Shown here: positions 1-64,000 of the stretch, piece after piece
How positions within the stretch are numbered: position 1 is the first letter of the stretch
Layout: every line of letters starts with the position of its first letter
NCBI RefSeq assembly: GCF_900184945.1
Contig: NZ_FXYF01000002.1
Span: forward strand, 434,001 to 498,000
DNA length: 64,000 nt
Direction of reading: 5' to 3'
Source: Antarctobacter aquimaris
Lineage (GTDB): Bacteria > Pseudomonadota > Alphaproteobacteria > Rhodobacterales > Rhodobacteraceae
Translations under genes and position numbers: made by a program
Notes under the pieces: generated by a model
The model's input: only the letters and a program-made list of their open reading frames with translations
What the model was told of the DNA's origin: nothing
Database searches by the model: none

Positions 1-683
1 AGGCTGGTTCCTTCGTAATCCGCGCTGAGATGCGCGCCGAGATCACGGCACAGCGTTGCGATCTGGCCATGCAGGGCATAGGCGCTGGACAGCGACAGCA
101 CCTCCTGCCCGGCCAGATCCTCGTCCCGGATCTCGGCGGCTTGGGCCAGCGGATGTTCATGCGCCAGCGCGACCGAAAGCGGCTCACGGAACAGCCGCAG
201 CACGGTGACGTCCCTGGCCGCGACCGGCAGCTGGGTCAGGATGACGTCGTGCCGGCCGGCCACCAGGTCCTCGGTCAGCTCGCGCGGGGCGCCGTCGCGC
301 AGCACCAGCTTGGCTTCGGGGTAGGCGGCGTGCAGGCGGCGCACCAGTCCCGGCAACAGGTACGGCCCGATGGTGGGGGTGGAGCCCAGCCGCAACTGCC
401 CCGGCATCCCGGTTTCCAGCAGCTGCGCGGTTTCGACCAGCGCCTCGAGTTCCTCGACGATCCGGGCGGCGCGTTCCCGCACGGCGCGGCCCTCAGGGGT
501 CAGCACCACGCCGCGCCGACGCCGTTCCACCAGCTTCAGCCGCAGCCGCCGTTCCAGTTCGGCGATTTGCAGGCTGAGCGATGGCTGACTGATCCCGGCG
601 CGCGCGGCGGCGCGGCCATATTGGCCGGTCTCGGCCAGGTGCAGGAAATAGCGCAGCTGGCGCAGGCTGGGGGCTTCGGTCAT
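1..683 (-). CDS. LysR-family regulator, OxyR-like, partial (3' end off window)
   Basis: DNA-binding transcriptional regulator of the LysR family; about 227 codons are visible and the C-terminal part lies beyond base 1. The start is the ATG at 681-683 (MTEAPSLRQLRYF). Residues 5-65 form the winged helix-turn-helix (GRAAARAGISQPSLSLQIAELE). The effector domain opens with the OxyR-type PTIGPYLLP motif, and the last visible residues are YEGTSL, also OxyR-like. In the segment where OxyR has its peroxidatic cysteine (GHCLRDQ in E. coli) this protein reads AYALHGQ, so that cysteine is missing, while the cysteine of TLCRDL is kept. Peroxide sensing by the classical disulfide is therefore unlikely; related regulators serve formate dehydrogenase and other metabolic operons. 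The target genes are not in the window. Confidence 0.85.
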   Translation of the reverse strand, partial: MTEAPSLRQLRYFLHLAETGQYGRAAARAGISQPSLSLQIAELERRLRLKLVERRRRGVVLTPEGRAVRERAARIVEELEALVETAQLLETGMPGQLRLGSTPTIGPYLLPGLVRRLHAAYPEAKLVLRDGAPRELTEDLVAGRHDVILTQLPVAARDVTVLRLFREPLSVALAHEHPLAQAAEIRDEDLAGQEVLSLSSAYALHGQIATLCRDLGAHLSADYEGTS

Positions 684-718
684 GGGTGGGCCTCTGGTCG
701 GGGGGCGACACTGGTAAT

Positions 719-733
719 ATAGGTATTTCCTAT
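719..733. promoter_or_regulatory. LysR-type operator, ATAG-N7-CTAT
   Basis: The sequence ATAGGTATTTCCTAT is an inverted repeat with the T-N11-A spacing of LysR boxes and the ATAG-N7-CTAT form of OxyR-type sites. It lies 36 bases upstream of the LysR start and upstream of the rightward gene at 815, so it is probably an autoregulatory site and may also affect the divergent gene. Binding is inferred from position and symmetry. Confidence 0.5.
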
Positions 734-814
734 CCAACTTTGCAGTCCCATTGGCTTTCACCCGGGACACCAAGGCCCCATCTCAGGTCCACGGTACACG
801 GCAAGGAGGTAGAA

Positions 815-1063
815 ATGACGACGACACGGATGACCAAGGGCAACAGCGCATCGGTTCAGGCGCGGATCGCGGCCCTTCGGACACGCCATGCGGACCTCGA
901 GGCGCAGATCGACAACGAGCACGGGAGACCGCTGCCCAGCGCCGGGCGCCTGCGCGCGCTGAAGGCGCGCAAGCTGATGCTCAAGGACGAGATGGCCTAT
1001 TACGATGGCGTGTTGCGCACGCTGGCCAACCTGGATTCGGACTCCTCGCGGGGCGCCGCATGA
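815..1063 (+). CDS. DUF465 (YdcH-like) small protein
   Basis: 82-residue protein (MTTTRMTKGNSASVQARIAA...) of the DUF465/YdcH type: a short, charged, almost entirely helical protein with an Arg/Lys-rich centre (LRALKARKLMLKDEMAYY). The reading frame is open further upstream, but this ATG is preceded by a near-perfect ribosome site (AAGGAGGT, 6 bases before the start), which decides it. Its stop overlaps the start of the next small gene (ATGA at 1060-1063), so the two are probably translationally coupled. The function of the family is not established; small helical proteins of this kind are common in alphaproteobacteria. Confidence 0.8.
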   Translation: MTTTRMTKGNSASVQARIAALRTRHADLEAQIDNEHGRPLPSAGRLRALKARKLMLKDEMAYYDGVLRTLANLDSDSSRGAA

Positions 1064-1236
1064 TGACCCCGATGGACTACCTGCGTGCGGCGCAGTTGAT
1101 GCGATCGGGTGACCTCGACGATTTCGCCGACGCCCTGGGCGAGGCGACACCGCCGCCGCCGCGGCCCGGGAGCACCGCCGGCCGAGTACCGGGGCGTGCA
1201 GAAATGCAACGCCGGCCGGCAGAGAGCGGCCGCTAG
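1060..1236 (+). CDS. small unknown protein, coupled to the DUF465 gene
   Basis: 58-residue reading frame beginning MMTPMDYLRAAQLMRSGDLD and overlapping the previous gene by four bases (ATGA). The first 28 residues look like an amphipathic helix with a D/E-rich end (DLDDFADALGEA). The rest is Pro- and Arg-rich and probably unstructured. No family recognised. It is supported by the overlap and by the stem-loop that follows directly at 1247-1277. It could be spurious beyond the helical part. Confidence 0.5.
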   Translation: MMTPMDYLRAAQLMRSGDLDDFADALGEATPPPPRPGSTAGRVPGRAEMQRRPAESGR

Positions 1237-1246
1237 ACGGATGATG

Positions 1247-1277
1247 ACCCGCGCGGGATTCCCTTTCCCGCGCGGGT
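1247..1277. terminator. stem-loop, 12-bp perfect stem
   Basis: ACCCGCGCGGGA (1247-1258) pairs perfectly with TCCCGCGCGGGT (1266-1277) across a 7-base loop. There is no T-run, so it may be a weak or Rho-assisted terminator or an mRNA-stabilising hairpin. It separates the small genes from the FtsB-like gene. Confidence 0.55.
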
Positions 1278-1331
1278 GTGCGAGTCTGGCTGAAGGCGCT
1301 CGTTGAATGAGGCGCCGCAAGAGGCAGAGAC

Positions 1332-1634
1332 ATGACCACCCGCAGGCCCCGCCCGTCGCTGGGCGTTCTCGTCTTCTTCACCGCCACGCTGAGCCTTTCG
1401 GCCTATTTCACCTTTGCCGCCGTGCAGGGCGACTACGGGCTGTTCCGCCGCGCCGAGATCACCACCGAGGGCGACCGCCTCACGCGGGAACTGGAAGGGC
1501 TGCGGCTCGAGGTGGTGCGGATGGAGAACCTGACCCGCCGCCTGTCGGACGAATACCTCGACCTCGACCTGCTGGACCAGCAGGCCCGCGACGTGCTGGG
1601 CCTGGTGCGCACGGACGAGATCGTGGTGCACTGA
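1332..1634 (+). CDS. septum formation initiator (FtsB/DivIC) family protein
   Basis: 100-residue single-pass membrane protein. Residues 9-31 are one hydrophobic segment (LGVLVFFTATLSLSAYFTFAAVQ), followed by a coiled coil at about residues 38-75 (ITTEGDRLTRELEGLRLEV). It ends with the RRLSDEYLDLDLLDQQARDVL stretch, typical of FtsB/DivIC proteins that bridge FtsL and FtsQ in the divisome. Length and topology fit the family. It sits just upstream of pdhA, its common place in alphaproteobacteria. The spacing to pdhA is 119 bases, so pdhA may have its own promoter. Confidence 0.85.
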   Translation: MTTRRPRPSLGVLVFFTATLSLSAYFTFAAVQGDYGLFRRAEITTEGDRLTRELEGLRLEVVRMENLTRRLSDEYLDLDLLDQQARDVLGLVRTDEIVVH

Positions 1635-1753
1635 CCCGGCTGACCGGTCCGACACGCATCGGAAGCGCCCCGGACGGGCTTTACGCCGGGCCGCCCCCCG
1701 CCTATCCTTCCGCCAGATAGTTCAGCCTTGAACGATTCCGGGGAGGAGACGGC

Positions 1754-2752
1754 ATGGCGGCCCGCAAGACCACGGCGAAACCCAATGTTTCGCCCGAGGA
1801 GCTGACGAAATACTACCGCGACATGCTGCTGATCCGGCGGTTCGAGGAAAAGGCCGGCCAGCTCTATGGCATGGGCCTGATCGGCGGGTTCTGCCATCTC
1901 TACATCGGACAAGAGGCCGTGGTGGTCGGCCTGGAGGCCGCCGCCGAAGAGGGTGACAAGCGCATCACCTCCTACCGCGACCACGGCCACATGCTGGCCT
2001 GCGGGATGGACCCCAAGGGCGTGATGGCCGAGTTGACCGGCCGCGAAGGCGGCTATTCCAAGGGCAAGGGCGGCAGCATGCACATGTTCAGCCGCGAAAA
2101 GCATTTCTACGGCGGGCACGGCATCGTCGGCGCGCAGGTGCCGCTGGGCGCGGGGCTGGCCTTTGCCGACCGCTACAAGGGCAACGGCCGCGTGACCTTT
2201 ACCTATTTCGGCGACGGCGCGGCCAACCAGGGCCAGGTCTACGAGACCTTCAACATGGCCGCGCTCTGGCAGCTGCCGGTGATCTTCGTGATCGAGAACA
2301 ACCAGTACGCCATGGGCACGGCGATGAAACGGTCGACCTCCACGCCGGACATCTACCACCGCGGCAACGCGTTCGGTATCCCCGGCGAGATGGTCGACGG
2401 CATGGACGTGCTGGCGGTGCGCGACGCCGGGCTGAAGGCGGTGGCACACTGCCGCGCCGGCAAGGGGCCCTACATCCTCGAGGTCAAGACCTACCGCTAC
2501 CGCGGCCACTCGATGTCGGACCCGGCCAAGTACCGCACCCGCGAGGAAGTGTCGAAGATGCGCGAGGAGCGCGACCCGATCGACCACGTGCGCGACATGC
2601 TGCTGCAAGGCGGCCACGCCTCCGAGGAAGACCTCAAGGCGATCGACAAGGCGATCAAGGCCGAGGTCAACGCCTCCGCCGACTTTGCCCGCGAAAGCCC
2701 GGAACCGGCGCTGGACGAACTCTGGACCGACATCTACGCGGAGGTCGGCTGA
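1754..2752 (+). CDS. pdhA: pyruvate dehydrogenase E1 component, alpha subunit
   Basis: 332-residue alpha chain of the heterotetrameric E1. It decarboxylates pyruvate on thiamine diphosphate and passes the acetyl group to the E2 lipoyl arm. The ThDP/Mg motif runs from GDGAANQGQ (GDG at 153-155) to ENN at 181-183. RDHGHMLA (75-82) and KGGSMHMF (105-112) are typical active-site stretches, and YRYRGHSMSDP matches the conserved loop before the C-terminal part. The start follows GGGGAGGAG. The last codon overlaps the next gene's ATG by one base. It is first in a five-gene operon; no E3 (lpd) is present here. Confidence 0.96.
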   Translation: MAARKTTAKPNVSPEELTKYYRDMLLIRRFEEKAGQLYGMGLIGGFCHLYIGQEAVVVGLEAAAEEGDKRITSYRDHGHMLACGMDPKGVMAELTGREGGYSKGKGGSMHMFSREKHFYGGHGIVGAQVPLGAGLAFADRYKGNGRVTFTYFGDGAANQGQVYETFNMAALWQLPVIFVIENNQYAMGTAMKRSTSTPDIYHRGNAFGIPGEMVDGMDVLAVRDAGLKAVAHCRAGKGPYILEVKTYRYRGHSMSDPAKYRTREEVSKMREERDPIDHVRDMLLQGGHASEEDLKAIDKAIKAEVNASADFARESPEPALDELWTDIYAEVG

Positions 2753-3135
2753 TGCCCCACTTCGAGATCCACGCGACCGATCCGGCCCGCGCGCGCCGGT
2801 TCTACGGCGGGCTGTTCGGCTGGCGCTTTGACCCGATACCGGGGGCGGAACAGGTGGACTACCAGCTTGTCGCCGGTGCCCTTCTGGGTGACGGCCTGAC
2901 CGGAGGCATGATGAAGCGCATGGGCCCGGCCCCCGCCCCGCATGGCCCGGTGCGCGGCTGCACCCTGAGCTTTGAGGTCGCGGATGTGGATGACCGCTAT
3001 CGCTGGGCGCTCGACAACGGCGGGGCCGAGGCGCTGCCCCCGACCGACTATCCCGGCATAGGCCGCGCGGCCTATGTCGAGGATGGCGAAGGCAACATCG
3101 TGGGGCTGATCACGCCCGAACCGCGGGGAGAGTGA
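2752..3135 (+). CDS. VOC/glyoxalase-like domain protein
   Basis: 127-residue protein of the vicinal oxygen chelate superfamily. It begins [24 protein letters not shown], the usual first beta-alpha unit, and ends with DPEGN-like [10 protein letters not shown]. It resembles the small bacterial VOC proteins with no assigned substrate; few metal ligands are obvious (H4, E116-region). It starts on the last base of pdhA and ends four bases before pdhB, so it is embedded in the pdh operon and must be co-transcribed. Whether it has a role with pyruvate dehydrogenase, for example removal of a reactive aldehyde, is unknown. Confidence 0.8.
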
Positions 3136-3139
3136 CCGC

Positions 3140-4516
3140 ATGGCAACCGAAATCCTGATGCCCGCGCTGTCGCCGACCATGGAGGAAGGCACCATCGCGA
3201 AATGGCTGGTCAAGGAGGGCGACACGGTCTCCTCCGGGGACGTGATCGCCGAGATCGAGACCGACAAGGCGACGATGGAGTTCGAGGCGGTCGACGAAGG
3301 CGTGATCGGCAAGATCCTGGTCGCCGAGGGCACGGCGGACGTGAAGGTGAACACCCCCATCGCGGTGCTGGTCGAAGAAGGCGAAAGCCTGGACGCCGCA
3401 CCCGTTGCCACCGCGCCAAAGGCGCAGGCAACTCCGGCCGCCGAGGTGGCCCCCGCCAGGGCGGCCGGCGAGGCGGCCGGCGCCCCTGCCCCGCAGCCCG
3501 AGCGCAATGAGCCCGACTGGCCCGAAGGCACGAAGACCAAAAAGCAGACCGTGCGCGAGGCGCTGCGCGACGCCATGGCCGAGGAGATGCGCCGCGACGG
3601 CGAGGTCTTCCTGATGGGCGAGGAGGTCGGCGAATACCAGGGCGCCTACAAGATCAGCCAGGGCCTGCTGGAGGAATTCGGCGCCAAGCGCGTGATCGAC
3701 ACGCCGATCACCGAGCACGGTTTCACCGGCATCGCCGTCGGCGCGGCCTTCGGCGGACTGCGGCCCATCGTCGAGTTCATGACCTTCAACTTCGCCATGC
3801 AGGCGATGGACCAGATCATCAACTCGGCCGCCAAGACGCTCTACATGTCCGGCGGGCAGATGGGGTGTCCCATCGTCTTTCGCGGCCCCAACGGTGCGGC
3901 CGCCCGCGTCGCCGCCCAGCACAGCCAGGACTACGCCGCCTGGTACGCCCATGTCCCCGGCCTCAAGGTGGTGATGCCCTACTCCGCCTCGGACGCCAAG
4001 GGCCTGCTCAAAAGCGCGATCCGCGACCCCAACCCGGTGATCTTCCTCGAAAACGAGATCCTCTACGGCCGCAGCTTCGACGTGCCCGTGCTGGAGGATT
4101 TCACCGTCCCCTTCGGCAAGGCCCGCATCTGGCGCGAGGGCACCGACATCACGCTGGTGAGCTTCGGCATCGGCATGACCTACGCGCTCGAGGCCGCCGA
4201 GAAACTGGCCGAGGAGGGCATCAGCGCCGAAGTGATCGACCTGCGCACCCTGCGCCCGCTGGACACCGCCACGGTCATCGCCTCGGTGCAAAAGACCAAC
4301 CGCTGCGTCACCATCGAGGAAGGCTGGCCCGTTGCCTCCATCGGCAACCACATCTCCGCCGTGCTGATGCAGGAGGCCTTCGACTGGCTCGACGCCCCGG
4401 TGATCAACCTCACGGGCAAGGACGTGCCGATGCCCTACGCCGCCAACCTCGAACGCCTCGCCCTGGTCACCACGGCCGAGGTGGTCGCCGCGGCGAAGAA
4501 GGTCTGCTACCGATGA
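3140..4516 (+). CDS. pdhB: pyruvate dehydrogenase E1 component, beta subunit with N-terminal lipoyl domain
   Basis: 458 residues, longer than an ordinary E1 beta (about 330) because residues 1-80 form a biotinyl/lipoyl domain with the attachment lysine K43 in ETDKATME. An Ala/Pro-rich linker (about 81-125) leads to the transketolase-type pyrimidine-binding domain ([33 protein letters not shown]) and the C-terminal domain ([10 protein letters not shown]). This lipoyl-E1beta architecture is known from alphaproteobacteria. The lipoyl domain and linker are nearly identical to those of the E2 encoded downstream, down to shared codons. Its stop overlaps the start of the next small gene (ATGA). Confidence 0.96.
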
Positions 4517-4770
4517 GCACCCCGGTCGAGGTCCAGGGCCGCGACGTCGCGCGCGAGGCCTACCGCATTGCCACCGATGCAGGCCGCGCCTGGGTCCCGG
4601 AATGCCTGATGCAGGGCGGGTTGCGCCCTGGCGGCCGCCCCTCGCACCAGGAGGCCTACGAATGGATCGCGGCGCACCGGACCGCCCTCGCCCGCGCCAT
4701 CGACGACTTGGCGCGCGGCCGGACCCCGCGCCCGCCCTATGACCTCGTCACGCTGATCGAGGCCCGCTGA
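4513..4770 (+). CDS. small unknown protein inside the pdh operon
   Basis: 85-residue protein, [20 protein letters not shown]... No family recognised with confidence. It looks globular and mostly helical, with a conserved-looking core ([30 protein letters not shown]) and a C-terminal [12 protein letters not shown]. It overlaps the pdhB stop by four bases (ATGA) and lies 68 bases before pdhC, so it is co-transcribed and coupled to pdhB. A role in assembly or regulation of the complex is conceivable from position alone. Confidence 0.7.
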
Positions 4771-4773
4771 CAT

Positions 4774-4800
4774 GGGTCTTCTTCTCTGTCCAAATACCCA
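4774..4800 (+). repeat. degenerate copy of the TTCTTTGG...AAATACC intergenic repeat
   Basis: TCTTCTTCTCTGTCCAAATA matches the left part of the repeat family seen intact at 25125, 31671, 48287 and 48371. The GC-rich hairpin half is missing here. Fits a decayed copy in the gap between the small gene and pdhC. Confidence 0.4.
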
Positions 4801-4838
4801 ATTCCACGCCCCGCAGCCGCGCTGAGAGGAGGATCAAG

Positions 4839-6134
4839 ATGCCCACGGAAATCCTCATGCCCGCCCTGTCCCCCACCATGGAGGAAGGCACGCTGGCCCG
4901 ATGGCTGGTCAAGGAGGGCGACACGGTGTCTTCCGGCGACGTGATCGCCGAGATCGAGACCGACAAGGCGACGATGGAGTTCGAGGCGGTCGACGAAGGC
5001 ACCATCGGCAGGATCCTCGTCGCCGAGGGCACCGAGGGCGTCAAGGTCAACACCCCCATCGCCGTTCTCTTGGAAGAGGGCGAAAGCGCCGCCGACATCT
5101 CCGACGCCCCGGTTGCCACGGCGCCGAAGGCGCAGGCAACCGCGGCCGCCGAGGTGGCCCCGAATGGGGCCGGCGAGACGGCCGCCGCCCCGGCGCAGCC
5201 GCGCGAGGGCACGCGCGTCTTCACCTCCCCCCTCGCCCGGCGCATTGCCGATCAGAAAGGCCTGGACCTGGCGCAGATCAAGGGCACCGGCCCGCGCGGC
5301 CGCATCGTCAAGGCCGACGTCGAGGCCGCGGCCGATCAGCCCCAGCCCGCCGCCGCACCGACCGCGGCTGCAGCCCCTGCTCCGCAGCCGCGCCCCCCCC
5401 TTGCCGCCAACGCCGAGGCCGTGCTCAAGACCTACGCAGACCGCCCGCACAAGGAGATCGCGCTCGACGGGATGCGCCGCACCATCGCCGCGCGCCTCAC
5501 CGAGGCCAAGCAGACGATCCCGCATTTCTACCTGCGACGCGAGATCCGGCTCGACGCCCTCATGGCCTTCCGCCAGCAGCTGAACGACCAGCTCGCCCCG
5601 CGCGGCATCAAGCTCTCGGTCAACGACTTCATCATCAAGGCCTGCGCCAATGCGCTGCAGCAGGTGCCCGCTGCCAACGCGGTCTGGGCTGGTGACCGCA
5701 TCCTGCAACTGACTCCCTCCGACGTGGCCGTGGCGGTGGCGATCGAGGGCGGTCTGTTCACCCCGGTCCTGCGCGACGCCCACCAGAAAAGCCTCTCCGC
5801 CCTCTCGGCCGAGATGAAGGACCTCGCCACCCGCGCCCGCGACCGCAAGCTCGCGCCGCAGGACTACCAGGGCGGCAGCTTTGCCATCTCCAACTTGGGC
5901 ATGTTCGGGGTCGAGAACTTCGACGCGGTGATCAACCCGCCGCATGGCGCGATCCTCGCCGTCGGCGCCGGACTCAAGAAGCCCGTGGTCGCGGCGGATG
6001 GCAGCCTGGCGGTGGCGACCGTCATGTCCGTCACTCTCAGCGTGGATCACCGGGTGATCGACGGCGCGCTGGGGGCCGAATTGCTCAAGGCCATTGTTGA
6101 GGGTCTCGAGAATCCGCTCGCCCTGCTGGCCTGA
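4839..6134 (+). CDS. pdhC: pyruvate dehydrogenase E2, dihydrolipoamide acetyltransferase
   Basis: 431-residue core enzyme that transfers the acetyl group from lipoyl to CoA. Residues 1-80 are the lipoyl domain (K43 in ETDKATME). A mobile Ala/Pro linker leads to the peripheral subunit-binding domain at about 126-165 (SPLARRIADQKGLDLAQIKGTGPRGRI), a second Ala/Pro linker, and the catalytic trimer-forming domain from about 205 (KEIALDGMRRTIAARLTEAK). The active-site motif DHRVIDG is near the C terminus. GAGAGGAGG-like purines precede the ATG. Only one lipoyl domain is present; the second of the complex is on PdhB. Confidence 0.96.
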   Translation: MPTEILMPALSPTMEEGTLARWLVKEGDTVSSGDVIAEIETDKATMEFEAVDEGTIGRILVAEGTEGVKVNTPIAVLLEEGESAADISDAPVATAPKAQATAAAEVAPNGAGETAAAPAQPREGTRVFTSPLARRIADQKGLDLAQIKGTGPRGRIVKADVEAAADQPQPAAAPTAAAAPAPQPRPPLAANAEAVLKTYADRPHKEIALDGMRRTIAARLTEAKQTIPHFYLRREIRLDALMAFRQQLNDQLAPRGIKLSVNDFIIKACANALQQVPAANAVWAGDRILQLTPSDVAVAVAIEGGLFTPVLRDAHQKSLSALSAEMKDLATRARDRKLAPQDYQGGSFAISNLGMFGVENFDAVINPPHGAILAVGAGLKKPVVAADGSLAVATVMSVTLSVDHRVIDGALGAELLKAIVEGLENPLALLA

Positions 6135-6150
6135 CCCGGCCCGCCATGAA

Positions 6151-6192
6151 AAACGCCGGCACGGCCTTTGGGCCGCCCGGCGTTTCCTTTTC
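6151..6192 (+). terminator. Rho-independent terminator of the pdh operon
   Basis: AAACGCCGG (6151-6159) pairs with CCGGCGTTT (6177-6185), with an inner CGGCC/GGCCG stem, followed by CCTTTTCC. It lies 16 bases after the pdhC stop and may act for cysE on the other strand as well. Confidence 0.8.
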
Positions 6193-6226
6193 CATTGACC
6201 GCACGGGTGCAGCCCCTGTCGTCCGA

Positions 6227-7039
6227 TCAGACCTCGTCGCCGAACAGCAGCTGATCCATGGTCACGGAGGGTTGCGAACACCCCGCCTCCCCGACGATCT
6301 TCGCCGGCACACCCGCCACGGTCTTGCAGGGCGGCACGTCCTTCAGCACCACCGACCCGGCGGCGATGCGCGAGCAGTTGCCCACCTTGATGTTGCCCAG
6401 CACCTTGGCCCCTGCGCCGATCAGCACGCCATCGCCGATCTTGGGATGGCGGTCCTCTTCTTCCTTGCCGGTGCCGCCCAGTGTCACCGAATGCAGCATC
6501 GACACGTTGTCGCCGACGACAGCGGTTTCGCCGATCACGATGGAATGGGCGTGGTCGATCATGATGCCCCGGCCGATCCGCGCAGCGGGGTGGATGTCGA
6601 TCCCGAAGACCTCGGAACAGCGCATCTGGAAGAAATACGCCAGATCCGTCCGGCCCTGTTGCCAGAGCCAGTGCGCCACCCGGTAGGCTTGCACCGCCTG
6701 GAATCCCTTGAAGAACAGCAGCGGCTGTAGAAAGCGATGGCAGGCGGGGTCCCGTTCGTAGGTCGCGGTGATGTCGGCCCGGGCGGCCAGCGCCAGCTCC
6801 GCCGACGCGCCATAGGCTTCGTCGCAGATCTCGCGCACGATCTGCTCGGACATCTCTCCATTGGCCAGCTTGAGCGAGATGCGGTAGCTCAGGGCCCGGT
6901 CGATCGACGGATGGTGCAGGATCGAGTAATGCACCAGCCCGCCCAGCAGCGGCTCGTCGATCACCGCCTGCTCCGCCTCGCGGCGAATCCGGGCCCAGAC
7001 CGGGTCCAGTTCCGCCAGTTGTACGCGCGTTTCAGCCAT
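6227..7039 (-). CDS. cysE: serine O-acetyltransferase
   Basis: 270-residue enzyme making O-acetylserine from serine and acetyl-CoA, the first step of cysteine synthesis. The N-terminal helical domain (MAETRVQLAELDPVWARIRREAEQ) is followed by the left-handed beta-helix of hexapeptide repeats (about 150-250: IGRGIMIDHAHSIVIGETAV, GGTGKEEEDRHPKIGDGV). H-A-H-S and the HPKIGDG loop are active-site features. The ATG at 7039 is chosen because AAAGGAGG lies 6 bases upstream; an in-frame start 24 bases earlier has no such site. It is convergent with pdhC across the terminator. Confidence 0.95.
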   Translation of the reverse strand: MAETRVQLAELDPVWARIRREAEQAVIDEPLLGGLVHYSILHHPSIDRALSYRISLKLANGEMSEQIVREICDEAYGASAELALAARADITATYERDPACHRFLQPLLFFKGFQAVQAYRVAHWLWQQGRTDLAYFFQMRCSEVFGIDIHPAARIGRGIMIDHAHSIVIGETAVVGDNVSMLHSVTLGGTGKEEEDRHPKIGDGVLIGAGAKVLGNIKVGNCSRIAAGSVVLKDVPPCKTVAGVPAKIVGEAGCSQPSVTMDQLLFGDEV

Positions 7040-7122
7040 GGCTGTCCTCCTTTGACGCCGCAACCCTATCAGATAGGGTCGCGGGACCGAAACTCAAATC
7101 CGTGATGCAGGAGATTTCAATC

Positions 7123-7461
7123 ATGGATGACAGCCGGATCGACCGCTTCCGTGACCTGATCATGTCCCGCCTGGCGGGACTCGACGATGACGACGCGCTG
7201 GGCCGCAAGGGTCAGTCGACAGTGCAACTGGACCAGCAGGCCGTCGGGCGGCTTTCGCGGCAGGATGCGCTGCTGAACCAGTCCACGGCCTGGGCCACCC
7301 AGGCACGGCGCGACCTGCAACGCCGAGCGTTGCAGGCTGCCCTGGCCCGGATCGAAACCGGAGATTTCGGCTATTGCGCCGACTGCGGCGAACCGATCGT
7401 CGAATAGCGGCTGGAACTGGACCCGGCCGTCACCCGCTGCATCTCCTGCGCGTCCGGTTGA
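7123..7461 (+). pseudogene. DksA/TraR-type zinc-finger protein interrupted by an amber codon
   Basis: The frame begins MDDSRIDRFRDLIMSRLAGL at 7123 (GGAG upstream), forms the coiled-coil part of a DksA/TraR protein and enters the zinc finger with YCADCGEPIVE. It then meets TAG at 7405-7407. Reading through that codon continues in frame as RLELDPAVTRCISCASG to a TGA at 7459-7461. This restores the second CxxC of the four-cysteine finger and the family's normal C-terminal ending. A single base change (for example AAG or CAG to TAG) would explain it. As it stands the product is 94 residues with half a finger. Either it is a recent pseudogene or the amber is suppressed or a sequencing error. Confidence 0.8.
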
Positions 7462-7736
7462 CACAGCGCCAACAGCGCGCCCAGCACCTGCAACTGGCAG
7501 TCCAGGTAGTCCGGGTCGTCAAAGGTCCGCTCGCGTCCCATCTCGTGTCCGTAGGCGGCCGCCATCAAGGTGCCGTTGCCCCAGCGCGGATGCGCCTTGC
7601 CTTCGGTCTGGCAGAAAAGGTCGGCCGCCTGCGCCTCGGCGATCAGGCGGCGGGCAACGTCCGCCCGCCGCGCGCCGGTGACCGGCAGCAGTGCCCGCGC
7701 CGCAGCACTCACATCCCCCGGCAGCACCGGTCTCAT
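7371..7736 (-). CDS. DUF7742-like small conserved protein, formerly next to GTA gp15
   Basis: 121-residue protein, MRPVLPGDVSAAARALLPV..., with the conserved-looking GKAHPRWGNGTLMAAA and FDDPDYLDCQLQVLGALL segments. It resembles a small Rhodobacterales protein usually found just after the GTA tail genes. Function unknown. The last 30 codons run antisense into the 3' end of the broken DksA-type gene, so its C terminus may be longer than in relatives. Its ATG is directly at the left edge of the IS110 element, which has replaced its upstream region. The element now offers AAAAGGGG/AAGGCGG as a makeshift ribosome site. Confidence 0.65.
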   Translation of the reverse strand: MRPVLPGDVSAAARALLPVTGARRADVARRLIAEAQAADLFCQTEGKAHPRWGNGTLMAAAYGHEMGRERTFDDPDYLDCQLQVLGALLALCQPDAQEMQRVTAGSSSSRYSTIGSPQSAQ

Positions 7737-7960
7737 GCCGCCTTACCCCTTTTCACAGCGCGGTTGCAGGTGAGAAGCTGCGGGCGCGCAGGCGATGCGG
7801 GTATGGCTGTCATGCTGGCTGTCCCCGATGGCTTGGGTCGCTGAGCCGCCCGTATCGCCGCCTCTGTCCGACCGCTGATTACGCGGTGCCCCCGATGGCT
7901 TTGTAAGGCGATGCAGGCGGGACGAGGCACGCTGGCGCCAGTGGGAAAGGAGGCTGGGCG
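7737..7960 (+). ncRNA. IS110 left-end non-coding region, candidate bridge RNA
   Basis: No reading frame covers these 224 bases. IS110 elements are known to transcribe a structured bridge RNA from this end that specifies target and donor DNA. Direct repeats are visible: CCCCGATGGCTT at 7823-7834 and 7890-7901, and GGCGATGC at 7791-7798 and 7907-7914. The segment 7875-7886 (CTGATTACGCGG) agrees at 10 of 12 positions with the reconstructed empty target CTCATTACGCAG, as a target-binding loop might. The RNA itself and its fold are inferred. Confidence 0.45.
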
Positions 7961-9145
7961 ATGAAGATGTGCGTCGGCATAGACGCGGCGAAGGTCACGC
8001 ATTGGGCGGAGGCGGTGGCGGTGGATGGCGAGGGCCGGGTCGTTCTCGACCGCGCGGTCGAGAACGACCCGGAGGCGATCGACGGCTTTGTCGCGGAGCT
8101 TCGCGGGCTCGGACAAGAGATGGCGATCGGGCTCGACGTGGTGGGCTCCTTCGCCCGTTTCCTGGAAGCCACGCTTCTGGCCGAGGGCTTCGCGCTGGTT
8201 CACACCCCCGGGATCGCGGTGAACCGCGCCAGTCAGGGCTTCGCCGGCGGCGAGCGAAAGTCCGACCCGCGCGACGCCCGCACCATCGCCGAGCTGGTGC
8301 GCACCCGCGATCTTCGGCCGATCCTGCCCGACGACGACAGCATCGTCGCGATCCGGCTCAAGGTCGGGCGCCGGCGCGAGCTGATCCAGGACCAGACACG
8401 GCGCATAGCGCGTCTGCGCGGGCTTCTCTGCGGCATTCATCCCGGCCTCGAACGGGCGCTCGACATCACCTGCAAGGGACCTCTGGCGCTGCTCGCGCGC
8501 TATGTCACGCCGGCCGAGATCCGCCACGCCGGCAAGGCGCGGATCGTCGCGCATCTGAAGAAGACACCGCATCTGCATGGGACGCAGGCCCTGGCGGACC
8601 GTGCCCTGGAGGCGGCCCATGCCCAGAAGATCGCCGTGCCGGGCGAAGCACCCACGGCCGACCTGATCCGGGAACTGGCCGCCGAGGCCCTCGATGCGAG
8701 GGCGAAGATCGCGCGCATCGACCGCGACCTCGAGACCCTTCTGACCGACCACCCTGACGGCGCCCTCATCCGTTCGCTGCCGGGGATGGGGGCGGTGCTC
8801 GCGGCAGAGTTCATTGCCTGCACCGGCAACATACGGCGCTTCAGATCGGCCGATGCGCTGGCGTCCGCCGCCGGCCTCGCGCCGGTTCAGCGCCAGTCCG
8901 GCAAGCGCGCAGTCTGGCGGCGTGCCTATGGCGGAGACAAGGCCCTCAAACGCGTCTTCTACCAGAGCGCCTTCTGCGCCGTCTCCGCCCGAGACCCGCT
9001 CTCCAAGGCCTTCTACGACCGCAAGCGCCGCGAGGGAAAGCACCACAACCAGGCTCTCATCGCCCTCGCGCGGCGCCGTGTCACCGTCATCTGGACCATG
9101 CTCCAAAGACGCGAGGCCTTCGATCCCGATCGAAAAGCAGCTTGA
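7961..9145 (+). CDS. IS110-family transposase
   Basis: 394 residues. The N-terminal RuvC-like DEDD domain has D8 (GIDAAK), D59 (GLDVVGS; family members often have Glu here), and D102/D105 (KSDPRDARTIAEL). A helical middle region leads to the C-terminal Transposase_20 domain (RSLPGMGAVLAAEFIACTG, about 271-289) with the catalytic serine S313 in GLAPVQRQSGK. AAAGGAGG precedes the ATG by 8 bases. The frame is intact, so the element may be active. The TGA stop is 9 bases from the inferred right end, and its last bases start a TTGACT hexamer (9142-9147) that could serve as a -35 once the element circularises. Confidence 0.93.
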   Translation: MKMCVGIDAAKVTHWAEAVAVDGEGRVVLDRAVENDPEAIDGFVAELRGLGQEMAIGLDVVGSFARFLEATLLAEGFALVHTPGIAVNRASQGFAGGERKSDPRDARTIAELVRTRDLRPILPDDDSIVAIRLKVGRRRELIQDQTRRIARLRGLLCGIHPGLERALDITCKGPLALLARYVTPAEIRHAGKARIVAHLKKTPHLHGTQALADRALEAAHAQKIAVPGEAPTADLIRELAAEALDARAKIARIDRDLETLLTDHPDGALIRSLPGMGAVLAAEFIACTGNIRRFRSADALASAAGLAPVQRQSGKRAVWRRAYGGDKALKRVFYQSAFCAVSARDPLSKAFYDRKRREGKHHNQALIALARRRVTVIWTMLQRREAFDPDRKAA

Positions 9146-9153
9146 CTTGTCCA

Positions 9154-12100
9154 TTACGCAGCCGCCTCGGCCACTGCGAAGGGTCCCGGCCCGTAACGGT
9201 CCGACATCTGCGCCACGGCGATGGCGTAGCTGCCGCTGACCCCGTCGGCGTTCTGTTCCGCGGCGCCATAGGTCCATTCCGGACTGGTCACCAGCGCCTC
9301 GCGCAGAACAGTCCCGCCCTGCCGGACCTCGACCCGGTAAAGCTCGCTTGCCTCGCCCAGCGGGACCTCCGCCAGGTCCCAGCCATCGCCGTCAATCCGC
9401 GTGCGCCGGATCCAGCGCGCGACAAGGTCGCCGCCCTCGACCGTGGTGCGCAGATGCGCCGGCCGGTAAGGCCGCAGGCCGTTGCCCTCGAAGGTCAGTG
9501 CCCGATGGGTATAGGACCCGTGGTCGTAGCCCTGGCTCGCCGGGCCGATGCGGTAATGCCGCTCCAGCCCGCGCTGCGCCGCCTTCAGCCCGATCTGCGC
9601 CGGCGCGCCGTTCATCAGCACCACCCAGGAGCCCGCCGGCCAGACCGGGGGCATGATCCCGTCGCTGCCCGCCTGCCCCCGCAACCGGTGCGACAGCAGC
9701 CAGCGCCCGTCGGACACCAGCGTCACGTCCCGGAACTGGAACAGTTCCCAGTTGCCCGGCTTGCCGTCACCGACCGCCATCAGGTTCGCGCCGGTCAACA
9801 AGGCCGCGTCGCTGACCGAGGCAAGTGTCCCGCTCGCCAGCCGGACTTGCAACGGCGCGCCATGGTCCACTATCCCGGGCCGCGCCGCCGGCAAGTCGGT
9901 CTCGGTCACGCCGACCACCGATTGCGCAGCAAGCAGACTGTTCAGGTCATAGCCGGAATCCTGCGCCGCGTCGTAGACAGCGACCGATCCCGGCCAGGGC
10001 TCCGCCGTCAGTGCCAGGTGGGGTGCATGCGGCACCTCATCTCCGCTCATCAGAGGCAGGTCGAGGAACACCGGGGCCACCGGCACGGCGGGCGTGAAGG
10101 GGCGCAGCCGCGCCGTGTCCTCCGGCATATCCGACGGCAGGAAGACATCCGGCTCGATGCGCACCGCGTCGACGATCTGCCGCTCCATGACTTCGACCCG
10201 GTCGATGCGCGCCAGCGTCGTCCCGCTGGCCGCAGGCAGCCGCACGATGTCCCCCGCGCCCAAGGTCAATCGCGACGGCGGCAGGGCAAAGCGCAACGAG
10301 TCGCGCGCCACTCGCGCCTCGGACAGCCAGCGCTCGGCGGTCTGCCGTCCCTCGCCTCGCGTCAGGGCCAGCGCTATGTCAGTCTCTGACACCGAATGCG
10401 TCGCCTCGTCCGGCAACACCGCCTCTTCGGCGGCCACCTGGTGATCGGCATCCGCCAGGACGAACTGCACCCGCACGCGCCCCGCCATCTCGGCCTCACC
10501 CGCTCGGGTCTCTTGCAGGTCGCCGTCGATCTCGTCGCTGACCGCAAGATCGGACATGGACAGATCGACCGCCCCGGACCCGCGCCGCATCCGAAAGACC
10601 AGTGTCCCGTCGCGTTCGATCGCGTCAAAGCCATAGGCCAGCATCAAGGGCTGCAAGGCCCGCCGCGCGTCGGTGACCTGCGGCACAACATAGCCGCGAA
10701 CGACTCCGTGCAAGCCGGAGGTGTCGATCGCCGTCAGCCCCACGCGGTGGCATATCTCCGCGACGACGGACGCCAGGCTCCGCCCCGACAGCCGTCCGTT
10801 CAGCCAGTGCCCATGGCGATAGTTGGGTCCGTCCGACCACAGGCTCTCGTTGCCGGGAAACCAGGGGTAAGGTCGCGCGTCCCAAGCCCAGACAAAGGCA
10901 CGGCTTAGGTCCAGCATCGGCCCCGCGTAGACCGAAGACGCCGGGTTGTTGCCGGTCTCTCCCCAATACCCCAGTTGCGCGCGCAGGTACTGCCGCTGGA
11001 TCGCCTCGTCGCGCAACCCGTTCGAGAAATGCGGCAGGCGCGATTCCGAGGATTTCGGATCCAGGAACTTGTTGGGCTGGTTAGTGCCCTTGTCGACCGC
11101 CGCGCAGCCCAGTTCGGTGAACCAGATCGGCTTGGACTCGGGCTGCCACGCGGTCGGGCTGGCCTGACGCACGCCCGAAATCCGCTCGTGGTGTGCATTG
11201 GCCCACCAGTTGCGAATGTCCTTGGTGCGCCAGACCCAGGGTTCGTTATGGGCGCCGTCGCTGATCGGCGTGCGCACCTGCGCCGCGCGGTCCGCTTCCG
11301 AATCATAATACCAGTCATACCCCTCGCCGCCCTCGATGTTGGCGCGCAGGTAACCCAGGTCGTGGACCGCGCCCCAGGCGGCATCTGCATGGCTGTCGCC
11401 ATCGCGCCAGTCGGACAGCGGCATGTAGTTGTCGATGCCGATGAAATCGATCTCGGCATCCGCCCAGAGCGGATCGAGGTGGAAATAGAGGTCACCCGAG
11501 CCGTCCTGCGGATGATAGCCGAAATACTCCGACCAGTCGGCGGCATAGCCGATCTTGACCGAGGGACCGAGCAGCGCCCGGCACTCGGCGGCAAGGCTCT
11601 TCAGCTGTGCAACGGCGGCAAAGCCGGCAGCCCCCCGAATCTGGGTCAGACCGCGCATCTCGGATCCGATGCAGAACGAGTCGACCCCGCCCGCCACGGC
11701 GCACAGCGCCGCCTGGTGCAGGATGAATCGCCGATAGCTCCACTCCGAGGGTCCGCTGTAGGTGACCGCTCCGCCGGACACGCCGAAATCGCTGGCCGAG
11801 GCGCTGCCGAAAAACGCCGCGACCTCCGCGTCCGCTGCGGCGGTCTGGTCGGGTGAGCCAGGCTGCCCAGGGGCCATGCTCAGCGTGATACGGCCACGCC
11901 AGGGCAGCGCCGGCTGGTCCGCCGCGCCGGTCCAGGGGTCAGGCAGGCCGTTGCCCGCCATCTGGTCCATCAGGATGAAGGGATAGTACATCACAGCAAG
12001 GCCGTCGGCCTGCATCCGCCGGATCGCCTGGATGACCGATGCGTCGGTCGGCGTCCCGCCGTACACAGGGCGGCCTGCCTCCTGCGGCACGACCTCCGCC

Positions 12101-13095
12101 TGGGACCGGGACACCCCAGCCACCGACCAGGCCATTCCCTTGGCGTCGTATTGCGCCTGCTCGACCTTCGGGCGGATCGTGCATGTCCCGCAGCGCAGGT
12201 CATCGCCAAACCAACTGACGATCAGAGAGGCCGCACCGATGTTCGGCGCCTCGTCCTTCAACTGCCTCAGGGAGGTGACGAAATCAGGCTCTTCAGACGG
12301 CGTGCTCACGTTCGCCACGACACTGCGGCCCGGCGCCGACGGAAGACCGAAGAAGCCCGGCGCGACCTCACTCATGTCACCCAGGTAAACCGGCTCGGTC
12401 GCGAGTGCGTACTCCCCGGTGCCCGGGATCATCGCCACGCCCTGCACCAGCGCCGGCACCTCGTCCAGGGCCAGGTCCGGCCGCGCGACCTCGAAACTAA
12501 ACTGCGGCACCCGGTTGCCAAAGCGCTCCAGCCGCAGGTCCTCGATCACCACATAGGCCGTGCCACGGTAGGCCGGCACCCGCCCGACGCCCTCGACCGC
12601 CTCAATCTTGGGGTCTGGGAGTTGGTCCTGCGACCCACTGTAGACGCGCATGTTCAGGTCGCCCACGGCGATCTCTGCCCCGTCCGCCCAGACGCGGTTG
12701 ACGCCGGTGATCTCGCCCTCGCACAGCGCAAGGGCAAGACTCACCGAATAGCTGTAGGCCTTCACCTTGGGTTGCGACGGCGCCCCCTTGCCCGAGCCGC
12801 CGGACTCGCGAACACGCTCCTTGAACTCGGTGGCCCAGATCACGTGCCCGCCCACGCGCATCCGCCCGTGGACTTGCGCGATCGGCGCACCCTCGCCCGC
12901 GCCGGTCAGCCGGAACCGGTCGATCTTGCCGGTCTCCACCGCATCGGATCCGGCCCCCAGCAACCGCTGGTCCAATGCCCGCCCAATGGACGCGCCGACA
13001 AAGCGGCCCACGGCCGTCATCGACAGACCCAGGAAAGAGCCGCCGATCGAACTGCCGATTGCCGCGCCAGCCGCAGAAAGAAGGATCGTCGCCAT
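9154..13095 (-). CDS. GTA gp15, tail-tip megatron/host-specificity protein with TIM-barrel domain
   Basis: 1313 residues, the largest GTA protein. It forms the tail tip that pierces the cell envelope. The N terminus is glycine-rich and hydrophobic (MATILLSAAGAAIGSSIGGSFLG). A glycoside-hydrolase-like TIM barrel at about 430-750 (SFCIGSEMRGL, YAADWSEYFGYH, IDFIGIDNYMPLSDW, PIWFTELGC) is followed by the phage tail hub and fibre-base region. The start ATG at 13095 overlaps the gp14 stop (TGATG); a GTG three bases earlier is less likely. It ends with TAA directly at the IS110 right junction, so the coding sequence appears undamaged. Confidence 0.95.
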   Translation of the reverse strand: MATILLSAAGAAIGSSIGGSFLGLSMTAVGRFVGASIGRALDQRLLGAGSDAVETGKIDRFRLTGAGEGAPIAQVHGRMRVGGHVIWATEFKERVRESGGSGKGAPSQPKVKAYSYSVSLALALCEGEITGVNRVWADGAEIAVGDLNMRVYSGSQDQLPDPKIEAVEGVGRVPAYRGTAYVVIEDLRLERFGNRVPQFSFEVARPDLALDEVPALVQGVAMIPGTGEYALATEPVYLGDMSEVAPGFFGLPSAPGRSVVANVSTPSEEPDFVTSLRQLKDEAPNIGAASLIVSWFGDDLRCGTCTIRPKVEQAQYDAKGMAWSVAGVSRSQAEVVPQEAGRPVYGGTPTDASVIQAIRRMQADGLAVMYYPFILMDQMAGNGLPDPWTGAADQPALPWRGRITLSMAPGQPGSPDQTAAADAEVAAFFGSASASDFGVSGGAVTYSGPSEWSYRRFILHQAALCAVAGGVDSFCIGSEMRGLTQIRGAAGFAAVAQLKSLAAECRALLGPSVKIGYAADWSEYFGYHPQDGSGDLYFHLDPLWADAEIDFIGIDNYMPLSDWRDGDSHADAAWGAVHDLGYLRANIEGGEGYDWYYDSEADRAAQVRTPISDGAHNEPWVWRTKDIRNWWANAHHERISGVRQASPTAWQPESKPIWFTELGCAAVDKGTNQPNKFLDPKSSESRLPHFSNGLRDEAIQRQYLRAQLGYWGETGNNPASSVYAGPMLDLSRAFVWAWDARPYPWFPGNESLWSDGPNYRHGHWLNGRLSGRSLASVVAEICHRVGLTAIDTSGLHGVVRGYVVPQVTDARRALQPLMLAYGFDAIERDGTLVFRMRRGSGAVDLSMSDLAVSDEIDGDLQETRAGEAEMAGRVRVQFVLADADHQVAAEEAVLPDEATHSVSETDIALALTRGEGRQTAERWLSEARVARDSLRFALPPSRLTLGAGDIVRLPAASGTTLARIDRVEVMERQIVDAVRIEPDVFLPSDMPEDTARLRPFTPAVPVAPVFLDLPLMSGDEVPHAPHLALTAEPWPGSVAVYDAAQDSGYDLNSLLAAQSVVGVTETDLPAARPGIVDHGAPLQVRLASGTLASVSDAALLTGANLMAVGDGKPGNWELFQFRDVTLVSDGRWLLSHRLRGQAGSDGIMPPVWPAGSWVVLMNGAPAQIGLKAAQRGLERHYRIGPASQGYDHGSYTHRALTFEGNGLRPYRPAHLRTTVEGGDLVARWIRRTRIDGDGWDLAEVPLGEASELYRVEVRQGGTVLREALVTSPEWTYGAAEQNADGVSGSYAIAVAQMSDRYGPGPFAVAEAAA

Positions 13096-13529
13096 CACTC
13101 AATCTCCGTTGGAAAGGCAAATCGGGCCACGACCCGACGCGCCCAGGGCGCGCTCAACGCGCTTTCGATCACACCGTGCCCGGTGTAGGCATGGATGAAG
13201 GACGCCTCGGCGCCTGTCCTGGCCAGAAGCCCCACGTGTTTGGCCACCGCCCCGTCCCGCATCCGGAACAGCAGAACGTCACCCGCGGCCGCCTCCGCCA
13301 GCGGTTTCGCCGACAGGTGCCGCAGCCCCGCATGCCAGAGCAATTCGTCGCCCTGCGGCTCCGACCAGTCCATGCTGTAGGCCGGGATCGCCTCGGGTTC
13401 CGGTCCGATCACCTCGCGCCAGACCCCGCGCAAGAGGCCGAGGCAATCACAGCCTGCCCCCCGGACCGAGGCCTGGTGCACATAGGGCGTGCCGATCCAG
13501 CCACGCGCGGCCTCCACCACAAGGCTCAT
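13095..13529 (-). CDS. GTA gp14, NlpC/P60-family cell-wall peptidase
   Basis: 144-residue tail-tip peptidase thought to open peptidoglycan during DNA delivery. NlpC/P60 fold: catalytic cysteine C29 in GCDCLGLL, histidine H98 in KHVGLL, and H113 in FIHAYTG as the likely third polar residue. The length is normal for the GTA homologue. The ATG overlaps the gp13 stop by four bases and its stop overlaps gp15, so the three tip genes are coupled. Confidence 0.94.
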   Translation of the reverse strand: MSLVVEAARGWIGTPYVHQASVRGAGCDCLGLLRGVWREVIGPEPEAIPAYSMDWSEPQGDELLWHAGLRHLSAKPLAEAAAGDVLLFRMRDGAVAKHVGLLARTGAEASFIHAYTGHGVIESALSAPWARRVVARFAFPTEIE

Positions 13530-14410
13530 CGCCGGCTCCCACCGTCCAGCCGCTTGGCCTGGCTCGGGTGCACGGTGATCCAGTCCTCTTCGGGCAGGTC
13601 CGGAAAGCCCCGAAAGTTCAGATGGTTGCCAAATTTCAACCGGCAGGTCTCAAAACGCTTGTCGCAACCGGCGGTGAAGCGCACCTGGTCGCCGGCCACG
13701 GGCGCGACGCGCAGCTTCTCCCAGACCTCGATGACCCGCGTGCCATCGGCGCGTAGCTGGTCACGCTTGATCGCAGCGGACAGCCCTTGCGCCGCACCGC
13801 TCAGAACCTCCACACGGCCGCGCTGGAACCAGCCCGCGGAAAAGCCCGGCAGGGCACCCGCCAGCAAAACCCGGTCGTCCTCGACGCCGACCAATCCCCC
13901 TTCGAAGACATACCCGCCCGAAGTCAGGTCAAACCCGCAATCCTTGTCCCCCAGCACCGCAGTGCACGGTTTCTGGTAGACCCGGCCGACCGGACGGTTC
14001 AGCGTCTCGGTCAGGCCACGCAGTTCGGCGTGAAAGGCCCCGTCGCCGCGCCGGATCTCGCCGATCGTGCCGCGGAACAGGATCTTGCGCGCCTCCACGT
14101 CCGCCCAGTTCACCAGCCAGCAGACGACCTCCGCGCCATCGTATCGCCCGGCCGCGATGTCGGTCTCCGAGATCGCCGCAGCGCTCAGCGCCCCCATGGC
14201 CTCGGAGTTGTCCACCGACAGCCCTGTCGCCTGGCTCAGCGCGCGCGCCGTCAACCCGCTGTCCGCCTTGAAGGTCAGCGTGTCAAACACCAGGTCCCCA
14301 TCGTGGTCGGTAAACCCCAGGCGCGTCCCGTCCCGGCGCGTCACCGCCCAGGCCCGCGCCACCGTCGTCAGCCCACCCGCCAGGTGGGCGTGTAGCTCCG
14401 CCGCCCCCAT
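13526..14410 (-). CDS. GTA gp13, tail hub protein (DUF2163)
   Basis: 294 residues matching the DUF2163 baseplate-hub family. Recognisable parts are RAWAVTRRDGTRLGFTDHD near the N terminus and a cysteine-bearing C-terminal region (CTAVLGDKDCGFDL, FTAGCDKRFETCRLKFGN, about 160-270). In RcGTA these cysteines are associated with an iron-sulfur cluster. The C-terminal NLNFRGFPDLPEEDWI motif is typical of the family. It sits between distal tail protein and peptidase and overlaps both neighbours by 1-4 bases. Confidence 0.92.
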   Translation of the reverse strand: MGAAELHAHLAGGLTTVARAWAVTRRDGTRLGFTDHDGDLVFDTLTFKADSGLTARALSQATGLSVDNSEAMGALSAAAISETDIAAGRYDGAEVVCWLVNWADVEARKILFRGTIGEIRRGDGAFHAELRGLTETLNRPVGRVYQKPCTAVLGDKDCGFDLTSGGYVFEGGLVGVEDDRVLLAGALPGFSAGWFQRGRVEVLSGAAQGLSAAIKRDQLRADGTRVIEVWEKLRVAPVAGDQVRFTAGCDKRFETCRLKFGNHLNFRGFPDLPEEDWITVHPSQAKRLDGGSRR

Positions 14411-15042
14411 CAGACCCGAACCTCCACCACCGGTACGTCCGGGACCTGCCCGGCGTTGAAGCTGCCCGCGCTGACATGGATCCGGTCGGTGTCAAACCGC
14501 ACCGGTACGTCGTAGACAAACCCCGCCCGCACCTCGACGCCGATGCCCGGCGCCACATCCAAAGTCACGACGCCGGTCGCCGGATCGACGGCAAAGCCCG
14601 CACCTTCACTCTGCGCAACGCCGCCCACCGCGATCAGCACCGACCCGGCCACAGGCTTGGTGATCGGCCGCAGGTAACTTGCCCCGCCCGAGGCGTAGGT
14701 CTTGGACAGTTGGAAAGTCACCGCGACTCCGTCTCCAGTCCCGATCAGCTGGTCCGATGCCGCAGGGATCTGCGACGGCGCGCAGGACTTGAAGTCAGCC
14801 CAATCCTTCCAGCGGAAACCGTACAGCTGCCCCTGCCGCGCCTCGAAAAAGGCGATCAGATCCGCCACGTCGTCCAGCGACCGCAGCCCCAGTCCCGCGT
14901 CATAGCGGCGGCGCGAATGCGCCCAGGGCGTGTTGCGCTCCTCGAACCCGGAGGTCAGCGCCACGATGTCCGTCCGCCGCTCCGGCCCGCCGACCGAGCC
15001 AAAGCTCAGGTCGGTCGGAAATCTCACCTCGTGAAAGCTCAT
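14410..15042 (-). CDS. GTA gp12, distal tail protein (DUF2460/TIGR02217)
   Basis: 210 residues: MSFHEVRFPTDLSFGSVGGPERRTDIVALTSG is the conserved opening of the DUF2460 family, followed by EERNTPWAHSRRRYDAGLGLRSLDDV. It forms the ring joining the tail tube to the hub. The length and motifs are complete. It shares one base with gp13 and is 10 bases after gp11. Confidence 0.93.
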   Translation of the reverse strand: MSFHEVRFPTDLSFGSVGGPERRTDIVALTSGFEERNTPWAHSRRRYDAGLGLRSLDDVADLIAFFEARQGQLYGFRWKDWADFKSCAPSQIPAASDQLIGTGDGVAVTFQLSKTYASGGASYLRPITKPVAGSVLIAVGGVAQSEGAGFAVDPATGVVTLDVAPGIGVEVRAGFVYDVPVRFDTDRIHVSAGSFNAGQVPDVPVVEVRV

Positions 15043-15052
15043 GTCACCCTCC

Positions 15053-15712
15053 TCAGCGGTTGCGTGCGCCGCGGCCCAGGACCTGGCTCATCCGTGCCGC
15101 GATCTGGCTCTGGCTGCGCTGGAAACTGGCCGCATCCGGCGTCGAGATGTTCATCACCACGGTCACCGCCGCCTGCGCCCCGCTCTCGGCGCGCACCCCC
15201 AGCCGGCCGTCGGCCCCCCGGGTCAGCGGCATGATCGCCTCCGGCCCCGCCTCGCCCATCAGCCCGGTGCCGCCGCGCATCGGGAACGTTGTCGGCCCGC
15301 TGACCACCCCGCCATTGGCAAAGGGCATCACCCGCCCCTGCGAAAAGCTGCCGCCATCGGCAAAGGCGGAAAACCCGCCAAAAACCCCCGACACGGCAGA
15401 GGACAACAGCCCGCCCACATGGTTGGCCACCGGCGTCACCGCCGCCTTCCACGCCGCGTCGATCATCGACTGGGCGACCGTCTTCAGCGCGTCCGACAGT
15501 TTCATGCCGTCCAGCACCACGCCGTCGATCGCCCGCGCCACACCCCGACTCAGCGTCGCTTCCAGCCTCTCCGCACCGCGGCCTGTCGCCGAAAACGTCT
15601 CGTGGATGCGCTTCAGCTCGGCGTCGAACTGCGCCGCCATGCCGACCGCGCCGCCCAGCGAGGTTTCCAGTGCCTCGACCTGGCTTTCCAGGTCCTCGAT
15701 CATCTCGCTCAT
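15053..15712 (-). CDS. GTA gp11, tail tape-measure protein
   Basis: 219 residues. Residues 1-60 are a helical, coiled-coil-like stretch (MSEMIEDLESQVEALETSLG). A hydrophobic middle (HVGGLLSSAVSGVFGGFSAF) precedes the characteristic tape-measure ending GLMGEAGPEAIMPLTRGADGRLGV. The short length fits the short siphovirus-like tail of GTA particles. The last 20 residues are Arg/Gln-rich. It overlaps gp10.1 by four bases. Confidence 0.92.
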   Translation of the reverse strand: MSEMIEDLESQVEALETSLGGAVGMAAQFDAELKRIHETFSATGRGAERLEATLSRGVARAIDGVVLDGMKLSDALKTVAQSMIDAAWKAAVTPVANHVGGLLSSAVSGVFGGFSAFADGGSFSQGRVMPFANGGVVSGPTTFPMRGGTGLMGEAGPEAIMPLTRGADGRLGVRAESGAQAAVTVVMNISTPDAASFQRSQSQIAARMSQVLGRGARNR

Positions 15713-15912
15713 GTGCCGTCACCTCGTGTCATGTCGTCGGGAAAGGCCGCCATCAACTCGGTCAGCCGCCCGCGTCCCATCGGCCGCGCACCGCCGCCCT
15801 CGCCCAGCATCAGTTGCAGCTCGGCCGGCGTCAGCGCCCAGAATTCCCAGGGTTTGAGGCCAAGGCCCCGCATCCCCGCGCGCATCAGCGCCGGCCAGTC
15901 AAACCCGGCCAT
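15709..15912 (-). CDS. GTA gp10.1, rcc01693-type tail assembly chaperone component
   Basis: 67 residues (MAGFDWPALMRAGMRGLGLKP) with a Trp-containing LKPWEFWALTPAELQLMLG core, the mark of the rcc01693 family. It corresponds to the small second tail-assembly-chaperone gene before the tape measure in siphoviruses. The ATG is inside the 3' end of gp10, giving a 14-base overlap in the +1 frame. GGAG lies upstream of the start, so independent initiation is possible. Confidence 0.88.
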   Translation of the reverse strand: MAGFDWPALMRAGMRGLGLKPWEFWALTPAELQLMLGEGGGARPMGRGRLTELMAAFPDDMTRGDGT

Positions 15913-16231
15913 CCGCCGTCTCCGGCAGCATGAAGGCTCGTGCCAGCAGTTCCGCCGCCGCCCGCGCCGCCGCCATTGGACCGCCGTCGATCTCGGCGGC
16001 CAGCAGGTCCTGCGTGCGGCCCGTCCAGCCGCCGCCGCGCAAGCCAGCCACGATCAGCGCCAGAACGTCGCGCGTGCTGAAACTTCCCGCCTCGAACCGC
16101 TGCACCAGATCGACAAGCGACCCGCTCTGAAGCTCCGCCTCCAGTTCGGCCAGCGCCCCCAGCGTCAGCCGCATCACGTGGCTCTGGCCATCGACGACCA
16201 GAACCACCTCCCCCCGCCACGGATTGCCCAT
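15899..16231 (-). CDS. GTA gp10, tail assembly chaperone (GTA_gp10 family)
   Basis: 110 residues: GNPWRGEVVLVVDGQSHVMRLTLGALAELE is the conserved first half of the GTA gp10 family, and QDLLAAEIDGGPMAAARAAAELLARAF closes it. By analogy with phage G proteins it coats the tape measure during tail assembly. It ends GRV-TGA-C, overlapping gp10.1. It shares one base with gp9. Confidence 0.9.
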   Translation of the reverse strand: MGNPWRGEVVLVVDGQSHVMRLTLGALAELEAELQSGSLVDLVQRFEAGSFSTRDVLALIVAGLRGGGWTGRTQDLLAAEIDGGPMAAARAAAELLARAFMLPETADGRV

Positions 16232-16638
16232 CAGGCCGCCGTAAAGCTCAGGGCCCCGGCCGAGGCGAGCGCCAACTCGTAGGTCGCCTCGCCGTCGTGC
16301 GCGCCGGCATATTCGATCGAGGTCACCTGGAACGGCCCTTCGACGGTGCCGAAATCCGGGATGATGACCTGGAATGCCGGTGTCTCGCCGTCAAAGAAGA
16401 TCTGCCGCGCCCGTTCATCCGTCGCGCCGTCCTTGAACACGCCCGATCCGCTCAGGCTGGCCGAGCGCACGCCCGCGCCGGCCAGCAGCTCGCGCCAGCC
16501 CCCGGTCGAGTCCAGCGAGGTCACGTCGACCTGCTCCGCGTTGAAGCTGATTCGCGTGGCACGCAGCCCCGCCAGGGTCTGGAACGACCCGCCCACATCC
16601 ACCTTGATCAGAAGGTCTTTGCCGTTTTGTGCCGCCAT
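16231..16638 (-). CDS. GTA gp9, major tail tube protein (TP901-1 type)
   Basis: 135 residues: MAAQNGKDLLIKVDVGGSF..., ITSLDSTGG-like DVTSLDSTGGWRELL, and a C-terminal GAHDGEATYELALASAGALSF. This is the TP901-1 major tail protein fold that stacks into the tail tube. The ATG at 16638 is preferred: the open frame extends upstream, but that part is antisense-like and overlaps gp8. The 23-base gap to gp8 contains the ribosome site. Confidence 0.93.
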   Translation of the reverse strand: MAAQNGKDLLIKVDVGGSFQTLAGLRATRISFNAEQVDVTSLDSTGGWRELLAGAGVRSASLSGSGVFKDGATDERARQIFFDGETPAFQVIIPDFGTVEGPFQVTSIEYAGAHDGEATYELALASAGALSFTAA

Positions 16639-16661
16639 GGCTCTTACTCCGATTTGAAGGG

Positions 16662-17069
16662 TCAGTTGTCTTCCACGCGCGCGCGGAAAGTCAGATCGAT
16701 GCGCCGCAGACCGCGGCTTTCGCGCCCGGCCTTGGCCTTTTCGAACCACAGGCCCACCAGGTGCCCGCGGCCCAGCGCCAAGTCCGCCCCGTGCAGGGCA
16801 TCGCTGATCGCCGCCGCCGCATCCTTGGCCGTCTGGAATCCGGACTTCGAGGTCACGACCGAGACCAGGAAGCGGTGCCAGGCGCCGTTGCCGCCGGTGT
16901 CGCTGGCGTCCTTCGCCGTCTCGGGCCCCAGCGCCACGTAGAGCGACGGCAGGCTGCCCTGCGGCAGCGCGTCGTAGATGTCGGCGCCCACCAGCGCGCC
17001 CAGCGCCGCGTCGCCCTGCAGGCGGGCATACACCGCCGCCTGAAGCGCTGCTGAAACCGCATAGCTCAT
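16662..17069 (-). CDS. GTA gp8, tail terminator (DUF3168)
   Basis: 135 residues, MSYAVSAALQAAVYARLQGD..., with DIYDALPQGSLPSLYVALGPE and FLVSVVTSKSGFQTAKDAA, typical of DUF3168 proteins that cap the tail tube at the head end. The start at 17069 overlaps the gp7 stop by four bases (ATGA); a frame extension of 9 codons upstream is not needed. Confidence 0.92.
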   Translation of the reverse strand: MSYAVSAALQAAVYARLQGDAALGALVGADIYDALPQGSLPSLYVALGPETAKDASDTGGNGAWHRFLVSVVTSKSGFQTAKDAAAAISDALHGADLALGRGHLVGLWFEKAKAGRESRGLRRIDLTFRARVEDN

Positions 17070-17401
17070 GGCGCCACCTCCTCCTGGCACTGGCAAACCA
17101 GGTAGAGTCCCGCAGGCTCATCCTCGGTCACTGCCTCGATGCGAAAGATCCGGGTGCCGAGGACAAAGCGCTGCCCCGGCTCGGGCCTGTTCGAATGACC
17201 TTGCGGCGCGCCGCGCGTCACGATGCGAAAGGCGCCGACCGACACCGCCCCGGTCTCGCCGCTGGCCAGCCGTCCGGTGCGTGGCTTGACCTCGGCCCAG
17301 AGCGTGCCCAGCGCCGTCCAGGTCTCGACATAGCCGCCGGCCCCGTCGCTCACCCGCTGCGGCGACTCCAGCACCAGTTGTCTGTTCAGCCGCCGTGTCA
17401 T
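17066..17401 (-). CDS. GTA gp7, head-tail stopper/adaptor
   Basis: 111 residues, MTRRLNRQLVLESPQRVSDGAGG..., with YVETWTALGTLWAEVKPRTGR, the usual signature of SPP1 gp16-like head-tail adaptors. The start is set by the ATGA overlap with the gp6 stop at 17398-17401 and by length agreement with the R. capsulatus protein. It overlaps gp8 by four bases. Confidence 0.92.
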   Translation of the reverse strand: MTRRLNRQLVLESPQRVSDGAGGYVETWTALGTLWAEVKPRTGRLASGETGAVSVGAFRIVTRGAPQGHSNRPEPGQRFVLGTRIFRIEAVTEDEPAGLYLVCQCQEEVAP

Positions 17402-17991
17402 GCGCCCAGCCCCATCCGCACCGGGCGATACCGGGCGATCAGGCTGGTGACGCCGAACGGCATGCAACCCTGGCTCAGCGCTGTGTCGCTGCGATACTCG
17501 TAGTAGTGCGCGGCCAGCATCAGCACCGCCTGCTTGAGATCCTCGGGCACGGCGTCGAACGTCGCGCCATAGCCCGCGTCGAACCGGACCTCGACTGAGC
17601 CGCCCGAAGGGACGTTGGGCAGGTAGGTCGCCATCGGCCGCAGCTTCGGATCAAAGGCATCCTTCTTCAGGCGGTAGGCGGCAGGATCGACCGTGGTGGC
17701 CGCCCCGTAGGCATCGACCAGCGTCACCTCGGTGATCGACTGCACCGGCGTCACCGGCAGCCGCTGTCCTTCCGGCGAGGTCCAGTCGTCCAGCGTCATC
17801 AGGAACCCCCGGGCGATCAGCGCCTTGCTGGTGCGCCCCTCGATGGCGGCCAGCGCCGCCCGCAGAAAGGACACCAGCACCGGGTCCTGCAGGTCCGCCT
17901 CGGTAAATCCGCTGCCCAGCAGCAGATGATCCTTCAGGGCGTTCACCGGAAGCGCCGCATCCGGCACCTGCGTTTCTTCCACCAACATCAT
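17398..17991 (-). CDS. GTA gp6, head-tail connector
   Basis: 197 residues, MMLVEETQVPDAALPVNALKDHLLLGSGF..., a phage connector of the HK97 gp6-like type: helical N-terminal half (DPVLVSFLRAALAAIEGRTSKALI) and a C-terminal VPEDLKQAVLMLAAHYYEYRSD helix followed by GVTSLIARYRPVRMGL. The start is either of two adjacent ATGs at 17991 or 17988. There are 158 bases between the capsid stop and this gene, unlike the tight packing elsewhere. Confidence 0.92.
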   Translation of the reverse strand: MMLVEETQVPDAALPVNALKDHLLLGSGFTEADLQDPVLVSFLRAALAAIEGRTSKALIARGFLMTLDDWTSPEGQRLPVTPVQSITEVTLVDAYGAATTVDPAAYRLKKDAFDPKLRPMATYLPNVPSGGSVEVRFDAGYGATFDAVPEDLKQAVLMLAAHYYEYRSDTALSQGCMPFGVTSLIARYRPVRMGLGA

Positions 17992-18112
17992 GTCTTTTCT
18001 CCGAAATCCTCGACCATCCCAGGTCCGCCGGGGGGTGGGCGCGCGCCGCCCAGGCTGCACTGGCGGAGGGGTTTGGCTGGACAACTTGGACAGGCGCGCG
18101 CCCTTGGAGAGA

Positions 18113-18128
18113 CGGGCCCGAAGGCCCG
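18113..18128 (-). terminator. hairpin with cUUCGg loop after the capsid gene
   Basis: On the coding strand CGGGCC-TTCG-GGCCCG forms a 6-bp stem closed by the very stable UUCG tetraloop, 22 bases after the gp5 stop. There is no T-run. It could stabilise the 3' end of capsid mRNA or damp transcription into the less abundant connector and tail genes. Confidence 0.5.
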
Positions 18129-18149
18129 CCCCCCATCTCGTCGCCAGCC

Positions 18150-19331
18150 TCAGCCGACCGCGATGCGCAGCAGCTTGATGGCCGCAAAGTCGCTCACGTC
18201 GCCGCCCACGCGCTTGGAGGCGTAGAACAGCACGTGCGGCTTGGCGCTGAACGGGTCACGCAGCACGCGCAGGTCCGGACGTTCGGCGATGGTGTAGCCG
18301 CTGGAGAAGTCGCCAAAGGCGATCGGATAGGCATCCGCCGCGATGTCCGGCATGTCCTCGGCAATCAGCACCGGGTAACCCAGCAGGCGGCCCGGCTCGC
18401 CAAAGGCAAAACCGTCGGCCCACAGGTGGCGGCCATCCGCGTCCTTGAGCTTGCGCAGCGCGCCGGCGGTCTTCGAGTTCATCACAAAGGTCGCCTTGGC
18501 GCGGTAGGGCGCATTCAGCGCATAGACCACGTCGATCAGCGCGTCGCCGTCGCCGATCCCTGTGCCCGACCCCGACGGAACCGAGCCCAGCGAACCCCAG
18601 GTCCAGCTGTCGTTGTCCACGATGGTGTGGTTCAGAAAGCCGCGCGGCTTGTCGACGCCGTTGCCGGTGACAAAGGCGGAGGCCTCGGAGCGCGCGAACT
18701 TGTCAGCGATGCGGCCTGCCAGCCAGGTGTCGACGTCAAAGGCGCTGTCGTCCAGCAGGCGCTGCGACACCTTCGGCATGGCGTTCAGCTCGTAGAGCGG
18801 GATAGAGATGCGCTCGATCGTCGGCGTGCCGGTCTCGGCGGTCGCGGAGGTCTCGTTCGCCCAGCCCGCGCCGGCGTCGTTGCGGTCGATCAGCACGTCG
18901 TACGAGGTCGAATCGACGTTGACAACGTTGGCGACCTTGCGGATCGACGCGGTGCCGCTCAGCGAGGACTTGATGGTGTCCGCGGTCTGCGGATCGACCA
19001 GGTAGCCGCCGTCCGAGTTGATGGCGGTGGACATCGCCTTGCCTTCCAGCTCGAGGCCGCGCAGGCCGTCGTCATCGCCGTGGCGCAGGTAGGCATCAAA
19101 CGCCTTGCGGTGGGGGACTTCGACCTCGACACGGGTCGAAAGCGCGGGGCGGTTCGCCCGGGCGGTCTTGTGATCAAGCATGGTCAGTCGCTCTTCCTGT
19201 TTCTGAAGCTTCTCTTCAAGGTCGGCCGCGAGGGCCTTGTAGTCCCCGATCAGTCCCGCCATCGCGGCACTCACCCGGGCGACCGGAGACACATCTTCCC
19301 CGGTCCGAGACTTGGTCTCGGTCTTGTTCAT
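18150..19331 (-). CDS. GTA gp5, HK97-type major capsid protein
   Basis: 393 residues. Residues 1-90 are a helical scaffold-like region with a coiled coil (GLIGDYKALAADLEEKLQKQEERL). The capsid proper begins around the KAMSTAINSDGGYLVDPQTADTI segment, where the prohead protease is expected to cut. The HK97 fold motifs IRKVANVVNV, PMPKVSQRLLDDS-like ELNAMPKVSQRLLDDSAFDVD, and C-terminal RVGGDVSDFAAIKLLRI are present. The length is normal. It is 28 bases downstream of gp4. Confidence 0.95.
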   Translation of the reverse strand: MNKTETKSRTGEDVSPVARVSAAMAGLIGDYKALAADLEEKLQKQEERLTMLDHKTARANRPALSTRVEVEVPHRKAFDAYLRHGDDDGLRGLELEGKAMSTAINSDGGYLVDPQTADTIKSSLSGTASIRKVANVVNVDSTSYDVLIDRNDAGAGWANETSATAETGTPTIERISIPLYELNAMPKVSQRLLDDSAFDVDTWLAGRIADKFARSEASAFVTGNGVDKPRGFLNHTIVDNDSWTWGSLGSVPSGSGTGIGDGDALIDVVYALNAPYRAKATFVMNSKTAGALRKLKDADGRHLWADGFAFGEPGRLLGYPVLIAEDMPDIAADAYPIAFGDFSSGYTIAERPDLRVLRDPFSAKPHVLFYASKRVGGDVSDFAAIKLLRIAVG

Positions 19332-19359
19332 CCCTTGGTTCCCTCATGAGTGGCGCGCG

Positions 19360-19899
19360 TCAGCCGCCCGCCAGGTTGCGGCGCATGGCCTCCAGGGCCT
19401 CCGCCAAATCGCGCAGGGCGGCATCGTCCGGGGCCTCGCCCTTGGACGCCACCCGCGCACTGGGCAGCATCGGGAAGGTCACCAGCGACACCTCCCAAAG
19501 CTCCAGTTCCGTCAGGACACGATGGCCCTTGTCGTTCTTCGCGGCCTTCAGCGTGCGGTAACCGATCGACAGCCCGTCGATCGCGCCCGCCTCGATCAGC
19601 GCCGCCGCCTCGCGGCCGCGCTCGACGCTGTCCAGCAGCCGGCCCTTGACGTAGAGGCCGCGCTCGTCCTCGCGGACCTCGTCCCAGATGCCGATCGGCT
19701 GCGCCGGGTCGTGCTGCCACAGCATCTTGACCTTGCGCCCCTCCGTGCCCAGCCGCGTCAGCGACCGCGCATAGGCACCCTTGGCCACCACGTCGCCGCC
19801 CTGGTCGCAGGCGCCAAAGAGCGAGGCATAGCCCTCGATCTTGCGCCCCTCGACCGTCACCTCGGCGTCGAAACGGCAGAACTTGTGCTCCAATTCCAT
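19360..19899 (-). CDS. GTA gp4, HK97-family prohead protease
   Basis: 179-residue serine protease that matures the capsid. MELEHKFCRFDAEVTVEGRKIEGYASLFG is the family opening; catalytic H63 lies in LWQHDPAQPIG and S111 in DGLSIGYRT. The ATG at 19899 is chosen on this conserved start and on the upstream GGAAAGGAACC; the frame is open 35 codons further but that stretch is not protein-like. Confidence 0.94.
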   Translation of the reverse strand: MELEHKFCRFDAEVTVEGRKIEGYASLFGACDQGGDVVAKGAYARSLTRLGTEGRKVKMLWQHDPAQPIGIWDEVREDERGLYVKGRLLDSVERGREAAALIEAGAIDGLSIGYRTLKAAKNDKGHRVLTELELWEVSLVTFPMLPSARVASKGEAPDDAALRDLAEALEAMRRNLAGG

Positions 19900-19928
19900 C
19901 CTGGTTCCTTTCCTCGCAGGCCCACCGC

Positions 19929-20156
19929 TCAGGGCGTCGCGTTCATCAATCCCTGGAAGACATCCGCCAGGATCGCCCCGGCGACGCCGTAGACCGTCAG
20001 CCACAGCCGCCGCTCCAACCGCTCCATCAGCGCCTCCAGACGCTGGAACCGGTCGGTGAGCGCGTCGAACTGCAGCTTGCTCACCCGCTCGTGCGCTTCC
20101 AGCCGCAGGCCCGGCGCGCAGGCAAAGGCCTCGTGCCTCGATCTGAGTTCAGTCAC
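19929..20156 (-). CDS. GTA head formation protein, rcc01685 type
   Basis: 75 residues, MTELRSRHEAFACAPGLRLEAHE..., with a coiled coil (KLQFDALTDRFQRLEALMERLERR) and a C-terminal hydrophobic segment (LWLTVYGVAGAILADVFQGL). It matches the small GTA head-formation protein between portal and protease in R. capsulatus. It overlaps the portal gene by 8 bases. Confidence 0.88.
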   Translation of the reverse strand: MTELRSRHEAFACAPGLRLEAHERVSKLQFDALTDRFQRLEALMERLERRLWLTVYGVAGAILADVFQGLMNATP

Positions 20157-21348
20157 CCTCGCTCTCCTCCATCTCGGCCGGCAGGCCCAGCAGCCGGCGC
20201 TTTTCGGCGCGGGTCAGGAAATCGGCCAGCGCCACGCGGTTCCACTGCGCATCGCGCTCGGTGGCCAGCGCCGGCACCTGGTCCAGATCGGGCGCCAGCA
20301 GCACCTCCTCGCCCAGCCAGCCCGACAGCCAGCGCCCGACGCTCGCCGTGACCTTGGTGGCCAGCGGCAGCACCGTCTGGCGGTAAAAGGCCCGGTGCGC
20401 CTCGGCGTAGTTGGCGTAGGTCGCCTCGCCGGGGATCCCCAGCATCATCGGCGGCACGCCAAAGGCAACCGCGATCTCCCGCGCGGCCGACTCCTTGGTC
20501 TTCTGGAACTCCATGTCCGAAGGCGAAAAGCCCATCGGTTTCCAGTCCAGCCCGCCTTCCAGCAGCATCGGCCGTCCGGCATTGCGCGCCCCCTGGTGAT
20601 GCATCTCCATCTCGGCCTGGAGGCGCTCGAACTGCTCGGGGCTCAGATGCCCCTGCCCCTCGGTGCCCTTCCAGACGATCGCGCCCGAAGGTCGCGCCGC
20701 GTTGTCCAGCAGCCCCTTGGACCAGCGCGACGCCGCGTTGTGCACATCCACCGCCTGCGCCGCCGCCTGCAAGGGCGACAGGCCATAGTGGTCGTCCTGC
20801 GGGTGAAAGGACTTCACGTGGCAGATCGGCGAGATCTCCCCGCCGGCATGAAAGCGGTGCTTGCGCCCGCCCACCGCGTATTCATAGGCCACCGGCCAGC
20901 CATCGGCCCCGGGCACCACGCTCATGCGATCGCTGCGCAACACGTGCAGCTCAAAGGGCAGCCCAGAGTCGCCCGCCACCGCCTCGACATAGCCGTCGCC
21001 CGACAGCAGCAACTGGCCGTAAAGCGCCTCGAACAGCTCGGCCCGCCCCTGGCCGGGATTCGGCGCCGCCACCAGCTTCAGGATCGGATGCGTCGCATAG
21101 CGCTGCCCCTCGTCCTGCAACACCAGCGGCAGCGCCGCCGCCGCCTCCGCGATCAGCTTGACCGCGCGAAAGCCCACCGGATTGCCGGCAAAGGCCTGCT
21201 TGGTCAGCGAAACCGTGTCACGCGGGCTCCAGGCCACGCGCCCCGACGACAGATGCGCCACCAGGCGGCCGGTGGCCGAGGCCTTGGCCTCGGGTGCCGC
21301 CTGTGCCCCCTCCGTGTCCCGGGACCGCCGCAGAAAATCGAATACCAT
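20149..21348 (-). CDS. GTA gp3, portal protein
   Basis: 399 residues, MVFDFLRRSRDTEGAQ..., HK97-type portal: VSLTKQAFAGNPVGFRAVKLIAEAAAALPL, the QLLLSGDGYVEAV strand, and REIAVAFGVPPMMLGIPGEATYANYAEAHRAFYRQTV. It forms the DNA entry ring and docks the terminase. The start at 21348 has AAAGGAGCGACGAGGC just upstream. A 316-base gap, filled with hairpins, separates it from gp2, unusual for this operon. Confidence 0.94.
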   Translation of the reverse strand: MVFDFLRRSRDTEGAQAAPEAKASATGRLVAHLSSGRVAWSPRDTVSLTKQAFAGNPVGFRAVKLIAEAAAALPLVLQDEGQRYATHPILKLVAAPNPGQGRAELFEALYGQLLLSGDGYVEAVAGDSGLPFELHVLRSDRMSVVPGADGWPVAYEYAVGGRKHRFHAGGEISPICHVKSFHPQDDHYGLSPLQAAAQAVDVHNAASRWSKGLLDNAARPSGAIVWKGTEGQGHLSPEQFERLQAEMEMHHQGARNAGRPMLLEGGLDWKPMGFSPSDMEFQKTKESAAREIAVAFGVPPMMLGIPGEATYANYAEAHRAFYRQTVLPLATKVTASVGRWLSGWLGEEVLLAPDLDQVPALATERDAQWNRVALADFLTRAEKRRLLGLPAEMEESEGD

Positions 21349-21557
21349 GCCTCGTCGCTCCTTTCCTCGGGCAGCCGCTTCCGGCCCCGCCCGCACCGTC
21401 CGAGAGAACCCGAGGCTTTCCCCAGGCGTCCCGGCTGTCCCGTCATTCGTCTGCCCGGGACCGAAACCCGTCCCGAACGTCTCATGAGCCAACCTAGAAA
21501 GCGGCGATTAATCCGGCGTCACAGCACCGCCCGCCCTTGCCGCAACACCCCGCTCCA

Positions 21558-21640
21558 GGTTTCTTCTGGCCAGAAGTATCCCGGGGAGCGCGAGGGGCTG
21601 GCCCCTCGCTAGCGGGGCGGCGCGGGCGGCACACCGCCCG
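21558..21640. repeat. hairpin-rich repeat in the gp2-gp3 gap
   Basis: Contains TTTCTTCTGGCC...AAGTATCCCGGGG (a diverged copy of the intergenic repeat found at four other sites), the hairpin CGAGGGGC-TG-GCCCCTCG (21591-21608) and CGGGCGG-CACA-CCGCCCG (21623-21640). The last hairpin begins 25 bases after the gp2 stop on the coding strand, so an attenuator or RNA-processing site between the packaging genes and the particle genes is possible. The rest of 21349-21664 shows no gene. Confidence 0.55.
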
Positions 21641-21664
21641 GACATGCACAGGGATGCCCCGCTG

Positions 21665-22942
21665 TCAGATCACCCGCATCTGCGGCACCCGCCGCGCCGG
21701 GCGCACGCCCAGCATCAGCTCGGTCAGCGCCCAGACCAGCGCGTCCACCCGGTCCGGGCTGCCGGAGCCTTCGTAGCCCTGCGGCGTCATCAGGCACATC
21801 TGCGCCTCCAGCGCCTCCAGTCCGCGGCCGTGGAACACCCGCCCCTGCTCGTAGAGCGCCGCCACCGGCTCCGCCCGCAGAGTCTTGCCCCGCGTCGCGT
21901 GGACCGCCTTGAACGGCAGGTCCGGCGCGATCTGGCGCAGGGTCGCCTCGACCATGGCGCCGCCCTGGTTGACCTCCGCCACCACCCGGTCCGCCTGCCA
22001 GCGTTCCGCCGCGCGGACCGCCGCCGTCGCCCAGCCGGTCGGCCCCAGCCCCTGAACCGAGGCATCCTCCAGCACGTAGACCCGACGCTCGCGCGGGTCC
22101 TCGGCCTCGACGATCCCCGCCACCACGATCCCGCAGGCGTCCGAACGTTTGCCCCCGCCCGCCGGCGGATCGACCGCGACCACGATGCGGTCCAGATCCG
22201 GCACCCGCCCCGACCGCCCCGTATCGAACATCGCCCGCGTCCACAGCGCCCCGTCGACCTGCTCCAGCAACACGCCGTCCAGTTCCTGCCGCCCCAGCGA
22301 GCTGCCGGCGTAGCGCGCCCGCACCTCCTCGAGGAAGGACTTGGCCAGATGCGCCCGGTTCGCCTCGGTCTTCGCATGGGTCGACACCGTCGACGGCAGC
22401 TCCATGAGCTCCTTCAGAACGTTCACGTTGCGCGGCGTCGTCGTCACGCAGACCCGCGGCGACGCCCCCAGACGCAGGCCGAACTGCAACATGTCCCAGA
22501 CATCGCGCGCCCGCTTCCACTTGGCGAACTCGTCCACCCAGGCGCCGTCGAACTGCGGCCCGCGCAGCGCCTCCGGGTCCTGCGCCGAGAACAGCACCGC
22601 CTCGGCGCCGTTCGGCCAGACCAGCGTGCGCCGGGTCGCGTTGTGGCGCGGCTTGCGGTCGGGCGGCGAGCAGGACAGGATCCCGCTCTCGCCGTAGATC
22701 ATCACCTCGCGCGCCTGGTCGTAGGTCTCGCCGATCAGCGCGATTCGGCGGCAGCGCCCGGCATCCAGCGGCTTGGCCCCTTCCACCTGTGCGCGCACCC
22801 ACTCGGCCCCGGCGCGGGTCTTGCCCGCGCCGCGCCCGCCCAGGATCACCCATGTCCGCCAGTCACCCTCGGGCGGCAACTGGTGCGGATGCGCCCAGAA
22901 CTCGAACAGGTAGGGGAGCGCAAGGCGCTCCCCCTCCGTCAT
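21665..22942 (-). CDS. GTA gp2, terminase large subunit
   Basis: 425-residue packaging motor from the ATG at 22942 (MTEGERLALPYLFEFWAHPHQLPPEG). Walker A is LGGRGAGKTRAG; Walker B-like VLFSAQDPEALRGPQFDGAWVDEF follows; the nuclease half carries IVVAVDPPAGGGKRSD and MVEATLRQIAPDLPF. AAGGAGAGG lies 12 bases upstream, inside the end of gp1. A GTG at 22969 (VLKERFLDEM...) would add nine residues and is an alternative start. All catalytic segments are present. GTA terminases package host DNA headful by headful with little sequence preference. Confidence 0.93.
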   Translation of the reverse strand: MTEGERLALPYLFEFWAHPHQLPPEGDWRTWVILGGRGAGKTRAGAEWVRAQVEGAKPLDAGRCRRIALIGETYDQAREVMIYGESGILSCSPPDRKPRHNATRRTLVWPNGAEAVLFSAQDPEALRGPQFDGAWVDEFAKWKRARDVWDMLQFGLRLGASPRVCVTTTPRNVNVLKELMELPSTVSTHAKTEANRAHLAKSFLEEVRARYAGSSLGRQELDGVLLEQVDGALWTRAMFDTGRSGRVPDLDRIVVAVDPPAGGGKRSDACGIVVAGIVEAEDPRERRVYVLEDASVQGLGPTGWATAAVRAAERWQADRVVAEVNQGGAMVEATLRQIAPDLPFKAVHATRGKTLRAEPVAALYEQGRVFHGRGLEALEAQMCLMTPQGYEGSGSPDRVDALVWALTELMLGVRPARRVPQMRVI

Positions 22943-22943
22943 T

Positions 22944-23318
22944 TCATCCAGAAACCTCTCCTTCAGCACAGCAGGCCCGGAGGCTATCCAGACGGCACCC
23001 GACCGCAAGTCGGGCTGCCTCGAGATCGATCGCGTAGGCGTCGACGATCCCCTCTTCCTTTCTGATGATCGCTTCAAGTTCCAACTCCGTTTCCCGGGCT
23101 GCACGCAGCCAGTACTTCAGTTCCCCGAGAACCTTTGCGGCCTCGGACTTCCGGTCGATGTCCCCTCGGCGGATCCTGTCCTGTGCCTCCTCGATCTGGT
23201 CGAGAAGATCGGTGATTGTCGCCGTCGCCCGCTCTCGCTGCTTTTGCAGTCTTTCGCACCGCGTATCGGCGGTGAGGATGATCGGCTGTCGGTCGGTCTT
23301 CTGCTCGTGGCTGCTCAT
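22944..23318 (-). CDS. GTA gp1, small terminase-like protein
   Basis: 124 residues, MSSHEQKTDRQPIILTADTR..., largely coiled coil (RCERLQKQRERATATITDLLDQIEEAQDRI and KVLGELKYWLRAARETELELEAI). R. capsulatus gp1 is a small terminase with this kind of helical build. Sequence conservation in this family is low, so the call rests on position before gp2, size and predicted coiled coil. The ATG at 23318 has AAGG 8 bases upstream; a GTG at 23327 is possible. The stop and the gp2 start are separated by one base. Confidence 0.85.
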   Translation of the reverse strand: MSSHEQKTDRQPIILTADTRCERLQKQRERATATITDLLDQIEEAQDRIRRGDIDRKSEAAKVLGELKYWLRAARETELELEAIIRKEEGIVDAYAIDLEAARLAVGCRLDSLRACCAEGEVSG

Positions 23319-23376
23319 GCTCGACACCTTGCTTGCCTGTAGGTTGCCCCTCCGTCAGGGTGCAAGGAACGAAAGA

Positions 23377-23404
23377 CGGCCCCAAAGGGTCTCCCCCGGG
23401 GCCG
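23377..23404 (-). promoter_or_regulatory. hairpin in the GTA leader
   Basis: CGGCCCC (23377-23383) pairs with GGGGCCG (23398-23404) across a 14-base loop, inside the roughly 108-base untranslated leader between the promoter and gp1. May affect leader stability or translation; no antiterminator partner was identified. Confidence 0.4.
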
Positions 23405-23432
23405 CCTGCCGCACCTCGTCCAGCATGCGAAA

Positions 23433-23461
23433 AACATACGCAGGACCGTGCGCCGGGTCAA
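23433..23461 (-). promoter_or_regulatory. promoter of the GTA operon
   Basis: On the minus strand TTGACC (23461-23456), a 17-base spacer and TATGTT (23438-23433) make a good sigma70-type promoter, placing transcription start near 23426, about 108 bases before gp1. It is the only convincing promoter pattern upstream of the cluster. In R. capsulatus GTA expression depends on an activator (GafA); no binding site can be named from sequence alone. Confidence 0.65.
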
Positions 23462-23586
23462 TCCCGCCTCCGCGCGCAACTGTCTGAATTCGTTTACGCT
23501 TCCCAACACGGGATGAACGCCGCGCGGAACGGCGCTTGCCGCCGCCCGCTCCCTCTGGCAAGACATGCGTCAGAAAGGACGACCAA

Positions 23587-24774
23587 ATGCCCCAGCTCTC
23601 GCACCGCATCACCACGCTCAACGACGGCGGCTCCGACGGCTGGGAGGTGTTCTACCGCGCGCGCGCCATGATCGTCGCGGGCACCCCGGTGACCGAACTC
23701 ACCATCGGCGAACACGACATCGGCACCGATGCCAGCATCCTTCAGGCGATCCACGCCGCCGCCCTGCGCGGACACACCGGCTATGCCATGGTCCCGGGTG
23801 TCCACGCCCTGCGCCGCGCCGTTGCCGAACGGCTCACGGCGCGCACCGGCGTGCCCACAGGCCCGGAGAATGTCCTGATCACGCCCGGCGGGCAGGCCGC
23901 GCTCTTTTCCGCGCATGTGACCGTGCTGTCGCCCGGCGACGCGGCGCTCTACATCGACCCCTATTACGCCACCTACCCCGGCACGATTCGCGCCGCCTCC
24001 GGCACCCCCATCGCCATCCAGACAGAGGCCGCCCGCGCCTTTCTGCCCTCCGGCGCGGCGATTGCCGAGGCCGCCCGCAAGAGCGGCGCAAAAAGCCTGC
24101 TGATCAACACCCCCAACAACCCCACCGGCACCGTCTACCCCCGCAAGACGATCGAAGACATCGCCGAGGCCTGCACCGCGCAGGACCTCTGGCTGATCTC
24201 CGACGAGGTCTACGACACCCAGGTCTGGCAGGGCGCGCACGTCAGCCCGCGCAGCCTGCCCGGCATGGCCGAACGCACGCTGCTTGTCGGCTCCATGTCC
24301 AAAAGCCACGCCATGACCGGCTCGCGCGTCGGCTGGCTGGTCGGCCCCGCCGAGGCGGTGGATCGCCTGATCGACCTCGCCACCGCCACCACCTACGGCG
24401 TGCCTGGCTACATCCAGGACGGCGCCCTCTTTGCGCTGGAACAGGGCCCCGGCCTCGAAGACCGCGTCTCCGAACCCTTCCGCCGCCGCCGCGATCTCGC
24501 CCTGCGGGTGCTCGCCGAACAGAACACCGTCACCGCGATCCCGCCGCAGGGCGCCATGTACATCATGCTGGACATCCGCGCGACGGGCCTCTCGGGCCGC
24601 GACTTCGCCGAGGCGCTGCTCGACGCCCACCACATCGCCGTCATGCCCGGCGAAAGCTTCGGCCGCTCCGCCGCCGGGCACGTCCGCGTCGCGCTGACCG
24701 TCGACGATGCACGGCTGGAGGACTCCCTGCGCACCCTCTGCGCCTTTGCCGAAACCCGCGCGCAGGCCGCCTGA
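23587..24774 (+). CDS. pyridoxal-phosphate-dependent aminotransferase, class I/II
   Basis: 395 residues, fold type I. NVLITPGGQAALFSAHVTVLSPGD binds the phosphate, INTPNNPTGTVYP holds the substrate-binding asparagine, ISDEVYDTQVW the pyridine aspartate, and SMSKSHAMTGSRVGW the PLP lysine. C-terminal RVALTVDD contains the substrate-carboxylate arginine region. It resembles aspartate/aromatic aminotransferases; the substrate cannot be fixed. The start at 23587 follows AAAGGACGACCA. It is divergent from the GTA operon, and its stop is 7 bases before the TfoX-like gene. Confidence 0.92.
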   Translation: MPQLSHRITTLNDGGSDGWEVFYRARAMIVAGTPVTELTIGEHDIGTDASILQAIHAAALRGHTGYAMVPGVHALRRAVAERLTARTGVPTGPENVLITPGGQAALFSAHVTVLSPGDAALYIDPYYATYPGTIRAASGTPIAIQTEAARAFLPSGAAIAEAARKSGAKSLLINTPNNPTGTVYPRKTIEDIAEACTAQDLWLISDEVYDTQVWQGAHVSPRSLPGMAERTLLVGSMSKSHAMTGSRVGWLVGPAEAVDRLIDLATATTYGVPGYIQDGALFALEQGPGLEDRVSEPFRRRRDLALRVLAEQNTVTAIPPQGAMYIMLDIRATGLSGRDFAEALLDAHHIAVMPGESFGRSAAGHVRVALTVDDARLEDSLRTLCAFAETRAQAA

Positions 24775-24781
24775 GCGGGCC

Positions 24782-25117
24782 ATGGGCACGCCGGTCAGCA
24801 GCCTGCGCAACCTTGGCCCCGCCACCGAAAGGGCCATGACCGGGGCGGGCATCCCGGATGCCGAAACCCTGCGCGGGCTGGGTGCGCACGAAGCCTACCG
24901 CCGGCTGATCGCCGCCGGCGAGCGGCCGCATTTCATCGGCTACTACGTGCTGCACATGGCCCTCCAGGGCCGCCCCTGGAACGACTGCAAGGGCGCGGAA
25001 AAGGACGCCCTGCGCCGCCAGTTCGACGCGCTCAAGGCCGAAACCGCCGCCAAGCCCCGCAGCGACCTCGATCGCATCCTGAACCAGATCGGCGTGATCG
25101 ATCGCCGCCCGCGATGA
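24782..25117 (+). CDS. TfoX C-terminal domain protein
   Basis: 111 residues: SSLRNLGPATERAMTGAGIPDAETLRGLGAHEAYRRLIAAG is the helix-hairpin-helix-like TfoX_C domain, followed by FIGYYVLHMALQGRPWND. The N-terminal TfoX domain of the competence regulators Sxy/TfoX is absent, as in many stand-alone alphaproteobacterial versions of unknown role. It is co-directional with the aminotransferase and 1.3 kb from the GTA promoter; a link to DNA uptake is only suggestive. Confidence 0.85.
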   Translation: MGTPVSSLRNLGPATERAMTGAGIPDAETLRGLGAHEAYRRLIAAGERPHFIGYYVLHMALQGRPWNDCKGAEKDALRRQFDALKAETAAKPRSDLDRILNQIGVIDRRPR

Positions 25118-25124
25118 CCCCGCC

Positions 25125-25190
25125 CTTCTTTGGTTTTCCAAATACCTCGGGGGAGTCTCCCGGCAGGGAGACGGGGGCAGCGCCCCCTCC
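25125..25190 (+). repeat. intergenic repeat with two hairpins, acting as terminator
   Basis: CTTCTTTGGTTTTCCAAATA then CCTCGGGGGA, followed by GTCTCCC-GGCA-GGGAGAC (25155-25172) and GGGGGC-AGC-GCCCCC (25173-25187). It lies between convergent genes and matches copies at 31671, 48287 and 48371. The variable first hairpin and fixed second hairpin are the family's pattern. Confidence 0.75.
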
Positions 25191-26176
25191 TACCGCAACG
25201 CCGAAACCGGCATATCGGCCGGAAAGGCCATCCACGGCCGCAGCACCATCTGACCCAGGTCGGTGTCCTCCAGCTTCAGCCGCATCGACAGCGCGCCCCC
25301 CTCCAGCCGCCGCACGTCACAGGTGATGGTGAACAGATCGCCATAGGTCACGTCCCAGCCCTCGGTGACCGCACGCACCTCGCCCCAGCGGCCATCCAGC
25401 TCCCAGTCGTCCACGTCGAAACCCAGCTTCGGATCATCAGCCAGCCAGCGCATCCCACCCTTGCAGATCCGCACCAGCGTCTCGTCCGTCACCTCCGGCC
25501 GCCGCGTCGTGATCACCCAAATATCCCAGGCCGCCGCCTTCTCGATCGTGTCGACCGCCAGGTAATCCTCGCCCCGGTGCACCAGCATCTGCGCCAGCAG
25601 CGAACGGGGAAAGCGGTTGATGTTCGAGGTCAGGTAAGTGTGGTCGAGGTCCCCGGCAATGCGCGCAATGGCATCCACCGCCACGTCAAAGGCCCGCGTG
25701 ACCGTGGCCGCGTCATAGGCGCCTTCCGGGATCTCCAAAGCCGGCGCATGGAACCCCAGCCGCGCGCCCGGATGGATCAGCCGCATGTTGAAGATGTACT
25801 CGTACCAGCCGAACGTCCCACCCATGAAAGCCACCGCGCAGGCCGACAGGCATTCCGCCCCCTCCGGCACCACCGTCGCGGTGAAATGCGCCGCCAGCAC
25901 CTCGGCGATCTTCACCCCCTCGTCCAGCGACCCACCGGGGCTGTCCAGGCACAGCGCCGGGTTCAGCTCGTCGTGGTCCAGCGGGAACAGCCGCTCCAGC
26001 ACCTCGCGCAGGCGCTCGGCGTCCCCCGCTCCGATCCGCCCGCTCAGCCGCAGCGCACAGGTGCCGCGCTCGATCTCGTCGAAACTCAGCGTGCGCGCCT
26101 CGATCACCTCGATCTCCGCCGCCGCCAGCCGCAGCGGCGCCAGCAGGCCAAGGCACAGCAGGATCAGGACACGCAT
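25190..26176 (-). CDS. secreted ClpP-like serine hydrolase, function unknown
   Basis: 328 residues. The signal peptide is residues 1-20 (MRVLILLCLGLLAPLRLAAA). The following domain has ClpP/crotonase-fold features: ALCLDSPGGSLDEGVKIAEVL (oxyanion GGS at 81-83), ECLSACAVAFMGG with the likely nucleophile S111, and HPGARLGFHAP with H143. Such periplasmic ClpP-like proteins are common in Rhodobacterales, but their substrate is not known. The C-terminal 90 residues (from about VTDETLVRICKGG) form a separate unrecognised domain. The stop is at the edge of the repeat at 25125-25190. Confidence 0.75.
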   Translation of the reverse strand: MRVLILLCLGLLAPLRLAAAEIEVIEARTLSFDEIERGTCALRLSGRIGAGDAERLREVLERLFPLDHDELNPALCLDSPGGSLDEGVKIAEVLAAHFTATVVPEGAECLSACAVAFMGGTFGWYEYIFNMRLIHPGARLGFHAPALEIPEGAYDAATVTRAFDVAVDAIARIAGDLDHTYLTSNINRFPRSLLAQMLVHRGEDYLAVDTIEKAAAWDIWVITTRRPEVTDETLVRICKGGMRWLADDPKLGFDVDDWELDGRWGEVRAVTEGWDVTYGDLFTITCDVRRLEGGALSMRLKLEDTDLGQMVLRPWMAFPADMPVSALR

Positions 26177-26255
26177 GGCAACACCTCCGGGCGGATCGAA
26201 CCGCCGTCAGTCTCGGCCCCGCGCCGCCGCCCTGTCAACGCCCCCGCCCAACTGC

Positions 26256-26285
26256 AAAGGGCCGCCCGCGACGCGGACGGCCCTG
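26256..26285 (-). terminator. terminator of ndk
   Basis: On the coding strand AGGGCCGTCCGCG-TCG-CGGGCGGCCCTTT forms a 13-bp stem with one mismatch and a short T-run. It begins 25 bases after the ndk stop. Confidence 0.75.
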
Positions 26286-26308
26286 GTCACTTCACGAAGA
26301 CAGGTGGC

Positions 26309-26731
26309 TCAGCCAACCAGTTCCAGCCCCGAGAAGAAGAACGAGATTTCCTGCGCGGCGGTGTCCGGCGCGTCCGACCCGTGGACCGAGTTCTCGCCAA
26401 CCGATTCGGCGAACTCGGCGCGGATGGTGCCCGCGGCGGCATCGGCCGGGTTGGTCGCGCCCATCACTTCGCGGTACTTCACGATGGCGTCCTCGCCTTC
26501 CAGCACCTGCACGACGACCGGCTCGGAGGCCATGAACTCGCACAGCTCGTCATAGAAGGGGCGCGCGGCGTGCACGGCATAGAACTGGCCGGCCTGCGCC
26601 TTGGTCAGGTGAATGCGCTTCTGCGCGATGATGCGCAGGCCTGCGGCCTCGATCTTGGCGTTGATCGCGCCGGTCAGGTTGCGGCGGGTTGCGTCGGGCT
26701 TGATGATCGAGAAAGTCCGCTGGACAGCCAT
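26309..26731 (-). CDS. ndk: nucleoside diphosphate kinase
   Basis: 140 residues, exchanging the terminal phosphate between nucleoside tri- and diphosphates through a phosphohistidine. [23 protein letters not shown] is the nucleotide-site opening; the phosphorylated histidine is in ENSVHGSD near residue 117; [18 protein letters not shown] is the second signature. Complete, normal length, single gene with its own terminator. Confidence 0.97.
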
Positions 26732-27088
26732 TTGAATACTCCGATGTGGTCAGTTTCGCCGCGCTGTTAGCATGGGTCGCCAAGCTGAGAAAGGGGGGCG
26801 CCGCGGTGACAGTGGCGTTTCGGGGGCCGGGACACCTTCCAGGCCGGGCCGGCGGCGCCGGGCAGGCGATGGTGACCGGGGTCGGCGGCAGAACCCGCCC
26901 CGTGGGCACCTTCTCCGGAACGATCTCTTGTCTCGATGCCGCGACGGCACCGGCTCGCGTGTTCCCCGAGGCGTCCTGCCCCACAAACATTCGGCACGCC
27001 TCCCGCCGGTTTCCCTGCAGTCGAAAACCCTGGCATAGACGGCCCGGCGGGGCTGGTCGCCGTATCCTGGCGGTGCTAGAGGGGCCGA
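26732..27088. other. 357-base intergenic region between divergent ndk and ABC-F genes
   Basis: Must contain the promoters of both neighbours. Open frames exist on both strands but read as Arg/Pro-rich shadows without ribosome sites. ATGCTAACA about 45 bases before ndk could be its -10. No hairpin or RNA gene is evident. Confidence 0.4.
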
Positions 27089-28939
27089 ATGCTGCGCATC
27101 GAAAACATCTCGTATTCCGTCGAAGGCCGCCCTCTGTTCGAAGGCGCCTCCGCGACGATTCCCGAAGGCCACAAGGTCGGCCTCGTCGGGCCCAACGGCG
27201 CGGGCAAGACCACGCTTTTCCGCCTGATCAAGGGCGAGCTGACCCTCGACAACGGCGAACTCACCCTGCCCTCACGCGCCCGCATCGGCGGCGTCAGCCA
27301 GGAGGTGCCCGCGTCAGAGACCTCGCTGATCGACACCGTGCTTGCCGCCGACACCGAACGCGCCGCCCTGCTGGCCGAGGCCGAGACGGCGCAGGACCCG
27401 CACCGCATCGCCGAGATCCAGACAAGGCTGGCCGACATCGACGCCTGGAGCGCCGAGGCCCGCGCCGCCACCATCCTGCGCGGTCTCGGCTTTGACGACG
27501 CGCAACAGAAACAGCCCTGTTCGGCCTTCTCGGGCGGCTGGCGGATGCGCGTCGCGCTGGCCGGCGTGCTCTTTGCCCAGCCCGACCTTCTGTTGCTGGA
27601 CGAACCGACCAACTACCTCGACCTCGAAGGCGCGCTCTGGCTCGAATCCTACCTCGCCAAGTACCCGCACACGGTAATCGTCATCAGCCACGACCGGGGC
27701 CTCTTGAACCGCGCCGTCGGCAGCATCCTGCACGTCGAGGACCGCAAGCTGACCTACTACGGCACGCCCTACGACGGCTTCGTCAAGCTGCGCGCCGAGA
27801 AACGCGCCCAGCTGGCCGCGACCGCCAAGAAACAGCAGGACCGCCGCGCCCACTTGCAAGGCTTCGTCGACCGCTTCCGCGCCAAGGCCTCCAAGGCCAA
27901 GCAGGCCCAGGCCCGCCTCAAGATGATCGAGCGGATGGACATGATTACCCCGCCCGAGGAGGCCGCCAAGCGCGTCTTTAGCTTTCCCCAGCCGGACGAG
28001 CTGTCGCCCCCCATCATCAACATCGAGGGCGGCGCCGTTGGCTACAATGGCACCGCCGTCCTCAAGCGGCTGAACCTGCGCATCGACCAGGACGACCGCA
28101 TCGCCCTGCTGGGCAAGAACGGCGAGGGCAAATCGACCCTGTCGAAACTGCTGTCCGACCGCCTGCCCCTGATGGAAGGCCGCATGTCGCGGTCCTCCAA
28201 GCTGCGCATCGGCTACTTTGCCCAGCACCAGGTCGACGAACTGCACCTCGACGAAAACCCGCTCCAGCACCTGCAACGCGAACGCCCCGACACGCCGCCC
28301 GCGAAACTGCGCGCCCGGCTGGCCGGCTTCGGCCTGATGGCGGCACAGGCGGACACCGAGGTCGCGCGCCTGTCCGGCGGGCAGAAGGCGCGGCTGTCGC
28401 TGCTGTTGGCCACGCTCGACGCGCCGCACCTGCTGATCCTCGACGAACCCACCAACCACCTCGACATCGAAAGCCGCGAGGCGCTGGTCGAGGCGCTGAC
28501 CGCCTATTCCGGCGCGGTGATCCTGGTCAGCCACGACATGCACCTGCTGTCGCTGGTCGCCGACCGGCTCTGGCTGGTCAGCCAGGGCAGCGTGCGCCCC
28601 TACGACGAGGATCTCGAAACCTACCGCGCCATGCTGCTGGCGCGCGACACGCCGGCCAAGCCCGGCAAACCGATGGAAAAGCCCAAGCGCCTGTCGCGCG
28701 ACCAGATCCTCGACCTGCGTGCCGAGGCCCGCAAATGCGAGGACCGCGTGACCAAGCTGGAAGAGATGCGCGAGAAGCTGGCGAAAAAGCTGGCCGACCC
28801 CGCGCTCTACGAGACCGACAAGGTCGGCGAACTCGAGGTCTGGAACAAGAAATACGCCGAGATCATGGAAGGCCTGCACCGCGCCGAGGCGATGTGGGAA
28901 AAGGCGCTGGAACGGCTGGACGAGGCCGAGAGCGTCTGA
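27089..28939 (+). CDS. ABC-F family ATPase (Uup/EttA-like)
   Basis: 616 residues with two ATP-binding domains and no membrane segments, as in the ribosome-associated ABC-F proteins. Domain 1: Walker A GPNGAGKTT, signature FSGGWRMRVALA, Walker B LLLLDEPTNYLD. The interdomain linker is Lys/Arg-rich (KAKQAQARLKMIERMD). Domain 2: Walker A GKNGEGKST, signature LSGGQKARLSLLLA, Walker B LLILDEPTNHLD. The C-terminal coiled coil (about 545-610, RAEARKCEDRVTKLEEMREKLAKKL) is typical of Uup-like members that may act on DNA or ribosomes. Exact subfamily uncertain. Confidence 0.93.
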   Translation: MLRIENISYSVEGRPLFEGASATIPEGHKVGLVGPNGAGKTTLFRLIKGELTLDNGELTLPSRARIGGVSQEVPASETSLIDTVLAADTERAALLAEAETAQDPHRIAEIQTRLADIDAWSAEARAATILRGLGFDDAQQKQPCSAFSGGWRMRVALAGVLFAQPDLLLLDEPTNYLDLEGALWLESYLAKYPHTVIVISHDRGLLNRAVGSILHVEDRKLTYYGTPYDGFVKLRAEKRAQLAATAKKQQDRRAHLQGFVDRFRAKASKAKQAQARLKMIERMDMITPPEEAAKRVFSFPQPDELSPPIINIEGGAVGYNGTAVLKRLNLRIDQDDRIALLGKNGEGKSTLSKLLSDRLPLMEGRMSRSSKLRIGYFAQHQVDELHLDENPLQHLQRERPDTPPAKLRARLAGFGLMAAQADTEVARLSGGQKARLSLLLATLDAPHLLILDEPTNHLDIESREALVEALTAYSGAVILVSHDMHLLSLVADRLWLVSQGSVRPYDEDLETYRAMLLARDTPAKPGKPMEKPKRLSRDQILDLRAEARKCEDRVTKLEEMREKLAKKLADPALYETDKVGELEVWNKKYAEIMEGLHRAEAMWEKALERLDEAESV

Positions 28940-28948
28940 CCCCGCGAT

Positions 28949-29707
28949 TCAGGCCATCCTCACCGCCACACCGCCAATCCCCTCGATCCGCACCTCCACC
29001 TCTTGCCCCGGCTTGACCGGCATCGCGCCCAGCGAGGTGCCGCAGGCGATCACGTCGCCGGGCATCAGGGTCATGTCCTTCGACAGCCGCGCCACGATCT
29101 CCTCGGGGCCAAAGATCATGTCCGAACAGGCATAGCTCTGCCGCTCGCGCCCGTTCACCGTGACCTTGACCTCCAAAGCCCGCCAGTCGAGGCCCGTCAC
29201 GATCCCCGGCCCGATCACGCCAAAGCCGTCAAACCCCTTGGCCCGCGTCCACTGCGGGAACGACGGGTCCTCGGTCAGGATGTTGAGCGCGGTGAAATCG
29301 TTCACGCAGGTATAGCCCAGGATCGCCGCGCCCGCCTCGTCGGCCGGGACGTTGCGGCACTCGGCGCCGATCACCACGCCCAGTTCGCCCTCGAACAGCA
29401 CGCGGCCGATGTCGGGCGGGATCGCCACCGTGTCGCCCGGCCCGGCCAGGCTGGTCACCGGCTTGAGGAAATAGAGCGGATGCGCCGGCTGCGCCCAGCC
29501 GTTCTTTTCCGCCGCCGCGTGGAAATTGTTCCACAGCCCGATGAACTTTCCCGGCACCACTGGCGCCAGCAAGGTCACCTCCGCCAGCGCGACCGGATCG
29601 CCCGCCCCCTGCTCGGCCCCCAGTGCGGCGCGCGGATGCAGCGCGCCGCCCTCCACGATGCCCGTCACCACGCTGCCGTCGCCCTTGCGCGCCCGTGCCC
29701 ATTCCAT
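28949..29707 (-). CDS. fumarylacetoacetate hydrolase family protein
   Basis: 252 residues, FAH fold: GKFIGLWNNFHAAAEKNGW and PLYFLKPVTSLAGPGD opening, the metal-binding FEGELGVVIG, then GYTCVNDFTALNI, and C-terminal PGDVIACGTSLGAMPVKPG. The family includes acylpyruvases and hydratases of aromatic degradation. The usual FTARD motif reads FTALN here, so the activity is not clear. The start MEWARARKGDGSVV at 29707 has GGGGAGGACAGTC upstream. Convergent with the ABC-F gene, 9 bases apart. Confidence 0.88.
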   Translation of the reverse strand: MEWARARKGDGSVVTGIVEGGALHPRAALGAEQGAGDPVALAEVTLLAPVVPGKFIGLWNNFHAAAEKNGWAQPAHPLYFLKPVTSLAGPGDTVAIPPDIGRVLFEGELGVVIGAECRNVPADEAGAAILGYTCVNDFTALNILTEDPSFPQWTRAKGFDGFGVIGPGIVTGLDWRALEVKVTVNGRERQSYACSDMIFGPEEIVARLSKDMTLMPGDVIACGTSLGAMPVKPGQEVEVRIEGIGGVAVRMA

Positions 29708-29907
29708 GACTGTCCTCCCCGTGCAAAGCCCTGTGTCCGACCAGGGGTCTAGTGCCTGGCCGCGCCAAGGCAAAGCCGGTTGTCTATGCGCGCATCCGTT
29801 TTCGCCCATGTTGACCGCCCTGTCCAAAACGGCAATCCGGCCCGGCGCCCAAGAGTTCCCGACAGCAGGCCCTTGATCGCGGGGGCCGAAAATGACAAGG
29901 CAGCGCC

Positions 29908-30528
29908 ATGGACACCGCCTTTCTCATCAGCGCCTTCGTCACGCTGTTCGTCGTGATCGACCCCATCGGCCTCACCCCGATGTTCATCGCGCTCACGCAG
30001 GACACCGACGCCGCGCACCGCCGTGCCGTGGCGCTGCGGTCTTGCGCGGTGGCCATCGGCATCCTGACGCTGTTCGCCTTCTTCGGCGAGGCGGTCCTGG
30101 GCTTCGTCGGCATCTCGATGCCCGCCTTCCGCATCGCCGGCGGGATCCTGCTTTTCCTGACCGCGCTCGACATGCTGTTCGACCGCCGCACCAAGCGGCG
30201 CGAGGACAATGCCGAGCGCGAGGATTTCCCCGACCCCTCCGTCTTTCCGCTGGCGATCCCGCTGATCGCCGGTCCGGGGGCCATCGCCTCGATGATCCTG
30301 CTGGCGGGGCGCGCGGGCGATGGGCTTGAAATGGCGGGCATCCTGGCGGTCATGGCAGGCGTGATCTGCGTCGCGCTGGCACTGTTCCTGGTCGCCGGCG
30401 CGATCGAGCACCTGCTGGGCCGGGTCGGCATCATCGTGATCACGCGCCTCCTGGGCATGCTGCTCGCGGCGCTGTCGGTTCAGTTCGTGCTGGACGGGCT
30501 GCGCAGCTTCGGGCTGGCCCCGGCCTGA
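29908..30528 (+). CDS. MarC-family integral membrane protein
   Basis: 206 residues with about six membrane segments (FLISAFVTLFVVIDPIGLTPMF, AVAIGILTLFAFFGEAVLGFVG, AGGILLFLTALDML, FPLAIPLIAGPGAIASMIL, MAGVICVALALFLVAGAI, GMLLAALSVQFVLDGL). DPIGLTP and AIPLIAGPGAI are the duplicated MarC signatures. The name derives from antibiotic resistance, but the transport role of the family is unsettled. TTGACC-N17-AATCCG about 95 bases upstream is a possible weak promoter. Confidence 0.93.
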   Translation: MDTAFLISAFVTLFVVIDPIGLTPMFIALTQDTDAAHRRAVALRSCAVAIGILTLFAFFGEAVLGFVGISMPAFRIAGGILLFLTALDMLFDRRTKRREDNAEREDFPDPSVFPLAIPLIAGPGAIASMILLAGRAGDGLEMAGILAVMAGVICVALALFLVAGAIEHLLGRVGIIVITRLLGMLLAALSVQFVLDGLRSFGLAPA

Positions 30529-30596
30529 GGCGACCCCCCCCCTGTACCTTGGCCGCAGAGTGCCTATCTTTGCAGGGTATGCAGGGGGAGCGGGCC

Positions 30597-31178
30597 ATGT
30601 CGGGCGACCAGATCGGAAACCTCATCTACCTCGGACTGCTGGCGGCGGTGATCGGCAGCTGGCTGGTCCTGCATGGCCGCAACAGCCTGAACAAGACCCT
30701 TCAGCAGATGGCGGCCTGGGCGCTGATCTTTGTCGGCGTGATCGCCGCCTACGGGTTGTGGAGCGACATCCGCGGCACCGTGACGCCGCGCCAGATGGTG
30801 TTCGAGAGCGAAGGCAAGGTCGAACTGCCGCGCGCCCCGGACGGGCATTACTACGTGACGCTCCAGATCAACGGATCGCCCACCCGATTTGTCGTGGACA
30901 CCGGCGCAACCTCGATCGTGCTGACGCGCCGGGACGCCGAGCGTGCCGGGATCGACGACAGCGGCCTGCACTTCCTGACCGAGGCGATGACCGCCAACGG
31001 CGTGGTCCAGACCGCCCGCGTGGTGCTGGACGAGGTCGGCCTGGGCCCCTTCCGCGACCAGCGCGTGCCGGCCTATGTCAACGCCGGAGAGATGGAGAAC
31101 TCGCTTCTGGGGATGAGCTACCTGGGCCGCTTTACCCGGCTCGAGATCACCGGCGGGACGATGGTGCTGCAACGCTGA
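30597..31178 (+). CDS. TIGR02281-type membrane-anchored aspartic protease
   Basis: 193 residues. Two N-terminal membrane segments (GNLIYLGLLAAVIGSWLVL, 7-25; MAAWALIFVGVIAAYGLW, 38-55) anchor a retropepsin-like domain. The active-site aspartate is D101 in RFVVDTGATSIVLT, and the flap-side motif is ENSLLGMSYLGRFTRLEI. These clan AA proteases are common in alphaproteobacteria, and the substrate is unknown. The start ATG at 30597 has GGGGGAG upstream and is preferred over an earlier in-frame ATG at 30549. Confidence 0.88.
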   Translation: MSGDQIGNLIYLGLLAAVIGSWLVLHGRNSLNKTLQQMAAWALIFVGVIAAYGLWSDIRGTVTPRQMVFESEGKVELPRAPDGHYYVTLQINGSPTRFVVDTGATSIVLTRRDAERAGIDDSGLHFLTEAMTANGVVQTARVVLDEVGLGPFRDQRVPAYVNAGEMENSLLGMSYLGRFTRLEITGGTMVLQR

Positions 31179-31181
31179 GGC

Positions 31182-31640
31182 TCAGGCCTCGGCCTTCTTT
31201 TCCCAGCGGCCCGATTCCTCGGACCAGTACTTTGCCTTGCAGCCCGCGCCGGTGAGTGCGCGCCACTGGTCGCGCGCGCGCTGCAAGGCCGGGCCGTCAT
31301 GGCCGTCGAACAGGACGCAGACCCGCTCCAGCGCGCCGACTTCCTCGGGCGCGACCTCGGCGCCGTCGATGCTCATGAGGCAGGCAGGCTCGTTGGCGGC
31401 GCGGCGCTCAGAGGTCAGCAGCACCGGCTGGTCGGCGTCGTGTGGCCCGCCGGACAGGCCGTGCGGCAGAAACCCGTCCTCGGGCCCCAGCCACAGCTTC
31501 TGGTCCAGCCAGTCCAGCCGCTGCGGATCGGTGCCGCGCACCGCAACCCGCCAGCCGCGCGCCAGAGACCGGTCCAGCAGCTCCGGCAGCACCGCCTCCA
31601 GCGGGCGGCGGGTCAGGTGGTAGAAAAAGGCCTCTCCCAT
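31182..31640 (-). CDS. holC: DNA polymerase III chi subunit
   Basis: 152 residues: MGEAFFYHLTRRPLEAVLPELLDRSLARGWRV is the usual chi opening; LDWLDQKLWLGPEDGFLPHGL and the DxQPVLLT strand follow. The subunit links the clamp loader to single-strand binding protein. It lies just downstream of pepA, the common order in proteobacteria, with an intergenic repeat between them. It is convergent with the protease gene, 3 bases apart. Confidence 0.93.
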   Translation of the reverse strand: MGEAFFYHLTRRPLEAVLPELLDRSLARGWRVAVRGTDPQRLDWLDQKLWLGPEDGFLPHGLSGGPHDADQPVLLTSERRAANEPACLMSIDGAEVAPEEVGALERVCVLFDGHDGPALQRARDQWRALTGAGCKAKYWSEESGRWEKKAEA

Positions 31641-31670
31641 CGCGTGCTCCGCCTGTGACGCCGGGGGCAT

Positions 31671-31735
31671 GGGGGGCGCTGCCCCCCGTCTGCCTGCGGC
31701 AGCCCCCCCCCCGGGATATTTCCGGACCAAAGATG
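31671..31735 (-). repeat. intergenic repeat between pepA and holC
   Basis: Read on the minus strand: ATCTTTGGTCCGGAAATATC, a G-run, the hairpin CTGCCGCAGGCAG and then GGGGGGCAGCGCCCCCC. Same family as 25125-25190. It sits where it would weaken read-through from pepA into holC. Confidence 0.7.
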
Positions 31736-31747
31736 CGCTGGCCAGGG

Positions 31748-33214
31748 TCAGTCCTTTTCGAAGCGGTCGCGCACCAGCCGGTCCAGCGCCAGCACGCCCC
31801 AGCCGGTCGCGCCCTTGGGGGCGAGCGCGCCGTCGGTCGTCACCTGCGCCACCCCGGCGATGTCGAGGTGGATCCAGGGGGTTTCCGCCTTGACGAAGCG
31901 TTGCAGGAACTGCGCCGCGGTGATCGCGCCTGCCGGGCGGCCGCCGACGTTCTTCATGTCGGCCTTCTGGCTTTTCAGCATGTCGTCGTAGGCCTTGCCC
32001 AGCGGCAGCCGCCAGGCGCCCTCGCCCTCGGCCTGCGCCGCCTTGAGGAAATCGGCCGCCAGCGCATCGTCGTTGGAGAAGACGGCGGCGTTTTCATGCC
32101 CCAGCGCGATGATGCAGGCGCCGGTCAGGGTGGCGAGGTCGATCATCGCGGCGGGTTTCTCGGTCTCCTGCGCGTGCCACATCACGTCGGCCAGCACCAG
32201 CCGCCCCTCGGCGTCGGTGTTGATCACCTCGATGGTGTCGCCCTTCATCGACTTGACGATGTCGCCCGGACGCTGCGCCATGTGCGAGGGCATGTTCTCG
32301 ACCAGGCCCACCATGGCGACCACATGCGCCTTGGCCTTGCGCAGGGCCAGCGCCTTCATGACGCCAGCCACGGTGCCGGCGCCGCCCATGTCCATGGTCA
32401 TGTCCTCCATGCCCTGCGCGGGCTTGAGGCTGATGCCGCCGGTGTCGAACACGACGCCCTTGCCGATCAGCGCCAGCGGCGCGCCCTCGGCCCCCTTCCA
32501 GCGCATCGTGACGACCTTGGACGGCATCGCCGAGCCCTGGCCGACGCCCAGCAGCGCGCCCATGCCCAGCTTTTCCAGCTCCGGTTCGTCCATCACCTCG
32601 ACCTCGACCCCGAGATCGCGCAGCGCCTCCAGCCGGGTGGCGAACTCCACCGTCGTCAGCACGTTGGCCGGTTCGCTGATCAGGTCGCGGGTAAAGACCA
32701 CGCCCTCGGCCAGCGCGCGGCCGGTGGCAAAGGCGGCCTCGGCCTCGGCCGGGTCCTTGACCATCAGCGTCGCCGCGGCCAGCGGCTCGGCCGCCTCGGA
32801 CTTGCGCGCGGAAAAGACGTAGCCGCGCAGCGCGATGCCCAGCGCGATCTCCTCGGGCAGGCGCGTGACCTCGACCAGAACGGTCATCGCGGATTTGCCC
32901 GCCAGCCGCGCCAGCGTGCCGCCGGCCTTGCGCGCCTCGGCGGTGGCGGGGCGGCGGTCCAGCTTGACGATGTCGACCGCCTCGGCGGCCATGCCGGCGG
33001 GCCAGGCCAGGCTCAGCGCCTCGCCGGCCGACAGCTTGCCCCAGGCGGCGCTTTCCACCGCGCGGCCCACGCCGCCCTTGGTCAGACGGTTCAGCCGCCG
33101 CGCCCCGGGGCTGAGCGTTCCGTCGGCGGTCACCATCACGGCCACCCGGCCAGCGGCCTCGCCCAGCGCCTCGAGTTCCACCTCGGCAAAGCTGATCGCG
33201 CGCACATCGGTCAT
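31748..33214 (-). CDS. pepA: leucyl aminopeptidase (M17)
   Basis: 488-residue cytosolic aminopeptidase with two metals. The N-terminal regulatory-like domain is about 1-160. The catalytic domain has LIGKGVVFDTGGISLKP, MDMGGAGTVAGVMKAL, and the M17 signature NTDAEGRLVLADVMWH. PAGAITAAQFLQRFV and TPWIHLDIAG complete the fold. Normal length. Divergent from the lpt operon. Confidence 0.96.
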   Translation of the reverse strand: MTDVRAISFAEVELEALGEAAGRVAVMVTADGTLSPGARRLNRLTKGGVGRAVESAAWGKLSAGEALSLAWPAGMAAEAVDIVKLDRRPATAEARKAGGTLARLAGKSAMTVLVEVTRLPEEIALGIALRGYVFSARKSEAAEPLAAATLMVKDPAEAEAAFATGRALAEGVVFTRDLISEPANVLTTVEFATRLEALRDLGVEVEVMDEPELEKLGMGALLGVGQGSAMPSKVVTMRWKGAEGAPLALIGKGVVFDTGGISLKPAQGMEDMTMDMGGAGTVAGVMKALALRKAKAHVVAMVGLVENMPSHMAQRPGDIVKSMKGDTIEVINTDAEGRLVLADVMWHAQETEKPAAMIDLATLTGACIIALGHENAAVFSNDDALAADFLKAAQAEGEGAWRLPLGKAYDDMLKSQKADMKNVGGRPAGAITAAQFLQRFVKAETPWIHLDIAGVAQVTTDGALAPKGATGWGVLALDRLVRDRFEKD

Positions 33215-33349
33215 CGTGTTCTTTCCCCTGAGCAGTGTTTCGCCACGAGAGGTAACGCCCGATGCCCCGCTTGACCAGTGCCACCTTTCGCATTCCCGTG
33301 TGATCCTTTAGTCTGCGCGCACCTTGTCCGTTCTGGGGGGAACCGGCGT

Positions 33350-34489
33350 TTGCAGAGATTCGACAGATATGTGCTGTCGCAACTGGTAGTCGTGTTCGGC
33401 TTTTTCGCCCTAGTCCTTGTGTCGGTCTACTGGGTGAACAAGGCCGTCACGATCTTTGACCAGCTGGTTTCGGACGGTCATGCCGTCGGCGTCGTGGCCG
33501 AGTTCACCGCCCTGTCCCTGCCCGCCGTCGTGGCCATGGTGCTGCCACTGGCGGCGTTTGCCGCCTCGGTCTACGTCACCAATCGGATGAGTTCGGACAG
33601 CGAGCTGACCGTGGTGCAGGCGACCGGCTATTCGCCCTGGCGGCTGGCGCGACCGGTGCTGATCTTTGGCGTGCTGGTCGCGCTGATGCTCTCGACGCTG
33701 ACGCATGTCCTCGTGCCGAAGTCGCTGGAACAGCTTCGCCTGCGCGAACGGGAACTGGCCGCCTCGGTCACCGCGCGGCTGCTGCGCGACGGGGTCTTTC
33801 TGCATCCGATCGCCGGCGTGACCTTCTACATCCGCGACATCACCGCGACGGGCGAGTTGCGTGATGTCGTGCTGTCGGACCGCCGCACCGAGGGGCGCGA
33901 GGTCACCTACACCTCGGAGCGGGCCTACCTGATCCGCGACGACGAAGGCCCCAAGATGGTGATGCTGTCGGGCATGGCGCAGACGCTGGACATGGTCGAG
34001 CGGCGGCTGTCGACCACGAATTTCACCGACCTGACCTATGACGTGTCCGGGCTGATCACCTCGTCCCGGCCAACGAAACGGCGGCTGAACTACATGTCGA
34101 CCTTCGAGCTGCTGGCCGATCCGGTGGCCTCGGCCGAAGAGGCCAAGGACAAGCCCGGCGAGGCGCTGGAAGAGGCGCACATGCGGTTCCAGCTGCCGCT
34201 GCTGGCGCTGGTGGCGGCGCTGGTCGGCAACGCGGCGCTGATGGTGGGCGGCTTTTCGCGTTTTGGCGTCACCCGGCAGATCGTCTTTGCCATCGTCCTG
34301 CTGGTGGCGGTCAAGCTGGTGGAAAGCGCGGTCACCGACCCGGTGCGCGGCGATCCGCGACTCTGGCCGCTGGTCTACCTGCCCAGCCTCATCGGCCTGC
34401 TGATGGTCTGGGCGCTGCTGCGCCAGGCGGCGCGCCCCTTCCGGCCCCGGCGCGCTCGGCGCGGCGACCCGGCAGAGGTGGCGGCATGA
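33350..34489 (+). CDS. lptF: LPS export permease LptF
   Basis: 379-residue inner-membrane half of the LptB2FG extractor. It opens LQRFDRYVLSQLVVVFGFFALVLVSVYWVNK (first membrane helix); three N-terminal helices are followed by a periplasmic beta-jellyroll (about 125-260) and three C-terminal helices (LLALVAALVGNAALMVGG, IVFAIVLLVAVKLVESA, LVYLPSLIGLLMVWALL). The start is the TTG at 33350, with GGGGGGAA about 9 bases upstream; the ATG further upstream would add a non-hydrophobic, unlikely N terminus. Overlaps lptG by four bases. Confidence 0.94.
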   Translation: MQRFDRYVLSQLVVVFGFFALVLVSVYWVNKAVTIFDQLVSDGHAVGVVAEFTALSLPAVVAMVLPLAAFAASVYVTNRMSSDSELTVVQATGYSPWRLARPVLIFGVLVALMLSTLTHVLVPKSLEQLRLRERELAASVTARLLRDGVFLHPIAGVTFYIRDITATGELRDVVLSDRRTEGREVTYTSERAYLIRDDEGPKMVMLSGMAQTLDMVERRLSTTNFTDLTYDVSGLITSSRPTKRRLNYMSTFELLADPVASAEEAKDKPGEALEEAHMRFQLPLLALVAALVGNAALMVGGFSRFGVTRQIVFAIVLLVAVKLVESAVTDPVRGDPRLWPLVYLPSLIGLLMVWALLRQAARPFRPRRARRGDPAEVAA

Positions 34490-35580
34490 TCCTGCACCGC
34501 TACTTTGCCCGCCGCTTCCTGTGGCTGTTCCTGGCCCTGCTGGCGATCTTCGGGCTGTTCCAGGGCCTGCTCGACCTGATCGAGGAAATGCGCCGCTTCG
34601 ACGATTCGGTCAGCTTTGGCCACGTGGTGCAGATGGTGCTGCTGAAATTGCCGACGGGTCTCTACGAGATCATCCCGCTGGTGGTGATCCTGGCCACTGT
34701 GGCGATGTTTCTCGGCCTCGCGCGGTCGTCCGAGCTTGTGGTGACGCGCGCCGCCGGGCGCTCGGGCCTGACCGCGCTGCTGGCGCCGGTGCTGGTCGCG
34801 CTGGTGCTGGGCGGGCTGGTGGTGGCGCTGATGAACCCCATCGTTTCGGCCACGTCCAAGCGCTACGCCGACCTGCTGGAGGTCTACGAGAGCGGCACCA
34901 CCTCGGCGGTCTCGATCGGACCCGAGGGCCTGTGGCTGCGGCAGGGCGGAACCGAGGGGCAGGCGGTGATCCATGCCGCCCGCGCCAACCCCGAGGCAAC
35001 CAGGCTGTTCGAGGTCTCGATCGTCGTCTACGCCCCCGGTGGCGGGCCGATGACCCGCATCCTGGCGGAAAGCGCCCGGCTAGAGGACGGGTTCTGGCTG
35101 CTCAGCAACGCCAAGGCCTGGCCGCTGGCGCTGGGCCTGAACCCGGAATCCGGGGCCCGCACGCATGACCTGCTGCGGTTGCCGTCCAGCCTGACGCAGG
35201 ACAGCATCCGCGACCGCTTTGGCAAGCCCTCGGCGGTGGCGATCTGGGACCTGCCCGCCTTCATCGCCGGGCTGGAATCGGCGGGCTTTTCCGCCCGGCG
35301 GCACGTGGTCTGGCTGCACATGGAACTGTCGCGCCCGCTGTTCCTGGTGGCGATGACGCTGGTCGGCGCGGCCTTCACCATGCGGCCCACCCGGCTGGGC
35401 CGCACCGGCGTCGCGATCCTGTCCGCGGTCCTGCTTGGCTTTGGCTTGTATTACGTGCGAAGCTTTGCCCAGATCATGGGGGAAAACGGCCAGCTTTCGC
35501 CGCTGGTCGCGGCCTGGGTTCCGCCGGTGGCCTCTGTCCTGCTGGCGATGGGGCTGGTTCTGCATATGGAGGACGGATGA
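34486..35580 (+). CDS. lptG: LPS export permease LptG
   Basis: 364 residues, partner of LptF: MILHRYFARRFLWLFLALLAIFGLFQGLLDLIEEMR with the first helix, GLYEIIPLVVILATVAMFLGLARSSELVVTRAAG with the coupling region for LptB, a periplasmic jellyroll, and three C-terminal helices. ATGA overlap with lptF and again with lptD, so the three are translationally linked. lptB, lptC and lptA are not in the window. Confidence 0.94.
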   Translation: MILHRYFARRFLWLFLALLAIFGLFQGLLDLIEEMRRFDDSVSFGHVVQMVLLKLPTGLYEIIPLVVILATVAMFLGLARSSELVVTRAAGRSGLTALLAPVLVALVLGGLVVALMNPIVSATSKRYADLLEVYESGTTSAVSIGPEGLWLRQGGTEGQAVIHAARANPEATRLFEVSIVVYAPGGGPMTRILAESARLEDGFWLLSNAKAWPLALGLNPESGARTHDLLRLPSSLTQDSIRDRFGKPSAVAIWDLPAFIAGLESAGFSARRHVVWLHMELSRPLFLVAMTLVGAAFTMRPTRLGRTGVAILSAVLLGFGLYYVRSFAQIMGENGQLSPLVAAWVPPVASVLLAMGLVLHMEDG

Positions 35581-37763
35581 CACGCGCGTTCCCACGTCTG
35601 GCCTCACGTCTGGCCGGCCTGGCCGCAGTGCTTGCGCTGCTGCTGGCCCTGCCCCTGCGCGCGCAGGACACATCGCAGGATGGCGCGGCCAAGCCGGCCA
35701 TGCTGCTGGCCGATTCCGTCTACGTCGAGAACGAGGAGCGCCTGGTCGCCACCGGCAACGTCGAGGCGTTCCACGACGGGGTGACGCTGACCGCCACCCG
35801 CATCCTCTATGACCGTACCACCGACAGCCTGACCATCGACGGCCCGATTCGCATCACCGACGCCGCGGGCAACGTCATGACCGCCGATTTCGCGCAGCTG
35901 GACCGCGGCTTGCAGAACGGCTTGCTGGCCGGCGCGCGGCTGGTGCTGGACCAGCAGTTGCAGCTTGCCTCGGTCGAGGCGCGCCGCGTCGAGGGCCGCT
36001 ACACCCAGCTCAGCCGCGTCGCCGTCACCTCCTGCCAGGTCTGCGGGCCACGCGGCGTGCCGCTGTGGCAGATCCGCGCCGCCCGCGTCGTGCACGACCA
36101 GGAAGAACGGCAGCTCTACTTCGACGGCGCGCAGTTTCGCGTGCTGGACGTGCCGGTGTTCTACTTCCCGCACCTGCGCCTGCCGGACCCCACGCTGAAA
36201 CGCGCGCGCGGCTTTCTCGTGCCCAGTTTCCGCAGCTCCACCCTGCTGGGGTTCGGCATCAAGACGCCCTACTTCGTCCCCTTCGGTCCGCACAAGGACC
36301 TGACGCTGACGCCCTACCTGTCGCCCAAGACGCGCACGCTGGAACTGCGCTATCGCCAGGCCTTTCGCAACGGCAGCCTGACCCTGGAGGGCGCGGCCAG
36401 CTCCGACACGCTCAAGACCGACGGCCTGCGCGGCTACCTCTTCGCCGAGGGCGATTTTCTGATCGCCGGGGACTACAAGCTGGATTTCCGGCTGAAATCC
36501 GTCTCCGACGACGCCTATCTCAACGATTACGGCATCAGCAGCGCCGACCGGCTGGAAAGCTCGGTGTCGCTGCGCCGGGTGCAGCGGGACGGCTTCATGC
36601 GCGCCAGCGTGCTGAACTACGAGACGCTGCGCGACTTCGAAAGCAACGACACCCAGCCCCGCTTCATCGCCGATTATTTCATCGAACGGCGCTATTTCCC
36701 GCGCATCGGGGGCGAGCTTCGCCTGGCCGCCGAGGCGCACGGCCACCTGCGCCAGTCCAAGCGCGCCACCGACGGCCCCGACGACGATCTCGAGGTCGAC
36801 GGCCGCGACGTCGCGCGCCTCAACGCCGAGTTTAGCTGGCGGAACCGCTGGACGCTGGCGGGCGGGCTGCGCGCCGGGGTCTCGACCCACCTCTGGGTCG
36901 ATCGCTACATGACCGAACAGGATGTCACCTCCTCGCCCGAGGTCAGCCGCGCGATCGCCGGTGTCGCGGTGGAACTGCGCTACCCGATGCAACGGCGCGG
37001 CGCGGCGGGCGGGCGCACCCTGTTCGAACCGGTGGTCCAGCTGGGCTGGGTCGGCGGCGAACGGCTGAAGAACCCCAACGACGAAAGCACCCGGGTCGAA
37101 TTCGACGAGGCCAACCTGCTGTCGCTGTCGCGTTTCCCGGCCGCCGACCGGCGCGAACACGGCGCGACGCTGGCCGCCGGGGTGCGCTGGATGCATCAGG
37201 CGCCCACCGGCTGGTCCGCCGCGCTGACGCTGGGCCAGGTCTGGCGCGACAGCGCGGACAGCGATTTTTCGCGCACCTCCGGGCTGGCTGGCACCACGTC
37301 CGACCTGCTGATCGCCGGGCGCTTTTCCAACCCGCTGGGGATCACCCTGTCGATGCGCGGCCTGCTGGATACCGACATGCAGGTCGCCAAGGCCGAGGCG
37401 CGCGCCGGCTGGTCGACCTCGCGGATGGACCTCGGCGCCTCCTACCTGCTGCTCGAGGCCGACCCCGACGAGGACCGCGACCAGACGCAGGCCGAATGGA
37501 CCTTTGACGGCCGCTACCAGGTGACCCGCCACTGGGCCACCTCGGGCGAGGCGCGCTACGATCTTTCCGACCGCCGGGTTGACCGCGTCGGCCTTGGCCT
37601 GCAATACCGCAATGAATGCATCCAGGTGGACTTCCAGGCCACGCGGAACTATGCCTCCGCGACCAACCTCGAACCCTCCACGGAATTCGACCTGACCGTC
37701 GCGCTGATGGGTTTCAGCACCGGCGGCAGTGGCAAGGAGTATCGCCGCACATGTTCCTTCTGA
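35577..37763 (+). CDS. lptD: LPS-assembly outer-membrane protein LptD
   Basis: 728 residues: signal peptide about 1-31 (LAGLAAVLALLLALPLRAQ), then a periplasmic LptA/OstA-like domain (about 35-190: ADSVYVENEERLVATGNVEA, TVTA-type strands) with the cysteine pair of TSCQVCG, then a large outer-membrane barrel (about 210-728: PYFVPFGPHKDLTLTPYLSPKT...). It ends in YRRTCSF, the aromatic C terminus expected for barrel insertion. The last 13 bases overlap the next gene. Confidence 0.95.
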   Translation: MTRAFPRLASRLAGLAAVLALLLALPLRAQDTSQDGAAKPAMLLADSVYVENEERLVATGNVEAFHDGVTLTATRILYDRTTDSLTIDGPIRITDAAGNVMTADFAQLDRGLQNGLLAGARLVLDQQLQLASVEARRVEGRYTQLSRVAVTSCQVCGPRGVPLWQIRAARVVHDQEERQLYFDGAQFRVLDVPVFYFPHLRLPDPTLKRARGFLVPSFRSSTLLGFGIKTPYFVPFGPHKDLTLTPYLSPKTRTLELRYRQAFRNGSLTLEGAASSDTLKTDGLRGYLFAEGDFLIAGDYKLDFRLKSVSDDAYLNDYGISSADRLESSVSLRRVQRDGFMRASVLNYETLRDFESNDTQPRFIADYFIERRYFPRIGGELRLAAEAHGHLRQSKRATDGPDDDLEVDGRDVARLNAEFSWRNRWTLAGGLRAGVSTHLWVDRYMTEQDVTSSPEVSRAIAGVAVELRYPMQRRGAAGGRTLFEPVVQLGWVGGERLKNPNDESTRVEFDEANLLSLSRFPAADRREHGATLAAGVRWMHQAPTGWSAALTLGQVWRDSADSDFSRTSGLAGTTSDLLIAGRFSNPLGITLSMRGLLDTDMQVAKAEARAGWSTSRMDLGASYLLLEADPDEDRDQTQAEWTFDGRYQVTRHWATSGEARYDLSDRRVDRVGLGLQYRNECIQVDFQATRNYASATNLEPSTEFDLTVALMGFSTGGSGKEYRRTCSF

Positions 37764-38974
37764 CCCGTTTCCTCTCGCCGCTCCTTGTCGTCGCCGGACT
37801 CGCGCTGGCGCCCGTGCCGGCCTCCGCGCAAAACCTCTTCGGGCCGGCCATCCGGGTGAACGACGCGGTGATCACCGGCTACGAGATCCAGCAGCGCCGG
37901 CAGATGCTGCAGGTGCTGCGGGCGCCCGGCGACCTGACCAAGGTCGCGCGCGACCAGCTGATCGACGACCGCCTGCGCGTGCAGGCCGCCTCCGACAACG
38001 GCATCCGCCCGACCGAGGAAGAGGTGCTGGACGGCATGGCCGAATTCGCCGGCCGCGCCAACATGGACCGCGACCAGTTCGTCGCCGCGCTCGCCGCCGA
38101 GGGCGTGGCCGAGCAGACCTTCCGCGACTTCGTGCAGGCCGGCCTCAGCTGGCGCCAACTGGTGCAGGCGCGGTTCGGCGCGCGCTCTTCCGTCTCCGAG
38201 GACGAGATCGACCGCGCCCTGTCGCGGCAGGGCGGCGGCAGCAGCGTCCGCGTCCTGCTGTCCGAGATCATCATGCCGATGCCCCCCGAGCAGGAAACCG
38301 AGGTCCGCGAGCGCGCCGAGCGCATTGCCCGGATAACCAGCTTTGGTGCCTTCTCGGCCGAGGCGCAGCGCTACTCCGCAACCGCCACCCGCGACGCCGG
38401 CGGCCGCCTGCCCTGGCAGAACCTCAGCGACCTGCCGCCGCCGCTGCAACCGGTGCTGCTGGGCCTCGCCCCCGGCGAGGTCACCGACCCGATCCCGCTC
38501 GACGGCGCCATCGCGCTGTTCCAGCTGCGCGACATCGCCGAGGGCGACTATACCGCGCCCAGGGTGGCCGCGGTGGAATACGCCGCCTATTACATGGCGG
38601 GCGGGCGGTCGCCCGAGACGCTGGCCAAGGCGCGCGAGATCGCCGGCCGGATCGACCGCTGCGACGACCTCTACGGCATCGCCAAGGGCCAGCCGCCCGA
38701 GGTGCTGGAACGTGGCACGCTGCCGGTGAACGACCTGCCGACCGACATCGCCTTCGAGCTGTCCAAGCTCGACCCGGGCGAGGTGTCCACCGCGCTGACG
38801 CGGTCCGGCGGGCAGACGCTGGTGTTCCTGATGATGTGCGGCCGCACCAGCGAGATCGCCGAGGACATCGACCGCACCGAGATCACCATCGGTCTGCGCA
38901 ACCAGCGCCTGGCCGCGCTCGCCGACGGCTATCTCGCGCAGCTGCGCGCCGACGCCCTCATCGTCGAGAAATGA
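37751..38974 (+). CDS. surA: periplasmic chaperone/peptidyl-prolyl isomerase, SurA-like
   Basis: 407 residues with signal peptide about 1-26 (FLLTRFLSPLLVVAGLALAPVPASA). The helical chaperone module (IRVNDAVITGYEIQQRRQML..., 30-150) is followed by one parvulin-type domain (about 165-260: VLLSEIIMPMPPEQ, TRDAGGRLPWQNLSDLPPPLQPVLLGLAPGEVTDPI). A second, degenerate parvulin-like region follows (PTDIAFELSKLDPGEVSTAL). SurA assists LptD folding, so adjacency is functional. Its ATG lies 13 bases inside lptD. Confidence 0.92.
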   Translation: MFLLTRFLSPLLVVAGLALAPVPASAQNLFGPAIRVNDAVITGYEIQQRRQMLQVLRAPGDLTKVARDQLIDDRLRVQAASDNGIRPTEEEVLDGMAEFAGRANMDRDQFVAALAAEGVAEQTFRDFVQAGLSWRQLVQARFGARSSVSEDEIDRALSRQGGGSSVRVLLSEIIMPMPPEQETEVRERAERIARITSFGAFSAEAQRYSATATRDAGGRLPWQNLSDLPPPLQPVLLGLAPGEVTDPIPLDGAIALFQLRDIAEGDYTAPRVAAVEYAAYYMAGGRSPETLAKAREIAGRIDRCDDLYGIAKGQPPEVLERGTLPVNDLPTDIAFELSKLDPGEVSTALTRSGGQTLVFLMMCGRTSEIAEDIDRTEITIGLRNQRLAALADGYLAQLRADALIVEK

Positions 38975-39936
38975 CGCGGGCAGAGGCGCCGGTTGCGCTC
39001 AGCTGCGGTGAACCTGCCGGCATCGGGCCGGAGCTGGCGGAATCCGCCTGGGAGCAGCTGAAAGGCGACCTGCCCTTCGTATGGATCGGCGATCCGGCGC
39101 ACCTGCCCGGACAGGTGCCGCATGTCATCGTCGACGATCCGGCACAGGCGGTTGAGGCCTCGGCCGCAGCCCTGCCGGTCTGGCCGATCCCGGTGCCCGG
39201 CCCACGCGTGCCCGGCGTGCCGCAGCCAGTGCAGGCCGGCGGCGTGATCCGGTCCATCGAAGAGGGCGTGCGGCTGGTGCAGTCGGGCGCGGCACGGGCG
39301 CTTTGCACCCTGCCGATCCACAAGCAGGCGCTGGCCGAGGGCGCAGGCTTTGCCTTTCCCGGCCATACCGAGTTCCTCGCCCACCTGGCGGGGGTGGACG
39401 AGGTGGTGATGATGCTGGCCTCGGACCGCCTCCGCGTGGTCCCGGTGACGATCCACATCGCGCTGTCCGAAGTCCCCCGCGCCCTGACCGCCGACCTGCT
39501 GGAGCGGCGCATCCGCATCACCCGCCGGGCGCTGGTCACCCAGTTCGGCATCGCCGACCCGCGCCTCGCGGTGGCCGGGTTGAACCCGCATGCCGGCGAA
39601 GGCGGGCGCATGGGCCGCGAGGAGAGCCAGCTGATTGCCCCGGTGCTGGAGCGCCTGCGCGCCGAGGGGATGGACCTGCGCGGCCCGCTGCCCGCCGACA
39701 CGATGTTCCACGAACGCGCCCGCGCCGGCTATGACGCAGCGCTCTGCATGTACCACGACCAGGCGCTGATCCCGATCAAGACGCTGGACTTCGACGAAGG
39801 CGTGAACGTCACGCTGGGCCTGCCCTTCGTGCGCACCTCGCCCGACCACGGCACCGCCTTCGACATCGCGGGCCGTGGGATGGCGAACCCGTCCTCGACG
39901 CTGGCCGCCCTGCGCATGGCCGCGCGGCTGGCATGA
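38971..39936 (+). CDS. pdxA: 4-hydroxythreonine-4-phosphate dehydrogenase
   Basis: 321 residues, pyridoxal phosphate synthesis. [15 protein letters not shown] is the substrate site, [13 protein letters not shown] and [19 protein letters not shown] carry metal-binding histidines, and [44 protein letters not shown] is complete. The ATG overlaps the surA stop (ATGA). The lpt-surA-pdxA-rsmA order is widely conserved. Confidence 0.96.
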
Positions 39937-39956
39937 AGTCGCCCCGCGCGCCACGG

Positions 39957-40007
39957 GCGCAAATTTCACCCCTGAAATTTGCAAATTCCGTCCGCGGAAT
40001 TTGCGCC
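39957..40007. repeat. tandem hairpins between pdxA and rsmA
   Basis: GCAAATTTCA (39959-39968) pairs with TGAAATTTGC (39973-39982), and GCAAATTCCG (39981-39990) with CGGAATTTGC (39995-40004). The outermost arms, GGCGCAAATT and AATTTGCGCC, can also pair with each other, so alternative folds exist. It is AT-rich against its surroundings and ends 18 bases before the rsmA start. May regulate rsmA or be a decayed palindromic repeat. Confidence 0.6.
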
Positions 40008-40024
40008 AGACCCCGCCGAGGCAC

Positions 40025-40873
40025 ATGAGCCAGATCGATTCCCTGCCCCCGCTGCGCGAGGTCATCGCCACGCATGAGCTCAGCGCGCGCAAGTCGCTGG
40101 GCCAGAACTTTCTTCTGGACCTCAACCTGACCTCGCGCATCGCCCGTATCGCCGGCGACCTGACGCAGACCGACGTGCTGGAGGTCGGCCCCGGTCCTGG
40201 CGGGCTGACCCGCGGCCTTCTGGCCGAGGGCGCGCGCAAGGTGCTGGCCGTGGAAAAGGACCGCCGCTGCCTGCCCGCGCTGGCCGAGATCGCCGCCGCC
40301 TATCCCGGCCGGCTGGAGGTGATCGAGGGCGATGCGCTGGATGTCGACGTCTCGGCCCACCTGACACAACCCTACGCGATCTGCGCCAACCTGCCCTACA
40401 ATGTCGGCACCGAACTGCTGGTGCGCTGGCTGACGCCACCAGATTGGCCGCCGGCCTGGCGCTCACTCACGCTGATGTTCCAGAAGGAAGTGGCCGAGCG
40501 GATCGTGGCCGAGCCGGGATCCAAGGCCTACGGACGCCTCGCGCTGCTGGCCCAGTGGCGCTGCGACGCGCGCATCGCGCTGACCCTGCCGCCAAGCGCC
40601 TTTACGCCGCCGCCCAAGGTCAGCTCGGCCGTGGTGCACCTGACCGCCCTGCCCGTACCGCGTTTCGCCGCGGACCAGAAGGTGCTGGAACGGGTGGTGG
40701 CGGCGGCCTTCAATCAGCGGCGCAAGATGCTGCGCGCGGCGCTCAAGGGGCTGTCGCCCGACATCGAGGCGCATCTGAACGCAGTCGGCATCGCCCCCAC
40801 CGAACGCGCCGAGCGCGTGCCGCTGGAGGGCTTCTGCGCCCTGGCGCGCAGCCTCGCGGCCGCGAACCCGTAA
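40025..40873 (+). CDS. rsmA: 16S rRNA dimethyladenosine transferase
   Basis: 282 residues (KsgA), dimethylating A1518 and A1519 of 16S r[24 protein letters not shown] is the opening, [15 protein letters not shown] the SAM-binding motif [19 protein letters not shown] motif IV (NLPY), and [15 protein letters not shown] the C-terminal signature. The start [14 protein letters not shown] at 40025 is chosen over in-frame upstream codons that overlap pdxA. Confidence 0.96.
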
Positions 40874-40882
40874 CTCAAAGGA

Positions 40883-41677
40883 TCATTCCGCAGCGTCAGG
40901 CGGGGGCACGTCGCCGGGAGCCTGGGATTCGGGCGCGTCGGCCTCGGGCTTCTTGCGCGGCTTGCGCGGGGCGCGTGGCTTCTTGGGCTTGTCCTCGGCC
41001 GCGGCCTCCGGTGCGGACGCCTCGGCGTCGGGCTGCTGCTCGGGCGCCGGGTCGGCCGGCCTCGGCTTGGGTGCGCGCTGGCGCGGCTCCGGCTTGGGTT
41101 CGGGCTTGGGATCGGACTTGGGCTGGCGCTCGGCCCGGCTTTCGGGCGTGTCCACCAGTCCGGGGCCGTCATCCTCGCCGGTCAGGTCCAGCACGTCGGG
41201 CAGCACCGGGGCGCCACGCTCTTCCGAAGACGGCCCACCCTGCTGCGGCCGCGGCTGACGCTCGGGACGGCTCTCCGGCTCGCTCCCGTCGCGCTGCGGA
41301 CGGTCACGGTCGCGCTGGGGCTGACGGTCGCGATTCTCGCGGCTCTCGCGCTCCTGCTGAGCCTGGCGGTCCTGCTGCGCCTGGCGGTCGCGGTTCTCGC
41401 GTTCCTGCTGCTCGCGCCGCTGGTCCTGCTCGCGCTGGGCCTCGCCCAGCATGCGCAGGTAATGCTCCGCGTGCTGCTGGAAGTTCTCGGCCGCCACACG
41501 GTCATTCGACAGTGCGGCGTCGCGCGCCAGCTGGTTGTATTTCTCAATGATCTGCTGCGGCGTGCCGCGCACCTTGCCCTCCGGGCCGCTGCTGTCGAAC
41601 ACGCGGTTCACAACATTGCCGACAGGATTGCGGTTGCGGTTATTCTTGTTCCGCGAGCGGGATTTGGAAGAACGCAT
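40883..41677 (-). CDS. DUF4167 domain protein
   Basis: 264 residues. The conserved domain is at the N terminus (RSRNKNNRNRNPVGNVVNRVFDSSGPEGKVRGTPQQIIEKYNQLARDAALSNDRVAAENFQQHAEHYLR condensed: about residues 5-80). The rest is a very low-complexity tail rich in Gln, Arg, Glu, Pro and Lys. DUF4167 proteins are restricted to alphaproteobacteria; the basic N terminus suggests nucleic-acid binding, but the role is unknown. Convergent with rsmA, 9 bases apart. The 188 bases upstream show no gene. Confidence 0.85.
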   Translation of the reverse strand: MRSSKSRSRNKNNRNRNPVGNVVNRVFDSSGPEGKVRGTPQQIIEKYNQLARDAALSNDRVAAENFQQHAEHYLRMLGEAQREQDQRREQQERENRDRQAQQDRQAQQERESRENRDRQPQRDRDRPQRDGSEPESRPERQPRPQQGGPSSEERGAPVLPDVLDLTGEDDGPGLVDTPESRAERQPKSDPKPEPKPEPRQRAPKPRPADPAPEQQPDAEASAPEAAAEDKPKKPRAPRKPRKKPEADAPESQAPGDVPPPDAAE

Positions 41678-41865
41678 ATGTTTTTATTTCCAGCCTTATT
41701 GCGACGGCTTGGTGACGGAATGCAGCGCGTCATGCGCCAAACTGGTCGGTGTCACCCTGATGTTGGCTTGATGTTGCACCGGACCGGCCCGCAAGCCGTT
41801 CGACTGCGCAACTTGGTCTGAATATGCACATGGACTGCGCAGAGACAAGGGGAAACGCCCGGCGT

Positions 41866-42741
41866 TCACCTTTTTCGGGCCGAAAAATGCTGAAAACCGC
41901 CCGGCAGCGTGGCAACGACCACACGATCGCGCCCGGCGAGGTCCGGAATGACCCGCACACCGTGCAGCCCCGAGACCTGGAACAGCCGGCTGACCGCCAT
42001 GCCCTGGCTCGCGCCGATCTCGACCACCAGCCGCCCGCCCGGCGCCAGCCGCAGCGCCGCGCCGTCCAGGATGGCGCGGTAGGCGGTCAGCCCGTCGGCC
42101 TCGTCGGTCAGCGCCAGCCGCGGTTCATGCTCGCGCACTTCGGGCGCGAGGAACGGCATCTCGGACACGGCGATGTAGGGCGGGTTCGACACGATCAGGT
42201 CAAAGCCCGCATCCTCCGGCCCCAGCGGCGCGTACCAGCTGCCCTGCCGCAGTTCGGCGCGGTCCTCCAGCCTTAGCGTGTTGCGGTTCCAGTAGGCCAC
42301 GTTCAGCGCCGCCTCGCTGATGTCGGTGCCGATGCCCACCGCGGCCTGCCGTTCCGCCAGCAGGGTCAGCAGGATGCAGCCCGACCCGGTGCCCAGGTCC
42401 AGCACCGTGGCAAAGGGTTCCGTCAGCGCCACCTCGATCAGCGTCTCGGTCTCGGGGCGCGGGTCCAGCACCTCGGGCGTGACCAGGAAATCGCGGCCGT
42501 AGAACATCCGCCGCCCGGTCAGGTGGCTGACCGGCATCCGCTCGGCCCGCCGTTCGACCAACGTCAGATAGACCACCTCCAGGTCCGGCTCGACCGGCTC
42601 GGGCAGGAACAGGGTCAGCCGCCCGGCGGGCACCTTGAGCACATGGCTCAGCAGGCGGCGCGCATCGCGGCCCGGGTCGGGCACCCCCGCCTCGACCAGC
42701 CGCGCGGTGGCGCGCGACAACAGGTCCGCGCCGCGCGTCAT
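41866..42741 (-). CDS. prmC: peptide chain release factor N5-glutamine methyltransferase
   Basis: 291 residues methylating the GGQ glutamine of release factors. An N-terminal helical domain (about 1-80) is followed by the SAM domain: [16 protein letters not shown] motif I and the substrate motif [13 protein letters not shown]. The ATG overlaps the prfA stop by four bases, coupling the enzyme to its substrate, the standard arrangement. The last 20 residues ([18 protein letters not shown]) are normal for alphaproteobacteria. Confidence 0.96.
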
Positions 42742-43787
42742 CCCTGCATCTCGGACAGCAGCGCCGCCTGGTGTTCGGCGGTCAGCGCGTCGATGATCTC
42801 GTCGAGATCGCCGGCCAGGATCTGCTCCAGCCGGTACAGCGTCAGGCCGATGCGGTGATCGGTCATCCGCCCTTGCGGGAAATTATAGGTGCGGATGCGC
42901 TCGGAGCGGTCGCCGCTGCCGACCTGCGCCTTGCGCGCCCCCGCCCGTTCCGCATCGGCGCGCGAGCGTTCCAGGTCGAACAGCCGCGCGCGCAGCACCT
43001 GCATGGCGATCTCGCGGTTGCGGTGCTGCGATTTCTCGGAACTCGTCACCACGATGCCCGACGGGATGTGGGTGATCCGCACCGCCGAATCCGTGGTGTT
43101 GACGTGCTGGCCCCCTGCCCCCGAGGACCGCATGGTGTCGATGCGGATGTCGTTGGGGTCGATGCGGATGTCGACCTCCTCGGCCTCGGGCAGCACCGCC
43201 ACCGTCGCGGCTGAGGTGTGGATGCGCCCGCCGCTCTCGGTCTCGGGGACGCGCTGCACCCGGTGTACGCCGCTTTCGAACTTGAGCCGGGCAAAGACGT
43301 TGTCGCCGACGATCCGCACCACCAGTTCGCGCACGCCACCCAGTTCGGACAGCTGTTCCTCGACCACCTCCCAGCGCCAGCCTTTCGCCTCGGAATAGCG
43401 CTGGTACATGCGCGCGAGGTCGGCGGCGAACAGCGCCGCCTCGTCGCCCCCCGTTCCGGGACGGATCTCCAGCATGGCGGGGCGGGCATCGGCGGCATCG
43501 CGCGGCAACAGCGCCAGTTGCACGGCGTGTTCGGCCTCGGGCAGACGGGCGCGCAACTCCGGCAGTTCCTCTTCGGCGAGCGCGCGCATCTCGGGGTCCT
43601 TCAGCAGCGCTTCGGCGCCGGCGATCTCGTCGCGCAACCGCTCCCATTCGGCGATCTGGGCGACCACCGGCTTGAGTTCGGCGTATTCGCGGCCCAACGC
43701 GGCAATGTCGCCCTGCCCCGTGGACATGCGCGCCTCGACGTATTCGAGTCGTTCCTTGATCTGCTGCATGCGGTCTGTCGGGATCAT
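42738..43787 (-). CDS. prfA: peptide chain release factor 1
   Basis: 349 residues, terminating at UAA and UAG. The peptidyl-hydrolase motif is in [20 protein letters not shown]; the anticodon-like region precedes it. [26 protein letters not shown] is the conserved C-terminal block. Relevant to the amber-split gene at 7123-7461, because this is the factor that would read its UAG. Confidence 0.97.
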
Positions 43788-44016
43788 GCGGTTGCATTGC
43801 CGATTGCGCCGTGAGCGTCAAGCGTCGCGGCGCGGGTCGGGACCGACGCGGCATCGGCAAAAGCCTGTCGGTTCGCCGCGATGCGGCGCTCTGTGGCTTG
43901 ACGCTCCGGCCCCGGGGTGCATCTGTCATCCCAAGAGTCGTGGCAAGACCGCGCCGGGCCGGGCACACAGCGCCGGGCGCATGACAGGATTGCCCAGAAC
44001 CCGCTTGGAGGATGAA

Positions 44017-44472
44017 ATGGCCGTCACCCTGAACGTCAACGGCACCGCGCAAGAGGTGGACCTGCCCCCGGAGGTGCCCCTGCTCTGGGCCTTGCGCGAC
44101 GCGCTGAACCTGACCGGAACGAAATTCGGCTGCGGTGTCGCGGCCTGCGGCGCCTGCACCGTGCACATCGACGGCGAGGCGGTGTTCGCCTGCCAGGTCC
44201 CCATCGGCGAGGTCTGGGGCGATATCACCACGATCGAAGGGCTGGGCACGCCCGACGCGCTGCACCGGCTGCAACAGGCCTGGATCGACCACCAGGTCGC
44301 GCAGTGCGGCTACTGCCAGTCCGGCCAGATCATGCAGGCCGCCGCCCTGCTGGCCGCCACGCCCAATCCCACCGATGACCAGATCGACGCCGCCATGTCC
44401 GGCAACCTGTGCCGCTGCGGCACCTACCCGCGCATCCGCGCCGCCATCAAATCCGCCGCAGGGGAGGCCTGA
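44017..44472 (+). CDS. [2Fe-2S] subunit of a molybdenum hydroxylase (IorA-like)
   Basis: 151 residues with two clusters: a plant-ferredoxin-type site, [20 protein letters not shown] (CxxxxCxxC), and the helical domain [17 protein letters not shown] plus [16 protein letters not shown]. It passes electrons from the molybdenum centre encoded by the next gene. Start at 44017 behind TTGGAGGATGAA. No FAD-binding subunit is present, as in isoquinoline 1-oxidoreductase or aldehyde oxidase types that use periplasmic or membrane acceptors. Confidence 0.94.
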
Positions 44473-44475
44473 GCC

Positions 44476-46713
44476 ATGGCCAGCATCGGCAAGATCGCCC
44501 GCCGCACGTTCCTGATCGGGGCGGCCGCCATCGCCGGCGGCGCCGCCTTCGGCGCCTGGTACGTCACCCGCCCCGCGCCGAACCCGCTGAAACCCGGCGA
44601 CGGCGAATCGGCGCTGAACGCCTTTGTCCTGATCGACGGCACCGGCGTCACCCTGATCGCGCCCCGCGCCGAGATGGGACAGGGCACCATGACCACCTGG
44701 GCCGCCCTCATCGCCGAGGAGATGGATCTCGACTGGGCGCAGGTCCGGGTGATCCACGGCCCGCCCGCGCAGGCCTATTTCAACAGCGCTCTGATGGGCG
44801 AGGGTTTGACCCACAAGGGCTATGACGCCTCCGCCTTCCAGCATTCGCTGGGCGAGATGATGGGCCACCTGGGCAAGGTCTTTTCCATGCAGGTCACCGG
44901 CGGCTCGACCGCCATGAAGGACGGGTACGAGCGGATGCGCGTCACGGGTGCCGCCGCGCGCGAGATGCTCAAGACCGCCGCCGCCGCGCGGCTGGGCGTC
45001 TCCATCGCCGACCTGCGCACCGAAAAGGGCGCGGTCATCGCCCCCGACGGCACCGCGATCCCCTATCCCGACCTCGCTGCCGAGGCCGCTCAGGTGGAAC
45101 CGCCGCGCATCGAGCTGCGCCGCCAGGAGCAATGGACCCTGCTGGGCAATTCCCTGCCCCGGCTCGACATCCCCGCCAAATCCACCGGCACCGCGCAGTT
45201 CAGCATCGACACCCGCCTGCCGGGGATGCGCTATGCCGCCGTCCGCATGGCGCCCACCCGCGGCGGCATGAAATCCTACGACGCCTTCGAGGCCAACCGC
45301 ATGCCCGGCGTGGAAAAGGTCGTCGACCTGGGCGATGGCCTCGCCGTGATCGCCACCAACACCTGGCTGGCGCAGCAGGCGCTGGACACCATCGGGGTCG
45401 AATGGACCCCCTCCGCCTACCCCGAGTCCACCGAGGCCATGTTCAGCGCCATCGAGGCGGCCTTTGACACCGAGCCGGATTCGGTCCTGCGCGACGACGG
45501 CAACGCCGACCGCCTGCCCCAGGGCGCGACGCGGATCGAAGCCGAGTACCGCGTGCCCTTCCTCGCCCATGCCACCATGGAGCCGATGAACGCCACCGCC
45601 TGGTTCGACGGCACCAACCTGCGACTGTGGTGCGGCAACCAGGGCCCGACCTTCCTGCGCGATGCCTGTGCCGCCGAGGCGGGAATCGCCCCCGAAGAGG
45701 TCGAGGTCAACGTCACCCTGATGGGCGGCGGCTTTGGCCGCCGCGGCGAATTCGACTACGCGGTGATCGCCACCCGCGTGGCCAAGGCGATGCCCGGCAC
45801 CCCGGTCAACGTCACCTGGTCGCGCGAAGAGGACATGACCCACGATTTCTACCGCCCCGCCGCCATCGCGCGGATCACGGGTGCCGTGGCCGACGGCGCG
45901 CCCGTCACCTTCGACGCGCGGGTCGCCTCGCCCTCGATCGCCGCGCAGGCGCTGAAACGCTGGGTCGGCTTTTCGCCGGGCGGCCCGGACAAGGGCATCG
46001 TCGACGGCATCTACAACCAGCCCTATCGCATCCCCAACTACCGCGTCGCGGGATACCGGGCCGACATCGCACCGCCGCTGGGCTTCTGGCGCTCAGTCGG
46101 GTCCAGCTTCAATGGCTTCTTCCATGAAAGCTTCATGGACGAACTGGCCCATGCCGCCGACGCGGACCCGCTCGACTTCCGGCTGAAGCAGATGCGCGAC
46201 GAATGGCTGCCCGGTTTCTACGTGCTGGAGGCGGTGCGCGACATGTGCGGCTGGACCGGCACCACGCCCGAAGGCACCGGCCGCGGCGTCGCCATGGTCT
46301 ACAGCTTCGGCACCCCCTGCGCCGTGGTGATCGAGGTCATGCAGACCGAAGGCGGGATTCGCCTGACCAACGCCTGGATGGCCGCCGACCCCGGCGTCGC
46401 GCTGGACCCCTCGATCATCGAGGCGCAGCTGACCGGGGGCCTCGCCTACGGCCTCTCCGCCGCCATCGGCGAAGATATCACCTTTGCCGGCGGGGTCGTC
46501 GACCAGAAGAACTTCCCCGACTACGAACCCTTGCGCATGTCGCAGATGCCCGCCGTCGAGGTCAGCATCCTGGAACACCAGGAGCGGCTGAACGGCATCG
46601 GCGAGGTCGGCACCCCGCCCGCCGCCCCGGCGCTGGCCAACGCGCTGTTCGACCTGACCGGCAAGCGGGTGCGCGAACTGCCGCTGCGCAAGGCGTTCGA
46701 TTTCTACATCTGA
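44476..46713 (+). CDS. molybdopterin-binding subunit, xanthine dehydrogenase family (IorB-like), exported by Tat
   Basis: 745 residues. The N terminus (KIARRTFLIGAAAIAGGAAFGAWYV) is a twin-arginine signal or anchor, so the enzyme works in the periplasm; the small subunit would be carried along. LTLIAPRAEMGQGTMTTWAALIAEEMDLDW and VNVTLMGGGFGRRGEFDYA are cofactor-binding stretches, and GEVGTPPAAPALANALFDLTGKRVRELP carries the C-terminal catalytic glutamate (GEVG). The substrate (N-heterocycle or aldehyde) is not decided. Starts 3 bases after the small subunit. Confidence 0.93.
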   Translation: MASIGKIARRTFLIGAAAIAGGAAFGAWYVTRPAPNPLKPGDGESALNAFVLIDGTGVTLIAPRAEMGQGTMTTWAALIAEEMDLDWAQVRVIHGPPAQAYFNSALMGEGLTHKGYDASAFQHSLGEMMGHLGKVFSMQVTGGSTAMKDGYERMRVTGAAAREMLKTAAAARLGVSIADLRTEKGAVIAPDGTAIPYPDLAAEAAQVEPPRIELRRQEQWTLLGNSLPRLDIPAKSTGTAQFSIDTRLPGMRYAAVRMAPTRGGMKSYDAFEANRMPGVEKVVDLGDGLAVIATNTWLAQQALDTIGVEWTPSAYPESTEAMFSAIEAAFDTEPDSVLRDDGNADRLPQGATRIEAEYRVPFLAHATMEPMNATAWFDGTNLRLWCGNQGPTFLRDACAAEAGIAPEEVEVNVTLMGGGFGRRGEFDYAVIATRVAKAMPGTPVNVTWSREEDMTHDFYRPAAIARITGAVADGAPVTFDARVASPSIAAQALKRWVGFSPGGPDKGIVDGIYNQPYRIPNYRVAGYRADIAPPLGFWRSVGSSFNGFFHESFMDELAHAADADPLDFRLKQMRDEWLPGFYVLEAVRDMCGWTGTTPEGTGRGVAMVYSFGTPCAVVIEVMQTEGGIRLTNAWMAADPGVALDPSIIEAQLTGGLAYGLSAAIGEDITFAGGVVDQKNFPDYEPLRMSQMPAVEVSILEHQERLNGIGEVGTPPAAPALANALFDLTGKRVRELPLRKAFDFYI

Positions 46714-46728
46714 TCCTTCTGACTTCGG

Positions 46729-46758
46729 CCCGGCCTTTTCCCGTGAAAGGCCGGGTTT
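46729..46758 (+). terminator. Rho-independent terminator of the molybdenum hydroxylase operon
   Basis: CCCGGCCTTT (46729-46738) pairs with AAAGGCCGGG (46746-46755) over a 7-base loop, followed by TTT. It begins 16 bases after the stop codon. Confidence 0.8.
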
Positions 46759-46885
46759 CGGAAAATCCGCTTCAATGGCCGACGCGCGCCACCGTGCCGC
46801 CCCATTTCTTGCGCAATGCGGGGGCATAACCGCATGACCGGCGCGATCCCGCGGGATCCCGCCGCGGGTACGTTAACCAGTACCC

Positions 46886-46916
46886 CGGCCCCTGCCGACC
46901 CGCAGGGGCCGTTTTT
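46886..46916 (+). terminator. strong terminator without an obvious gene in front
   Basis: CGGCCCCTGC (46886-46895) pairs with GCAGGGGCCG (46902-46911), followed by TTTTT. The preceding operon already ended at 46758, so this structure would end an unannotated transcript from 46759-46885, or leaderless read-through. The 46759-46885 stretch has no convincing reading frame; GTTAACC at 46872 is the only other motif noted. Confidence 0.75.
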
Positions 46917-47016
46917 CTGCCTGCCCCCGCGCTCCGGCGCCGGGCGGGACAGGGTTCCGCGAGGCCGGCATTCCGGGCTAGGCTGTGGCACGCAGACCGG
47001 CCCCCAGGAGACCCCG

Positions 47017-47352
47017 ATGGATTATCCCCCCTTCATGCAGGCGCTTCCCGCCCTCGACATCCCCTTTCCCGAAGACGTGGTCAGCGCCCGCGCGGTCCGC
47101 TCGGACCAGGCGCTGGTGGTCTATTTCGCCGTGCATCAGCCGGTGGAACTGCCCGAGCACAGCCACGGCGCGCAATGGGGCCACATGTTCCACGGCCGGA
47201 TGTCCCTGACGATCGGCGGCAAGACCCGCGAGTGCCGACCCGGCGACAGCTGGAACATCCCCGCGGGCGTGCCGCATTCCGCGCGAATCGAGGCCGGCAG
47301 CCTGCTGATGGATGTGTTCGAGGAACCGGACCGCTACCCGCTGAAGGGCTGA
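47017..47352 (+). CDS. cupin-domain protein
   Basis: 111 residues forming one small beta-barrel: VELPEHSHGAQWGHMFHGRMSLTIGG is cupin motif 1 with likely metal ligands in the HSHGAQW...H set, and PGDSWNIPAGVPHSARI is motif 2. Close to small ethanolamine-utilisation or quercetinase-like cupins; substrate unknown. Start at 47017 behind CCAGGAGACCCCG. Convergent with the hydrolase gene, 12 bases apart. Confidence 0.85.
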   Translation: MDYPPFMQALPALDIPFPEDVVSARAVRSDQALVVYFAVHQPVELPEHSHGAQWGHMFHGRMSLTIGGKTRECRPGDSWNIPAGVPHSARIEAGSLLMDVFEEPDRYPLKG

Positions 47353-47364
47353 GCGCGCCGCCCG

Positions 47365-48144
47365 TCAGCCCGCCGCACGCAGCCCCTGCGCGCCGCGGTC
47401 ACGCGCCCAGCCGCGCACCGCCTTGCCGAAAGCCTCGAACAGCGGGCGCGAGACCGGGTCGTTCGCGGCGTTCCATTCCGGGTGCCACTGCACCGCCAGG
47501 GTAAAGCCGGGCGCATCGCGCACATGGATCGCCTCCGGCGTGCCGTCGGGGGCGTGGCCCTCGATCACGATGCGGCGGCCGGGGGTCTTGATCCCCTGCC
47601 CGTGCAGCGTGTTGGTCATCACCTCGGTCGCGCCGAACAGCCGGTGGAACACGCCGCCCTCGGTCAGCGTCACCTTGTGGCGCAGTTCGAACTTTTCCTC
47701 CAGCGTGCCGTCAGGCGGCATCCGGTGGTTCAAGCGGCCCGGCAGGTCGCGGATTTCCGGGTAGAGCGAGCCGCCCATGGCCACGTTGACCTCCTGGAAG
47801 CCGCGGCAGATGCCCAGAAAGGGCTGGCCGCGCGCCACGCAGGCCCGCACCAGCGGCAGCGTGATCGCGTCGCGCGCCCGGTCATGCGCGCCATGCGCCT
47901 CGGTCCAGTCCTCGCCGTATTCCTCGGGGTGGACGTTGGGCCGCCCGCCGGTCAGCACGAACCCGTCGCAGCACTCCAGAAGCTCTTCCACGTTGACAAA
48001 GCGCGGGTCGGCGGGGATCACCAGCGGCAGGCAGCCCGAAACCTGCGCCACCGCCTCCGAATTCATCTGGCCGCCCGCATGGGTCGGATACTGATCGTTG
48101 ATCAGGTAGGAATTGCCGATGATTCCGACGATGGGTCGCTGCAT
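47365..48144 (-). CDS. gamma-glutamyl-gamma-aminobutyrate hydrolase family (PuuD-like)
   Basis: 259 residues, class I glutamine-amidotransferase-like fold. GFVLTGGRPNVHPEEYGED is the oxyanion region, FLGICRGFQEVNVAMGGSLY carries the nucleophile C113, and VQWHPEWNA the catalytic histidine. HRMPPDGTLEE resembles the PuuD loop. It may hydrolyse gamma-glutamyl-GABA in putrescine breakdown or a related compound; no other puu genes are near. Start MQRPIVGIIGNSYL at 48144 behind CAGGAGTCCGGGGC. Confidence 0.9.
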   Translation of the reverse strand: MQRPIVGIIGNSYLINDQYPTHAGGQMNSEAVAQVSGCLPLVIPADPRFVNVEELLECCDGFVLTGGRPNVHPEEYGEDWTEAHGAHDRARDAITLPLVRACVARGQPFLGICRGFQEVNVAMGGSLYPEIRDLPGRLNHRMPPDGTLEEKFELRHKVTLTEGGVFHRLFGATEVMTNTLHGQGIKTPGRRIVIEGHAPDGTPEAIHVRDAPGFTLAVQWHPEWNAANDPVSRPLFEAFGKAVRGWARDRGAQGLRAAG

Positions 48145-48286
48145 GCCCCGGACTCCTGTGGTCAGGGCCTTATTAAACCACGGGGGCCTTGACGAAAAGT
48201 GTCCGCCCGCACATCGCGCCCTGCGGTCGCACACAGGGCAGCGGATTGCCGCCTCGGCGGGCAGGTCAAACCCGCGACCGGGCATT

Positions 48287-48352
48287 TTGGGGGCGCTGCC
48301 CCCGCCGCCGCAAGCGGCGTCTCCCCCGAGGTATTTTTCAAACCAAAGAAGA
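48287..48352 (-). repeat. intergenic repeat, leftward copy
   Basis: On the minus strand: TTCTTCTTTGGTTTGAAAAA, TACCTCGGGGGAG, the hairpin GCCGCTTGCGGC, then GGGGGCAGCGCCCCC. Same family as 25125-25190. It sits head-to-head with the rightward copy at 48371. Confidence 0.75.
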
Positions 48353-48370
48353 AGTAGGCGCCGGGCCCGG

Positions 48371-48438
48371 GCTTCTTTGGTTTCCGAAATACCTCGGGGG
48401 TGAGGCCGAAGGCCGAGGGGGCAGCGCCCCCTCCTTCT
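48371..48438 (+). repeat. intergenic repeat, rightward copy
   Basis: CTTCTTTGGTTTCCGAAATA, CCTCGGGGGTGAG, the hairpin GGCCGAAGGCC, then GGGGGCAGCGCCCCC. It ends 19 bases before the glcB stop, on the opposite strand. With the copy at 48287 it forms a divergent pair separated by about 18 bases. Confidence 0.75.
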
Positions 48439-48456
48439 TTCCCGTCCCGAAAGCGC

Positions 48457-50604
48457 TTAGCCGGCCGCCTTCAGCTCCAGCCGCCGGCGATGCAGCACCG
48501 GCTCGGTATAGCCCGAAGGCTGCACCCGCCCCTCGAACACCAGCTCGCAGGCCGCCTGAAAGGCGATCCCGTCAAAGCCGGGCGCCATCGGCCGGTAGGC
48601 CGCATCGCCGGCGTTCTGGCGGTCCACCACCTCGGCCATGCGCTTCATGATGTCCATGACCTCGTCCCTGGACACGATGCCGTGGTGCAGCCAATTGGCG
48701 ATGTGCTGGGAAGATATCCGGCAGGTCGCGCGGTCCTCCATCAGGCCCACGTCGTTGATGTCCGGCACCTTGGAACAGCCCACCCCCTGGTCGATCCACC
48801 GCACCACGTAGCCCAGGATGCCCTGCGCGTTGTTCTCGACCTCGCGACGCACCTGCTCGGGGCGCCACTTGCGAAAGGCCGCCAGCGGGATCTCCAGCAC
48901 CGCGTCCACGTGCGCGCGCCGCCCGCCCTTGCGCAGCTTGGCCTGCACGGCAAAGACATCGACCCGGTGGTAATGCAGTGCGTGCAGCGTGGCGGCGGTG
49001 GGCGACGGCACCCAGGCGCAGTTGGCGCCCGCCTTGGGATGCTCGATCTTGGCCTCCAGCATCGCCGCCATCTGGTCCGGCATGGCCCACATGCCCTTGC
49101 CGATCTGCGCCTTGCCGGACAGCCCGCACTCCAGCCCGATATCGACGTTGCGCGCCTCGTAGGCGCCGATCCAGCCCTTGCGCTTGATGAAATCCTTGCG
49201 GCTGAACGGCCCCGCCTCCATCGAGGTGTGGATCTCGTCGCCGGTGCGGTCGAGAAAGCCGGTGTTGATGAAGGCAACGCGATGCCTGGCCGCGCGGATG
49301 CATTCCTTGAGGTTGACGCTGGTGCGGCGTTCCTCGTCCATGATGCCCAGCTTGACGGTGTATTGCGGCAGGCCCAGGGCCGCCTCGACAAAGGTGAACA
49401 CCTCGTCGGCAAAACCCACTTCCTCGGGTCCGTGCATCTTGGGTTTCACCACGTAGACGGACCCGGTGTGGCTGTTGCGCAGCCCTCCGGGCTTGGACAG
49501 GTCGTGCATGGCGATCAGTGCGGTCACCATGGCGTCCATCAGCCCCTCGTAGATTTCCGAGCCGTCGCGCAGCAGGATCGCCGGGTTGGTCATCAGGTGG
49601 CCGACGTTGCGCACCAGCATCAGCGCGCGGCCCTTGATGGCAAAGGGCGTGCCGTCCGGACCGACGAATTCCAGGTCCGGGTTCAGCGCACGGGTCATCT
49701 CCTGCCCGTTCTTGACGAAACGGTCGGTCAGGTCACCCTTCATCAGGCCCAGCCAGTTGGCATAGGCCAGCGCCTTGTCCTCGCCGTCGACGCAGGCGAC
49801 CGAATCCTCGCAGTCCATGATGGCCGAGACCGCCGCCTCCAGCCGCACGTCGGCCAGCCCCGCCTGGTCGCGCGCGCCGATCATGTGCGTGCGGTCGAAC
49901 ACCAGCTCGACATGCAACCCGTTGTTGCAAAGCAGCACCGCCTCGGGCGCCTTGGGGTGGCCGCGATAGCCGCGGAACTTGTCCGGCTGGATCAGCGGCT
50001 GGTCGTCGACCAGCAGCGCGCCACCCTGCACGTGGTAGCGCCGCGCGTCGGCGTGGCTGACGCCCTCGACCGGAAAGGCCTCGTCCAGGAACACCCGCGC
50101 CCGCGCCACCACGCGCGCACCGCGTCCCTTGTCATAGCCGCCCTTGGGCGGGGCCGAGCCCATGGCGTCGGTGCCGTAGAGCCCGTCATAGAGGCTGCCC
50201 CAGCGCGCGTTGGCCGCGTTCAGCGCGTAGCGCGCGTTGGTGATCGGCACCACCAGCTGCGGGCCGGGCACGCGGGCGATCTCGGGGTCGGTGTTGGCGG
50301 TCTCGATCTCGAAGTCGCCACCCTCGGGCAGCAGGTAGCCGATCTCGCTCAGGAAGGCCTTGTAGGCCTCGTGGTCGTGCGGCTGGTTGGCGCGCGCCTT
50401 GTGCCAGTCGTCGATCTGCTTCTGCAGGCTCTCGCGCTTGTCCAGCAGCGCCGTGTTGCGCGGGCCGAAGTCATGCGCCAGCGCCGAAAGCGCGGTCCAG
50501 AATTCCCCCGCCTTGACACCGGTGCCCGGCAGGGCATGGGCCTCGATGAATGACGCAAGGCGTGTGTCCACCTGCAACCCCGCGCGCTCTGTTCGGTCGA
50601 CCAT
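48457..50604 (-). CDS. glcB: malate synthase G
   Basis: 715-residue monomeric enzyme condensing glyoxylate with acetyl-CoA. [30 protein letters not shown] opening; [31 protein letters not shown] and [16 protein letters not shown] are family segments; the catalytic barrel includes [37 protein letters not shown] and the C-terminal domain ends [24 protein letters not shown]. The start at 50604 has GAAGAGGTATACC upstream. No isocitrate lyase is near; in this group glyoxylate may come from the ethylmalonyl-CoA pathway or glycolate. Confidence 0.96.
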
Positions 50605-50729
50605 GGTATACCTCTTCGGATGATGTGGCGCGGACCCTAGCATTTCGTTTCCGATAGGCAACATTCGACAGCCGCAATACTGTGCCTTCGCGGCGAAAGT
50701 TGCGCATGACACGGACAGGAGGACAGGCC

Positions 50730-51359
50730 TTGGCCGAACATCTCATCGACCTTGCCACGTGGCCGCAGGCCGACCGGTTCCACTGGTTCCGGCGCTACGA
50801 GCGGCCGCATTACGCCGTGACCACGCGGCTGACCATGACGCGGCTGATGGCGCAGCGCAAACCCTCCGGGGTGTCGCCTTATCGCGCCTGCCTACACGCC
50901 ATCGGCAGCGGGCTGCACGCGGTGCCGGCGCTGTGCACGCGCTTTCGCGGCGACCGGGTGGTGCGGCATGACCGGGTGGCGCTGTCGGTGACGGTGCCCA
51001 GGGTGGACGGCGGGTTCAACTACGCCGACCTGCCCTTCGATCCCGACTATGCCCGGTTCGAGGCAAAGGCCTCGGCGCGCATCGTGGCGGCGCGCACCCG
51101 CGACGGGCTGGGCGCCAATGACGGATCGCAGGATGCGGTGGCCTACCTGTCCTGCCTGCCCTGGCTGGATTTCACCGCGCTGGACAACGCCCTGCCCGAT
51201 GCGCAGGACTGTATCCCGCGTGTGTCCTGGGGCCGGATCGTGCCCGAAGGCGACGCATGGCGCATGTCCATGGCGATCCAGGTGCACCACGCGCTGGTCG
51301 ATGGCGAACACCTGGGCGCGTTCTTTGCCGCCGTGCAGGACGCACTGGACACGGTCTGA
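50730..51359 (+). CDS. CatA-like (chloramphenicol-acetyltransferase-type) O-acetyltransferase
   Basis: 209 residues from the TTG at 50730, which has AGGAGG 8 bases upstream and gives the family length; an ATG at 50706 lacks such a site. Family motifs: [23 protein letters not shown]-like [15 protein letters not shown], and the catalytic HHALVDG at 186-192. The acceptor is unknown, and most chromosomal relatives have no shown chloramphenicol activity. Divergent from glcB. Its end faces four strong palindromes. Confidence 0.85.
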
Positions 51360-51371
51360 TCCGGGCGCGGA

Positions 51372-51482
51372 AACGCCTTTCGAAAGGCGTTCCAAGCGAT
51401 TTCGAAATCGCTTGAAAAGCGGTGTCCCAGCCGCATGCCAACGGCGTTCGAACGCCGTTGCAAAGGCGCTTCGAAGCGCCTT
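51372..51482. repeat. four perfect palindromes centred on TTCGAA
   Basis: Between convergent genes: AACGCCTTTCGAAAGGCGTT (51372-51391); AAGCGATTTCGAAATCGCTT (51394-51413, extending one pair to 51393-51414); a 22-base palindrome around GGCGTTCGAACGCC (51439-51460); and AAGGCGCTTCGAAGCGCCTT (51463-51482). The arms differ, but every centre is TTCGAA. They probably terminate transcription from both sides, but four in 111 bases is excessive for that. Confidence 0.85.
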
Positions 51483-51491
51483 CCCCGCGCC

Positions 51492-53312
51492 TCAGGCCGC
51501 CGCCTCGTCCTCGCCCGCCTGTTGCCGCGCCCAAAGCGCCGCGTAGCGCCCGCCACGGGCCAGAAGGCCCTCGTGCGTGCCCTGCTCGACCACCTCGCCG
51601 TCCTGCAACACCACGATGCGGTCCGCGTCCGCGATCGTCGACAGCCGGTGCGCGATGGTGATCACCGTGCGCCCCTCGCCGGCGCGGCGCAGCGCCTCCT
51701 GGATGCTCGCCTCGGTCTCGGTGTCCAGCGCGCTGGTCGCCTCGTCCAAGAGCAGGATCGGCGGGTCCTTCAGCAGCGTCCGGGCGATGCCGACGCGCTG
51801 CTTTTCCCCGCCCGAAAGCTTCAGCCCGCGCTCGCCCACCTGGGTGTCATAGCCCTCGGGCAGACTGGCGATGAAGTCGTGGATCTGCGCATCCCGCGCG
51901 GCGGCGTGGATCTCCGCCTCGGTCGCGCCGTCGCGGCCATAGGCGATGTTGTAGCGGATGGTGTCGTTGAACAGCACCGTGTCCTGCGGCACCACGCCGA
52001 TCGCCGCGTGCAGGCTGTCCTGCGTCACGTCGCGGATGTCCTGCCCGTCGATCGTCACCCGCCCGCCGTCCACGTCGTAGAACCGGAACAAGAGCCGCCC
52101 GATGGTCGACTTGCCCGACCCGGACGGCCCCACCAGCGCCACGTTCTGCCCCGCGTCCACCCGCACGTCGATGCCGCGCAGGATCGGCCGCGACGCGTCA
52201 TAGCCGAACTTCACCCCCTCGAAGGCCACCACCCCGCCGGTCACCTTCAGATCCGGCGCGCCGGGCTTGTCCGACACCTCGCGCGGCTGCTCCAGCAGGT
52301 CGAACATCTCGCCCATGTCGACCAGCGCCTGGCGGATCTCGCGGTAGACCGTGCCGAGAAAGTTCAGCGGCATGGTGATCTGGATCATGTAGGCGTTGAC
52401 CATGACGAAATCGCCCACCGTCAGCGTGCCGTTCTGCACCCCCAGCGCCGCCATGACCATGACCGCGACCAGCCCCGATGTGATGATCAGCGACTGCCCG
52501 GCGTTCAGCATCGCCAGCGAGGTGGCGGTGCGGATCGCCGCATCCTCGTAGCGCTCCATCGCCACGTCGTAGCGCGCCGCCTCGCGCCCCTCGGCGCCGA
52601 AATACTTGACCGTCTCGAAGTTCAGCAGGCTGTCGATGGCCTTCTGATTTGCGTCGGTGTCCTGCCTGTTCATCTCGCGCCGCAGCTTCACCCGCCACTC
52701 GGTGACCTTGAAGGTGAACACGACGTAGAGCGCGATCACCCCCGCCACCACGATCAGGTACCAGACGTCGAACAGGAAAAAGAGCACCGCCGCGATCATA
52801 AGCAGTTCCAGCAGCAAGGGGCCGATGGAGAACAGCAGGAAGCGCAGCAGGAACTCCACCCCCTTCACGCCGCGTTCGATGATCCGCGACAGCCCGCCGG
52901 TCTTGCGCGTGATGTGGTAGCGCATCGACAGGCGGTGGATATGGGTAAAGGTTTCCAGCGCCAGCCGCCGCAACGCGCGTTGGCCGACCCGGGCAAAGAC
53001 CGCGTCGCGCAATTGCTGGAAACCGACGCTCATCAGCCGCGCCATGCCGTAGGCCACGGTCAGCCCCACCGCGCCCAGCATCAGGTCCGACACGTCGCCC
53101 GACAGCGTGTCAACCGCCGCCTTGTAGATCAGCGGCGTGCCCACGGCGACCAGCTTGGACAGCAGCAGGAACCCTAGCGCGACCACCACCCGCTGCTTGA
53201 CCCAGGTCTGGCCCTCGGGCCAGAGATAAGGCCCGACCCGGCGGATCGTGCGCCAGCCCGAGCGGCGTTCCTCGGCGGCGGTCTGCCGGTCGGTGGTCAG
53301 GTCGGGGGGCAT
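51492..53312 (-). CDS. ABC exporter, Atm1/ABCB7-type (permease-ATPase half transporter)
   Basis: 606 residues: six membrane helices in about 30-330 ([56 protein letters not shown], and so on), with the Atm1-specific [19 protein letters not shown]. The ATPase domain from about 365 has Walker [10 protein letters not shown], signature [15 protein letters not shown] and Walker [13 protein letters not shown]. Bacterial Atm1 proteins export glutathione derivatives and glutathione-bound metals. Complete. It ends 9 bases from the palindrome cluster. Confidence 0.95.
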
Positions 53313-53405
53313 GGCGTGGCCTTCTGCTGTCGCATACCACCTAGCGGGCGACCGGCGGAGTTTCCAGAGCCGTCGGTCGCCGTGCAGGTGTCAGGACCGA
53401 GAGGC

Positions 53406-55643
53406 TCAGTCCGTCGGCCCCGAGGGCAGGTCGAAGATCTGGCCGGGATAGATCAGGTCAGGGTCGCGGATCCGCTCGCGGTTGGCCTCGAAGATGCGGA
53501 CGAACTGCATCCCGTCGCCATAGCGCTGCCGCGAGATGCCCCACAGCGTGTTGCCCGGCTGGATCGTCACGGTCGCGATCCCCCCGCCCTGGGTCACGGC
53601 GCGTTCCAGCACCGCCGCGCTTTCGCGCAGAAAGGGGCTTTCGACCCGGGCCAGCACCTGCCCGCGCGCGTCGATCTGGTCGATCCGCAGGGTATAGGTG
53701 CCGGTGTCCACCTCCGGCAGGTCCACGCGCCAGCGGCCGTCCTCGCGGATGCGCGAGGTCGTGATCGGCGCATTGTCCAGGTAGATGCGGACAAAGGCCG
53801 AGGTGTCGCCCCGGCCGGACAGCAGCACGTCGCCCGCGTCGTTGTAGCTGATCGCGTCCAGCGCCACGTCCCCGGGCGCGATCGGGTCGGTCGACAGCGC
53901 CTCCACCCCGCGCGGGGTGGACAGCAGCACCGCCGGCGCGCGCGGCTCTGCCGGGACGGCGCCGGCCAGGGGCTCGGCCCGGGCGGTGATCACCGGGTCG
54001 CCCGCCGGGGTCCGCGCGTCGGTGGCCAGGGCGGACTCGGGCTGGGCGGGGGCGCCGGGGGCGCGCGCCGTGACCAGCGGGACCTCCGGGTTGGTTACGG
54101 AGGCGGGTGCGTCTCCCGCCGGCACCGATCCGGTGACGGTGGCAGGCGCGGCGGTGACGACCGGCGCCCCGCCGTTGTCCGGCAGCGCCGGCACGGCGGC
54201 GCCGTCGGGATCGCCGGTGGCGCCGGGGGCGGCCAGCGGACCGGGGGCGTCGCCGGTCTGCGGCAGCGGCACGGCGCGCGCCACGCCATCCGGCACAGGC
54301 GCAGCAGACGGGTCAGGGCTGCCCGAGGTGACGTTGGGACCATCGACCGTGGCGGCAGGCCGTGCGGGCGAGACATCCGGCGCACGCGGCGCGGGGATCA
54401 GCCCCGGCGCGGCAGCCACGTCCACCGACGACCCCGGCGCGCCTTCGCCCGCCGTCAATGTACCGGACGCAGGGGCGCCCTCACCGCCCGTCGCCGCGCC
54501 GGGCGCGGGGGCGGGTTCGGCGCCGGCCTGGGTCTCCAGCAGCGGCGTCGCGGGGCCGGTGCCGCCGGGGCGCGGCGCGGGTCTGATCTCGGCCGCGGCG
54601 ACCTGCGCCGGGGCGACGATGATCTCGTCGTCCGACACGACCACGGTGTCATCCTTGGTCATGCGCAGGCTGATGACCGACGCCTCCGCCGCCGACAGTT
54701 CGAGAAAGACCGAGAACTTGCCGTCGCCGCCGATGGTGACCGTCTCGGCCAGGTCGCCGTTGACCAGGATCTCGAGCAGCGCGCCCGGCTCGCCGCCGCC
54801 CGCCACCAGCGAGAAACCGTCGGTTTCGGCGCGCACCACGTCAAAGCGGGGCCGGATCAGCGTCGCATCGCCGTCGAACAGCAGTTCGGGCACAACCGCG
54901 CCCTGCCCCGGCTCGAACAGCGGCAGCAGCGCCATGTCCGCCAGTCCCGGCTCGGCACCCGGCTCGGGCGGCGCGGCGGCGGCCACGGTTTCGGCCGGAG
55001 CGGACTCGGCCGGAGCGGTCCGCGCAAGGGTGCCGGCCGGCGCGCCCTCGTCCGGGGCCGGCGCGGTGGCCGTTTCCGCCGGGGCCGAAGGCGCGGGTTT
55101 CGGCGCGGTGCCGGGGTCCGGCGGGGCGACACCGGGACGCGGTGCGCTGGCCGTCTCGACCGGCGTCTCCCCCGCGACGCCCGGGATCGGCGTGTCACCC
55201 GGACTGGGGGCCAAAGCGGTGTCGCCGGGGGCGGCGACGGCGGGTCTGGGGGCCGTGGCCTGTTCCGACGGGGCGGCACCGGGCAGCGGCGCCTCGGCCG
55301 CGTCCAGCGGCGCGGCGGCGGGCGCGGGCACCACCGGCGTCACACCCGGCTGCGGCGCGTCGGAGGACACCAGCGGGGCGGCGCCCGGTGCGGGCGCGAC
55401 GGTCGTCGGGGTCGGCTGGACTCCGGGATCGGCGGCGACCGCCGTCGTGGCCGGGTCCGCCGCCACGAGCGGCTTGTCCGGTCCGGTCGCGGTCGGCGTG
55501 GCCGGGGCCTGCGGCGCCACGGCCAGCGGCGCGGGCTGCGGCGCCGGGGCGTCGGGTGCGTCCGGCGCGCGGTTCATCGTCACGGCGATCACGCCCGCGA
55601 CGCCCGCGCCCGCGAGGACCAGATACAAAGCTGTCTTGCTCAT
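53406..55643 (-). CDS. LysM-domain envelope protein with long Ala/Pro-rich stalk
   Basis: 745 residues. One N-terminal hydrophobic segment (TALYLVLAGAGVAGVIAVTM, 4-23) anchors or exports it. Residues about 25-240 and 340-540 are extremely Ala/Pro/Gly/Thr-rich with recurring A-x-x-P-G-x-A-P units. Between them (about 245-340) is a compact beta-rich domain (LFDGDATLIRPRFDVVRAETDGFSLV), and a second lies at about 590-680 (LLSTPRGVEALSTDPIAPGDVALDAISY). The C terminus is a LysM domain (PGNTLWGISRQRYGDGMQFVRIFEAN). It should bind peptidoglycan at the end of a flexible stalk. Known as a Rhodobacterales LysM protein; role unknown. Confidence 0.85.
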   Translation of the reverse strand: MSKTALYLVLAGAGVAGVIAVTMNRAPDAPDAPAPQPAPLAVAPQAPATPTATGPDKPLVAADPATTAVAADPGVQPTPTTVAPAPGAAPLVSSDAPQPGVTPVVPAPAAAPLDAAEAPLPGAAPSEQATAPRPAVAAPGDTALAPSPGDTPIPGVAGETPVETASAPRPGVAPPDPGTAPKPAPSAPAETATAPAPDEGAPAGTLARTAPAESAPAETVAAAAPPEPGAEPGLADMALLPLFEPGQGAVVPELLFDGDATLIRPRFDVVRAETDGFSLVAGGGEPGALLEILVNGDLAETVTIGGDGKFSVFLELSAAEASVISLRMTKDDTVVVSDDEIIVAPAQVAAAEIRPAPRPGGTGPATPLLETQAGAEPAPAPGAATGGEGAPASGTLTAGEGAPGSSVDVAAAPGLIPAPRAPDVSPARPAATVDGPNVTSGSPDPSAAPVPDGVARAVPLPQTGDAPGPLAAPGATGDPDGAAVPALPDNGGAPVVTAAPATVTGSVPAGDAPASVTNPEVPLVTARAPGAPAQPESALATDARTPAGDPVITARAEPLAGAVPAEPRAPAVLLSTPRGVEALSTDPIAPGDVALDAISYNDAGDVLLSGRGDTSAFVRIYLDNAPITTSRIREDGRWRVDLPEVDTGTYTLRIDQIDARGQVLARVESPFLRESAAVLERAVTQGGGIATVTIQPGNTLWGISRQRYGDGMQFVRIFEANRERIRDPDLIYPGQIFDLPSGPTD

Positions 55644-55810
55644 GGCAGTCTTCCGTTGTGCAGTTCCTGCGGTCGCTGCCCCCCGACGGGACCACAGGAC
55701 GGTCGAACTCTAGTATCTCACAGGCCATCAAGGGTCAAAAGTCGTTTTTTCATCTGGTCTTGGAGCCCGGACTGCACACGCGGTCCACCTGCGTCCCCTG
55801 CGGGGCGCGC

Positions 55811-55996
55811 ATGGGAGACAATCGCGACGTCACCACCCAGGCCGAGGCGCCGGGCCAGACCATGGCGGCCGAGGGCTGGCGGCTGGTCCGGGGCGCGGGC
55901 GACGTGGGTCTGATCGGCTGCATGGCGCGGGCAGCTGTGCCGACCGCTCGCTCCTCGACGTCGTTCAGAGCGGCGCGTCGGCGGGCGAGGTCATGA
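55811..55996 (+). CDS. possible small protein or remnant, Cys-containing
   Basis: 61-residue frame MGDNRDVTTQAEAPGQTMAAEGWRLVRGAGDVGLIGCMARA followed by an Arg/Ser-rich end that runs into the 3' end of rarD on the other strand. The open frame extends upstream through STCVPCGAR, giving a CxxC. The first 40 residues look protein-like and the tail does not, so this may be a gene truncated or frameshifted near 55930. No ribosome site is convincing. Confidence 0.25.
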   Translation: MGDNRDVTTQAEAPGQTMAAEGWRLVRGAGDVGLIGCMARAAVPTARSSTSFRAARRRARS

Positions 55997-56879
55997 CCCG
56001 CCTGCGCCGCGCCCTTTCCTGAGCCAGGCTGGCGACCGAGTAGATCGCCAGCGCGACCCAGATCAACCCGAAGGCGACGATGTACCAGATGGTCAGCGGC
56101 TCTCCGAACAGCACGACCGCGCAAAAGAACTGCAGCGTCGGGTTGATGTACTGCAACAGGCCCAGCGTGGTCATGTTCACCCGTTGTGCCGCGGCCGAGA
56201 ACATGATCAGCGGCAGCGCCGTCAGGAACCCGGAAAACACTAGCAGGACCGAAGTGTAGAGGTCGCCGCCGAACACGCCCTTGTCCTGCATCGCCAGCGT
56301 CACCAGCCAGGTCAGGCTGATCGGCGCCAGCAGCAGCACTTCGGCGGTGACGGACACCACCGGCCCCACCGCCAGCCGTTTCTTGACGATGCCGTAGGCG
56401 GCAAAGGTGCTGGCCAGGATCAGCGCGATCCAGGGCGCGGTGCCCAGCCCCCAGGTCAGCTGCACCACCGCCAACGTTGCCAGCCCCACGGCCACCCATT
56501 GCGCCACCCCCAGCCGCTCGCGCAGGACGACGACGCCCAGCAGCACCGCCAGCAGCGGAAAGATGTAGTAGCCCAGCGAGGTTTCCCGCAGCTGGCCGAT
56601 CTGCACCGAGAAGATGAACAGGAACCAGTTGGCGGTGATCATCAGCGCCGAAAACCCGGTGATCGCCACCTTCTTCGGGCTTCCCAGCGCGTCGCGCAGA
56701 CGCGCCAGCCGTCCCTGGAAGGCCAGCAGCCCGGCAAAGACCACCAGCGACCAGAAGGTGCGATGCGCCAGCAACTCCAGCGGCGGCACATGGACCAGCA
56801 GCTTGTAATAGATCGCCGACAGCCCCCAGATCGTGCAGGCGCCGATCATCAGCAGGATGCCCCGGGTGTGCGTGCTCAT
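55965..56879 (-). CDS. rarD: RarD-type EamA/DMT permease
   Basis: 304 residues, about ten membrane helices. MSTHTRGILLMIGACTIWGLSAIYYKLLVHVPPLELLAHRTFWSLVV is the RarD opening; NWFLFIFSVQIGQLRETSLGYYIFPLLAVLLGVVVLRERL and GLLQYINPTLQFFCAVVLFGEPLTIWYIVAFGLIWVALAIYS are typical of both EamA repeats. Named for chloramphenicol sensitivity in E. coli; natural substrate unknown. The ATG at 56879 is preferred over an upstream in-frame codon because the extra 37 residues are not protein-like. Confidence 0.93.
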   Translation of the reverse strand: MSTHTRGILLMIGACTIWGLSAIYYKLLVHVPPLELLAHRTFWSLVVFAGLLAFQGRLARLRDALGSPKKVAITGFSALMITANWFLFIFSVQIGQLRETSLGYYIFPLLAVLLGVVVLRERLGVAQWVAVGLATLAVVQLTWGLGTAPWIALILASTFAAYGIVKKRLAVGPVVSVTAEVLLLAPISLTWLVTLAMQDKGVFGGDLYTSVLLVFSGFLTALPLIMFSAAAQRVNMTTLGLLQYINPTLQFFCAVVLFGEPLTIWYIVAFGLIWVALAIYSVASLAQERARRRRVMTSPADAPL

Positions 56880-56967
56880 GGCGGCCCCTATGCCGGCCGG
56901 GCCGATCCGGGGGCGCGGCGCTCTGCCGCATCCCCCCGCCCCGGCCCCGAAGTCCGACAGGCTGGTG

Positions 56968-57996
56968 TCACAGCGCCCGCGCCTGGGCAAAGGACACCAG
57001 GCGCCGGGACTCCTCGTCCCACAGGTGCACCCGGACGCTTTGCAGGCTCTGCCGGATCGTCATCCGGTTGCTCTGTGCCAGTTCCGCGTGATCCCGCAGC
57101 ACCTCGGGCAAGCGATAGAACGGGATTCGGCTGTAGAGGTGGTGGACGTGGTGGACGCCGATGTTGGCGCTCAGCCATTGCAGCACCGGAGGCAGCACAT
57201 AGTACGAGCTGCCCTTCAGCGCGGAATCGTGCAGCTGCCAGTCCTGCTCGGAATCCCAGTGCGTGGTTTCGAACTGGTGCTGCACGTAGAACAGCCAGAC
57301 CCCCGCCGTGGCCGCCAGCAGCGTCGAGGGCAGGAAAATCAACAGGATGGGCGCGAGACCGCCAAAGTACAGCACGAGTCCCATCCACACGAGCAGCGCG
57401 GCATTGGTGCACAGCGCGCTGACCCAGAAGGTGACACTGCCCATCAACCCCAGCGGCAGCCTGTTCTGGAACAGGAACAGGTAACCCGGTCCCAGCCCGA
57501 ACAGGACCACGGGATTGCGATACAGCCGGTAGATCAACCTGTTGAACGGGGTCAGCGCACGGTACTCCTGGACCGTGTAGGTCTGGATGTCCCCCATGCC
57601 CCGGCGTCCGAGATTGCCGGCCGAGCTGTGGTGAATGGAGTGGGAGCGCCGCCAGACGTCGTAGGGTGTCAGGGTCAGCACCCCGATCGCCCGCCCCAGC
57701 CAGTCGCTCAATGTCCGGCTCTGAAAGAACGCCCCGTGGCCGCAATCGTGCTGGATGGCGAACAGGCGCAACAGAAAGGCGGCGTTGAACAGCGAGAGCG
57801 CGAAGGTCAGCCAGTAGCTGACCGACATGGACCACCATGCAAGAACCCACAAGACCAGGAACGGACCCAGGGTGACCGCAAGTTCGAACGAACTGCGGAC
57901 CGGATCGGATTCGCGGTACTCGGCGAGGAGCCTGACCCATTCCCTTGCGGGACGGGCTTCGCTCAGCTGACTGACAACTTCGGATTTATCGACCAT
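56968..57996 (-). CDS. membrane fatty acid desaturase
   Basis: 342 residues with three histidine boxes: HDCGH (83-87), HSIHH (119-123) and HHVHH (about 280). Membrane helices lie at about 41-80 and 185-245 (VTLGPFLVLWVLAWWSMSVSYWLTF; IFLPSTLLAATAGVWLFY). This di-iron pattern is that of acyl-lipid or acyl-CoA desaturases of the delta-12 type. The regiospecificity cannot be read from sequence. It lies 88 bases upstream of rarD on the same strand. Confidence 0.93.
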   Translation of the reverse strand: MVDKSEVVSQLSEARPAREWVRLLAEYRESDPVRSSFELAVTLGPFLVLWVLAWWSMSVSYWLTFALSLFNAAFLLRLFAIQHDCGHGAFFQSRTLSDWLGRAIGVLTLTPYDVWRRSHSIHHSSAGNLGRRGMGDIQTYTVQEYRALTPFNRLIYRLYRNPVVLFGLGPGYLFLFQNRLPLGLMGSVTFWVSALCTNAALLVWMGLVLYFGGLAPILLIFLPSTLLAATAGVWLFYVQHQFETTHWDSEQDWQLHDSALKGSSYYVLPPVLQWLSANIGVHHVHHLYSRIPFYRLPEVLRDHAELAQSNRMTIRQSLQSVRVHLWDEESRRLVSFAQARAL

Positions 57997-58174
57997 CGTC
58001 GGCTTGTCATGTCTGGGGCCGGCTTTGTCAACGGCCGAAGAAACAGCGCAACCCGCGCGGCGCGCGGGCCGGCCGTGCCGCCCCCCGCCGCGTCACCGCC
58101 TGGCCGCCCTGGGAAACGACCCGCCGCCGAGGCGCGCAGACATCCTTTCCGCCACGAATTGCCCCGGAAACGCA

Positions 58175-58203
58175 AAGGGGAGCGGCCTTGTGCCGCTCCC
58201 CCT
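58175..58203 (-). terminator. terminator of sodB
   Basis: AAGGGGAGCGGC (58175-58186) and GCCGCTCCCCTT (58192-58203) form a perfect 12-bp stem with a 5-base loop, 20 bases after the sodB stop; only a short T-run (TTT) follows on the coding strand. The remainder of 57997-58174 shows no gene. Confidence 0.8.
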
Positions 58204-58223
58204 TCGTGTCGTCCCTGGCGCGA

Positions 58224-58823
58224 TTACAGCCGCGAGGCGACGTTTTCCCAGTTCACCAGGTTCTCGAGGAAGTTCGACAGGTAGGCCGGGCGCTTGTTGC
58301 GGAAGTCGATGTAGTAGGAATGTTCCCACACGTCGCAGCCCAGCAGCGCGGTCTGGCCAAAGCACAGCGGGTTCACGCCGTTCTCGGTCTTGGTGACCTT
58401 CAGGCCGCCATCCTTGTCCTTGACCAGCCAGCACCAGCCCGAGCCGAACTGCCCCGCACCCGCGGCCGAGAACTGCGACTTGAACTCGTCGACGGTGCCA
58501 AAGCTGTCCTTGATCGCGTTCTCCAGTTCGGAGGGCATCGCCTTGGCGCCGGGGCCCATCATCTCCCAGAACTGCTTGTGATTCCAGTGCTGCGAGGCGT
58601 TGTTGAAGATGCCGCTCTGCGCCACGGCGCCGGCCTGGTAGGTGCCCTTGACGATCTCTTCGAGCGTCTTGCCCTCCCACTCGGTCCCGGCGACCAGCTT
58701 GTTGCCGTTGTCGACGTAGGCCTTGTGGTGGATGTCGTGGTGGTACTCCAGGGTCTCCTGGCTCATGCCCTGGCTGGCCAGCGCATCGTGTGCATAGGGA
58801 AGATCGGGAAGTTCGAAAGCCAT
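58224..58823 (-). CDS. sodB: iron superoxide dismutase
   Basis: 199 residues: MAFELPDLPYAHDALASQGMSQETLEYHHDIHHKAYVDNGNKL holds the first metal histidines, HWNHKQFWEMMGP the second, and VWEHSYYIDFRNKRPAYL the aspartate region and last histidine. QFGSGWCWLV and LLGCDVWEHSYY point to the Fe rather than Mn form. A strong GGAGGGG site precedes the ATG. Cytoplasmic (no signal). Confidence 0.96.
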   Translation of the reverse strand: MAFELPDLPYAHDALASQGMSQETLEYHHDIHHKAYVDNGNKLVAGTEWEGKTLEEIVKGTYQAGAVAQSGIFNNASQHWNHKQFWEMMGPGAKAMPSELENAIKDSFGTVDEFKSQFSAAGAGQFGSGWCWLVKDKDGGLKVTKTENGVNPLCFGQTALLGCDVWEHSYYIDFRNKRPAYLSNFLENLVNWENVASRL

Positions 58824-58861
58824 GTGTCACCCCTCCGTGGTGTTGCCGTTCTCTGCCGCAA

Positions 58862-58890
58862 TAGGTGTCGCCCCTGCGCCCCAAGGTCAA
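58862..58890 (-). promoter_or_regulatory. possible sodB promoter
   Basis: Minus strand TTGACC (58890-58885), 17-base spacer, CACCTA (58867-58862). The -35 is good and the -10 poor, so it may need an activator or alternative sigma factor. About 40 bases before the start codon. Confidence 0.4.
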
Positions 58891-59033
58891 CCCTGACGAG
58901 ACCGGGAAAGTTCCTTTCACCTCGAAACTTCCCTGGTCCACGCGCCGCAGACCCCCAGATGATGGACGGCAGCACAGGTATTGCAGCCGGGAAAATGCTG
59001 CTAGCCTGCCGGAATCCAGCAACCGAGGCGCCC

Positions 59034-59456
59034 ATGACCAAAGCACTGACCCTGATCCTGACGCTGATTTTCGCCGCAAGCACGGTGAATGCCCAGACCA
59101 ACGGCGGCCAGCCGGTCGAAAGACAGGGCGGGGACTGGCTGTCTGGCCACTGGGGCGGCCATGTCATCTGCAGCGACGGTCGGGCCTGGGCCATCTTTCA
59201 CCATATCCGCTCTGACGGGCGCAGCGCCGAATCCGACTACTACTTTTTCGGGTCGTCCAGGGGCACCGCGCAGGTCGATGTCTTTTCCACCGATACGGTG
59301 CTGATTTTCGATCCCCGCGACAGCACCGTCTACGGGTGGCAGTACACCCGCGAAGGCAACGCCCTGGTCGGCACCTCGCGCGGAATCGATTGCCGCTCCA
59401 GGCTGGCCGCCATCAGCGAGAAAGAGTTTCGCTATGGCACGGGCACCGCGCGCTGA
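59034..59456 (+). CDS. small secreted protein, unknown
   Basis: 140 residues with signal peptide about 1-20 (MTKALTLILTLIFAASTVNA). The mature part has two cysteines (HVICSDGRAW and GIDCRSRL) that could form a disulfide and alternates short beta-type strands (WAIFHHIRSDGRSAESDYYFFGSSRG, DVFSTDTVLIFDPRD). No family recognised. It reads away from sodB and ends 81 bases before a convergent secreted protein. Confidence 0.65.
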   Translation: MTKALTLILTLIFAASTVNAQTNGGQPVERQGGDWLSGHWGGHVICSDGRAWAIFHHIRSDGRSAESDYYFFGSSRGTAQVDVFSTDTVLIFDPRDSTVYGWQYTREGNALVGTSRGIDCRSRLAAISEKEFRYGTGTAR

Positions 59457-59537
59457 TCCCCTGTCAGGTCGTATCGCCCGGATCGGACAGGGGCCGTGCC
59501 GCGCCACCTGTCCCGGCGTGGCGCGGTCGGCGTCGTC

Positions 59538-59954
59538 TCACGGCGACAGGTCCTGCACGATGCAGGTGCCCGCCCGGTTGTACACCCCCTCCAGCCCCAG
59601 CGGGCGCGCGGTGACGTTCACCTTGCCGCTCGCCTTGAGGTAGGTGGCGCGGTAGTCCATCCGCACGCGCTGGTTGCTAGCCGACCGCGTCTCCAGCGAC
59701 CAGGCAAATGTCACACGCGCGGCGTTGTCCTGCACCAGCCGCCCCTCCAAGGGCACGCCGCCGTTCAGGCCCAGGATCGCCGGGTCCGAAACCACCACGC
59801 GGTCAATCGCCCGGTCCAGCCCGAAGAAGATCAGCGGCTGGATCCAGTCGCGGTCCTTCGCGCCTTCGAAGGTGCACTTGAACCCGGTCTTTTGCGCCTC
59901 CGCCGCACCGCCAAGGGCGGCCCAGAGCAGCAGGGTCAGAAGCACGGTGCGCAT
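59538..59954 (-). CDS. small secreted protein, unknown
   Basis: 138 residues with signal peptide about 1-20 (MRTVLLTLLLWAALGGAAEA). The mature protein is a likely beta-sandwich: GFKCTFEGAKDRDWIQPLIFFGLDRAIDRVVVSDPAILGLNGG, then FAWSLETRS, ATYLKASGKVNVTARP, and a final TCIVQDLSP whose cysteine could pair with the first. Similar small periplasmic proteins occur in Rhodobacterales without assigned function. The start at 59954 is set by the signal peptide. Confidence 0.7.
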   Translation of the reverse strand: MRTVLLTLLLWAALGGAAEAQKTGFKCTFEGAKDRDWIQPLIFFGLDRAIDRVVVSDPAILGLNGGVPLEGRLVQDNAARVTFAWSLETRSASNQRVRMDYRATYLKASGKVNVTARPLGLEGVYNRAGTCIVQDLSP

Positions 59955-60194
59955 GGCGGGTCCGATCGTCGCGGGCAACCCCGCCACTATCGGCACCGCC
60001 GTCACGCTTGGCAACCGGGCGTGCGGACCATGGCGCGTAATAGCCAACCCGAGCCCCGAAGCGCGCCGTGATCTTCGGCAGGGCGCACTCCCGGTGCCGC
60101 CGGACCGGTCTCCGGCGCCCCCCGCCGCGCAAATCACCTGCGGCGCCGCCCGCCGGGCAGCGCCGCGTATCACGTCCCGTCGGCCGGTCCGCGC

Positions 60195-60617
60195 TCAGTT
60201 GGCAGGCGTGGCCAGCGGCTGGCCGTTCTCGATCACGTAGGTCGCGATCACCTTTGCCCCCTGCGCCCCGCTCCTTGCGTCGTGGATCACGCCGGCGGGG
60301 ACGAGGTAGGAGTCCCCGGCGACCAGATCGCGCGGCGCCTCGCCGTCGATCAGCAGCGTAAAGCTGCCTTCGATCACGTAGCCGGATTCCGGGCCAGGAT
60401 GGCTGTGCCGGCCGATCAGGACGTCGGGCACGATCTCGGCCAGACCGATCACCGTGCCGTAGTTCGAGTCCGGCACCGCGAATTTCTGCAACGGCGTGCG
60501 CTTGATGGTCTCCGCCGGCGCGGCGGTCGTCTGCTGGGCAAGCACGTCCCCTGCGGGCGCAAGCCCAAGAACGAAGGCAAGGGCAAGGGCGCAAACACCC
60601 GGTCTGATCGAAATCAT
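60195..60617 (-). CDS. secreted cupin-domain protein
   Basis: 140 residues, signal peptide about 1-27 (PGVCALALAFVLGLAPAGDVLA), then one cupin barrel: LIGRHSHPGPESGYVIEGSFTLLIDGE (motif 1, with HSH and E as likely metal ligands) and AGDSYLVPAGVIHDARS (motif 2). Such periplasmic cupins often lie beside stress or metabolite-responsive regulators; here the AraC gene is directly divergent. Start at 60617 behind AAAGGAGACTCC. Confidence 0.85.
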   Translation of the reverse strand: MISIRPGVCALALAFVLGLAPAGDVLAQQTTAAPAETIKRTPLQKFAVPDSNYGTVIGLAEIVPDVLIGRHSHPGPESGYVIEGSFTLLIDGEAPRDLVAGDSYLVPAGVIHDARSGAQGAKVIATYVIENGQPLATPAN

Positions 60618-60693
60618 CTGGAGTCTCCTTTCGTGACAACGATTTGGCGATGTTCGGTCAATCGTGGGCGCGTGTCTTGGACAAGGACGAACA

Positions 60694-60735
60694 GCGGCAC
60701 GGACTGGGGCGAACTGGCGCCCCGGTCCGTGCCGC
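60694..60735. promoter_or_regulatory. 18-bp inverted repeat between cupin and araC-type genes
   Basis: GCGGCACGGACTGGGGCG (60694-60711) and CGCCCCGGTCCGTGCCGC (60718-60735) pair at 17 of 18 positions over a 6-base loop. It lies 43 bases before the AraC start and 77 before the cupin start on the other strand. It may be an operator, an attenuator in the regulator's leader, or a stabilising RNA stem. Confidence 0.6.
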
Positions 60736-60778
60736 GAAACACGGTGCAAAGACCAGGCAAAGCGCGTATCCTGCGACC

Positions 60779-61777
60779 ATGGCAGTCGGGGCCGGGAAAC
60801 GGGTGATGCGGCTGGTTGATACCGACAGCGGGAGCTTCCGCTTTTCGACGCAGGGCGTCGCGCCCGGCAAGCGACTGGCCGCGCTGCGCGAGATTTTCGG
60901 CGAGATGATCCGCCTCGACTTCGAGGCGACGCAGGACCAGCCGGTCGAGGCGGAACTGGCCGTGGACATCACGCCGGGCTTGCGCCGGACGCGCATCGTC
61001 TCGCCGCTCACCGCCCGCATTGCCCGGCCCGCGCACATGCTGGCCGATGGCGAGGACTCGCTCTGCCTCATCATGAAGACCGGCGGCAAGCTTGCGCTGT
61101 CGCAGCGCGGGGTCGAGGCCGAGGCCGCCGACGGCGACGCGCTGCTGCTGATGTACCGCGAACCGGCGGACCTGAGGTTCTCGGACCTGACCTATGTCGC
61201 CGTGCGCGTGCCCTTCGCGGCGCTGCAACCGCTGGCGACGGACGTGGAACTGGCCACCGCCCGGCGCATTCCCGGCAGCAACGAGGCGCTGCGCCTGCTG
61301 CGGGGCTACCTGCCCACCCTGCCCGCCCGCTTCGAGGCGCCGCAGATGTCGCGGCTGGCGGCGGCGCATGTCTACGACCTGATCGCGCTGGCGTTGGGCG
61401 CGACCGAGGAGGCCGCGCAGACCGCAGGGCGCGGCGGCCTCAGGGCGGCGCGGCTGGATGCGGTCAAGCGCGACCTGGCGCGGAACGCCGATCTGCGGCT
61501 CGACGAGCTTGCCCGGCGTCACCGCATCACGCCGCGCTACGTCCAGTTGCTGTTCGAGGACGAGGGCACCAGCTTTTCAGCCTTCGTGCGTGACCTGCGG
61601 CTGGCGGCGGCGCACGCCATGCTGGCAAGTCCGCGCTACCGGGCGTGGACGCTGACCAGCATTGCGTTCGAGGCCGGGTTCGGCGACCTGTCCCATTTCA
61701 ACCGCTGCTTTCGTCGCCACTACGGCATGACGCCGTCGGACCATCGCGCCCGGTCGGCTGCCGCGCGCGACGGCTGA
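60779..61777 (+). CDS. AraC-family transcriptional regulator
   Basis: 332 residues: an AraC-binding-like sensor domain (about 20-180, RLDFEATQDQPVEAELAVDI, SLCLIMKTGGKLALSQRG, YREPADLRFSDL) and the C-terminal double helix-turn-helix (about 230-325: DLRLDELARRHRITPRYVQLLFEDEGTSFSAFV, LTSIAFEAGFGDLSHFNRCFRRHYGMTPSDHR). The ligand is unknown. Divergent from the secreted cupin, so that gene is the likeliest target. An internal ATG at 60806 is an alternative start. Confidence 0.9.
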   Translation: MAVGAGKRVMRLVDTDSGSFRFSTQGVAPGKRLAALREIFGEMIRLDFEATQDQPVEAELAVDITPGLRRTRIVSPLTARIARPAHMLADGEDSLCLIMKTGGKLALSQRGVEAEAADGDALLLMYREPADLRFSDLTYVAVRVPFAALQPLATDVELATARRIPGSNEALRLLRGYLPTLPARFEAPQMSRLAAAHVYDLIALALGATEEAAQTAGRGGLRAARLDAVKRDLARNADLRLDELARRHRITPRYVQLLFEDEGTSFSAFVRDLRLAAAHAMLASPRYRAWTLTSIAFEAGFGDLSHFNRCFRRHYGMTPSDHRARSAAARDG

Positions 61778-61783
61778 GCGCGC

Positions 61784-62350
61784 TCAGTGAAACCCGACGT
61801 GCGCCTCGGGGTGCGCCGCGGTCTTGAGCAGGGCGAACATGTAGTCGGCCACCGAGCGGAAGCAGAACACCTGCGCGGTGCTGCGCTCGGTCAGCCAGAC
61901 CCCGGCCGCGACCTGGGCAAAGCGCGTGCGGCGCAGCTCGCCCACCGGCAGCCCCTCGGGCGAGGTGTCGGCCGGCGTCAGCTTGGCCAGCACGTCGCGC
62001 AGCTGCGAGCCTTGCAGCCGGAACAGCGCGCGGGCATCCGAGATGTTGACCGCCAGGTGGTGTTCGCCGGTCAGCGCCTTGTCCAGCTGCGCCACCGCCT
62101 GCCCCGCCTGCCGGTAGGGCACCAGGATCAGCAGTTCATCCGGCGACATCCACAGCAGGCCGTTTTCGCCAGAGGTGTTGGCGCCGCGCTGGCCGGGCAT
62201 CTTCATCCCGGTCAGGCCGGTGACGGCCTTCTGCAAGGCCTCCGACGACAGGTCGCCACGCAGCGTCACCATGCCCTGCGGGCCGATTTCGCGGACGTCG
62301 ACCAGGCCTTCGTGATGCGCGCCCTTCAGGGGCAGGACCGGCTCAGACAT
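61784..62350 (-). CDS. soxG: sarcosine oxidase gamma subunit
   Basis: 188 residues, the small GcvT-like gamma chain of heterotetrameric sarcosine oxidase: LVDVREIGPQGMVTLRGDLSSEALQKAVTGLTGMKMP, LLWMSPDELLILVPY, AVNISDARALFRLQG, TEVFxFR-like AQVFCFRSVADYMFALL. It overlaps the soxA stop by 8 bases, giving the usual order alpha then gamma. The enzyme converts sarcosine to glycine and passes formaldehyde to tetrahydrofolate. Confidence 0.94.
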   Translation of the reverse strand: MSEPVLPLKGAHHEGLVDVREIGPQGMVTLRGDLSSEALQKAVTGLTGMKMPGQRGANTSGENGLLWMSPDELLILVPYRQAGQAVAQLDKALTGEHHLAVNISDARALFRLQGSQLRDVLAKLTPADTSPEGLPVGELRRTRFAQVAAGVWLTERSTAQVFCFRSVADYMFALLKTAAHPEAHVGFH

Positions 62351-64000
62351 TCTGTTTCTCCCCTTCCGGGTCGTAGAACACCGCGCTGACGATGCGCGCC
62401 TTCACGACGGTTTCGCCGTCGTCCTTCATGAAGGGGATCTCTTCGCCCATGCGGTCGGGTCCGTGCAGGACCAGCCCCATGGCGATGCCCTTCTTCAGCG
62501 TCGGCGAGTAATAGGTCGATGTCACGCGCCCTTGGGTGTTGCGCTGGCCGTTGGCGTTCTTGCCGGGTGCCACCGCATAGGCCCCATCCGGCAGCACCGA
62601 TCCGTCCAGCGTCTCCAGCCCGACCAGCTTCCACCGCTTGGGATCGGCCATGTGGCTGCGTTCCTGCGCCCGCTTGCCCAGGTAATCCGCCTTTTTCTTG
62701 GAGATCGCCCAGTCCAGCCCCAGGTCCTGCGGGATGACCGTGCCGTCGGTCTCGTCGCCGATCATGATGAACCCCTTTTCGGCCCGCATGACGTGCAGCG
62801 CCTCGGTGCCATAGGGGGTCGCGTCCCATTCGCGGCCCTTGTCCATCAGCATGTCCCAGAAAGCGCGGCCCAGGTGCGCGGGCACGGCGATCTCGTAGCT
62901 GAGTTCGCCCGAGAAGGAGATCCGGTAGACCCGCACCGGGAAGCCGCCCAACGTGCCGTCCTTCCAGTCCATGAAGCCCAGAGCCTCTTTCGAGACATCC
63001 ATGCCGCCCAGCTTTTCCAGAAGCTTGCGGGAATTGGGGCCGACCACGGCGACCTGCGCATACTGTTCGGTGACATTGGCGGTGTAGACCTTCCAGTCCC
63101 ACCATTCACACTGCAGCCAGTCCTCCATGTGGGCATGGATACGGTCCGCGCCGCCGGTAGTGGTGTGACACAGGAACGTGTCCTCGTCGATCCGCGCCAC
63201 CACGCCGTCATCGGTGAGAAAGCCGTTTTCGGTACACATCAAACCGTAGCGGCATTTGCCCGGCTTCAGCGTGCTCATCATGTTGGTGTAGAGCATGTCG
63301 AGGAACTTGCCCGCGTCCGGCCCCTTGACGATGATCTTGCCCAGGGTCGAGGCATCCAGCAGCCCCAGGCTGGTGCGGGTGGCCAGCACCTCGCGCGTGA
63401 CCGCCGCATGTTTGCTTTCGCCCTTGCGGGGAAAGCAGTAGGGCCGCCGCCACTGGCCAACAGGTTCCCATGCAGCGCCGTTCTCTTCGTGCCAGCCGTG
63501 TATCGGCGTCTTGCGGATGGGCTGGAAGATCTCTCCGCGCGCCTCGCCCGCGATGGCGCCCATGGAGATCGGCGTATAGGGCGGGCGGAAGGTGGTCGTG
63601 CCGACCTGCGGGATATCCTCACCCAAGCTGTCAGCAAGGATCGCCAGACCGTTGATGTTGCTCAGCTTCCCCTGATCCGTCGCCATGCCCAGCGTGGTAT
63701 AGCGCTTGGTATGCTCGACACTTTCATAACCCTCGCGCGCGGCCAGCTGCACGTCCGAGACCTTGACGTCGTTCTGGAAGTCCAGCCAGGCCTTCATGCG
63801 TAGGTCGTCCCAGGCCTTGGCGGGCATCAGCCAGATCGGCTCGATCGGTGCCTCGGCGGTCTTGGCCGCCTTGGGGGCTGCAAAGCGGCGCGGCTTGCCC
63901 CCCGCAGCCTTCGACACGGATTTCCCTGCATAGTCAGCGTCTTCCAGGACGTCCTTCAGCGCCAGGAAGCCGTTCGCCGCGCCCGCGCAGGTGACAAAGG
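62343..64000 (-). CDS. soxA: sarcosine oxidase alpha subunit, partial (5' end off window)
   Basis: The C-terminal 551 residues or so of a protein normally near 1000. The frame stays open to base 64000, continuing FVTCAGAANGFLALKDVLED before SKAAGG, so the methionine at 63917 is internal. The visible part is the aminomethyltransferase (GcvT-like) tetrahydrofolate domain: WRRPYCFPRKGES, VTREVLATRTSLGLLDASTLGKI, GLMCTENGFLTDDGVVARI, ISFSGELSYEIAVPA, YGTEALHVMRAEKGFIMIGDE. The N-terminal nucleotide-binding half with its cofactor sites lies beyond the edge. Confidence 0.94.
   Translation of the reverse strand, partial: FVTCAGAANGFLALKDVLEDADYAGKSVSKAAGGKPRRFAAPKAAKTAEAPIEPIWLMPAKAWDDLRMKAWLDFQNDVKVSDVQLAAREGYESVEHTKRYTTLGMATDQGKLSNINGLAILADSLGEDIPQVGTTTFRPPYTPISMGAIAGEARGEIFQPIRKTPIHGWHEENGAAWEPVGQWRRPYCFPRKGESKHAAVTREVLATRTSLGLLDASTLGKIIVKGPDAGKFLDMLYTNMMSTLKPGKCRYGLMCTENGFLTDDGVVARIDEDTFLCHTTTGGADRIHAHMEDWLQCEWWDWKVYTANVTEQYAQVAVVGPNSRKLLEKLGGMDVSKEALGFMDWKDGTLGGFPVRVYRISFSGELSYEIAVPAHLGRAFWDMLMDKGREWDATPYGTEALHVMRAEKGFIMIGDETDGTVIPQDLGLDWAISKKKADYLGKRAQERSHMADPKRWKLVGLETLDGSVLPDGAYAVAPGKNANGQRNTQGRVTSTYYSPTLKKGIAMGLVLHGPDRMGEEIPFMKDDGETVVKARIVSAVFYDPEGEKQNV

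Follow-up and report, generated by a model that had tools for sequence, protein, structure and literature searches.

The four palindromes between two convergent genes in the window (the whole stretch of 64,000 nucleotides from Antarctobacter aquimaris that was analyzed) represent a single instance of a hairpin array that is restricted to one family and located directly behind stop codons. The position of these arrays, their predicted folding and the kept pairing of their stems fit RNA hairpins at the ends of transcripts, and as U-tracts are missing the hairpins would count as I-shaped terminators or as barriers to exonucleases. We put a probability of roughly 0.5 on the reading that the arrays are tandem, often two-way, U-less (I-shaped) terminators or barriers at 3' ends, and consider that they probably help to end transcription. 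What would be new is the occurrence of tandem U-less 3'-end hairpins in arrays of unlike arms, and the observation made at one locus turned out to be much wider than this locus. The arrays look like an apparently undescribed kind of repeat; no paper was recognized as describing them in the open-access text of PMC with the terms searched.

The array between the CAT-like and the Atm1-like gene

The original prediction had placed four perfect TTCGAA-centered inverted repeats of 20-22 bases with distinct arms in the gap of convergent catA-like and Atm1 genes, which they were said to fill. Both statements were borne out. The gap (51360-51491) lies between the facing stops of two convergent ORFs, one of the CAT family and one encoding an ABC exporter, and contains four palindromes without mismatch (20, 22, 22 and 20 bp), each with TTCGAA as its center and with arms unlike those of the others (Table 1). 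The middle slot holds a decayed fifth stem that had been overlooked. The first base of the array is found 12 bp past the CAT-like stop, the last base 9 bp from the exporter stop. The exporter is presumably Atm1-like, a name that follows the original prediction, and homologues were found in 61 out of 61 family genomes searched (A. aquimaris included).

Table 1. Features of the convergent gap and its two neighboring genes (positions within the window).
Feature	Position	Strand	Sequence or basis
CAT-like acyltransferase ORF	50682-51359	+	PF00302, E 4.8e-16
Hairpin 1, arm CGCCT, TTCGAA center, 20 bp perfect palindrome, outer unit	51372-51391		AACGCCTTTCGAAAGGCGTT
Hairpin 2, arm GCGAT, TTCGAA center, 22 bp perfect palindrome	51393-51414		CAAGCGATTTCGAAATCGCTTG
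Slot 3, degenerate hairpin GCGG...CCGC, 24 bp, register kept	51415-51438		Sequence; paired in both predicted RNA folds
Hairpin 4, arm CGGCG, TTCGAA center, 22 bp perfect palindrome	51439-51460		CAACGGCGTTCGAACGCCGTTG
Hairpin 5, arm GGCGC, TTCGAA center, 20 bp perfect palindrome, outer unit	51463-51482		AAGGCGCTTCGAAGCGCCTT
Atm1-like ABC exporter ORF, facing the CAT-like ORF	51492-53312	−	PF00664 and PF00005

In total 17 TTCGAA sites occur in the window compared to 8.0 expected, and at the sites other than these four the palindrome never exceeds 10 bp. RNA folding of the array compared to shuffled sequences gave z-values of −6.35 and −6.21 for the two strands. On both strands the array folds with a stem that closes it as a whole, yet such a closing stem was rejected, as flank pairs match no better than shuffled ones (5.07 vs 5.55 in A. 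aquimaris, 5.20 vs 5.30 in genome G035). Rfam covariance models gave no match in the whole window at gathering score and none up to E 1 in 51300-51560, and a consensus scan for terminator-like sites found none in 50500-52500. Plasmid carriage of the array was discarded as a candidate after a query of 161 bp gave no match in a plasmid collection at E up to 1e-5.

The CAT-like gene sits between the exporter and malate synthase G (48457-53312). In three relatives (L023, L024 and L026), judged by eye, the exporter is followed by a malate synthase-like start without a CAT gene between them. Elsewhere in the window a perfect 38-bp palindrome with a CGCGCG center (8035-8072) lies within ORFs of at least 150 aa on both strands.

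A genome-wide family of arrays

The pattern AASSSNNTTSSAANNSSSTT matches 125 times in the A. aquimaris genome (5.31 Mb), and the reversed pattern does not match at all. We further considered 858 kb of this genome, which included the window and was chosen regardless of palindromes. It contains 20 TTCGAA-centered and 6 TTGCAA-centered palindromes of at least 18 bp, compared to 0 or 1 of either class in each of 20 order-3 Markov resamplings. The genome-wide excess, one of the two checks named for the original prediction, is strong, and the prediction is not refuted by it.

The format was analyzed in 172 arrays from A. aquimaris and other genomes (43 genome labels, G025 being counted under two names). 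They possess one to five stems, with a center-to-center spacing of 20-25 bp in 284 of 320 neighboring stems. Genome-wide the core varies and includes TTGCAA, TTGGAA, TTCCAA and others besides TTCGAA, while the same arrays also hold stems with GC, GG, CC, CA or TT centers or with loops of 1-4 nt. As these varied centers and loops occur within the same arrays, the constant feature is the pairing, not the core. TTCGAA is the commonest center, with 346 of 492 stems that were in part selected for it. A total of 429 stems are perfect, six carry one G-U-type mismatch and six another single mismatch; the 55 stems with two to five mismatches (uninspected) we take to be mostly frames across adjacent stems. 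In A. aquimaris the 30 compact arrays comprise 93 stems with 30 different arms, the top arm occurring 11 times, in a partial set made up of all AAC-type sites, the first 50 of the 94 AAG-type sites listed, and the 858 kb.

Position behind genes

In nine genomes a predicted gene 3' end is no more than 60 bp away from 72 of 88 arrays, and for 69 of them the distance is at most 33 bp, according to home-made gene calls in which several array-overlapping ORFs are probably spurious. The same distance of 60 bp is reached by 15% of 5000 random intergenic 70-mers, so that the preference for 3' ends, the second check on the original prediction, is likewise strong. A nearby 3' end is found on both sides of 26 arrays, on one side of 46 and on no side of 16; the corresponding numbers for 9000 random 70-mers are 40, 1135 and 7825. 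Convergent gaps hold 23 of 41 A. aquimaris arrays compared to 113 convergent gaps among 675 gaps overall (binomial 1e-8).

At convergent gaps as such the arrays are a minority device. If the 49 convergent gaps of 40-400 bp in the 858 kb are regarded, five hold an array and eight a U-tract hairpin, with one gap holding both, and 37 hold neither. At C45:54031-54125 of A. aquimaris a convergent gap is occupied by an array together with a hairpin that looks canonical and has A/T tails; this suggests that the two kinds can substitute for each other.

Arms and centers

Adjacent stems of an array hardly ever repeat an arm. In 139 compact arrays identical arms were counted in 1 of 486 pairs, compared to a mean of 32.6 and a minimum of 16 in 2000 within-genome shuffles. 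The centers depend on the slot: outer hairpins prefer TTCGAA, inner ones more often have TTGCAA or other centers. In 36 compact arrays of at least three units a CG center is present in 56 of 72 outer and 18 of 61 inner stems (Fisher 3e-8), and the contrast becomes weaker if loci selected for a CG center are added (134 of 168 outer, 69 of 135 inner). Two-way use does not explain the palindromic centers, because their share is no higher at arrays flanked by two gene ends (63 of 79) than at those with a single one (114 of 129). Complementary centers, candidates for loop-loop kissing, were spotted by eye in a few arrays.

Orthologous gaps and paired change

Gaps with homologous genes on both sides hold arrays across genera, in which the pairing is kept and the arms are different. 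The arrays at C32:139352 of A. aquimaris and C1:140585 of G035 have four stems each in equal register with different arms. Another array gap is common to G035, Nioella sediminis, Vin_22 and Rhodosalinus sediminis. The cleanest case of paired change is the gap comparison between G035 and N. sediminis, in which 35 stem pairs are the same, 4 differ on both sides and 1 differs on one side.

We compared 21 pairs of loci between different genomes, excluding two self-pairs of G025 that arose from its double name. Six comparisons were without change and 15 with change. Together they gave 435 unchanged stem pairs, 121 changed on both sides with pairing, 13 changed on one side and 1 otherwise (70 vs 7 when 14 of the 21 were counted separately), counts that are biased towards pairing, as there is hardly another way in which two perfect palindromes could differ, and that come from pairs which share loci and so are not independent. 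Imperfect units are under-counted in these comparisons, since the search pattern fixes A/T positions and demands stems of at least 8 bp; one imperfect unit, in L243, was omitted. In arrays of unequal length the register is ambiguous and the outcome varies with the end at which the matching of units begins: N. sediminis and Rhodosalinus show 9 paired changes in one count and 2 in the other.

Among the explanations offered in the original prediction was a mobile palindrome, with compensated changes behind its divergence. The paired change was indeed seen, but the comparison of perfect palindromes favors such a count. Because of the non-independent pairs and the end-dependent matching we treat the paired-change evidence as softened. 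The odds given to our reading are unchanged by this, because they are based mainly on position and array grammar.

Distribution among genomes

Among 295 Rhodobacteraceae genomes, one per genus, nine contain at least 30 matches and 16 at least eight, while a control pattern never gave more than four. From the rest of the class 187 genomes were sampled, with three matches at most. The distribution is patchy. A doublet pattern with TTCGAA center was found in at least 110 stretches of the GTDB genome collection; among the matches listed, 78 of 80 loci belong to Rhodobacteraceae or to a genus we take to be a member (Nioella, Marivita, Roseovarius, Tropicibacter, Rhodosalinus, Pseudoponticoccus, Mameliella and others), and two are assigned only to Alphaproteobacteria.

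Relatives that lack this format may carry a different one. A search for tandem hairpin clusters gave three in 120 kb of genome G020, with a TGC or GCA loop present once or more in every cluster, and one in 100 kb of G047. None was found in 100 kb each of G049, G034 and G009, and none in a 60-kb piece of the array-rich G025. The G020 clusters at C21:34987-35074 and 56648-56761 consist of tandem perfect hairpins with unlike arms and 3-nt loops, mostly TGC or GCA, and one G020 set is located directly 3' of an Atm1-like gene. The G020 sets may be the form that such arrays take in another lineage.

Proposed terminators or barriers at 3' ends

Stacked terminators had also been considered in the original prediction. 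Position and structure fit this explanation, but the usual U-tract is missing: only 5 of 176 flanking 8-mers contain four or more T. The varied loops and non-palindromic centers are as expected of hairpins and not of a dyad site in DNA.

A mechanism may be outlined as follows. Each stem would fold as soon as it is transcribed, and several successive stems could compensate for the absent U-tract. Unlike arms might prevent mispairing between adjacent stems and reduce deletion by slippage. If the arrays act as barriers at 3' ends, they would block read-through as well as 3'-5' exonucleases. In the window a single array could in this way be used by both genes, the CAT-like one and, on the opposite strand, the Atm1-like one.

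Some observations count against the terminator reading. G-U mismatches are nearly absent, and more of them would be expected if selection acted on one RNA strand. Spaced stem pairs often have the same arm, contrary to the rule seen in compact arrays. The arrays without a predicted 3' end within 60 bp (16 of 88), the empty majority of convergent gaps and the lack of the array format in most relatives have to be added.

An extension of this reading, which we regard as rather doubtful, would see the arrays as a lineage-specific 3'-end system, in which unlike perfect hairpins are copied as sets within a genome and drift between genomes. The arms would then be a genome-specific vocabulary, with separate roles of the outer TTCGAA and the inner, often TTGCAA, centers, and a dedicated factor that reads or maintains them might be present only in the array-rich genera.

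Alternative explanations

The main rival is a serious one, even if we hold it to be somewhat unlikely. It regards the arrays as a dispersed palindromic DNA repeat of the REP/BIME kind, copied as units between loci and tolerated or favored at gene ends, with perfection kept by acting as DNA (cruciform or dimeric protein) or by single-strand copying. The in-register likeness of arms in 2-unit arrays is 0.464 within compared to 0.08 between genomes, and in 4-unit arrays 0.468 compared to 0.15; neither difference was reached in 500 label shuffles. From this greater likeness within genomes it seems that some array sets are copied from one locus of a genome to another, and three G035 loci (1868667, 2273495 and 2957354) even share an identical set of four arms. 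This homogenization speaks for a DNA repeat, together with the patchy distribution and the near-total perfection as DNA (429 perfect stems compared to 12 with one mismatch). The 3-unit arrays argue against it, as they are not homogenized (0.13 within, 0.118 between, reached by 190 of 500 shuffles), and so do the conserved array positions at orthologous gaps across genera.

The scarcity of the marks of known REP elements speaks against the DNA repeat, too. In a zone from 8 nt outside to 2 nt inside the two ends of 506 stems, the tags are rare with 7 matches to GTAG/CTAC and 46 to CGTC/GACG, double hits included and no chance rate computed. PF01797, which we take to be the Y1 transposases with the RAYT type included, was found in 1 of 15 array-rich genomes (of the 16 with at least eight matches) and is missing in the other 14; it was also found in 1 of 15 array-poor genomes. 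Mobilization by RAYT is unsupported by these numbers. A DNA-level repeat stays a serious rival to the terminator reading nevertheless, because G-U pairs are few, palindromic centers are no commoner in two-sided arrays and spaced pairs are identical.

An origin of the perfection by mutation seems improbable to us. Template switching during replication would correct quasi-palindromes and copy arms over 50-150 bp with little or no functional selection. It would account for the ratio of perfect to one-mismatch stems just given and for the spaced stem pairs (spacer of 54-129 bp), in which 18 of 23 have an identical arm despite unrelated spacers: 15 of 15 in G035, compared to 6.0 and a maximum of 11 in shuffles, and 3 of 6 in A. 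aquimaris. Under it one would predict neither the location at 3' ends nor the scarcity of repeated arms in compact arrays nor the outer/inner rule of the centers, and in the 400 kb listed palindromes with centers other than TTCGAA and TTGCAA occur apart from one another.

A structured or conserved spacer in the spaced pairs was rejected: the most shared 7-mer occurs in 8 of the 15 G035 spacers (shuffle range 6-12), and the folding signal of 15 G035 and 7 A. aquimaris spacers is little (z −2.2 to 1.3). Three spaced pairs of A. aquimaris (C16:15329, C18:40642 and C11:440326) have centers 107 bp apart and seemingly unrelated spacers, and identical arms in two of the three.

That the palindromes are sites of one dimeric protein reading the TTCGAA core, the remaining idea of the original prediction, is weakened to a very improbable explanation: TTCGAA is the commonest center and preferred in outer units, but the center varies between GC, GG, CC, CA, TT and 1-4 nt loops inside the same arrays with pairing kept, the arms are free to vary provided they pair, and one fixed recognition site as sole cause is rejected on these grounds.

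Implications

Per genome, the arrays amount to dozens of naturally occurring versions of a single 3'-end element. With them it would become testable how transcription ends without U-tracts in GC-rich bacteria, and how a dispersed element changes its sequence in concert under perfect pairing. The scarcity of repeated arms would represent an uncommon case of selected sequence orthogonality inside a natural RNA or DNA array. One must keep in mind that such palindromes may be mistaken for protein-binding sites or REP elements.

Comparison with known systems

REPIN are grouped with REP/BIME. Membership of the arrays in this group fails on the tag, the transposase and the conserved stem, as a single REP-like stem in many copies is not what the 30 arms among 93 stems represent. 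REP/BIME are short, often grouped palindromes whose usual place is 3' of genes, in gaps of the unidirectional and the convergent type (PMC3733652). The arrays resemble them as short palindromes that often occur several together, mostly downstream of genes; they differ by the rarity of GTAG/CGTC tags, by the PF01797 domain missing in 14 of 15 genomes and by their many arms.

Bidirectional intrinsic terminators of Bacillus cereus are common to convergent genes and have stems that evolve by paired changes, with a poly-U tract and mostly G-U intermediates (PMC5381666). The arrays resemble them in the paired changes of their stems and, for the 26 of 88 with a 3' end close on both sides, in their location, and differ in the few single G-U-type mismatches and the missing U-tracts. 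The canonical L-shaped terminator, with its U-rich tract directly 3' of the stem, is not what the flanking 8-mers (5 of 176) and the scan of 50500-52500 (0 sites) indicate.

Tandem I-shaped terminators are a named class. The strong stem behind a gene without a U-tract is found here as well, in view of the 72 of 88 arrays near a 3' end and the folding z-values of −6.35 and −6.21 in the window. In Methylosinus sporium, U-less ends make up 602 of 772 highly structured transcript ends (PMC12403871). The I-shaped terminators of GC-rich bacteria share with the arrays the GC-rich hairpin behind the gene and the lack of a U-tract, whereas the arrays are distinguished by a format specific to the family, in which two to five stems, most of them perfect, follow each other in nearly fixed register, by their unlike arms and by homogenization within the genome.
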